From the NCBI RefSeq assembly GCF_003287975.1, contig NZ_QMKQ01000035.1:1-35022 (forward strand): DNA of 35,022 nucleotides. Direction: 5' to 3'. The notes under the pieces were generated by a model, which was given only the letters and a program-made list of their open reading frames with translations, made no database searches and was not told the origin of the DNA. The position numbers and the translations under genes were made by a program. Every line of letters starts with the position of its first letter. Position 1 is the first letter of the stretch. The stretch is from Arthrobacter sp. AQ5-05 (GTDB taxonomy: Bacteria > Actinomycetota > Actinomycetes > Actinomycetales > Micrococcaceae). This document shows, piece after piece, positions 1 through 35,022 of this stretch.

Positions 1-2
1 TG

Positions 3-131
3 AAAATGATCAACGGCATTCCCTACGTCGTCGCCCGGGCGGGCCAGCCGCGCGGGGACCCGGAACGGAACCTCTACTGGCATCCCGAGCTGCGCACCGC
101 CGGATACACCCCGCCGATGTTCACCGAATAA
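3..131 (+). CDS. C-terminal end of an unidentified protein (partial)
   Basis: An open frame enters from the left edge and stops at TAA 129-131, giving 42 residues. It includes the stretch LYWHPELRTAGYTPP and ends in MFTE. The ATG at 6 is probably internal because the frame is open to the edge. The segment is soluble, with no membrane helix, and is rich in Pro and Arg. I do not recognise the family. It lies upstream of guaA in the same direction but is separated from it by a broken gene, so it need not share a transcript with guaA. Confidence 0.55.
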   Translation, partial: KMINGIPYVVARAGQPRGDPERNLYWHPELRTAGYTPPMFTE

Positions 132-165
132 CCGTCAGTCCGCGTTCCCGGTTGGGGTCGATGTC

Positions 166-645
166 GTGGATATCGAATCGAGCAGGTTTTCCGGTGCTCC
201 CGGGCAAGACGGCGGATCTCGAGCAGTGGCCGGCGTTCCTGAACCAGAACATGGACGCGGTCGTGCAGACCCTCCAGGGGGAGAACCTGCTCGTGGTGAC
301 GATCCTCCACGGGCACCTCGACGGCGAGGACTTCCTGTGCCGGTTCGGGATCCAGTTCGAAGGCGGAATCGACGTGCGCGACTCGCAACACCCGGTGGAT
401 GCCAAGCCCCTGGATCGCCGTCGCGAATGCCTCGACGATTCCCACGCGCACGTTGCCCCAGGCCCCGCACCAGCATGCTCCCGGAGGCCGTCCGCACGCA
501 CTTTGGGTGCGGGCTCCGCCCGCAAGCGGAAGGGCACCGGGGCGCCGGCGGGCCGCACTGTGACGGGGCCCCGCGTAGCGTGCGTCACTCCCGGCCGGTT
601 GAAGATGCAAGCGGGCTCTCCGGGCGGCTAAGCTTAGGCGCGTGA
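166..645 (+). pseudogene. DUF6176-like protein remnant with two frame breaks
   Basis: Joining three frame segments gives a protein resembling the small DUF6176 family, as I remember it. It would start at GTG 166 (VDIESSRF), change frame in the T-run 187-190, and continue PVLPGKTADLEQW...NQNMDAVVQTLQGE...GEDFL...HPVDAKPL...ECLDDS. It then changes frame again at the C-run 463-466 and continues SMLPEAVRTHFG. The first break equals one extra T and the second equals one missing C, so the frame is restored. After about position 508 the family-like part ends, but the frame stays open to a TGA at 643-645 that overlaps the guaA GTG. Both breaks lie in homopolymers, so sequencing error is a real alternative to decay. 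Family assignment is moderate; the frame pattern itself is directly visible. Confidence 0.5.
629..634 (+). promoter_or_regulatory. -10 box for leaderless guaA
   Basis: TAAGCT fits the actinobacterial TANNNT -10 pattern and lies 7 nt before the guaA GTG at 642. No convincing Shine-Dalgarno sequence fits between them. Transcription would start at or next to the start codon, giving a leaderless mRNA. No good -35 box is present at 17 bp. Confidence 0.5.
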
Positions 646-2228
646 CCAACACTCCCAGCACCCCAGAGCAACAGCCGGTTCTGGTCGTCGATTACGGGGC
701 CCAGTACGCACAGCTGATTGCTCGGCGTGTACGCGAAGCCAACGTGTATTCGGAGATCGTCCCGCATACCTTCACCACCGAACAGATTCTCGCCAAGAAC
801 CCGGCGGCAATCATCCTCTCCGGAGGTCCCTCGAGCGTTTACGCCGACGGTGCCCCGAGTGTCGGTGCCGACCTTTTTGAGGCAGGTGTCCCGGTTCTGG
901 GCATCTGCTACGGCTTCCAGGCCATGGCCAACGCGCTGGGCGGAACCGTCGCCGAGACGGGCCTGCGCGAATATGGCGCCACCGATGCCACGGCGTCCGG
1001 GGCCGCCCGCTCCATCCTGGCCGGCATGCCGGAAAGCCAGAACGTCTGGATGAGCCACGGCGACTCCGTCTCGAAGGCCCCCGAGGGCTTCGAGGTGCTG
1101 GCCACCACCGCCGGCGCACCGGTTGCCGCGTTCGCCAACGAGGCCAAGCGCCTCTACGGCGTGCAGTGGCACCCCGAGGTCAAGCACTCGGACCACGGCC
1201 AGCAGGTCCTGGAGAACTTCCTGTACAACGGCGCGGGCCTGAGCCCCTCCTGGACCGCAGCGAACATCCTGGACGAGCAGGTCGACAAGATCCGCGAGCA
1301 GGTCGGTACCGGCCGTGCCATCTGCGGCCTGTCCGGCGGCGTTGACTCCGCCGTGGCCGCCGCCCTGGTGCAGCGCGCCATCGGCGACCAGCTCACCTGC
1401 GTGTTCGTCAACCACGGGCTGCTGCGCGAGGGCGAAGCCGAACAGGTCGAAACCGACTTCGTCGCGGCCACCGGCGCCAAGCTCTACATCGCCGACGAGC
1501 GCGAGCGCTTCCTGACCGCGCTGGACGGGGTCACCGACCCGGAAACCAAGCGCAAGATCATCGGCCGCGAGTTCATCCGTGCCTTCGAGGCCGCGGAAAC
1601 CGCGATCCTCGCCGAGGCGGCCGACTCCGGCCAGCCGGTGAAGTTCCTGGTCCAGGGCACCTTGTACCCGGACGTCGTGGAATCCGGCGGCGGCGAGGGC
1701 GCCAGCAACATCAAGAGCCACCACAACGTCGGTGGCCTGCCCGAGGATCTGGACTTCGAGCTGGTGGAGCCGCTTCGTGCGCTCTTCAAGGACGAGGTCC
1801 GTGCCGTGGGCAAGCAGCTTGGCCTGCCGGCCGAGATCGTCATGCGCCAGCCGTTCCCCGGCCCGGGCCTGGGCATCCGCATCATCGGTGCGGTCAACGA
1901 GGAACGCCTGGAACTGCTGCGCAAGGCCGACGCCATCGCGCGCGCCGAGCTGACCGCCGCCGGACTGGACGAGGAAGTCTGGCAGATGCCGGTCGTCCTG
2001 CTGGCCGACGTGCGCTCCGTGGGCGTGCAAGGCGACCACCGCACCTACGGCCACCCGATCGTGCTGCGCCCGGTGTCCAGCGAGGACGCGATGACCGCAG
2101 ACTGGTCGCGCCTGCCCTACGACCTGCTGGCGAAGATCTCGAACCGGATCACCAACGAGGTCGACGGGGTGAACCGCGTGGTGCTGGACGTGACGTCCAA
2201 GCCGCCGGGAACCATCGAATGGGAGTAG
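642..2228 (+). CDS. guaA: GMP synthase (glutamine-hydrolysing)
   Basis: Cytosolic enzyme that aminates XMP to GMP using glutamine and ATP, the last step of de novo guanine nucleotide synthesis. The 528 residues match the normal length. The N-terminal class I amidotransferase domain shows the catalytic triad: Cys89 in GICYGFQ, and His177 and Glu179 in QWHPE. The ATP-pyrophosphatase domain carries the PP-loop SGGVDS (231-236). The C-terminal dimerisation domain ends in the typical [10 protein letters not shown]. The GTG at 642 is supported by a -10 box 7 nt upstream. A hairpin follows the stop, so the gene is probably monocistronic. Confidence 0.97.
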
Positions 2229-2255
2229 GCCCGAGGCCGTAAGCGCCGACGGGAA

Positions 2256-2294
2256 AGTTCAGGGGGAGGCCTACACAAGGTCTTCCCCTGAACT
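2256..2294 (+). terminator. Hairpin downstream of guaA
   Basis: AGTTCAGGGG (2256-2265) pairs perfectly with CCCCTGAACT (2285-2294). Four further pairs, two of them G-U, extend the stem inward around an 11-nt loop. There is no T-tract, which is common for high-GC terminators. It begins 28 nt after the guaA stop. Confidence 0.55.
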
Positions 2295-2463
2295 GTATGC
2301 GCAGGGCGCCCCGGCGTCTTGCGCGGCAACGGGGCCGGTGTGAACGTGTTTCGGTTCGGCACCGGGGCCCCGATTTGCACTAGGTTGGTTAGGGCTGACT
2401 GTATCCGTGCGGCAATGCGCCACGCGGCTGCGGTCGCATTCGCAGCAGAGGTGAAGGGACGGT

Positions 2464-5400
2464 ATGGTGACAGAGCACCAGCAACACACAGATGAATTGG
2501 TCTCCACGTGGGTTGACTCCCTGGGCCCCGGGGTGGGGACCGACACGCTGCTGCGTTTCGCGCCCTCGGTGTCCAACAGCATCGACATCACCCACGCGCA
2601 CCCCTCGGGGCTGGCCCAGTTCCTGGCCGGACGGCGTACCCGGCTCTCCACGCTGCTGCGCGACTCTGACCAATACGACTCGGCCCGCCGCACCGCCGAC
2701 GCGCTGCGCTCCAAGATCCGAGAGCTCTGGGACGAGCGCGGCATCGACGTCGGATACCTCTCCGCCGGCCAAGCCAACTGGCGCGCCGTGCACGAGGGCC
2801 GCAGCGAACAATTCAACGCCCCGATCATGCTCGGGCGCATCGTGCTCTCGGTGCGCGAGGACCAGGACGACTTCGAGATCCAGCTGATGGGCCGGGCCGA
2901 GTTCTCGCCTGCCCTGCTGCGCTACTTCAAGCGCCAGCACCAGGTGGACATCGACGTGGAGGGAATCAACGCCGCTGCCTACTCCATCGCCCGCTTCGAC
3001 CCGACCCGCGCCATGGACGCGCTGCGTTCCCAGGTTGCCGACGTCTCCGGCATGGTCATCGCCCACCGCCTGCTGATTTCCACCTTCGCCGACCTGGCCG
3101 ATCCGGCCGACCCCGGCACCATCAACGTGCAGCACCCCGTGCTGGCCCGGCTCTTCGACGCGGAAATCAACCGCACCCGCGATCCCGCGCACGGCCCCGG
3201 CCCGGCGGCACCCGGCACCAGGGCCGGCCAGCCGGCCACCCGCCCCCGCCGCACCAGCGACCAGCGGGACCCGGCCGACGAGCTCCTGCTGCTGGATGCC
3301 GACGAATCCCAGCAGGCGGCTCTCGACCTCATCGAGGCCGGCGAATCGGTGGCCATCAGCGCACCGGCCGGCAGCGGGCAGACCCAGACGGCGCTCAACG
3401 CAGCAGCGGTGCTCGCCGCGGCGGGCAAGCGCGTGCTGGTGGTGGCCGAGCGCCGCTCCAGCGCGGAGGAATTCGTGTCCCGCTTCGCCGAGCTGGACTT
3501 GGCCGGCACCGCGCTGCTGCTGAGCCCGGAGGACGACCCCGACGCGCTGCGCAACCTGCTGACCCGGGCGATCCTGCGCAACGAGCGCGCCACCGAACCG
3601 TCGCTGGGCAAGCTGCACGCCGCCCTGCGCGACCACCGCCACGCCCTGCTGGAGCACGTGCACTCGCTGCACTCGACCCGCGCCCGCTGGGGCTGCTCCC
3701 CGTACCGGGCGATGCAGGAACTGGCCCGGCTCACCTCGCTGTCCCCGGCCCCGGCCACCACGGTGCGCCTGAAGCGCTCGGTGCTCGACTCGATCACGGA
3801 CCGCAGCTCCACCGCCGCCAAGCTCACGCGCGCCGCCGAGCTCGGCGCGTTCGTGCGCGCCTCGGCCTCCAGCCCCTGGTACGGGGCCCGCCTGCGCAAC
3901 AAGCGCGACACCGACACCGCACTTGACCTGGTCACCGGCCTGCAGCGGGACCTGCCGATCCTGCGCGACCACATGCTCAAGGTCGCCGCGCACTCCGAGA
4001 TCCGCCTGGCCGACTCCTACAACAAGTGGGGCGAGCAGCTGGACCTGCTGGTTGCGGTGCGCGGCTCGCTGGACAAGTTCGAGTCCGACATCTTCGACAA
4101 GTCCGTCGAGGACCTGATCTCCGCCACCGCCTCCTCGTCCTGGCGCCGGGAACGCGGCATCGAGATGAGCTCGATGACCCGCTCGCGGCTGCGCAAGGTC
4201 GCCAAGGACTATGTGCGCCCCGGCGTGCACGTCTCGGACCTGCAGTCCGCGCTCGAGGCCGTGCAGGAACAGCACCTGGCCTGGCACCACCACGCCACCT
4301 CGCAGCGCCACCCGATGGTCCCTGCCGGGTTGCTGGACGTCAACGCCGGCTACCAGGACGCCGGTGCGCGCCTGGACAAGCTGGCCACGCTGCTGCCCGC
4401 AGCGGCCGGTGCCAATCTGCGCGACGAATCCATCAGCACGCTGCTGGAGCGCATGGGCAAGCTGCTCGAGCACCAGGGCGAGCTGGCCCAATTGCCAGAA
4501 CGCACCCTGATCACCGAACAGTTGGCCGAACACGGCCTGGGCGAGCTGATGGACGACTTCCGGGCACGCAGCGTCACACCCGACGCCGTGCCCGCTGAAC
4601 TGGATTTGGCCTGGTGGCAGTCCGCGCTCGAGGCCATGATCTCCGGCGACGACTTCCTGGCGATGAACGACGGGGAGAAGCTGCGCCGGCTCGAGGCCGA
4701 ATACCGCCTGGCCGACTCCGCCCACGTGGCCTCCGGGGCCTCGCGACTGCGCTGGGCGCTGACCAAGAACTGGAAGGCGGCGCTGGCCGACCACCGGGCG
4801 GCCTCCCGCGAGCTGCGCGCCATGCTCAAGGACGGGGAGCCGGCGGTCGCCGACCTCACCGCCCTGGGCGATGCGCTGCTGAACTCGCTGTGCCCCGTGT
4901 GGGTCGGCTCCCCGCTGCTGATCCCCGCCACGGTCCCGGCCGGGATGGAATTCGACGCGGTGATCCTGCTCGATGCCGACTCGCTGTCGCTGCGTTCGGT
5001 GCTCGGCTCGATCTCCCGCTCCAAGCAGGTCATCGCGTTCGGCGACACCATGATGGGCGCCCCGAACCCGTTCGAGGTCTCGGTGGACCCCACCGCGCAT
5101 GCGCGCATCGAACCGGCCCCGATCTCCGCGATGGAATCCCTGCAGGCCGTGCTGCCGCTGTGCCGGCTGGCCACGGCCTACCGGGGGATCGACGAGGGGC
5201 TGACCGAATCGCTCTCGCACGACTTCTACGAGGGCTCGCTCTCCCGGCTGCCCGCCGCCCGCTCACTGGGTGCCGGCACCCCGGCGCTGAAGGCCGAGTA
5301 CGTGCTGGACGGCACCGGGTCCCTCGGCGCCGACGGGGAATCCGTGGAGACCACCGTCGCCGAGGTCCAGCGTGTCGTGGATCTGGTCTTCACCCACCTC

Positions 5401-6291
5401 GCGCGGCGCGGCGAGCAGACCCTGGCCGTGGTCGCCGGCAACCGGCGGCACGCCTCCGCGATCGCCGAGGGCATCCGCGTGCAGCTGCCCAACCACCCGT
5501 GGGCGACGAAGTACTTCCGCACCGCGGCCGAGCGCTTCCTGGTCACCAGCGTCGACAGGCTGGCCGGGTTGCAGCGCGACTCGATCATCCTGTCGCTGGG
5601 CTACGGACGGACCACCCACGGCAAGGCCGTGCACGACTTCGGCTCCCTCTCGGTGGCCGGCGGCGACGAGTTGTTCGTCAACGCCGTGACCCGGGCGCGG
5701 GAGTCGATGGTGCTGGTCTCGGCGCTGCGCCCGCAGGACATGGACCTGTCGCGGATGCGCTTCGGCGCCTACCGCTTCCTGGAGCTTTTCGGCCGGGTGC
5801 TCGGTGGGGACTCGGGCATGTCCGCCACCGCGACCCCGCTGCAGGACCCGCTGGTCACCGACCTGATGTCGCGTTTGTCGGACCGCGGGGCCATCGTCAC
5901 CCAGCACTACCGTGGCGTGCTGGACATCGCCGCGCATGCGCTGGATGTCACCGGCAACGGCACCGCGGTGCCGCTGGCAGTGGTGTACGACGGCACCCAG
6001 GGCTACCGGGAGCTTTCGGTGCGCGAGCGCAGCCGCCTGCGCCCGCAGCTCTTCGAGGCCCTGGGCTGGCGCTACGTGCCGCTGTGGACCATCGACGTGT
6101 TCTCCGACCCCGACCGGGTCGCCAACATGCTGGCCGGCTTCCTGGGCCTGGACGGCGACATCGAGGGCGCCGGCACCAAGGGTGGCGCCGGCGAAGGCGC
6201 GGCCAACGCCTCGGCCGCCGGGAGCTCCGGCTCCGCAACCCCGAATGCCGCTGGCTCCGGCCCGCGCACCTCGGATTTGGCCGATGCCTAG
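2464..6291 (+). CDS. Large DUF4011-type SF1 helicase / Vsr-like nuclease, catalytically degenerate
   Basis: This 1275-residue protein has an N-terminal region (about 20-230) resembling DUF4011, an SF1 helicase core split by a long helical insert, and a C-terminal Vsr-like (MTES_1575-type) nuclease domain (about 1135-1225). A Gly/Ala/Ser-rich tail follows. Key residues are replaced. The Walker A motif reads APAGSGQTQT, with Gln306 where the ATP-binding Lys is expected. Motif II reads LLDADS (835-840) and lacks the DE pair. Motif VI is kept (NAVTRARES, about 1073-1081). In the nuclease domain Asp1154 is present, but the usual acidic residue of LAVECDG is Val1174 (LAVVYDG). It may bind DNA or partners without classical turnover, although the substitutions could be normal in this subfamily. 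The ATG is preceded by GAAGGGA. A short gene follows after 2 nt. Confidence 0.75.
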   Translation: MVTEHQQHTDELVSTWVDSLGPGVGTDTLLRFAPSVSNSIDITHAHPSGLAQFLAGRRTRLSTLLRDSDQYDSARRTADALRSKIRELWDERGIDVGYLSAGQANWRAVHEGRSEQFNAPIMLGRIVLSVREDQDDFEIQLMGRAEFSPALLRYFKRQHQVDIDVEGINAAAYSIARFDPTRAMDALRSQVADVSGMVIAHRLLISTFADLADPADPGTINVQHPVLARLFDAEINRTRDPAHGPGPAAPGTRAGQPATRPRRTSDQRDPADELLLLDADESQQAALDLIEAGESVAISAPAGSGQTQTALNAAAVLAAAGKRVLVVAERRSSAEEFVSRFAELDLAGTALLLSPEDDPDALRNLLTRAILRNERATEPSLGKLHAALRDHRHALLEHVHSLHSTRARWGCSPYRAMQELARLTSLSPAPATTVRLKRSVLDSITDRSSTAAKLTRAAELGAFVRASASSPWYGARLRNKRDTDTALDLVTGLQRDLPILRDHMLKVAAHSEIRLADSYNKWGEQLDLLVAVRGSLDKFESDIFDKSVEDLISATASSSWRRERGIEMSSMTRSRLRKVAKDYVRPGVHVSDLQSALEAVQEQHLAWHHHATSQRHPMVPAGLLDVNAGYQDAGARLDKLATLLPAAAGANLRDESISTLLERMGKLLEHQGELAQLPERTLITEQLAEHGLGELMDDFRARSVTPDAVPAELDLAWWQSALEAMISGDDFLAMNDGEKLRRLEAEYRLADSAHVASGASRLRWALTKNWKAALADHRAASRELRAMLKDGEPAVADLTALGDALLNSLCPVWVGSPLLIPATVPAGMEFDAVILLDADSLSLRSVLGSISRSKQVIAFGDTMMGAPNPFEVSVDPTAHARIEPAPISAMESLQAVLPLCRLATAYRGIDEGLTESLSHDFYEGSLSRLPAARSLGAGTPALKAEYVLDGTGSLGADGESVETTVAEVQRVVDLVFTHLARRGEQTLAVVAGNRRHASAIAEGIRVQLPNHPWATKYFRTAAERFLVTSVDRLAGLQRDSIILSLGYGRTTHGKAVHDFGSLSVAGGDELFVNAVTRARESMVLVSALRPQDMDLSRMRFGAYRFLELFGRVLGGDSGMSATATPLQDPLVTDLMSRLSDRGAIVTQHYRGVLDIAAHALDVTGNGTAVPLAVVYDGTQGYRELSVRERSRLRPQLFEALGWRYVPLWTIDVFSDPDRVANMLAGFLGLDGDIEGAGTKGGAGEGAANASAAGSSGSATPNAAGSGPRTSDLADA

Positions 6292-6293
6292 CC

Positions 6294-6683
6294 ATGCCCG
6301 CTGAGGAACAGGTGCCGCGGCACAAGAAGCCGCGGCGCTTCACCGCCCCTCCCCAACAGGTCAGCGAGTCGACGCTGGTCGGGGTCTTTGAAATGCCCCA
6401 CGCTTCCGGCCGCCCCGCGGCCAACGCCCCGGGGAACCCGGAATCACGCACCGGGCCAACCACCGACGGCGCGCCCGACGGCGCGCCCGGTGGCGTGCCC
6501 GACGGGCAGCCCCAGGCGGCATCCGGCACCCGGACACCCAAGCCGGCGCGGAAGACCCGCCCGCCGAAAACCGGCCCGGTCCTGGAGCAGCGCGCCACGG
6601 AAGACGATCCGCGGCGCTGGGGAGATGCAGACGACGATCTCGGCGACTGGATGAAGGCGCAGCGCCCTCCGCACTGGGACTGA
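6294..6683 (+). CDS. Short disordered protein coupled to the helicase-like gene
   Basis: A 129-residue protein whose ATG starts 2 nt after the helicase-like stop, so translation is probably coupled. The N-terminus is basic (RHKKPRRF). The middle is a low-complexity Pro/Gly/Ala/Asp stretch with repeated DGAP units. The C-terminus is compact and acidic with aromatics: RRWGDADDDLGDWMKAQRPPHWD. There is no membrane segment or known catalytic motif. The tight linkage suggests a partner or adaptor of the upstream protein, but this is inference from position only. I do not recognise a named family. Confidence 0.7.
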   Translation: MPAEEQVPRHKKPRRFTAPPQQVSESTLVGVFEMPHASGRPAANAPGNPESRTGPTTDGAPDGAPGGVPDGQPQAASGTRTPKPARKTRPPKTGPVLEQRATEDDPRRWGDADDDLGDWMKAQRPPHWD

Positions 6684-6692
6684 CCCGCCCGC

Positions 6693-7397
6693 CTACGGGT
6701 TGACCAGGACCACCGAGACCCTGCCGCGCTGCGCCGCGGTGGAAAGCTGCTCGGCACTGCCCGGGCCGGCGCCCACAACGATCAGCCCGCCCTGGCCCGA
6801 TCCCGCGGCCACGGACCACGGGGCCTGCCCATCCGGCTGGGTCTGCGCCCCGGTCCACAGGATCGGCACGGCCCGCGCGAGCACCCGGGACTCCAGCTTT
6901 GTCTCGAACCCGTTGCCCTCGGTGAGCACCACATCGACCAGCTGTCCCGCCCGCACCAGGGAAGCGGTCTGCTCGTCGTCCAGCCGCAGCGGCACAGCCA
7001 CCGACCCGGGATCCAGTCCGGCCAGCAGCCCGGGCCCGATGACCATGGTGGGCAGCACCGGGGTGCCGGCCGGCACGGGAATCGCCAGCCGCGACCCGGC
7101 CGCCGGGGGTTCCCGGTCATGGCTGCCCGCGGGCACCAGGGAGCGCGCCACCGGCTGGCGGCGCAGATCCCCTTCACGCAGCGCGGTGCCAACCGGCAGG
7201 TCGTGCGCGGCGACCAGCACCTCGATGCGTTCCTCGGTGTCGGGTGCCAGCACCGCCAGGGACACGGCCGCCGACAGCATCAGCAGCGCCGCGGCAAGAT
7301 GCCTGCGGTACTTGGCGAACAGCTCCGTACCGGTGCGGCGGGGCACACGGGAGGCAGCGGACGGGCGGGCCATGGCGGAGCGGCGAAAAAGGGACAT
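6693..7397 (-). CDS. SAF-domain protein, CpaB/RcpC-like
   Basis: The 234-residue protein has a basic N-terminus, one membrane segment (about 33-52) and then a SAF domain (about 57-115) containing VLVAAHDLPVGTALREGDL. This is the pattern of Flp pilus assembly protein CpaB. Such proteins sit outside the membrane and help assemble Tad pili. No other tad/flp genes are visible here, so a pilus role is not supported by context. It lies downstream of the FmdB-type gene, with a hairpin between them, and converges closely on the plus-strand gene ending at 6683. The start is the ATG at 7397; TTAAGG next to it is a weak ribosome-binding site. Confidence 0.75.
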   Translation of the reverse strand: MSLFRRSAMARPSAASRVPRRTGTELFAKYRRHLAAALLMLSAAVSLAVLAPDTEERIEVLVAAHDLPVGTALREGDLRRQPVARSLVPAGSHDREPPAAGSRLAIPVPAGTPVLPTMVIGPGLLAGLDPGSVAVPLRLDDEQTASLVRAGQLVDVVLTEGNGFETKLESRVLARAVPILWTGAQTQPDGQAPWSVAAGSGQGGLIVVGAGPGSAEQLSTAAQRGRVSVVLVNP

Positions 7398-7410
7398 GCC
7401 TTAAGCAACT

Positions 7411-7442
7411 CATGGGCCCCACCCAAACGGATGGAGCCCATG
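7411..7442 (-). terminator. Hairpin between the FmdB-type and SAF genes
   Basis: CATGGGC (7411-7417) pairs with GCCCATG (7436-7442). A mismatch is followed by three further pairs around a 10-nt loop. It lies between the stop of the FmdB-type gene and the start of the SAF gene and could terminate or attenuate transcription. There is no T-tract. Confidence 0.35.
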
Positions 7443-7517
7443 GCGAAGCGGTGATACCGGCGGCCGGGGCGCTGTCCCTGTGCGAGGAAGTGCGCCGCGG
7501 CCCGCCGGGGGAGTGGC

Positions 7518-7793
7518 TTAGGCGGAAGTCGACGCGGGAACCGGTGCGGCAGCGGGAGCCGGTGCGGGCGCGGCGGCCTTGGTGCCGGCGGCGGCCGGGG
7601 TGCTGGAGCTGGTGGTCGAGCGCGAGTCGTTGCGGTAGAAGCCCGAGCCCTTGAAGACCACGCCGACGCTGTTGAACTTCTTGCGCAGCGCGCCCTGGCA
7701 TTCGGGGCAAATGGTCAGTGCCTCGTCGGTGAACGACTGGACGACCTCCAGGCCGTGGCCACAGTCCTTGCAGGCGTAAACATAGGTAGGCAT
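7518..7793 (-). CDS. FmdB-family putative zinc ribbon protein
   Basis: A 91-residue protein starting MPTYVYACKDCGHG and containing CPECQG, which gives two CxxC knuckles for one zinc. The GSGFYRND segment is a hallmark of FmdB-type regulatory proteins. The C-terminal third is low-complexity Ala/Pro/Thr. The ATG at 7793 is chosen because the family begins MPTY and because AAAGGA lies 6 nt upstream; longer in-frame starts are unlikely. The exact role of the family is poorly known. A -10-like box lies at 7924-7929. Confidence 0.88.
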   Translation of the reverse strand: MPTYVYACKDCGHGLEVVQSFTDEALTICPECQGALRKKFNSVGVVFKGSGFYRNDSRSTTSSSTPAAAGTKAAAPAPAPAAAPVPASTSA

Positions 7794-7923
7794 ATCGATC
7801 CTTTCGCACGGGCTTTGTGTGCGTGGCGCGGGCCGCCGGGGCAGCAAGGCGGCACGGCACGGCACCCGGGCAAGCGACTGTTGATGGGGGAGTGCGGGCG
7901 CCCGAGGGCGTCCACTTACACCA

Positions 7924-7929
7924 ATTCTA
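7924..7929 (-). promoter_or_regulatory. Possible -10 box upstream of the FmdB-type gene
   Basis: TAGAAT on the minus strand lies between the stop of the cyclo-ligase gene and the FmdB-type start, leaving a leader of roughly 120 nt. No clear -35 box is visible. Confidence 0.3.
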
Positions 7930-7945
7930 ACGCACCCGCCCGCCG

Positions 7946-8548
7946 CTACCGGGTGAGGTTGCGCACCCCGGAGGGCAGCACGACCGCTTCGACCCGCTGG
8001 TCGAAGGGCTCGACGGGGATCTGCCCGGTCGCAACGAACTCGTGCTCGAACAGGATGCTCACCAGCTTCGGGCGGTTGCCGGGCCCGGGAAGCGAGGAGA
8101 TGAAGCGGTCGTAGTAGCCGCCGCCCTGCCCCAGCCTCTCACCGTCGGTGTCAACGGCCTGCGCGGGCACCAGGACCACATCGACCTGCGCCATCAGCTC
8201 GGGGCCGAAGCGTTCACCGACGGGTTCGTCGATGGGGCCGACCGAGCTGCGGGCCATCTCGACACCGGGGTGCCAGCGCGTCCAGGACAGCCGACGTTCC
8301 GGTTCGCAGATCGGCACGTAGATCGTGTACCCGGCCGCATGGAGCCGGGCCAGCAGCCCCTCGGTGGGCGGCTCGGCGCCGTAGGACAGGAAGCAGGTCA
8401 CGATCCGGCGCGGTGCATTGGCCTCAAGCCACGGCACCAGGTGCTCGGCGAGCAGCGCCATTTCGGCTGCGCGCGCCACCGCTCCCATGGCCCGGCGTCG
8501 GGCACGAAACCGGTTCCTCACCTCGTCTTTGGAATTCATCTGTGTCAC
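7946..8548 (-). CDS. 5-formyltetrahydrofolate cyclo-ligase
   Basis: Cytosolic ATP-dependent enzyme converting 5-formyl-THF to 5,10-methenyl-THF. About 200 residues. Visible family signatures are the basic N-terminal helix (RNRFRARRRAM), a central FLSYGAEPPT segment, and the nucleotide/folate site VLVPAQAVDTDGERLGQGGGYYDRF. I chose the GTG at 8548 (MTQMNSKDEV) rather than the longer upstream frame because TAGACT lies exactly 7 nt before it. An ATG three codons further in is the alternative. The gene is divergent from the acetyltransferase at 8722. Confidence 0.93.
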   Translation of the reverse strand: MTQMNSKDEVRNRFRARRRAMGAVARAAEMALLAEHLVPWLEANAPRRIVTCFLSYGAEPPTEGLLARLHAAGYTIYVPICEPERRLSWTRWHPGVEMARSSVGPIDEPVGERFGPELMAQVDVVLVPAQAVDTDGERLGQGGGYYDRFISSLPGPGNRPKLVSILFEHEFVATGQIPVEPFDQRVEAVVLPSGVRNLTR

Positions 8549-8555
8549 GATCCAC

Positions 8556-8561
8556 AGTCTA
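8556..8561 (-). promoter_or_regulatory. -10 box for the leaderless cyclo-ligase gene
   Basis: TAGACT on the minus strand, followed by 7 nt and then the GTG at 8548. It supports that start codon. Confidence 0.5.
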
Positions 8562-8708
8562 GCCCCGCCAGCGCGGGCCACCACGGCCACCACGGCCGCA
8601 GAATCCGCGTCGGGATCGGAGGCGGTTGCCGGCCCCGGCCCCCGGCCCCGGTCCGCGGACCGCGCCGCTGCGGGCCCCGGCAGTGCAATCGCGGGGCCCG
8701 CGGATCGC

Positions 8709-8714
8709 TAGGAT
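8709..8714 (+). promoter_or_regulatory. -10 box for the leaderless acetyltransferase gene
   Basis: TAGGAT lies 7 nt before the ATG at 8722, and no Shine-Dalgarno sequence is present. It supports the short start over the longer open frame upstream. Confidence 0.5.
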
Positions 8715-8721
8715 TGTGGAC

Positions 8722-9342
8722 ATGTCCGAATTTGAACGCCATTGGCCGGTCACGGTGCAGGGCCCGCGCCTGGTGTTGCGCCCGATGCGCCGCCGCGACA
8801 AGGCCGAATGGATGCATTTGCGCCGCACCAACGAGAAGTGGCTGACCCCCTGGGACGCGACCCTGCCCGAGGGCACCGGATACCCGGCGGACTTCGGGGC
8901 GATGGTCTCCACGCAGAACCGTTCCGCGCGCCTGGGCCAGTGCCTGCCCTGGGTCATCACGCTTCCGTCGCTGCATTCCAAGCACGCCCCGATCGTCGGA
9001 CAGCTGACCGTTTCCTCGATCATGTGGGGAGCGGCGCGCAGCGGATCCATCGGCTATTGGGTCGATGTGCGCCACGCCGGGGAGGGCATCGCGCCGGAGG
9101 CCGTGGCGATGGCGGTGGACCACTGCTTCAAGGCGATGGGCCTGCACCGGATCGAGGTCAACATCCGCCCCGAGAACGGCCCGAGCCTGCGCGTGGTTCA
9201 GAAGCTGGGCTTCCGCGACGAGGGGCTGCGCAAGGACTTCCTGCACATCAACGGAAACTGGGCAGACCACCGCAGTTTCGCGCTGACCGGGCCCGAGGTC
9301 CCGGACGGGATGCTCAATCGGTGGCTGGGCATGACGAAATAG
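8722..9342 (+). CDS. GNAT N-acetyltransferase, RimJ/RimL type
   Basis: A 206-residue acetyl-CoA-dependent acetyltransferase. It begins with the usual strand pair (GPRLVLRPMRRRD). The acetyl-CoA loop is YWVDVRHAGEGIAPEA, followed by the typical RimJ/RimL stretch HRIEVNIRPENGPSLRVVQKLGF. Proteins of this group often acetylate N-termini of ribosomal proteins, but the substrate here cannot be read from sequence. Start 8722 is chosen because a -10 box precedes it by 7 nt. Its position near the cyclo-ligase gene looks like ordinary actinobacterial housekeeping context. Confidence 0.9.
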   Translation: MSEFERHWPVTVQGPRLVLRPMRRRDKAEWMHLRRTNEKWLTPWDATLPEGTGYPADFGAMVSTQNRSARLGQCLPWVITLPSLHSKHAPIVGQLTVSSIMWGAARSGSIGYWVDVRHAGEGIAPEAVAMAVDHCFKAMGLHRIEVNIRPENGPSLRVVQKLGFRDEGLRKDFLHINGNWADHRSFALTGPEVPDGMLNRWLGMTK

Positions 9343-9609
9343 CGACACAAGCACCCCAAACACCCCGAAATACCGGATTTGTCCAGAGTATTGCCAGACA
9401 CACCGGGTCGAATGCGGCATCACACGCGCATGCATGCTTAATGTGGTTGACGTGGACGTTTCACATTGGCAACAAAAGCCCGCGGCAACTTGCGCACGCA
9501 GGGCCGAGGCACCGCCAACGAACCGCCACGACGGAGTAAACCGGCCATAACGACACTGGCCGGGCGGATCCGCCAAAAGAAGTCAGTCGCCAGCCGACGA
9601 AGGAGCAAC

Positions 9610-10455
9610 ATGGCACCGGTAGCATCCCACGCTTCAGCCGCGTCACAGTCGGCTGCGCAGGCGCCCTTGCGGATTTTCTACGACCGCCTGGCCGTTGCCC
9701 TGCTCGGATGCATCGCAGTCCCCACCCTGCTCATCGGCGGGGTGCTCGCCCTGGTCTCGGTGGTCTCCGGCTGGGTTCCGCTGATCGCCCTGCTCGTGGG
9801 CCTGGCCAGCTTCTCCACGCTGCGCGGCCTGGCCGTGCGCGACCGGCGCAAGAAGCTGCTGGCACGCCTGGATGCCACGCGCACCCGTGCCATGGACGCC
9901 GGCCGCACGCCGGCGGCCGAACCGGTGAAGAAGACCGCCGAGGTCTTTGACGCCCAGCCGAACTCCAACAGGCGTCCCCCGCGGCTGACCGTCCAGGAAC
10001 TGCGCGCCGAGGCCCTGCGCATCGCCCACAAGGGCGCGGCCGTCCAGCGACCCGAGGGCTGGGAGCCCACCGAGGTCCCGCTGCCGCAGTACGTCGTGGC
10101 CAACACCGCCAAGCGCCAGGCCCCGGCCCCGCTGGAAGCGGCCGAGGCACCCAAGGCGTCGTCCAACGCGACGCTGCGCGCCCAGGAGGCCGCCGCACGG
10201 CTGGCCGAGGCCACGGGCGCCACCAGCACCGCGGATTCCTCGATTGCCACGCTTCCCGTGGTCCCGGCAACCCCCGTGGTTCCGGAGGCCGAGGATGCCC
10301 CCGCCGCACCCGCGCCGTCGGCCGGATCCGCGCCCTCGACCGCGCCGAAGCCCTCCGCCGAACCGTCCGCGGCCACGGCGCCCCGAACCCCGCGCACCGA
10401 GAAGGCCGCCGACCGCATGAACCTTGACGACGTCATGCAGCGTCGCCGCGCCTGA
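9610..10455 (+). CDS. Membrane protein with long disordered Ala/Pro-rich tail
   Basis: The 281-residue protein starts at ATG 9610, preceded by AGGAG with a 4-nt spacer, which decides the start over the longer frame from 9466. Two adjacent membrane helices (about 25-70) form a hairpin, followed by a basic stretch (VRDRRKKLLARL). About 200 residues of Ala/Pro/Glu-rich low-complexity sequence follow, ending MNLDDVMQRRRA. The short segment RPPRLTVQELRAEALRIAHKG is the only part that looks folded. The tail is probably cytoplasmic given the positive residues after the second helix. Function is unknown. It lies 21 nt upstream of a phosphotransferase gene, probably in one operon. Confidence 0.8.
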   Translation: MAPVASHASAASQSAAQAPLRIFYDRLAVALLGCIAVPTLLIGGVLALVSVVSGWVPLIALLVGLASFSTLRGLAVRDRRKKLLARLDATRTRAMDAGRTPAAEPVKKTAEVFDAQPNSNRRPPRLTVQELRAEALRIAHKGAAVQRPEGWEPTEVPLPQYVVANTAKRQAPAPLEAAEAPKASSNATLRAQEAAARLAEATGATSTADSSIATLPVVPATPVVPEAEDAPAAPAPSAGSAPSTAPKPSAEPSAATAPRTPRTEKAADRMNLDDVMQRRRA

Positions 10456-10476
10456 CCGGATCCACCGGGCGACGCG

Positions 10477-11784
10477 ATGACTGCCGGCGAACCCGGCCCC
10501 GCGCACACGGGGGCAGACGCGGCACGGAATTCCGTTGCCGCAGGCAGTGCGGATGCCGCGCGGATCATCGATGCCGACGCCCGGGAATTTGCCGCCCTGC
10601 CCGCCGCCATCCCCGAGCTGGTGCGCCGGCTGGGCGGCCGCGTGCACACCGGAACCTGGGACTACGAGGCCAACCGGCTGCGCATCCAGCACCGGCCCGG
10701 CGCCGGGATCAGCGCGATGTACCGCATGCCCGCGGGCACCGGGTTCAACGAACTGGGCGTGAGCACCGAGGCGATCCGGGTGCCCGGCGTCGCTGCCACC
10801 CGCGTCTTTGCCACCAACGACGCCCCCGGGGTCGTCGTCAGCGGCTGGATCCACCCCCACGACCCCAAGCTCCCGGCCCTGGCCCTGGCCGCGGACCGGG
10901 CATTCGTGCAGGAAACCTGGGGCGATGCGGAATTGCTCACCAGGCTCAAGACCATCGCGTACCGGCCGCTGCGCCGCGCGGTGCTGCGGGCCACCTTCAC
11001 CACGCGCGGCCCGCTGCGCATCGCGCGGACGATCTACCTGAAGGTGGGCCGGCCCCAGTCGATCGAGGCCCTGAACCGCCGCCACCAGCTGCTGGCCGGA
11101 ACGCCGGTTCCGGTGCCACCGGTGCTTGAACCCGCAATCGCCGGCATCCTGGCCCTGGAGGCCGGGAACGGGGAGTCGCTCTCTGCGGCCATCCGGCCCC
11201 GTTCCGGAGCGGACCTGGATCCCCGTGACTTCACTACCCTGCTCGACGCCCTGCCCGGGTCTGTCATGGCGCTGAAACCCAGGGACGCCTGGAGCGATTC
11301 GACCCGGCGCTACCAGCAGGCAGCGACCCTCGCCCTGCCGCATCGCGCCGGGCGGATCGAGGAGCTCACCGGGAGGATCGAGGCGCATCTTGCCGCCTCC
11401 GACCGCGGCGACAAGGTGCCTGCCCACGGGGACTTCTATGACGCGAACATCCTGTTGGACGGAGGGAAGATCACCGCGCTGCTGGACCTTGACTCGCTGG
11501 GGCCCGGGTACCGGGTCGATGACCTCGCCTGCCTGCTCGGACACCTGGCAATCCTGCCCACACTGGGGGAGAAGAACGACGGCGCCGCCGGTGCCCTGGA
11601 GCGTTTTGCCGCGGTCTTCGAACGCGGCGTGGACCCGCGCGCCCTGTGGGCGCGGTCCGCCGCGGTCGCGCTGACATTGATCGCCGGGTCCCGCGGCCTG
11701 GGCGGGGAACGCTGGCTGCAGGTGGCCGAGGCCCGGCTGCGGGTCGTCGAGGCGCTGGTGCGCCGCGCCGACTCCTGCGCCTAG
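10477..11784 (+). CDS. APH-fold phosphotransferase (aminoglycoside phosphotransferase-like)
   Basis: The 435-residue protein carries the APH-family kinase core: HGDFYDANIL (from His317, catalytic Asp319) followed by a metal-binding LLDLDS (about 335-340), then YRVDDLACLLGHL. The N-terminal half (about 20-190) is an extra domain with RIQHRPGAGISAMYRM, giving a longer protein than simple antibiotic kinases. Antibiotic resistance should not be inferred; many actinobacterial members act on small metabolites. It follows the membrane protein gene by 21 nt. The start has only a weak ribosome-binding site, consistent with translational coupling. Confidence 0.8.
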   Translation: MTAGEPGPAHTGADAARNSVAAGSADAARIIDADAREFAALPAAIPELVRRLGGRVHTGTWDYEANRLRIQHRPGAGISAMYRMPAGTGFNELGVSTEAIRVPGVAATRVFATNDAPGVVVSGWIHPHDPKLPALALAADRAFVQETWGDAELLTRLKTIAYRPLRRAVLRATFTTRGPLRIARTIYLKVGRPQSIEALNRRHQLLAGTPVPVPPVLEPAIAGILALEAGNGESLSAAIRPRSGADLDPRDFTTLLDALPGSVMALKPRDAWSDSTRRYQQAATLALPHRAGRIEELTGRIEAHLAASDRGDKVPAHGDFYDANILLDGGKITALLDLDSLGPGYRVDDLACLLGHLAILPTLGEKNDGAAGALERFAAVFERGVDPRALWARSAAVALTLIAGSRGLGGERWLQVAEARLRVVEALVRRADSCA

Positions 11785-11822
11785 CCGGCGCGGATCAGCC
11801 GGTGCCTGGCCGATGCATTCCT

Positions 11823-11839
11823 GCCCGGTACATCCGGGC
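11823..11839. terminator. Hairpin between convergent genes
   Basis: GCCCGG (11823-11828) and CCGGGC (11834-11839) form a perfect 6-bp stem with loop TACAT. It sits between the stops of the phosphotransferase and Lrp genes and could serve both directions. Confidence 0.4.
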
Positions 11840-12373
11840 CTAGTGGGTTCCGGCCTGGTGCGCGGCCGGAGCCTGGCCGGGTTCCTTCGGCATCGGTCCG
11901 CCCTGTCCCTTGTGGTGGCCGAAGACCAACGTGGTCTCGGTGTGCCCCACGGACTCGTCGGTGGCCAGGTAGTCCAGCACCCAGTCGCGCAAGGCCTCGG
12001 TGGAGCTCACCGCGATGTGCAAGAGGTAGTCGGTGACCCCGGACGTGTGGAACATCGAGAGCACCTCCGGCAGCTGCGGCATCTTCTGCGTGAACTTGTC
12101 GATCAGCACGCGGTCGTGCACCCGCAGCCGCACCGAGATCAGCGCCTGCACGCTGCGCCCGACCGCCGGCAGGCTGACCTCTGCGTGGTACCCGGTGAGC
12201 ACCCCGCGTTCGACCAGTGCACGGGTGCGCAGCAGCGCCGTCGAGGGTGCGATCCCGGTCCGCTGCGCCAGCAACGCATTGCTTATGCGCGCATCATTGA
12301 CCAATTCCTGAATAATCCGACGGTCAACGGCGTCAAGATCAACGGGTTGTTGCGGAAAAGTTGAAGGTGCCAT
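11840..12373 (-). CDS. Lrp/AsnC-family transcriptional regulator
   Basis: A 177-residue protein with an N-terminal helix-turn-helix domain (about 12-65, DLDAVDRRIIQELVNDARIS then AQRTGIAPSTALLRTRAL). A ligand-binding RAM domain follows (about 75-155). The tail is Gly/Pro/His-rich. Lrp-type proteins usually sense amino acids and form dimers or octamers. It is divergent from the Nudix gene, and an amino-acid aminotransferase lies downstream of that gene, so control of this neighbourhood is plausible but not shown. The starting ATG at 12373 is followed by APSTFPQQPVDLD. Confidence 0.93.
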   Translation of the reverse strand: MAPSTFPQQPVDLDAVDRRIIQELVNDARISNALLAQRTGIAPSTALLRTRALVERGVLTGYHAEVSLPAVGRSVQALISVRLRVHDRVLIDKFTQKMPQLPEVLSMFHTSGVTDYLLHIAVSSTEALRDWVLDYLATDESVGHTETTLVFGHHKGQGGPMPKEPGQAPAAHQAGTH

Positions 12374-12441
12374 GCTGATATTCCATCACAGTTGTCCGTG
12401 CTTCGGGAGATTTGGACCCGGGGATTCGGTCGGCGACACCC

Positions 12442-12447
12442 TAAAAT
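12442..12447 (+). promoter_or_regulatory. -10 box for the leaderless Nudix gene
   Basis: TAAAAT is followed by exactly 6 nt and the ATG at 12454, a clear leaderless arrangement in the Lrp/Nudix divergent region. Confidence 0.55.
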
Positions 12448-12453
12448 GGAACA

Positions 12454-12942
12454 ATGACTACCCCTGAACCCCAGGTCCACCGCGGCTTTGACACCCGGCT
12501 TGCCGCCTACGCCGTGGTGGTCCGCGATGGTTCCATCCTGCTGGCGCTGTGGGACATGCGCGGCCGCGACCCTCGATTCGTGCCGCGCTGGACGCTGCCC
12601 GGCGGAGGCGTGGAGCTCGGCGAGGCCATCGCCGCCGGCGCCATCCGCGAGGTCGAGGAGGAAACCGGGTACCGGGTGCGCATCGATGGCCTGCTTTCGG
12701 TGGACTCCGGGGTGATCCCCGCGCACAAGCGCTACAGCGGCACCGAACACCCCATGCAAACCGTCGCGGTGCTCTACTGCGCCACCGTCACCGCAGGAGA
12801 ATTGCGCCACGAGGCCGACGGCACCACCAGCCAGGCCGCCTGGTTCCCCTTGGCGGAGGTCGCCTCGCTGAACCGCGTCGAGCGCGTGGACGCGGCCATC
12901 GCGTTGTACCGGGAAAACCTGCACAAGGAAAGCACCAGATGA
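12454..12942 (+). CDS. Nudix hydrolase
   Basis: A 162-residue hydrolase of a nucleoside diphosphate linked to another moiety. The complete Nudix box, G-x5-E-x7-REVEEETG, is present in GGVELGEAIAAGAIREVEEETGYRV split by the expected spacing, so the metal-binding glutamates are intact. The substrate is not predictable. The stop TGA overlaps the next ATG (ATGA), so translation of the lipoprotein gene is coupled to this one. Confidence 0.92.
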   Translation: MTTPEPQVHRGFDTRLAAYAVVVRDGSILLALWDMRGRDPRFVPRWTLPGGGVELGEAIAAGAIREVEEETGYRVRIDGLLSVDSGVIPAHKRYSGTEHPMQTVAVLYCATVTAGELRHEADGTTSQAAWFPLAEVASLNRVERVDAAIALYRENLHKESTR

Positions 12943-13973
12943 TTCGCACGACCGGGCCCCTGGGCCTGCTGGGCATCGGCGCACTGCTGCTGTCCCTGGC
13001 CGCCTGCACCTCGGGCACCGAGGTGACCACCTCGCAGGCCGCCACGACGCGCGAGCTGGTGCTGGTCCAGGGCCCCGACGCCACCTCCCAGGCACTGGGC
13101 CACGCCTACCGGGACATGCTGGCCGACGCCGGCATCAATGCACGGCTGGCCGACCCGGCCACGGACCCGGTCGAGGAGGTCCTGGCCGGACGGGCCGACT
13201 TCACTGCGGCGGGATCCGGCCTGCTGCTCACCGCCCTGGGCAAGCTGCCCGGCGCGCACGGCCCGGATGCCTCGGCATCGGGGACCTCCTCCGACGCCAC
13301 CGGGCAATCCTCCGCCTCCGAGGGCGCCGGCTCCGGCACCGAATCCAAGTCCGGGGAGGCCGCGGTCGACCCCGGGGACCTGGACGCCGCACAAACCAAG
13401 CGCGAGCTGCACGCCCTGGCACTGGGCGGCTTCGCCGTGCTGGAATCGGCCGACGCCGAACGCACCGGCACCCTGGTGCTCACCGCAGCCACCAGCGCCG
13501 GGGACCAGCTGGTGAACACCTCGGAGCTCGCACCGCTGTGCCCGCAGCTGGAGTTCGGCATCGCCGGAAGCGCCAAGGCGGAACTCACCGCCCAGCTGGC
13601 GGCCAAGCTCGCCTGCCACCCCGAGGCAGTCATCGAGCTGAGCGACGCGCAGGCCCGCGGTGTGCTGCCGGTGATCAGCGACGAGGTCCAGATCCAGGCC
13701 ACCACCCTGGAGAACGCCGGGATCCAGGACAACGCGCTGGTGGTGCTCCAGGGTGCCGAGAAGCTCTTCGCCCCCGCATCCATCACGCCGCTGATCACCA
13801 CCGACGGGGTGGGGCAGGATGCGGTCAAGGCCATCAACAAGCTCAGCTTCGCGCTGAAGCAGGAAGACCTGCTGAACCTCAACCGCATGGTCACCGGCCG
13901 CGACGCGCTGGAACCGGGCATGGCCGCCGCCGACTGGCTCACCGACAAGGCACTGGTCACCGGCCAAAGATGA
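12939..13973 (+). CDS. OpuAC-like substrate-binding lipoprotein (glycine betaine/choline type), orphan
   Basis: The 344-residue protein begins with a lipoprotein signal peptide ending LSLAAC, so Cys23 would be lipidated and the protein anchored outside the membrane. The mature part resembles OpuAC binding proteins: an opening strand ELVLVQGPDATSQALGHAYRDML and a closing segment LNRMVTGRDALEPGMAAADWLTDKALV. An Ala/Ser/Gly-rich low-complexity block (about 106-152) interrupts lobe 1. No permease or ATPase gene lies nearby, so it either serves a transporter encoded elsewhere or only senses its ligand. It overlaps the Nudix stop by 4 nt, and AAGGA lies upstream. Confidence 0.8.
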   Translation: MIRTTGPLGLLGIGALLLSLAACTSGTEVTTSQAATTRELVLVQGPDATSQALGHAYRDMLADAGINARLADPATDPVEEVLAGRADFTAAGSGLLLTALGKLPGAHGPDASASGTSSDATGQSSASEGAGSGTESKSGEAAVDPGDLDAAQTKRELHALALGGFAVLESADAERTGTLVLTAATSAGDQLVNTSELAPLCPQLEFGIAGSAKAELTAQLAAKLACHPEAVIELSDAQARGVLPVISDEVQIQATTLENAGIQDNALVVLQGAEKLFAPASITPLITTDGVGQDAVKAINKLSFALKQEDLLNLNRMVTGRDALEPGMAAADWLTDKALVTGQR

Positions 13974-14060
13974 CGCCGCGGCTTCACACTCGCCGCGGAA
14001 CGCGAGTTGGCTTGCTCACAGTGCAGGCGCGCCCCCGGCCCCCAATGAGAAAGTAGTCCC

Positions 14061-15290
14061 ATGGCAGAATTCAAGCAGTCCACGAAACTCCACAATGTGC
14101 TCTACGACATTCGCGGGCCGCTGCTGGAACACGCCCAGCGCATGGAGGCCGAGGGTCAGCGCATCCTCAAGCTGAACATCGGCAACCCCGCGCCCTTCGG
14201 CTTCGAGGCCCCGGACGCGATCCTCGTGGACATGATGCGCAACCTGCCCAATGCGCAGGGCTACTCGGACTCCCGCGGCATCTTCTCCGCGCGCACCGCC
14301 GTCTCGCAGTACTACCAGACCCGCGGCATCCAGACCATCGGCGTCGACGACGTCTACCTGGGCAACGGCGTCTCCGAGCTGATCACCCTGTCGCTGAATG
14401 CGCTGCTGAACAACGGCGACGAGGTGCTGATCCCGGCCCCGGACTACCCGCTGTGGACCGCCTCGGTCTCGCTGGCCGGCGGCACCCCGGTGCACTACCT
14501 CAACGTCGAGGAAGAGGGCTGGCTGCCGGACCTCGAGGACATGGAAGCCAAGATCACCTCCCGCACCAAGGGCATCGTGGTCATCAACCCCAACAACCCC
14601 ACCGGCGCGGTGTACCCCGCCGAAACCCTCGAGGGCATCCTCGAGCTGGCCCGCAGGCACAAGCTGATCGTGTTCTCCGATGAGATCTACGAGAAGATCC
14701 TCTACGACGACGCGGTGCACATCAACACCGCGGCATTGGCCGACGACGTGCTGGTGCTGACCTTCTCCGGGCTGTCCAAGGCCTACCGGGTCTGCGGCTT
14801 CCGCTCCGGCTGGATGGCCATCTCCGGGCCCAAGCACCTGGCCCAGGACTACATCGAGGGCATCAACCTGCTGACCAACATGCGCCTGTGCGCCAACGTG
14901 CCGGGCCAGCACGCGATCCAGACCGCGTTGGGCGGCTACCAGTCGATCAACGACCTGATCCTGCCCGGCGGGCGGCTGAAGGAACAGCGCGACACCGCCT
15001 TCACGCTGCTCAACGAGATCCCGGGCGTCTCGGTGCAGCAGGCCAAGGGCGCGATGTACCTGTTCCCGAAGCTGGACCGGGAGATCTACCCGATCCACGA
15101 CGACGAGCACTTCGCCCTGGAACTGCTCAAGCGGCAGAAGATGCTCATCACCCAGGGCACCGCGTTCAACTGGGTCGCCCCGGACCACTTCCGGCTGGTC
15201 ACCCTGCCGGCGGTGCGCGACCTGCAGGACGCGATCGGGCGCATCGCCGAGTTCCTGGCGGAGCTTCGCGAGGGCAAGCTCAGCGTCTAG
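14061..15290 (+). CDS. alaA: PLP-dependent alanine-type aminotransferase
   Basis: A 409-residue fold-type I aminotransferase, closest by eye to AlaA/AlaT, which transfer amino groups between glutamate and pyruvate. Visible signatures are LNIGNPAPFGFEAP, NPNNPTGAVYP, the FSDEIYEKILYD strand and the PLP-lysine segment FSGLSKAYRVCGFRSGW. Length is normal. The ATG start is followed by the family-typical MAEFKQSTKLHNVLYDIRGP split. An Lrp regulator lies about 1.7 kb upstream on the other strand. The symbol is given by resemblance; a broader alanine/valine aminotransferase is possible. Confidence 0.88.
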   Translation: MAEFKQSTKLHNVLYDIRGPLLEHAQRMEAEGQRILKLNIGNPAPFGFEAPDAILVDMMRNLPNAQGYSDSRGIFSARTAVSQYYQTRGIQTIGVDDVYLGNGVSELITLSLNALLNNGDEVLIPAPDYPLWTASVSLAGGTPVHYLNVEEEGWLPDLEDMEAKITSRTKGIVVINPNNPTGAVYPAETLEGILELARRHKLIVFSDEIYEKILYDDAVHINTAALADDVLVLTFSGLSKAYRVCGFRSGWMAISGPKHLAQDYIEGINLLTNMRLCANVPGQHAIQTALGGYQSINDLILPGGRLKEQRDTAFTLLNEIPGVSVQQAKGAMYLFPKLDREIYPIHDDEHFALELLKRQKMLITQGTAFNWVAPDHFRLVTLPAVRDLQDAIGRIAEFLAELREGKLSV

Positions 15291-15413
15291 CAGCTGCCGG
15301 CCTTCGGAGGGGCGCGCCCTGTGCCACCATCGGGGTGTTGGGCGCAAAACGCGCACGGGGGTGTCGTACGCTGAAAATCAACCTGCCCCGACCCCCCCAC
15401 GAAAGCGGTACGC

Positions 15414-16289
15414 ATGTCGAAGCACACCAAGGACGCAGCCGGCCCTGTTCCCTTCAACCACCCCGCGCGCCAGGTGTTCGCCGCCTCTCCCGACGTGGTG
15501 CTGGCCGACATCGACCCGGAATCGACCCCGGGGTACGCGGGGGACAAGGCCTCCGGAACCGCGGACCTGGAGGCAATCGGCGAAGTGCTCAGCGAGCTGC
15601 AGGAGAAGTTCTTTGCCGCATCGCGCGCCGGGGCCCCGCACAGCATCCTGCTGGTGCTCCAGGGCATGGACACCTCGGGCAAGGGCGGCATCGTGCGCCA
15701 CGTCATCGGTTCTGTGGATCCGCAGGGCGTCGTGCACCACGCCTTCAAGGCGCCCACCGGGCAGGAGCGGTCCCACGACTTCCTGTGGCGCATCGAACGC
15801 GAGCTGCCCGGTGCCGGGATGATCGGGGTCTTCGACCGCTCGCACTACGAGGACGTGCTGATCCACAAGGTCAGGGCCCTGTCCCCGGAGGCGGAGATCG
15901 AGCGGCGCTACGGCGCCATCAACGACTTCGAGGCCAACCTGGCCGCGGTGCACACCACCGTCATCAAGGTGATGCTGCACCTCTCGAAGGACGAGCAGCG
16001 CGAGCGCCTGGCCGAACGCCTCGAGCGGGCGGACAAGCACTGGAAGTTCAACCCCGGGGACATCGACGAGCGCGAGCTCTGGGACGACTACCAGCAGGCG
16101 TACCAGGTCGCGATCCGGCGCACGCACACCGAGGCGGCCCCGTGGTTCATCGTGCCGGCCAACAAGAAGTGGTACGCCCGCCTGGCCATCGCCTCGCTGC
16201 TGCGCGAGGCCCTGGAGGCCATCGACCCGCAGTGGCCGGCCGCGGACTTCGACGTTGCCGAGCAAAAGCGCCGGCTGGCCGCTTCCTAG
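15414..16289 (+). CDS. ppk2: Polyphosphate kinase 2 family protein
   Basis: A 291-residue PPK2-family phosphotransferase that uses polyphosphate to phosphorylate nucleotides. Walker A is GMDTSGKGG (84-92), with Lys90, and Walker B is FDRSHYED (140-147). The lid segment contains ERLERADKHWKFNPGDIDER, and PWFIVPANKKWYAR is typical of the family. Length matches single-domain PPK2. Whether AMP, ADP or both are used cannot be told from these motifs. A TACGCT box at 15367-15372 may be its -10. It is convergent with xseB, with a GC-rich hairpin between. Confidence 0.92.
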   Translation: MSKHTKDAAGPVPFNHPARQVFAASPDVVLADIDPESTPGYAGDKASGTADLEAIGEVLSELQEKFFAASRAGAPHSILLVLQGMDTSGKGGIVRHVIGSVDPQGVVHHAFKAPTGQERSHDFLWRIERELPGAGMIGVFDRSHYEDVLIHKVRALSPEAEIERRYGAINDFEANLAAVHTTVIKVMLHLSKDEQRERLAERLERADKHWKFNPGDIDERELWDDYQQAYQVAIRRTHTEAAPWFIVPANKKWYARLAIASLLREALEAIDPQWPAADFDVAEQKRRLAAS

Positions 16290-16325
16290 CACCGCCCGTT
16301 TCCGGGCACGGGTGGCATCCCGGTG

Positions 16326-16357
16326 CCGGCACCGGATCTCCTCCGGCCCGGTGCCGG
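16326..16357. terminator. Bidirectional hairpin between ppk2 and xseB
   Basis: CCGGCACCGG (16326-16335) pairs perfectly with CCGGTGCCGG (16348-16357) around a 12-nt loop. It lies between convergent genes and ends one base before the xseB stop. Confidence 0.55.
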
Positions 16358-16358
16358 A

Positions 16359-16595
16359 TCAGGACGCGGGAGCCGAAGGCCCGTTGGGCTCGCGGGCGGC
16401 ATCCAGGCGCGCGGTGGCGCCCTGCAGCCAGGCCTCGCAGCGGGCGGCCAGCGCCTCGCCGCGCTCCCAGAGCCCCAGGGACTGCTCCAGCGTTGCGGCC
16501 CCGGCCTCGAGCTGGGCGACCACGGCCACCAGCTCCTCCCGGGCCTGCTCGTAGCTCAGCGTGGCGATGTCGGTGTTTGCTGCTTCGGTGTTCAC
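16359..16595 (-). CDS. xseB: Exodeoxyribonuclease VII small subunit
   Basis: A 78-residue helical protein with the XseB pattern [20 protein letters not shown] and [22 protein letters not shown]. It partners with XseA to degrade single-stranded DNA. I chose the GTG at 16595, which gives [14 protein letters not shown] lies about 8 nt upstream, and the GTGA overlap with the xseA stop is typical of coupled subunits. The open frame extends much further upstream, but only as a shadow of xseA. The C-terminus (PNGPSAPAS) is disordered. Confidence 0.93.
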
Positions 16596-17863
16596 GGCGT
16601 TCTTCCTTCTTCCGGGGATTGGCTGTTGGTGACGGTTGCGGCCAGGCGTCCGCGGGCCAGGCGCACCTGGATCCCGATGCCCGCCGGTGCATCCTCGGCG
16701 GAGCGGACGATGCCGCCGTCCTCGAGCTGCACCACCGCGTAGCCGCGGTCCAGGGTCTGCTGCGGGGAAAGCGCGCGCACCTGGGCGCGCAGGTGCCCGA
16801 TGGAGTCGTGGCCGCGCGCCAGCGCCGCACGCATCGCCAGGGTGCTGCGTTGGCCCAGGCGCACCACATCGTCGCGGCGCCCCTCGACGATGGTCCACGG
16901 GTTGGCCAGCACCGGGCGGGCCCGCAGCGAGGCGATGCGCTGGGTCTCGCGCTCCACGTTCCCCCGCACGGCCCGATCCAGCCGGTTCCGCGCCTGCGCC
17001 AGGTTGGCCAGCTCCTCGGCGAGGTCCGGCACCACGCGCTTGGCGGCATCGGTGGGGGTGGAGGCGCGCACGTCGGCCACGTCGTCGAGGATCGGGCGGT
17101 CGGCCTCGTGCCCGATGGCGGAGATGACCGGGGTGGTGCAGGCTGCGACGGCGCGCACCAGGTCCTCGGAGCTGAACGGGAGCAGGTCCTCCAGTGCGCC
17201 GCCGCCGCGGGCGATGATGATCACATCGACGTCCGGGTTCGCATCGAGCTCGCGCAGCGCGGCGGTGACTTCGGCGACGGCGTTGACGCCCTGCACCGCG
17301 GTGTTGCGGATGTCGAAGGCGACCGCCGGCCAGCGCAGCGAGGCGTTGCGGACCACGTCCTTTTCCGCGTCCGAGTCCCGGCCGGTGATCAGCCCGATCC
17401 TGTTCGGCAGCAGCGGCAGCGGCAGCTTGCGTGCCGGGTCGAAGAGGCCCTCGTCGAACAAGGCCCGGCGCAGCCGCTCCAGGCGGGCCAGCAGGTCGCC
17501 CAGGCCCACCGGGCGCAGGTCGAAGGCGTTCAGGGAGAGCCGGCCGGTCTTGGCGTAGAAGCTGGGCTTGACCCGCGCCACCACCCGGGAACCGACCTCG
17601 GGGGCCGTGTCCAGCGAGCGCATCACCGAGGCCCACACCGTCACCGAGAACGAGTAGTCGACATCCACGTCACGCAGCGTGAGGTAGGCGTGCCCGTTGC
17701 GGATGTTGGCCTCCAGCAGCTGGCCCTCCACCCAGGACTCGGGGGAGTTCTCGATGTGCGCCTTGAGCTTCTCGCTGAGCACGCGCAGCGGCCAGGGGTT
17801 CTCCGGCGAGGTGGCCGCGGCGGTGCGCGGCAGCGAACCGTCTTGCTTCTGTGCTTGCTCCAC
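16592..17863 (-). CDS. xseA: Exodeoxyribonuclease VII large subunit
   Basis: The 423-residue catalytic subunit of ExoVII. The OB-fold that binds ssDNA spans about 22-115 ([21 protein letters not shown]). The nuclease domain shows [35 protein letters not shown] and [20 protein letters not shown], all family hallmarks. A helical region follows, then a C-terminal segment with the typical [15 protein letters not shown] chose the GTG at 17863 (VEQAQKQD), with AAGGA upstream. The frame continues to 18004, but that part is Pro/Arg-rich and lies in the divergent promoter region. It overlaps xseB by 4 nt. Confidence 0.94.
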
Positions 17864-18042
17864 GTGTGCTGGGCCTTCCTTGCTGCCGGGTCTGCATGGG
17901 CGGGTTGCCGGGCTGCCGGGATTTGCGGCGGCACCGGCTTTCGAAACCACGCCAACACCATTCAAGCAGTAACGTGGGACAAAACGCAGACGGCGGGGCA
18001 ACACCGCCCCGCCCGGGGCCGACCACCAGGAGCGCCACAGCC

Positions 18043-18984
18043 ATGCGAACCACCACCCGCAACATCACCGCGATCGCACTGATGGTCCTTGCCGTGCTGC
18101 TGGGATCCGGGGCAATGCTTGGCTCCGCCGCAGCCCGCCTGGCGGACAGGCCCGACCCCCTGCAGGGTATCCTTGGCCCGCTGGCCTCGGACCCCGAGCT
18201 GCGCCGGGTGCTGCCCGTCACGCTCGGCACCGAACTCGCGGCCCGCATCACCGCGGAAACGGCCGTCCCGCAGATCCTGGCCGGGCCGCTGGAAAACGCG
18301 ATCGCCACCGCCAGCGGCGCCCTGCTCGAGGACCCGACCTTCCGGCCCGCGTGGGACGCGACCATCGAGTCGACCCGCGCCGACTTCACCGCACGGCTGC
18401 AGGCGGCGAAGGACCCCGGTGCGGGAAGCCACGTGGCAACCGAACAGGTCACCGTGCACCTGGACATCGCCCCGTTGCTGGGCTCCGGCTACAGAACCTT
18501 GCACGCGTCCCTGCAGGGCTCCGCCCTCGGTGCCGTGCTGCCCGAGGCGATCCCCGCCGCGCCGGTGGTCCTTGACACCGGGTGGCCGCGGGCGGACCAG
18601 CTGCCCACCGCAACCCTGAACAACTGGCTGTCGCTGGCACGCGGTTGGGCCTGGATGCTCGGCGGGGCGGTGCTGGCGGCGGCGTCCGGGATGCTGCTTG
18701 CCACCCGAAGCGGACGCCCCTGGGCACTGCTCGCCGGCGGGGCCGCGGCCCTGCTGCTGGGCACGGCCACCCGCCTATGGGTCGGGTCCCTGGGCTCCTC
18801 CGGCGCCGAGGACGGGACAGCCGGCCTGCAGTCCGTGGTCACAGACAGGCTCATGGCCGGGGTGGCGGGGGAGTTCGGTGCGGCCACCACGATCCTTTTC
18901 ATCGGCGGCATCGTCGTCGTGCTCGGCGGCGCCGGATGGGCGTGGCCGGCTTCGCGCACTGCGAACGCCGGTCCGCGCGGCTAG
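18043..18984 (+). CDS. Membrane protein of unknown function next to ispH
   Basis: A 313-residue protein with an N-terminal membrane segment (about 9-31), a presumably extracytoplasmic region (about 32-200), and three more helices near 207-228, 230-250 and 285-305. The middle region contains HLDIAPLLGSGYRTLHASL and ends near the second helix with PVVLDTGWPRADQLP. No catalytic motif is recognised. The ATG at 18043 has AGGAG about 10 nt upstream. It is divergent from xseA and co-directional with ispH, which has its own -10 box. Confidence 0.8.
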   Translation: MRTTTRNITAIALMVLAVLLGSGAMLGSAAARLADRPDPLQGILGPLASDPELRRVLPVTLGTELAARITAETAVPQILAGPLENAIATASGALLEDPTFRPAWDATIESTRADFTARLQAAKDPGAGSHVATEQVTVHLDIAPLLGSGYRTLHASLQGSALGAVLPEAIPAAPVVLDTGWPRADQLPTATLNNWLSLARGWAWMLGGAVLAAASGMLLATRSGRPWALLAGGAAALLLGTATRLWVGSLGSSGAEDGTAGLQSVVTDRLMAGVAGEFGAATTILFIGGIVVVLGGAGWAWPASRTANAGPRG

Positions 18985-19025
18985 GCCGGTGGCGGAAAGC
19001 CGCCCGCGGATTTTGTGTGCCATCG

Positions 19026-19031
19026 TAGACT
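19026..19031 (+). promoter_or_regulatory. -10 box for leaderless ispH
   Basis: TAGACT is followed by 7 nt and the ATG at 19039. The same hexamer stands before the cyclo-ligase and ychF starts. It argues against the longer GTG start at 19015. Confidence 0.5.
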
Positions 19032-19038
19032 TGGTTCC

Positions 19039-20139
19039 ATGGCTACCAGTTCCACCGTTCAGGTCTCCCTTCCGATGCCCACCATCCCGCGCTCCCGTCG
19101 CTCCCCGGCAGAAATCGCCGCCGCGGCGCCCGTGAGCGGGGAACGCCACGTCCTGCTGGCCGCCCCGCGCGGCTACTGCGCAGGCGTCGACCGGGCCGTC
19201 ATCGCGGTGGAAAAGGCGTTGGAGCACTACGGCGCTCCGGTGTACGTCCGCAAGCAGATCGTCCACAACCTCCACGTGGTCTCCACCCTCGAGGCACGCG
19301 GGGCGGTCTTCGTGGAGGAAAACGAGGAAGTCCCCGAGGGCGCCCTGGTCGTGTTCTCCGCCCACGGCGTCTCCCCGGCCGTCGTGCAGTCCGCCGCGGA
19401 CCGCGGCCTGCGCACCATCGATGCCACCTGCCCGCTGGTGACCAAGGTCCACAAGGAAGCGGTGCGCTTCGCCAAGGAGGACTACGAGATCCTGCTGATC
19501 GGGCACGAAGGCCACGAAGAGGTCGAAGGCACCTACGGCGAGGCTCCGGACCACACGCAGATCGTGAACAACCCCGACGAGGCCGACACCATCGAGGTCA
19601 CCAACCCCGACAAGCTCATCTGGCTCTCGCAGACCACCCTGTCGGTGGACGAGACCATGGAAACGGTCCGCCGCCTGCGCGCCCGCTTCCCGAAGCTGCA
19701 GGATCCGCCCAGCGACGACATCTGCTACGCGACCACCAACCGCCAGGATGCAATCAAGGCCATCGCCCCGAAGAGCGACCTGGTCATCGTGGTGGGTTCC
19801 TCGAACTCCTCGAACTCCGTGCGCCTGGTCGAGGTCGCACTGGAATACGGCGCGAAGGCCGCCTACCGCGTGGACTACGCCTCGGAGGTCGACGAGACCT
19901 GGTTCGAGGGCGTGGCCACCGTCGGGGTGACCTCCGGCGCCTCGGTGCCCGAGGTCCTGGTCCGCGACGTGCTCGCGCTGCTGGCCGACTACGGCTACGG
20001 CAGCGTCGAGGAAGTCACCACGGCGCAGGAAGACATCCTCTTCTCGCTGCCCAAGGAGATCCGCGCCAAGCTCAAGGAAGCCGGCGACGACTCCCGCGGA
20101 CCCGGCGGACGCATCACCAAGTCAGACATCAGCAGCTAG
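19039..20139 (+). CDS. ispH: 4-hydroxy-3-methylbut-2-enyl diphosphate reductase
   Basis: The 366-residue last enzyme of the MEP isoprenoid pathway, reducing HMBPP to IPP and DMAPP. The three cluster cysteines are present: Cys47 (GYCAGV), Cys131 (DATCPLV) and Cys229 ([10 protein letters not shown]). FSAHGVSP, the [10 protein letters not shown] loop and [10 protein letters not shown] also match. The N-terminal 30 residues before [14 protein letters not shown] are an actinobacterial-style extension. The start is fixed by the -10 box. Two strong hairpins follow. Confidence 0.97.
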
Positions 20140-20149
20140 GCACTTCCCG

Positions 20150-20181
20150 CGGGACCGGGCGGCTGCGGCGGCCCGGTCCCG
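20150..20181 (+). terminator. ispH terminator hairpin
   Basis: CGGGACCGGGC (20150-20160) pairs perfectly with GCCCGGTCCCG (20171-20181) around a 10-nt loop, 10 nt after the ispH stop. There is no T-tract. Confidence 0.6.
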
Positions 20182-20216
20182 TACTGCGGCGCACCCCGGC
20201 GGTGCCGAGCGAGGCA

Positions 20217-20258
20217 CGTGGCGTGGAGCCCCACCACCGGGTGGGGCACCACGCCACG
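20217..20258. terminator. Long hairpin between convergent ispH and rmuC
   Basis: Two stem blocks, CGTGGCGTGG with CCACGCCACG and GCCCCACC with GGTGGGGC, are joined across a single A-A mismatch. Together they make an 18-bp stem with loop ACCG. It ends 6 nt before the rmuC stop and probably terminates both strands. Confidence 0.6.
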
Positions 20259-20263
20259 CCCGC

Positions 20264-21643
20264 TTAAGCGCTTGCCTGGCCCTTCTTGGCCTCGCGCCGC
20301 GTCAAGGGCAGCACCGGGCCATCGACGCGACCGTCGCCAGACCCGTCATCGGCACCATCGCCGGCCCCGTCGGCAAACACGTCGCCCGTCGCGTCCCTGG
20401 CCACATCCCCGGCCGGGTCCCGCCGGCCGCCGGTGTCCAGGTGCTCCAGGAACTCCCCGGCACCGAGCGCGCGCGGGGTCGCCTCGATGACCGGCAGCCC
20501 ATGCAACTCGGCGGCCGGATCGTGTTCCGCACCAAGTCCCGGATCCAGGTCCCGGATGCGCCGGGCACTGGGCAGCACCCGTGATTCCAGGGTCCCGACG
20601 AACGCGTTGTATCTCTCCACGCTGCCCCGCAGCGAGGACCCCAGCTTGGCCACGTGCCCGCCCATGGTCCCGAGCCGCTCGTAGAGTTCGCGCGAGCGCA
20701 CAAAGAGCTCGCGCGCGTTCTCGGTCAGCAGCTCCTGCCGCCAGGCGAACGCCAGTCCCTTGAGCATCGCCAGCAGCGTGGCGGGGGAGGCCAGTGCGAC
20801 GTTCTTCCCGAAGGCGTGATCCAGCAGGGCCGGGTCCGCGGCCAGCGCATCGGCCAGGAACGACTCGGCCGGAAGGAAGCACACCACCAGCTCCGGGCTG
20901 CCCGCAACCGCATTCCAGTAGGACTTGGCGGCCAGCGCATCGACGTGCAGGCGCAGCGCCTTGGCGTGCTCCTTCATCAATTCCGCGGCCCGTGCCCGGG
21001 AGGGCGCATCGATGGATGCCGAAAGCTGCTGCGCCTTCAGGTAGGCCGCCAGCGGCACCTTCGCGTCCAACACGATCAGCTTGTTCCCGGGCAGCTTCAC
21101 CACCATGTCCGGGCGCAGCCCCTCGGCGGTGCGCAGCTGCTCGGAAAAATCCACGTGCGCCAGCATGCCGGCGGCCTCCACGACGCGGCGCAATTGCGCC
21201 TCGCCCCAGGTGCCGCGGACGGCGTTGTTCCCCAGCGCGGCGGCCAGCGAGCCGGTGGTGCGCAACAGCTCGGCATCGTTGGCCGCGGCATGCACCAGCT
21301 GCTCGCTCAGCTGCCCGAACTGTTCGACGCGGTCCCGTTCCAGCACCGAGACCTGCGCCCTGACCTGGCGCAGCTGCTCTGCCACCGGTGCCAGGGCATG
21401 GAGCACGGACTGGTCCTCGCTGCCGCGCAGACGTTCCTCGGCGACACGGTCGCGCAATTCCACCACCTGCGCCTGCGCTCCGGCCAGCAGTTGCGCGGTC
21501 CGGGCCAGTTCGTCGCGTGCAGAGGCGGCGGCGGAAAGCGCCGCTGTACGTGGTTCCCGGTTCACGTGCCACCACGCCGCGACCCCCAAGACGAACCCAA
21601 CAACCAGCGAGCAAAGGGCCGCCACCCAGACCAAAGCATCCAT
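20264..21643 (-). CDS. rmuC: RmuC-family DNA recombination protein
   Basis: The 459-residue protein has an N-terminal membrane anchor (about 3-23) and a coiled-coil region (about 35-115). The RmuC core with a PD-(D/E)XK-like fold follows: GTWGEAQLRRVVEAAGM, then LIVLDAKVPLAAY, then FLPAESFLADAL. RmuC limits inversion at repeats in E. coli. The last ~55 residues are an unusual Asp/Gly/Ala-rich tail ending in a basic patch (TRREAKKGQ). I prefer the ATG at 21643 over a TTG two codons earlier. It is divergent from ychF. Confidence 0.92.
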   Translation of the reverse strand: MDALVWVAALCSLVVGFVLGVAAWWHVNREPRTAALSAAASARDELARTAQLLAGAQAQVVELRDRVAEERLRGSEDQSVLHALAPVAEQLRQVRAQVSVLERDRVEQFGQLSEQLVHAAANDAELLRTTGSLAAALGNNAVRGTWGEAQLRRVVEAAGMLAHVDFSEQLRTAEGLRPDMVVKLPGNKLIVLDAKVPLAAYLKAQQLSASIDAPSRARAAELMKEHAKALRLHVDALAAKSYWNAVAGSPELVVCFLPAESFLADALAADPALLDHAFGKNVALASPATLLAMLKGLAFAWRQELLTENARELFVRSRELYERLGTMGGHVAKLGSSLRGSVERYNAFVGTLESRVLPSARRIRDLDPGLGAEHDPAAELHGLPVIEATPRALGAGEFLEHLDTGGRRDPAGDVARDATGDVFADGAGDGADDGSGDGRVDGPVLPLTRREAKKGQASA

Positions 21644-21683
21644 GGGCAAATCATCCCAGCAAGCACCGACGGTTTTTCCCCGG

Positions 21684-21689
21684 TAGACT
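21684..21689 (+). promoter_or_regulatory. -10 box for leaderless ychF
   Basis: TAGACT is followed by 8 nt and the GTG at 21698, with no Shine-Dalgarno sequence between. Confidence 0.45.
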
Positions 21690-21697
21690 CTATTCCC

Positions 21698-22783
21698 GTG
21701 GCTCTTACAATCGGAATCGTCGGACTGCCCAATGTCGGCAAGTCAACAATGTTCAATGCTCTTACCCGCGCGCAGGTTCTCGCGGCCAACTACCCGTTCG
21801 CGACCATCGAACCCAATGTGGGTGTCGTGCCGTTGCCCGATGCGCGCCTGAAGGTGCTCGCCGGAATCTTCGGTTCCGAGCGTATCCTGCCGGCAACCGT
21901 GTCCTTCGTGGACATCGCCGGCATCGTCAAGGGCGCCTCCGAGGGTGAAGGCCTGGGCAACAAGTTCCTGGCCAACATCCGCGAAGCCGAGGCCATCTGC
22001 CAGGTGACGCGCGTCTTCTCGGACCCCGACGTGATCCACGTCGACGGCAAGGTCGACCCGGCCTCGGACATCGAGACCATCGCCACCGAGCTGATCCTCG
22101 CGGACCTGCAGACCATCGAAAACCAGCTGCCGCGCCTGGACAAGGAGCTGCGGGCCAAGAAGATCGATGCGTCATACATCGAGACGATCAAGGCCGCGCA
22201 GAAGGTGCTGGAAAAGGGCGAGACGCTCTACGCAGCAGGCAAGGCAGCAGGCATCGACATCAACGAGCTGGCGCCGCTTCAGCTGATGACCACCAAGCCG
22301 TTCATCTACGTATTCAACACCGACGAAGAAGGCCTGGCCAACACCGAGATGCAGGCGGAACTTTCCGCCCTCGTCGCCCCGGCCGAAGCCATCTTCCTTG
22401 ATGCCCAGTTCGAGTCCGAACTCTCCGAGCTGAGCGAAGAAGACGCAGCTGAGATGCTTGAGGACGCCGGCTACACCGAGTCGGGCCTGGACAAGCTGGC
22501 TCGCGTCGGCTTCTACACCCTGGGCCTGCAGACCTACCTGACGGCAGGCCCGAAGGAAACCCGCGCCTGGACCATCCCCAAGGGCGCCACCGCCCCGCAG
22601 GCCGCCGGCGTCATCCACACCGACTTCCAGCGCGGCTTCATCAAGGCCGAGGTCTTCGGGTTCGAGGAATTGGTTGAGGCCGGTTCGGTTTCCGCTGCCA
22701 AGGCCGCCGGCAAGGCGCGCATCGAAGGCAAGGAATACATCATGAAGGACGGCGACGTGGTGGAGTTCCGCTTCAATGTTTAG
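21698..22783 (+). CDS. ychF: Redox-regulated ATPase YchF (Obg-family)
   Basis: A 361-residue universally conserved P-loop NTPase that binds ribosomes. Walker A is GLPNVGKST at the N-terminus and [20 protein letters not shown] is the G3 region. The usual GTP-specifying NKxD is absent; [15 protein letters not shown] stands there, as in ATP-preferring YchF. A helical domain and a C-terminal TGS domain (RGFIKAEV, ending VVEFRFNV) complete it. The GTG at 21698 gives [17 protein letters not shown] canonical terminator follows. A look-alike of its last 26 nt recurs at 27500. Confidence 0.97.
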
Positions 22784-22784
22784 T
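22759..22784 (+). repeat. ychF 3'-end copy of a 26-bp imperfect direct repeat
   Basis: This is the end of ychF, including the stop. It matches 27500-27525 at 21 of 26 positions by hand alignment, with GGTGGAGTTC identical. See the finding on a possible attachment duplication. Confidence 0.45.
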
Positions 22785-22797
22785 TCTTGACGCATAG

Positions 22798-22842
22798 GCA
22801 AATGCCTCGACTTCTTTCAAAGAAGCCGAGGCATTTGCTTTT
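22798..22842 (+). terminator. Rho-independent terminator of ychF
   Basis: GCAAATGCCTCG (22798-22809) pairs with CGAGGCATTTGC (22827-22838). An A-C mismatch and a further CTTC/GAAG stem lie inside. TTTT follows. This is a classical intrinsic terminator. Confidence 0.85.
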
Positions 22843-22843
22843 C

Positions 22844-23129
22844 TAGGACAACACGTTGAATGGATCGACGGACCAGGGTAGCGAGCCTTGTGGGTAACGC
22901 AGTGTCCAAGTGAATGCGCAATGGCGCGTTTCCTTCATGTGAAGAGAATCAAGTGCGGATGATCCTGAACTCGTCTGCTACCAGGCAGGGGCGCGATCCG
23001 ATTCCTCTGATCCATCCGGGGAAGAACTGTTGGAAGATTTGCTCCCCCGGTTTCCCGGTTCAGCTCGCTCTTGCGCGGACTAAAGACAGAAGATGACGTG
23101 CTCGCAGTGATATTGCTGGCCCAACTACT
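22844..23129. other. Gene-poor gap after ychF
   Basis: No convincing gene, RNA or repeat is visible. Short open frames exist on both strands (for example plus 22914-23096), but they lack ribosome-binding sites and family resemblance. Base composition is lower in GC than in the flanking genes. Confidence 0.4.
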
Positions 23130-23135
23130 TAGGAT
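23130..23135 (+). promoter_or_regulatory. Possible -10 box for ytoQ
   Basis: TAGGAT lies about 55 nt before the ytoQ ATG. No clear -35 box is present at a standard distance. Confidence 0.3.
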
Positions 23136-23189
23136 GGTGAGCTCAAGGACCAGCCGAGTCCGCCGTCTCAAATATAGGAGTCTTCAGCC

Positions 23190-23630
23190 ATGAGTTTCTC
23201 TGTCTATCTTTCCGGCGAGATCCACACCGACTGGCGTGAAGAGATCCAGCGCGGTGCAGAAGCTGCCGGTCTGGACATAGTCTTTACCGCGCCGGTGACT
23301 GACCACCCCGCGAGCGACGCCGCCGGCGATCATCTGGGTGAGACTTCTAGCCAGTTCTGGCGTGATCACCAATCCTCCAAGGTCAATGCGATTCGCACAC
23401 GCACCCTGATCGAAAAGAGTGATTTCGTGGTGGTGCGATTCGGGGACAAGTACAAGCAGTGGAATGCAGCCTTCGATGCCGGCTACTGCGCCGCCTTGGG
23501 TAAACCCTATGTGACTCTTCACGATGAGGGCCTTGTCCATCCGCTCAAGGAAGTGGACGCCCAAGCCCAGGCTTGGTGTAAGACCACCGACCAGGTAGTA
23601 GGGATATTGCGTTACGTTCTCAAAGCGTGA
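23190..23630 (+). CDS. ytoQ: YtoQ family protein
   Basis: A 146-residue protein recognisable as YtoQ: it opens with VYLSGEIHTDWREEI, has TAPVTDHPASD, DVVVRFGDKYKQWNAAFDAGY-like segments (here DFVVVRFGDKYKQWNAAFD), and a closing CKTTDQVVGILRYVL. The fold resembles nucleoside 2-deoxyribosyltransferases, but the activity of YtoQ is not established. The ATG at 23190 has AGGAG 9 nt upstream. It stands alone between two gene-poor gaps, inside the segment bracketed by ychF-tail repeats. Confidence 0.9.
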   Translation: MSFSVYLSGEIHTDWREEIQRGAEAAGLDIVFTAPVTDHPASDAAGDHLGETSSQFWRDHQSSKVNAIRTRTLIEKSDFVVVRFGDKYKQWNAAFDAGYCAALGKPYVTLHDEGLVHPLKEVDAQAQAWCKTTDQVVGILRYVLKA

Positions 23631-24137
23631 GTATTCCGAATTCAGCCGTCGCAGGCAAGCTTGATTGCCGGCGACAGCCAAAATTCGGTTGAAGTAGCTG
23701 CGGTTCTCGGAGTTCTACGTGCGCTGAGGTGAAGGCTAGGGGTTCGTACCAACTGCGATCACCACCCGGGAGTGGTCCGGCATCCAGAGACCATGGTGAA
23801 CAATGTTGCGGCGATAGCGACAACTGTCCGGTACAGCTCTGGAGGGACGCGACTTCCGTCGGACGCGAGGAATAAGTCCTGCCGAGTGGTGGCGTGCAGA
23901 TCTACGCGTCGTCGAGACCACGGAGGAGTGCGGGAAATGCAGGCGATGCGTCAGCGTATTCGCCTGATCTTATCCAGTGGCTCCCTCAAAACGGGAGAAA
24001 TATTTCGGAGGATTGCTGGCCGCGAAACACGATCGAGTTTCGCCCTACAGGCAACTGCTGGCGTGATTGGCACCGAACTCCGTTTGCCGGAAGCCAACCT
24101 CTGGAAGAAACAAGGCACCTGCTTACCTTGATGGGGG
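23631..24137. other. Gene-poor gap between ytoQ and the SCO1664-family gene
   Basis: Nothing recognisable. Open frames on both strands (for example minus 23736-23921) resemble no family I know and have no ribosome-binding site. In many actinobacteria mshC lies next to the SCO1664-family gene; no trace of it is seen here. Degraded sequence is likely. Confidence 0.4.
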
Positions 24138-24152
24138 GCCCGCTCTGCGGGC
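24138..24152 (-). terminator. Hairpin downstream of the SCO1664-family gene
   Basis: GCCCGC (24138-24143) and GCGGGC (24147-24152) form a perfect stem with a 3-nt loop, about 60 nt beyond the minus-strand stop at 24214. There is no T-tract. Confidence 0.35.
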
Positions 24153-24213
24153 GCGTCCTCTTAGGAAACCCCACAACGCGATACCGACGGCGAAGCCAGC
24201 AAACGTATTTCCC

Positions 24214-24981
24214 TTAGAACAGCGGCCAGGGCACCGCCGGCATCTCACCGCTCGGAGCCGGAAACCGCCCTGCCAAGCGCAACCGGGCGCAGCGCGCGGC
24301 GAGCGCTGTGATTTCTTCGGCGCTGAGCAAGCGCGCCAGGTTTCGGCCCAGCTCACCATGCAGTCCTTCGCTGACACGATCTATGCCGTCTTCTTCATCG
24401 GCGGTCAGGGTGTCTCCACGCCATCCCCACAGCACCGTGCGCAGCTTGTGGTCACGGTGAAAGGTGAGCCCGTGGTCCACGCCGTGCCGGTGTCCGTCAG
24501 CCATGGCAAGGATGTGGTCGCCTTTGCGGTCGGCGTTGTTGACGATGACGTCGAACACCGCCATGCGCCTGAGCGCCGGCGAGTCTTCGTGGACGAGGGC
24601 GACCATCCGTCCGTTCTCATCCCGTCCCTGGAGAACGTGTTTCCAGCCCGTCTCCGGCACGTGGTCCGCCGCGATCAGGTTCACCGCGTCTTGGGCGGGA
24701 TCCTGCTCCTGCCAGAGCTGCACCATTCCTTCGCCCATCGGACCATCGCGCAGCCAGGTGTGGGGCACGACGCCCCAGCCGGAGGCCTGCGAGACCAGGT
24801 AGGCGGCCACCTCCCGGTGGGCCAGCGTTCCCTGGGGAAAGTCCCACAGGGGACTTTCCCCGGCTATCGGCTTATAGACGACCACCATGTCGCCGATGCT
24901 GCCAAGAAATGTGGCGTTTGAAGCCGTCGTGATACGGCCGGTGAGGCTCAGCTCGGCGGCCATTAGGTCAGGCGTTGGCAT
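24214..24981 (-). CDS. SCO1664 family protein (mycothiol-linked, kinase-like fold)
   Basis: A 255-residue member of the SCO1664 family, which has a PI3/4-kinase-like pattern: VVVYKPIAGESPLWDFP near the N-terminus, then RRMAVFDVIVNNADRKGDHIL and HGVDHGLTFH. The family is found in actinobacteria near mycothiol genes, but its reaction is unknown. I chose the ATG at 24981 because TGATG joins it to the upstream stop with GAGG just before; the frame extends further upstream only as overlap. It is the last gene of the trio, and mshC is not downstream as often seen elsewhere. Confidence 0.9.
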   Translation of the reverse strand: MPTPDLMAAELSLTGRITTASNATFLGSIGDMVVVYKPIAGESPLWDFPQGTLAHREVAAYLVSQASGWGVVPHTWLRDGPMGEGMVQLWQEQDPAQDAVNLIAADHVPETGWKHVLQGRDENGRMVALVHEDSPALRRMAVFDVIVNNADRKGDHILAMADGHRHGVDHGLTFHRDHKLRTVLWGWRGDTLTADEEDGIDRVSEGLHGELGRNLARLLSAEEITALAARCARLRLAGRFPAPSGEMPAVPWPLF

Positions 24982-25535
24982 CAGACCTCGGGAGGGGTGC
25001 AGATGTGTCCGTCGGCGTCCATGGGATAACCGCACAGCGGGCACGTCGGACGCCCGGCACCCACGATCTCGCGGCTGCGCATGGCGAATGCGCGGGCGGT
25101 GCCGACCGGCATTCGAACGCGCAGCATTTCGGGCTCGTGAGCCGCGTCCTCATGAAGCGATTCGTCGTGGTCATCACCATCGATATCGGTGATGGGGTGG
25201 GCTTCAATGACGATCTGGGCGGTGGTTGGGTCCCACCCCAAGCTCATGGCCCCGGTGCGAAACTGCTCCTGGACGGCCTCGAGCGGCTCATTGTCGACAA
25301 GTTCAATGGGAGTACCCGTGGGAATGCTGAAGGGGTTGCCCTTGACAGCGATGAGCTGGTCGAGAATTTCGTCGATCTTCTCCGCGAGCAGGGCCGATTG
25401 CTGCTTCTCCATGGCAATACTCACGACTTGCTTCCCTGCGCGCACCTGCAGGTAGAACGTGCGCGCCCCCGGGAGGCCAACGGTGCCAATGACGACCCGA
25501 TCAGGCCAGGAAAACTCGTGAACACGTGTAGGCAT
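24981..25535 (-). CDS. DUF3090 family protein (mycothiol-linked)
   Basis: A 184-residue protein with the DUF3090 layout: VHEFSWPDRVVIGTVGLPGARTFYLQ at the start in two halves, an acidic middle (DIDGDDHDESLHEDAAHEP), and a C-terminal zinc knuckle pair, CPLCGYPMDADGHIC. The family always travels with the SCO1664 and MSMEG_4193 families in actinobacteria as far as I know; its role is unknown. A -10 box 6 nt before the ATG marks a separate leaderless transcript with the next gene, to which it is joined by TGATG. Confidence 0.92.
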   Translation of the reverse strand: MPTRVHEFSWPDRVVIGTVGLPGARTFYLQVRAGKQVVSIAMEKQQSALLAEKIDEILDQLIAVKGNPFSIPTGTPIELVDNEPLEAVQEQFRTGAMSLGWDPTTAQIVIEAHPITDIDGDDHDESLHEDAAHEPEMLRVRMPVGTARAFAMRSREIVGAGRPTCPLCGYPMDADGHICTPPEV

Positions 25536-25541
25536 GTCAGT

Positions 25542-25547
25542 ATTCTA
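25542..25547 (-). promoter_or_regulatory. -10 box for the leaderless DUF3090 gene
   Basis: TAGAAT on the minus strand followed by 6 nt and the ATG at 25535. It lies in the 24-bp gap after the phosphomutase-like gene. Confidence 0.5.
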
Positions 25548-25559
25548 GGCCCATGAGCT

Positions 25560-26252
25560 TCATGGCGCCTTTTGACCCGCACCGCCGCCCACCGGCGCAT
25601 CGCCGGAGTGGATGCCGTTCGACAACCACGACAGATCGCCTGCATCGGTGTTGGTCGCGTAGACGCTTGGCCGACTAGCGCCGTAGCGCACGATCGATAT
25701 GGAGGCGGGGCCCACGTTGATGCGCTGGAACAGGTCAAGGTGCATGCCGAGCGCGTCGGCGAGGATTGACTTGATGATGTCACCGTGACTCACTGCCGCC
25801 CACACGGCCCCTGGCCCGTGCTCGGATTCGAATGCTGCATCGTGGCGTCGAATTGCTGCCACTGAACGAGCCTGCATCGCGGCCAGGGATTCACCACCCG
25901 GAAAGACAGCGGCGGAAGGGTGCGACTGGACAACCGGCCACAAATCCTCGGTCGTGAGATCACTGAGCAGGCGGCCCTGCCACTGGCCGTAATCGCACTC
26001 GGTGAGATCGAGGTCAACCGGAGCGTACGGCATGCCCGTCTGGCGATCCAGGATGAACTGGGCGGTCTGCTGACAACGCTCAAGAGGGCTCGACACCACC
26101 CCGACCAAAGGCACGGGCGCGAGCCGGTCGCCGGCCATGGCCGCCTGGTCCCGCCCGATCTGGTCCAGGCTGACGCCGGCTGCCCGACCGGCCAGCAGTC
26201 CAGTGGCATTTGCTGTGGAGCGGCCGTGCCGCACGAGAATAACTGTCGCCAT
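25560..26252 (-). CDS. MSMEG_4193 family putative phosphomutase/phosphatase
   Basis: A 230-residue histidine phosphatase superfamily protein. The phosphohistidine motif LVRHGRSTAN is at the N-terminus, SSPLERCQQTA supplies the second Arg, LDLTECDYGQWQG the acid region and AVSHGDIIKSIL the second His. This subfamily is the third partner of the mycothiol-linked trio; its substrate is unknown. Gly-rich tail. A -10 box lies 6 nt before the ATG, so it is probably leaderless. The next gene starts 24 nt later with its own promoter-like box. Confidence 0.9.
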   Translation of the reverse strand: MATVILVRHGRSTANATGLLAGRAAGVSLDQIGRDQAAMAGDRLAPVPLVGVVSSPLERCQQTAQFILDRQTGMPYAPVDLDLTECDYGQWQGRLLSDLTTEDLWPVVQSHPSAAVFPGGESLAAMQARSVAAIRRHDAAFESEHGPGAVWAAVSHGDIIKSILADALGMHLDLFQRINVGPASISIVRYGASRPSVYATNTDAGDLSWLSNGIHSGDAPVGGGAGQKAP

Positions 26253-26258
26253 CCACCC

Positions 26259-26264
26259 AGCCTA
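26259..26264 (-). promoter_or_regulatory. -10 box for the leaderless phosphomutase-like gene
   Basis: TAGGCT on the minus strand, then 6 nt, then the ATG at 26252. Confidence 0.45.
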
Positions 26265-26525
26265 ATCACCCGCCGTCGACGAACCCAGCCCAGAAGCCGA
26301 TTGCCACCAACCCGATGGCCAAACAGAGCCAACCGTTTCAGGTGCAGCCCCGTGCTCTCGTCCCGCGTTCGCGCGTCCTGCGCCCAGGTATCTCGTGACC
26401 ACGGGATCCGAGTCGAGCTCCGTCTCATGCCCAAGATGCTCGTCCGACAGGGAATGAACATGCTGATTGGTCTGTGGCGAAGCTTGGACCTTGAAGGCAG
26501 CCCAGCCAGCTAACTCGGCTCCTGC
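26265..26525. other. Gap upstream of the trio
   Basis: No recognisable gene. A frame on the plus strand ending at 26513 runs antisense through the phosphomutase-like gene and is treated as a shadow. It is followed closely by a terminator hairpin, so a lost or unrecognised small transcript on the plus strand cannot be excluded. Confidence 0.35.
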
Positions 26526-26561
26526 AAAACGCTCCTCGGATCACCATCGGAGGGGCGTTTT
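26526..26561. terminator. Intrinsic terminator without an obvious gene
   Basis: AAAACGCTCCTC (26526-26537) pairs with GAGGGGCGTTTT (26550-26561), with one T-G wobble and a 12-nt loop. T-runs stand on both strands. It may end a degraded gene on either side. Confidence 0.7.
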
Positions 26562-26841
26562 CCTATATCCCGACCTTGAGCCTGGGATGCCCAGGGATGT
26601 CGCGGTTGGACAAGTGGGCCCATCGAGATCACTTCGCTCGATGAAATTGAGGATCCAGCTGGAGCGGTCGAGCTTCTGGTTGTGATTGCACCATCCATTC
26701 GCTGCAGCTTGCCGCAATTGGTCCGGAATTCCGGTTCAACATGCAAATGGCCATGAGAGGGGAAACACCGACTCGCGGACCGCTGCGGAAGACCACATCA
26801 ACCTTTGCCTCCCGGTAACGATCTGAAATGGTCCTGGCCAC
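26562..26841. other. Gap before the broken reductase gene
   Basis: No gene can be called. On the plus strand, one frame around 26610-26700 reads GPIEITSLDEIEDPAGAVEL and then LVVIAPSIR. It looks coding-like but has no start or ribosome-binding site; it may be a gene remnant. The rest shows nothing. Confidence 0.3.
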
Positions 26842-27457
26842 GTGACCTCCAAAACGATTGCGGTTGGAAATCACGTGACGCTCGAAGAGCCGATCGGCGG
26901 AGCCAAGGACCTTTTCGACAAGTTCGACGGACGGGTCATTCATGGCGTTCATGGCACCGACGACCCCCGTGACCGTGGACCGGGCCATGTTCAGCATGTG
27001 GGGCCAGGGTATCGGGGCGGAGATCATGGGCCGCCTCAAGTTCGGTCCGCAGTCCGGCGAATGGCCGGACGACGGCTGGGAAGGATGGTGGGGAGACGAA
27101 CCGCCCTTCCTCACTCCGGTGTTCATCCTGACCCGCTATCCCCGCAAGACACTCGCGTTCGCGAACGGCACCAGCTTCCACTTTGTGGATGCGTCGCCAG
27201 AGCAGGCGCTTAGCCTGGCGCATGATGCTGCCGGCGGGTTGGATGTTCGGATCGGCGGCGGGCCCTCGACCGTGCGTGAATTCCTCCGGGCCGATCTCAT
27301 CGATTTCCTTCACATCGTGATCGTTCCGATCGTGCTCGGCTCCGGAGTTCGGATCTGGGATCACCTTGCCGGCTTGGAAGACCGGTTCAGCGTGGAGTCC
27401 ATCAGCAGATCCGGTGGACTGACGCATCAGCTGTGGAACAGGAATGGCCGCGTGTGA
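26842..27457 (+). pseudogene. Dihydrofolate reductase-like (RibD C-terminal) protein, frameshifted and N-truncated
   Basis: Two frames together read as one DHFR/RibD-C-like protein. The first gives VTLEEPIGGAKDLFDKFDGR then VIHGVHGTDDP; after the C-run 26964-26968 the second continues VTVDRAMFSMWGQGIGAEIM, WWGDEPPFLTPVFILTRYP, VRIGGGPSTVREFLRADLID and IVIVPIVLGSGVRIWDHL. One extra C explains the shift. The usual opening (a MSLDGF-type strand) is not found in any frame upstream, so the 5' end also seems lost. The C-terminal half is intact and could be a recent break or a sequencing error. These proteins are NADPH-dependent reductases of unknown substrate. Confidence 0.7.
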
Positions 27458-27499
27458 AGGCCCCGATCGTGACCAAGAGGGTGACATGTACCGGAAAAC

Positions 27500-27525
27500 G
27501 GTGGAGTTCGGTTTCAACCTCTAGT
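27500..27525 (+). repeat. ychF-tail-like sequence (second copy of the 26-bp repeat)
   Basis: The frame here reads VEFGFNL followed by a stop, against VEFRFNV at the end of YchF. Twenty-one of 26 bases agree by hand. There is no similarity further upstream. It could be a duplicated target site of a lost element or a chance match. Confidence 0.4.
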
Positions 27526-27550
27526 CTTCTTGGCGTCCTGCATGCTCCGA

Positions 27551-27584
27551 TGGAACGCTCTGCCGCACATGGCAGGGCGTTCCA
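27551..27584 (+). terminator. Intrinsic terminator after the broken reductase gene
   Basis: TGGAACGCTCTGCC (27551-27564) pairs with GGCAGGGCGTTCCA (27571-27584), with one wobble and loop GCACAT. TTGTTG follows. Confidence 0.7.
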
Positions 27585-27590
27585 TTGTTG

Positions 27591-27842
27591 CCTGTGCTCC
27601 AAGACCTGGCCCGGAGATGTCGGGATGCGCCGTGGCTTGTTCCCGGTGGTCGATTGCGGCCAGCATGTGTGCTGGATACGTCAACACAGTCCGCCCCGGC
27701 TGCCTGCTGTTCAAGCTCCCGCCTCGGCATGTGGCAATCCGCTTGCGCCCGATCGGACCGCTGTTCGGGGCCTGCCGATTTCACGTTGGGGCATCGCCTG
27801 CGCCATTTGACGTACCTGCGTCGCCGCTGTGAGGATCGGGGG
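27591..27842. other. Gap before the CrtA-like gene
   Basis: No gene recognised. Several overlapping open frames run through on both strands because of the high GC content, with no ribosome-binding site. GAGG at about 27830 precedes the short leader ORF at 27843. Confidence 0.35.
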
Positions 27843-27875
27843 ATGAAGAAGCGGATCCGCGCGGCGGCTGGATGA
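27843..27875 (+). CDS. Possible 10-residue leader peptide
   Basis: ATG 27843 is preceded by GAGGATCGGGGG and opens MKKRIRAAAG followed by TGA. That stop overlaps the ATG of the next gene (ATGA at 27872). The downstream gene has no ribosome-binding site of its own, so translation may be coupled through this leader. It could also be coincidental. Confidence 0.35.
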   Translation: MKKRIRAAAG

Positions 27876-28567
27876 GCCTTTACTCCTTCCACCTCGCACA
27901 CATGCCTCTGCCCAGCGCAATCGGTGGGCTCCTGCGGCCGCCCAAGGCCCCTGGCCTGCGCCACATCGAAGTGCTGGCCGGGATGCAGCTGGGAGCGGCC
28001 GTGATCTCGCCGCACCGGATGCAATTGCGCCGCATGGCGGTGTTCGCGCAATGGGAGGACGAGGCAGCCCTCGTTGACTTTCTTGCCCAGCACCCGTTCG
28101 GCCGGACACTGAATGAGGGCTGGCACGCCAGGCTCGAGTTCGTGCGCCGTTGGGGTGAAGTGCGAGAGCTGGCTCCGTTGCCGGATGCGGCAGGCCGCCT
28201 GGAAATGGATGATCCGGTGGTTGCCGTGACACTGGCCCGCATGCGCCTGCCCGAGCTGCCACGGTTTATCCGTTGGGGCCGCCCCGTCGAGCGCCAGATT
28301 CGCGACCATTCCGAAGCGACACTCGCGATGGCTGCCATTCGATTGCCGCGGACCGTTTCGACGTTTTCGATCTGGACCAGCACCCGGGCGATGACGGGGA
28401 TGGTTTTTGGCCGCGATGATGGCGGGACCGCCCTCCGCCATGCCGAAGCGATGACTGAACGCGAGCGCCGGGATTTCCACCGTGAATTTACGACGCTGCG
28501 CTTCAAGCCGCTGTCCGAGCACGGCTCCTGGGAAGGCCGAGCCAACTACGTTCCGTGGCCCGAGTAG
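27872..28567 (+). CDS. CrtA-like (spheroidene monooxygenase-related) protein
   Basis: A 231-residue protein that resembles the actinobacterial spheroidene monooxygenase-like group. It has two ferredoxin-like halves: PGLRHIEVLAGMQLG, then MAVFAQWEDEAALVDFL, then VAVTLARMRLPELPRFI, then STFSIWTSTRAMTGMVFG, and the closing GSWEGR. CrtA oxidises carotenoids in phototrophs; no carotenoid genes are nearby, so the substrate is open. It lacks its own ribosome-binding site and overlaps a possible leader peptide by 4 nt. A hairpin lies about 125 nt after the stop. Confidence 0.7.
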   Translation: MSLYSFHLAHMPLPSAIGGLLRPPKAPGLRHIEVLAGMQLGAAVISPHRMQLRRMAVFAQWEDEAALVDFLAQHPFGRTLNEGWHARLEFVRRWGEVRELAPLPDAAGRLEMDDPVVAVTLARMRLPELPRFIRWGRPVERQIRDHSEATLAMAAIRLPRTVSTFSIWTSTRAMTGMVFGRDDGGTALRHAEAMTERERRDFHREFTTLRFKPLSEHGSWEGRANYVPWPE

Positions 28568-28691
28568 ATCCAGCCGCCCCCGGTTCGCCTGCACCAGCGG
28601 CGGAATCCGAAGATGACTGATCGTTCCCGGGCCCAGGCAGCGGTTCCGAGCAAGCAGCAGTTGATTTCTGCACGTTCAGCGGGAAGATGGA

Positions 28692-28718
28692 GGCGGTTGC
28701 GGGTTTCCCGCAGCCGCC
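28692..28718 (+). terminator. Hairpin downstream of the CrtA-like gene
   Basis: GGCGGTTGCGGG (28692-28703) pairs with CCCGCAGCCGCC (28707-28718), with one G-U pair and a TTT loop. No T-tract. The rest of the 28568-28840 gap shows no gene. Confidence 0.5.
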
Positions 28719-28840
28719 CTTGTCCGTCGGTTCGGACCACTCCTGGCCGCCCCGGCATCGTGGCCGTGGACGAAATATTCCCGGTATGACGGCGCATAGC
28801 ACCCCTTGGCGCAAATTTTTTCGCGTGAGATAAGGCACGT

Positions 28841-28871
28841 TTTACACCAGATTTCCCATTGGGACTAGAAT
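28841..28871 (+). promoter_or_regulatory. typA promoter
   Basis: TTTACA (28841-28846) and TAGAAT (28866-28871) stand 19 bp apart; TTACAC gives 18. The leader to the ATG at 28942 is about 65 nt and contains GAAGAAGTGAG as a possible ribosome-binding region. Confidence 0.5.
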
Positions 28872-28941
28872 GGTTAATTGGGTCAGTCGTGGCCCCGATC
28901 CCCGAGACCCAAAATTCTCTAGAAGAAGTGAGCCTTTTCGC

Positions 28942-30852
28942 ATGTCAGATACCACCACCATTCGTCGTGAAGACCTGCGCAACGTTGCCATCGTTGCCCA
29001 CGTCGACCACGGCAAGACCACCATGGTCAACGCAATGCTCCAGCAGACCGGTGCATTCGACAGCCACGGTGAAACCGAAGACCGCGTGATGGACTCTGGC
29101 GAGCTGGAACGCGAAAAGGGCATCACCATCCTGGCCAAGAACACCACCGTGTTCTACAACGGCCCGGCTGCCAACGGCCACAACATGACCATGAACATCA
29201 TCGACACCCCGGGCCACGCCGACTTCGGTGGCGAGGTCGAGCGCGGCCTGTCCATGGTCGACGGCGTCGTGCTGCTCGTGGATGCCTCTGAAGGTCCGTT
29301 GCCGCAGACCCGCTTCGTGCTGCGCAAGGCGCTTGTCGCCGACCTGCCGGTCATCATCGTGGTCAACAAGACCGACCGCCCCGACGCCCGCATCGACGGC
29401 GTTATCTCCGACTCCATGGACCTGCTCCTGGGCCTGGCCTCGGACCTGGCCGATGAGGCGCCGGACCTGGACCTGGACAAGATCCTGAACGTCCCGATCG
29501 TCTTCGCCTCGGGCAAGGCCGGCTACGCCTCGGTCAACCAGCCCGCAGACGGCACCCTGCCGGACAACGAGGACCTCGAGCCGCTGTTCGAGACCATCAT
29601 CAAGCACGTCCCGGCCCCGTCGTACACCGAAGGCGAAGTCCTTCAGGCACACGTCACCAACCTTGACGCCTCCCCGTTCCTGGGTCGCTTGGCCCTGCTG
29701 CGTATCTTCAACGGCACCCTGCGCAAGGGCCAGCAGGTTGCCTGGGCCCGCCAGAACGGCGAGCTCAAGACCGTAAAGATCACCGAACTGCTGGCCACCA
29801 AGGGCCTGACCCGCGTTCCGGCCGAGTCCGCTGGACCGGGCGAGATCGTTGCAGTTGCAGGTATCGAAGACATCATGATCGGCGAGACCCTCACCGACAT
29901 CGACAACCCGAAGCCGCTTCCGCTGATCACCGTTGACCCGCCGGCCATCTCGATGACCATTGGTATCAACACCTCGCCGCTGGCCGGCAAGGTCAAGGGC
30001 GCCAAGGTCACCGCACGCCAGGTCAAGGATCGTCTGGATCGCGAATTGATCGGTAACGTTTCGCTGAACATCCTGCCGACCGAGCGTCCGGATGCCTGGG
30101 AAGTTCAGGGTCGTGGCGAATTGGCCTTGGCCATCCTCGTTGAGCAGATGCGTCGCGAAGGCTTCGAACTGACCGTCGGCAAGCCGCAGGTTGTTACCAA
30201 GCAGATCGACGGCAAGCTGCACGAGCCGATGGAGCACATGACCATCGACGTACCCGAGGAATACCTCGGTGCCGTGACCCAGCTGATGGCAGCCCGCAAG
30301 GGCCGCATGACCAATATGGCCAACCACGGTACCGGCTGGTGCCGCATGGAATTCATGGTTCCGGCACGTGGCCTGATCGGCTTCCGCACCCGCTTCCTCA
30401 CCGACACCCGCGGTGCAGGCATTGCCGCTTCGTTGGCCGAGGGCTACGAGCCATGGGCCGGTCCGATCGAATACCGAACCAACGGTTCGATCGTGGCCGA
30501 CCGCTCCGGCGTCGTCACCCCGTTCGCAATGATCAAGCTCCAGGAGCGCATGTCCTTCTTCGTGGCACCGACCTCCGAGGTGTACGAGGGCATGATCGTC
30601 GGCGAGAACTCACGCGCCGACGACATGGACGTGAACATCACCAGGGAAAAGCAGCTCACCAACATGCGTGCAGCTTCCTCGGACACCTTCGAGAACATGA
30701 CCCCGCCGCGCAACCTGACCCTCGAGGAGTCACTCGAATTCGCCCGTGAGGACGAATGCGTTGAGGTTACCCCGGAGGCGATCCGTATCCGCAAGCTCAT
30801 CCTGAACGCCGGCGACCGCGCCAAGTCCCACCGTGCCCGGGCCAAGGCCTAA
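28942..30852 (+). CDS. typA: Ribosome-associated translational GTPase TypA/BipA
   Basis: A 636-residue GTPase related to EF-G and LepA that acts on ribosomes, notably under cold or stress. G motifs are complete: AHVDHGKTT (G1), GITILAKNT (G2), [20 protein letters not shown] (G3) and NKTDR (G4). The C-terminal TypA-specific part contains [18 protein letters not shown] and [11 protein letters not shown] chose the ATG at 28942 ([11 protein letters not shown]); the longer ATG at 28870 falls inside the -10 box. The end overlaps the next gene by 20 nt. Confidence 0.97.
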
Positions 30853-31273
30853 CAAGGCCCAAGGCGCCGGCGCCTCGGCAATCGGCAGCGTCCTGGTCGC
30901 CTTGGCGGCCGGGGCGCTGGCCGCGGTGGTCGGCACGGTCCTGCATGCCTCGCTGGGCTATGTCGGCGATGTCCCGGTGCCGTGGGGTGCCGCCCTGGCC
31001 TTGCTCCTGACCGGGACCCTGACCTACTGGGTCGGCCTGGTTCGGGGAAAGCTGTGGGTCAGCGCACTGACCGGGCTGGCGACGTATGTGTTTGTCGCGT
31101 TGATCTCAACCGACCAGCACAACCAGATGATCGTCTCGACCCAGTTCTTCAAGATGTTGCCCGGCCCGGCATTGGCCGGCGGCATCTGGGTTTACGGCAT
31201 CATCGTCCCGGTCGTTGTGGCGATCCTGCTGGTCTCCAAGCAGTTGCGCCTTCTGGCACGATCCAGGCGCTGA
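30833..31273 (+). CDS. Small four-helix membrane protein overlapping typA
   Basis: A 146-residue protein with four hydrophobic segments (about 15-37, 48-68, 74-92 and 115-138) and a basic C-terminus (RLLARSRR). It may belong to the DUF6113 membrane proteins that accompany typA and mshB in actinobacteria, but this is from memory and unverified. The GTG at 30833 lies inside typA; the 20-nt overlap means translation is likely coupled. No functional motif is visible. mshB, which I would expect between the two genes, is absent. Confidence 0.75.
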   Translation: MPGPRPNKAQGAGASAIGSVLVALAAGALAAVVGTVLHASLGYVGDVPVPWGAALALLLTGTLTYWVGLVRGKLWVSALTGLATYVFVALISTDQHNQMIVSTQFFKMLPGPALAGGIWVYGIIVPVVVAILLVSKQLRLLARSRR

Positions 31274-31315
31274 ATCGTCGGCTGGCCCGAACAACGCAGG
31301 AACCGGACATTGAAT

Positions 31316-31366
31316 AAACAGCTTGGCCCCCGCAAGGACTCTTGCGGGGGCCAAGCTGTTTTGTTT
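31316..31366. terminator. Very strong bidirectional intrinsic terminator
   Basis: The arms 31316-31336 and 31341-31361 are 21-bp perfect complements (AAACAGCTTGG... with ...CCAAGCTGTTT) around loop GACT. T-rich sequence follows on both strands. It separates the convergent membrane-protein and ArsR-type genes. Confidence 0.92.
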
Positions 31367-31375
31367 ATGGGACGG

Positions 31376-31870
31376 CTACGCCGACTTCAGGTCCAGGTGG
31401 TGGGCCAGGAAGAGCGAGGTTGCCACCCCGTCGGGCGCGGCGTCGCGCATGGCGTAGTCCTCGATGACCGCGTGGATGCGCGCCATCATTTCCTTCTGCG
31501 TTCCTTCGCTGAGCTTCAGCCCAACCCGCATGACCTGGATCTCCTGCGGGGCCAGGCCATCGATTTCCTGCAGGAACGTGTCCACCAGCAGGGGTGCTGC
31601 ATCGGGCAGCTTGGTGCCCCAAGAGAGCTTGGTGCTGCGGTATGGCACTTCCTTGGCCCCGCGGTTTCCCCGGCGGGTTTCCTCGGCCGCGAGGAACCCG
31701 TTGGAGAGCAGCGTGCGCACATGGTGGAGCGATGTTGCCGGATTGATCTCCAGCAGGTCCGCTATTTCCTTGTTGGTACGAGATTCGTGCAAGCAAAGTC
31801 GCAAAATGCGTAGACGGAGCGGGGAGCTCAACGCCCGTGCACGGGCCTGTACCTCTTCATCTGTGGCCAT
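31376..31870 (-). CDS. ArsR-type winged-helix transcriptional regulator
   Basis: A 164-residue protein with an N-terminal winged HTH (about 8-85): ALSSPLRLRILRLCLHESRT, then NKEIADLLEINPATSLHHVRTLLSNGFL. No metal-binding cysteine pair of ArsR/SmtB type is seen, so it probably responds to something other than a metal. The C-terminal half is helical and may dimerise or bind ligand. A -10 box 6 nt before the ATG marks it as leaderless. Its targets are unknown; the close neighbours are convergent or tandem. Confidence 0.88.
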   Translation of the reverse strand: MATDEEVQARARALSSPLRLRILRLCLHESRTNKEIADLLEINPATSLHHVRTLLSNGFLAAEETRRGNRGAKEVPYRSTKLSWGTKLPDAAPLLVDTFLQEIDGLAPQEIQVMRVGLKLSEGTQKEMMARIHAVIEDYAMRDAAPDGVATSLFLAHHLDLKSA

Positions 31871-31876
31871 GGAATC

Positions 31877-31882
31877 AGCATA
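31877..31882 (-). promoter_or_regulatory. -10 box for the leaderless ArsR-type gene
   Basis: TATGCT on the minus strand, then 6 nt, then the ATG at 31870. Confidence 0.5.
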
Positions 31883-31974
31883 CGGGAAAATCCGCCACTG
31901 ATTGAATCATTCAAATCACATGTCCGGGGACTCCCGGTTCGCCGAGTTGGAGGGCCTGTGTGCAGTTTGCCGGC

Positions 31975-32226
31975 TCAGTTGCCGGGTGCGGCGCGCTTGT
32001 GCACCGGGGGCGGAGGAACCCGCTTGGCATGGGTGATGGCCGCCCGGCTGACCTGCACCTCCCCGGTACGGGTCTGCACCGTCACGGAGTGCTCGTCGAT
32101 CGTCAGCAGGTATCCCAGCGCGTCGCTCATCCGTTCGCCGGCCTGCCCCTGCTCATCGGGGGAGAGGCGATAGCGAAGGACCACGCGGGTGCCGGGGTCC
32201 AGGGAATCCAAGAAGTCCGTGCTCAT
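31975..32226 (-). CDS. Stand-alone SH3-like domain related to Rv0428c-type acetyltransferase N-terminus
   Basis: An 83-residue protein: GTRVVLRYRLSPDEQG, a linker, LGYLLTIDEHSVTVQTRTGEV and ITHAKRVPPPP. This pattern matches the SH3-like N-terminal domain that precedes a GNAT domain in Rv0428c-related acetyltransferases, which often sit near fdxA and dapC in actinobacteria. Here the protein stops after the domain, and no GNAT coding sequence follows downstream. It may be a reduced gene or an independent small protein. The ATG at 32226 has a -10 box 6 nt upstream. It is divergent from fdxA. Confidence 0.75.
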   Translation of the reverse strand: MSTDFLDSLDPGTRVVLRYRLSPDEQGQAGERMSDALGYLLTIDEHSVTVQTRTGEVQVSRAAITHAKRVPPPPVHKRAAPGN

Positions 32227-32232
32227 GAACCA

Positions 32233-32238
32233 ATCCTA
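32233..32238 (-). promoter_or_regulatory. -10 box for the leaderless SH3-like gene
   Basis: TAGGAT on the minus strand, then 6 nt, then the ATG at 32226. Confidence 0.5.
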
Positions 32239-32264
32239 GGTCCTGGGTCGCGGCACCAGCAGGT

Positions 32265-32420
32265 GACGCATTTCGTAAGATTTCCGGTGCGACGGGTTCC
32301 CGCGGGTTCTGGATGCGACGCGGGACGTAAGAATTCGCCGGGAGGGGAGCCGCTGCGGCCCGGACTGTGACGTAGAACGTAAGAATTCTCGGGCGGGGGA
32401 GCTGCTGCGGCATTCGGGGC
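32265..32420 (+). repeat. Three tandem 52-bp repeats upstream of fdxA
   Basis: Units at 32265-32316, 32317-32368 and 32369-32420 each begin GACG and carry CGTAAGAWTTC at offset 10 (32274, 32326 and 32378). Units 2 and 3 share about 35 of their first 43 bases; unit 1 keeps mainly the core. The next 52 bp start with a degenerate copy that includes CGGGAC-TAAG, overlapping the fdxA -10 box. The 52-bp period is close to five DNA turns, which would place the cores on one face of the helix. Likely regulatory. Confidence 0.75.
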
Positions 32421-32430
32421 AGGTCGGGAC

Positions 32431-32436
32431 TAAGCT
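32431..32436 (+). promoter_or_regulatory. fdxA -10 box
   Basis: TAAGCT lies in the degenerate fourth repeat unit. Transcription would begin about 32442-32443, giving a leader of some 63 nt to the fdxA GTG. Exactly 6 nt separate it from ATG 32443 of a three-codon ORF. Confidence 0.45.
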
Positions 32437-32442
32437 TGAGTC

Positions 32443-32454
32443 ATGCATGTCTAG
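32443..32454 (+). CDS. Possible leaderless three-codon ORF in the fdxA leader
   Basis: ATG CAT GTC TAG encodes Met-His-Val and stops. It begins 6 nt after the -10 box TAAGCT, the same geometry as the leaderless genes in this window. It could regulate fdxA translation or be incidental. Confidence 0.3.
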   Translation: MHV

Positions 32455-32463
32455 CAGCATGCA
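32444..32463 (+). other. Small hairpin in the fdxA leader
   Basis: TGCATG (32444-32449) and CATGCA (32458-32463) are perfect inverted repeats with an 8-nt loop. They overlap the three-codon ORF. Confidence 0.4.
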
Positions 32464-32505
32464 AATCACCGAACATTTCCGTAGTGAAGGAAGGCCCCGG
32501 GTACC

Positions 32506-32829
32506 GTGACCTACATCATCGCCCAGCCGTGCGTCGACGTCAAAGACAAGGCGTGCATCGAGGAATGCCCCGTGGATTGCATCTACGAAGGCGAACGCTC
32601 GCTGTACATCCACCCCGACGAATGCGTTGACTGCGGCGCCTGCGAACCGGTGTGCCCGGTCGAAGCCATCTACTACGAGGATGACGTCCCGGACCAGTGG
32701 GCGGAGTACTACAAGGCAAACGTCGAGTTCTTCGACGAGGTCGGTTCCCCCGGCGGAGCCGCGAAGCTCGGCAACATGGGCATCGACCACCCGATCATTT
32801 CCGCGCTTCCGCCGCAGGCCCAAGGCTGA
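32506..32829 (+). CDS. fdxA: Seven-iron ferredoxin
   Basis: A 107-residue soluble electron carrier. Cysteine spacing matches seven-iron ferredoxins: Cys9, Cys17 and Cys50 for the [3Fe-4S] cluster; Cys21, Cys40, Cys43 and Cys46 for the [4Fe-4S] cluster; and a free Cys25. The acidic C-terminal extension is normal. The GTG at 32506 (MTYIIAQPC) has AAGGAAGG upstream. It lies 11 nt before dapC, an arrangement common in actinobacteria, probably one operon. The three 52-bp repeats upstream may control it. Confidence 0.96.
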
Positions 32830-32840
32830 TCCGCGACACC

Positions 32841-33953
32841 ATGCTGACGCTCCCTGACTACCCGTGGAACGCCCTTGCCCCCTATCTGGCACGTGCCGCC
32901 GAGCATGAAGGAGGGGCGGTGAACCTGTCCATCGGCACGCCGGTGGATCCCACCCCCGAGATCATCATGCGTGCCCTGCGCGAGGGCGCGAACGCCCCGG
33001 GATATCCCACCACCCACGGCACGCCCGCGGTGCGTGAAGCCATCGTGAACTGGTTCGCGCGCCGGCGCGACGTGCACGGCCTGTCGAGCGACGATGTCAT
33101 GCCGACGGTCGGCTCCAAGGAGCTGGTGGCCTGGCTGCCGCTGCTGCTGGGCCTGGGCGCCGGCGACCTGGTGGTCCGTCCGCGCGTCGCGTACCCCACC
33201 TACGACATCGGCGCGCAACTGGCCGGTGCGGACTCGATCGCCGCCGACTCGCTGGCTTCGCTCTCCGATACGGACCGTGCACGGGTCAAGCTGGTCTGGG
33301 TCAACTCGCCCGGCAACCCCACGGGCATCATCCGCGGGGCCGAGGACCTCAAGGCACTGGTCGATGACGCGCGTTCGCTGGGTGCCGTGGTGGCATCCGA
33401 CGAATGCTATGCGGAGCTCGGTTGGGGCGAACACGAGGCAGGGGTGCCCAGCATCCTTCACGAGTCGGTCAGCGGCTTGGACCACAGCGATCTCCTGGCG
33501 GTGTACTCGCTGTCCAAGCAGTCGAACCTTGCCGGATACCGTGCAGCCTTCGTGGCGGGGGCGCCGAACCTGATGCCCGCACTGATCAACAACCGCAAGC
33601 ATGCCGGGATGATCGTTCCGGCCCCGGTGCAGTCCGCCATGGTTGCCGCCCTGAACGACGACGAACACGTCAAGGCCCAAAAGAACATATACCGGGCACG
33701 TCGCGAGGCGCTGGTTCCGGCGCTCAACGCCTTCGGGCTGCGGATCGAGGATTCGGTGGGCGGACTGTACCTGTGGTGCACCGCCGACGAGGACTGCTGG
33801 AAGACCATTGGCCGGCTCGCCGAGCTGGGCATCGTCGCGGGCCCGGGGGCCTTCTACGGAACGGCCGGAGAGGGGTTTGTGCGCATTGCGCTGACAGAGA
33901 GCGACGAGCGGATTGCCAGCGCCGTCGAGCGGCTTAATGCGGCATCCCGATAG
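32841..33953 (+). CDS. dapC: Succinyldiaminopimelate transaminase
   Basis: A 370-residue fold-type I PLP aminotransferase of the DapC type, placing the amino group of N-succinyl-L,L-diaminopimelate in lysine and peptidoglycan synthesis. Motifs are LSIGTPVDPTPEII, GYPTTHGTPAVREAI, VNSPGNPTG, SDECYAELGW and the PLP-lysine segment SLSKQSNLAGYR. The identification leans on the fdxA-dapC linkage. I chose the ATG at 32841 (MLTLPDYPWNALAPY); the frame stays open into fdxA, but that part is a shadow. Confidence 0.93.
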   Translation: MLTLPDYPWNALAPYLARAAEHEGGAVNLSIGTPVDPTPEIIMRALREGANAPGYPTTHGTPAVREAIVNWFARRRDVHGLSSDDVMPTVGSKELVAWLPLLLGLGAGDLVVRPRVAYPTYDIGAQLAGADSIAADSLASLSDTDRARVKLVWVNSPGNPTGIIRGAEDLKALVDDARSLGAVVASDECYAELGWGEHEAGVPSILHESVSGLDHSDLLAVYSLSKQSNLAGYRAAFVAGAPNLMPALINNRKHAGMIVPAPVQSAMVAALNDDEHVKAQKNIYRARREALVPALNAFGLRIEDSVGGLYLWCTADEDCWKTIGRLAELGIVAGPGAFYGTAGEGFVRIALTESDERIASAVERLNAASR

Positions 33954-33970
33954 ACAAACGTGACCAACGA

Positions 33971-34001
33971 TTGGTGTCAAGAGCCTACTAAAAGGTAGCG
34001 T
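33971..34001 (+). promoter_or_regulatory. Possible gltA promoter
   Basis: TTGGTG (33971-33976) and TAGCGT (33996-34001) are 19 bp apart in the gap before gltA. The match is modest. Confidence 0.3.
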
Positions 34002-34052
34002 GACAGTGATTACTGACCATCGGACTCATCTGCATTCCGGTTAGGAGAGACA

Positions 34053-35022
<970 letters not shown>

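Follow-up and report, generated by a model that had tools for sequence, protein, structure and literature searches.

A Triple Motif Between Two Divergent Genes

Three near-identical 22-base motifs lie between two divergent genes, one for a stand-alone SH3-type protein and one for the ferredoxin FdxA, and on balance we read them, with modest confidence, as candidate operator sites for one sequence-specific DNA-binding protein placed between two divergent predicted promoters. In the window (the whole stretch of DNA analyzed, 35,022 nucleotides from Arthrobacter sp. AQ5-05), all three copies are on the plus strand, at 32263..32284 (GTGACGCATTTCGTAAGATTTC, kept as copy 1 in the relatives G005, G008, and G006), 32315..32336 (GCGACGCGGGACGTAAGAATTC), and 32367..32388 (GTGACGTAGAACGTAAGAATTC). 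An earlier sequence-only reading had noted a GACG start and a CGTAAGAWTTC core in each unit; both are where it put them on the plus strand, GACG at 32265, 32317, and 32369 and CGTAAGAWTTC at 32274, 32326, and 32378, each series in exact 52-bp steps. With up to one mismatch, GACG-N5-CGTAAGAWTTC matches three times in the window vs 0.17 times expected, a number reached by none of 100 dinucleotide shuffles.

The same reading had described three 52-bp tandem repeats, and this needs amending: three short motifs do recur at 52-bp steps, but the spacers between them are mostly unrelated and the units are not 52-bp repeats, since a longer likeness is confined to units 2 and 3 (46 nt, 80% in the source genome, G000) and Tandem Repeats Finder (score ≥30) gave no row at the array. 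The consensus of the 15 copies (three in each of five carrier genomes) is GYGACGCRNNNCGTAAGAATTC, a weakly dyad motif (ACG-N5-CGT) that is mostly asymmetric.

As RNA, the array stretch has a folding z of +1.0, with 173 of 200 shuffles folding at least as well, and an Rfam search found no match at the array, its single match in 31800-32900 being a weak miRNA (E = 0.79) outside it. Given a fold not beyond chance and no Rfam match at the array, a structured RNA or attenuator was rejected. A mobile, plasmid, or phage origin was likewise rejected, as searches of plasmid, phage, and viral contigs gave no match to the array. The portions of the literature available to us hold no description of a triple-motif element, and in the papers looked into, the string CGTAAGAATTC occurs as a primer sequence.

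Distribution of the Array in Relatives

To place the array among its relatives, fdxA loci were taken from all 15 genomes of the genus. Three copies occur at the same locus in five of them (G000, G005, G008, G006, and G004), nine have no array, and one (G011) is unreadable, with Ns across the intergenic space. In the alignment of fdxA upstream regions that the sequence-only reading had proposed, the core and its approximately 52-bp spacing recur in four genomes beyond the source. The array is patchily distributed, occurring in some Paeniglutamicibacter-type bacteria. Because nine of the 14 readable genomes do without it, it is dispensable for the SH3-type/fdxA gene pair, a point that counts against an operator.

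In a wider set of 395 family genomes, an even draw from a larger group with 380 from other genera, the exact GACGN5CGTAAGAATTC was found in four, every one a member of the genus with its copies at the array locus, and no match turned up in the 380 from elsewhere in the family; a single-base difference keeps the fifth carrier, G008, out of this count. Nor was CGTAAGAATT, at up to one mismatch, found in the 320 bases before fdxA in 30 genomes from 18 other genera, scanned at one locus per genome. A collection-wide search with the array pattern returned nine stretches, two of them in the genus (Arthrobacter sp. C2 and Paeniglutamicibacter psychrophenolicus CC174) and seven in unrelated bacteria. 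Of these seven, the two that were read, a Planctomycetaceae MAG (L056:5340-5620) and Paenibacillus plantiphilus (L054:755-870), carry other tandem arrays with TTCGTAAGAATTC, or something near it, in their copies, though the search pattern itself selects for arrays bearing TTCGTAAGAATTC such as these.

Conservation of the Motif Cores

Among the four closely related carriers, 4 of 45 core columns are variable vs 44 of 111 spacer columns (Fisher p = 1e-4), a spacer count that takes gapped columns as variable; with the 10 gapped columns dropped, the comparison is 4/45 vs 34/101 (p = 0.002), and with the stretch ended at the third core, 4/45 vs 30/69 (p = 6e-5). When the core mask was slid round the 52-bp period, the true register came third lowest, tied, and the minimum fell two bases upstream of it because the leading GY is conserved too. 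In the more distant carrier, G004, the cores are kept in largely diverged spacers, the whole array stretch having approximately 60% identity to the other clade. Within the close clade each copy resembles its counterparts in other genomes more than the neighboring copies, so the copies are older than these species. The triple motif appears to be kept by selection.

Flanking Promoters and the Geometry of the Array

The SH3-type gene (31975..32226, minus strand; PF24551 SH3_Rv0428c) lies between an HTH gene and fdxA in 15/15 genus genomes. Its predicted -10 (TAGGAT, 32233..32238, minus strand) stands 6 nt before the ATG, and since TANNNT is found 6-7 nt ahead of the start in all 14 readable genomes of the genus, the gene is probably leaderless. 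On the opposite side, fdxA (32506..32829, plus strand; NCBIfam FdxA_Actino), which is followed by dapC, has a predicted -10 (TAAGCT, 32431..32436, plus strand) in a genus-wide ACTAAGC and a predicted -35 (GCGGCA, 3/6; 32407..32412, plus strand) 18 nt before TAAGCT; across the 14 readable genomes this -35 likewise matches at 3/6, lying 17 nt from CTAAGC in 13 of them and 16 nt from it in G002. TAAGCT had been taken for a decayed fourth unit merging with the -10, a claim that falls: it lies 51, not 52, bp past the third TAAG, and every one of the 14 readable genomes, including nine without the array, has ACTAAGC, so it is better read as the fdxA -10. Just past the predicted fdxA start point, at 32445-32462, is a short stem-loop (GCATGT..GCATGC) that is predicted on 8/15 genus leaders; its positions are mostly invariant or changed on one side, one pair has changed on both sides, and four of six pairs are broken in one sequence.

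Core spacings are 52/52 bp in G000 and G005, 52/53 in G008, 42/53 in G006, and 53/52 in G004, values (52, 53, and 42 bp) near five or four turns at 10.5 bp. In the 42-bp case a 10-bp direct repeat that stands twice in a row in G008 has dropped to a single copy, and such slippage means that this spacing is not independent evidence for phasing. Of the "same-face operator array" suggested earlier, the operator array is the best reading, given its recurrence, the conservation of its cores, and the lack of an RNA fold beyond chance, and the same-face part, with which the spacings are compatible, is no more than suggestive.

From the first core to the CTAGG that holds the SH3-gene -10, the distance is 38 bp in four carriers and 40 bp in the fifth; from the last core to the ACTAAGC of fdxA it is 51 bp in four carriers and 94 bp in G004. 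The array had been described as running into the fdxA promoter, which does not suit G004 with its 94 bp. Because the distance to the SH3-gene -10 is nearly constant and that to the fdxA -10 is not (51/94), the array goes with the SH3-gene side, and it probably serves the SH3-type promoter and perhaps both. The -35 of the SH3-type gene matches at most 3/6 in the 14 readable genomes, with or without the array. Such a poor element provides a setting where an upstream factor could matter, which counts for an operator, but it is equally poor in the array-less genomes, which counts against one.

Uniqueness of the Motif Within Genomes

The genome-wide search that the sequence-only reading had also proposed supports a single locus: in the 4.65 Mb of the source genome (116 contigs), GACGN5CGTAAGAWTTC matches exactly only at the three array positions, and no further match with zero or one mismatch was found outside the array, while at two mismatches five further places match vs two for a reversed control. 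A looser pattern recovered all 15 array copies across the 15 genus genomes, and outside the array it matched at one mismatch at single places in G001, G004, and G009, with seven matches for the reversed control. When the 15 copies were used to build a motif model, with which 150 of the 710-1531 first-look candidates per genome were scored, the copies reached 24-30 bits and the best other match 15.4 bits; as the copies fit the model by construction, only the gap to the remaining matches is informative. The relaxed pattern TTCTTRCGN6RTCRC had 17 non-array matches in the 15 genomes vs 20 for its reversed control. A second stretch, TTCTTGCGGGCCAGGTCGC, turns up in five genomes in the relaxed-pattern search.

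A gene that we take to be Asp23/Gls24-like has the 15.4-bit matches (G006 and G008) in its upstream region. The promoter-like stretch at this Asp23-type gene (L122, L121), CTTGCG-N6-RTCAC ahead of GTAGGCT, is similar to the array motif taken in the opposite orientation.

Alternative Readings of the Array

The array could instead be a relic, or a neutral duplication on the spot: two further copies of a short segment would have arisen in an ancestor and simply decayed since, with no protein to bind them. We hold this to be unlikely, if well worth weighing: it would account for the patchy distribution (5/14 readable genomes), the longer 46-nt stretch shared by units 2 and 3 of G000, and the fact that neither a second target in the genome nor a regulator was found, but the cores are less variable than the spacers, and cores in G004 that match the other clade across an array stretch only ~60% identical are not expected from neutral decay. 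A structural or recombination element (a resolvase-type site, an iteron, or a partition-like array) in place of a transcription operator seems very improbable to us; three direct repeats with near whole-turn spacing, in a block that may have moved between lineages, would suit such an element, but the place is chromosomal, with the gene order HTH-SH3-fdxA-dapC-gltA kept in 15/15 genomes, none of seven compared neighbor genes is a recombinase or replication gene, the plasmid, phage, and viral contigs hold no match, and the motif is not an inverted repeat of the resolvase kind.

The sequence-only reading had offered tandem promoters as its other option, each CGTAAGAWTTC serving as a -10 and three (or four) of them firing towards fdxA, and this we judge quite improbable. 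TAAG does resemble the TAAGCT of fdxA, and in four genomes copy 1 reads TAAGAT, in agreement with TANNNT, but the cores do not behave as a set of promoters: TANNNT occurs on the plus strand in 5/15 (one of these away from the TAAGA position) and on the minus strand in 6/15, and they lack a conserved -35, the best match at spacers of 15-19 being 4/6 in one core at spacer 19 and otherwise at most 3/6, with inconstant spacing. The conserved GACG ends seven bases before TAAG, a gap too short for a sigma-70 promoter. A consensus promoter scan found none in the array, a result of little weight since it also misses both predicted core promoters. Membership in the wider regulon of a genus-wide regulator, with the Asp23-type promoter as another target, is improbable as well. 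In its favor are the position of the best non-array model matches, a CTTGCG-N6-RTCAC stretch at the Asp23-type promoter in eight of nine genomes looked at (G001 being the exception), and the fact that 6 of the 17 non-array relaxed-pattern matches are the Asp23-type site. Against it, a score of 15.4 bits (E = 0.09 per genome) falls far short of those of the array units, the relaxed pattern finds fewer non-array places than its reversed control, and in the window TANNNT is missing from the array copies at the offset where the Asp23-type gene has its TAGGCT; no wider regulon emerged from the strict pattern, from the motif model with its 150 scored candidates per genome, or from the relaxed pattern.

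A Candidate Operator and Its Possible Action

If the three motifs are operator sites, one protein would bind each copy, and with steps of ~52 bp all three would face roughly one side of the helix, an arrangement in which binding could be cooperative or the DNA could be bent. The copy closest to the SH3-type gene, 38-40 bp from its -10 and just upstream of its poor -35, could act directly on that promoter, with the protein either activating it or repressing it by blocking polymerase; fdxA may be affected too, though only secondarily. The array stretch itself would be non-transcribed if both predicted core promoters are real.

Operator regions with multiple sites between divergent genes are a general bacterial kind, in which paired or tripled sites lie whole helical turns apart. 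The array resembles them in having several motif copies, upstream of both predicted promoters and separated by near-integral turns, and differs in that its motif is mostly asymmetric and that the genome searches turned up no further target. Two features count against an operator, namely that few transcription factors other than a dedicated local one would have just one target per genome, and that the dyad is weak, unlike that of most dimer operators.

The motif was also compared with those of individual regulators. The BldD motif is TNAC-N5-GTNA, and the array motif has a similar half-site look (TGAC...GTAA), but with N7 between TGAC and GTAA and an extra AAGAATTC in the conserved core; a BldD-binding site was rejected on the wrong spacing, YGAC-N7-GTAA occurring in 14 of 15 units and YGAT in the other. 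Sites of the GlxR/CRP type have the form GTG-N8-CAC, which the array motif does not fit, although by eye such a dyad is present in the intergenic space before fdxA in six array-less relatives (G003, G007, G010, G012, G013, and G014).

Were the operator confirmed, it would offer a clean single-locus site from which an actinobacterial regulator could be fished, adjoining both an SH3-type protein gene and a widely conserved ferredoxin gene, and it would show, on a small scale, how closely related bacteria can differ by the gain or loss of a promoter arrangement; its wider consequences for biology would be modest.

Evolutionary History of the SH3-Array Block

A tree of five genes (typA, the HTH gene, fdxA, dapC, and gltA), in which two inner nodes have <50% support, places array-less lineages between the four close carriers and G004, and a grouping of these four with G004 is strongly rejected by the five-gene data (G002 and G011 dropped). 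A sliding comparison that took in 8 of the 15 genomes shows that, in the SH3-type gene and its adjoining spaces, G004 is nearer to the main carrier clade than to its sister G001 (e.g., 78 vs 69% and 79 vs 71%); the flanks mostly side with G001 or show differences of a few points in one direction or the other, and the HTH gene slightly favors the carrier clade. The SH3-type gene data (13/15 genomes, G002 and G011 dropped) reject the complete housekeeping topology (AU p = 0.0015) but do not reject the decisive split, G004 with G001 and G009 (p = 0.12, or 0.10 for a longer block); the longer block does reject a group made up of the carrier clade plus G003, G007, G012, and G013 (p = 0.0005). Collectively, these comparisons suggest a possible transfer of the SH3-array block between lineages, and because the decisive split is not rejected, repeated loss of the array in several lineages is possible as well. 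A more far-reaching proposal, which we regard as distinctly doubtful, is that the SH3-type gene and the triple operator form a small cassette with a dedicated, possibly new kind of binder that has no other target, passed between species by homologous recombination while fdxA and the housekeeping neighbors stay put.

Neighboring Genes and the Candidate Regulator

No binding regulator for the array was identified among the neighbor genes examined, in which the single regulator gene encodes an ArsR-like HTH protein (31376-31870). This protein is 83-99% identical in the other 14 genus genomes, carriers or not, and keeps NPATSLHHVRTLL in 15/15, again irrespective of the array. Ahead of its gene, at 31900-31918, is a palindrome (minus strand TGATTTGAATGATTCAATCA), and this TTGAA-N3-TTCAA form is present in 14 of the 15 genomes, with a variant in G002; it is likely the ArsR-like regulator's own operator. 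Near-identity in carriers and non-carriers, together with the separate palindrome before its own gene, makes the ArsR-like neighbor unlikely as the array binder, and it was set aside as a candidate. Beside the HTH gene, G002 has ~1.5 kb extra, and the copy of the SH3-type gene in G011 is partly masked.

The SH3-type protein has 83 residues and, at a score far below the NCBIfam cutoff, matches the N-terminal part of the model for the CG3035-family N-acetylglutamate synthase. The SH3 domain that opens CG3035/Rv0428c-type acetyltransferases is found here as a small stand-alone protein, beside fdxA in the genus, and its tail is proline-rich and mostly basic. A second FdxA-like gene, 64% identical, is encoded in G004 (C1:3783000-3797000) apart from the other six neighbor genes.
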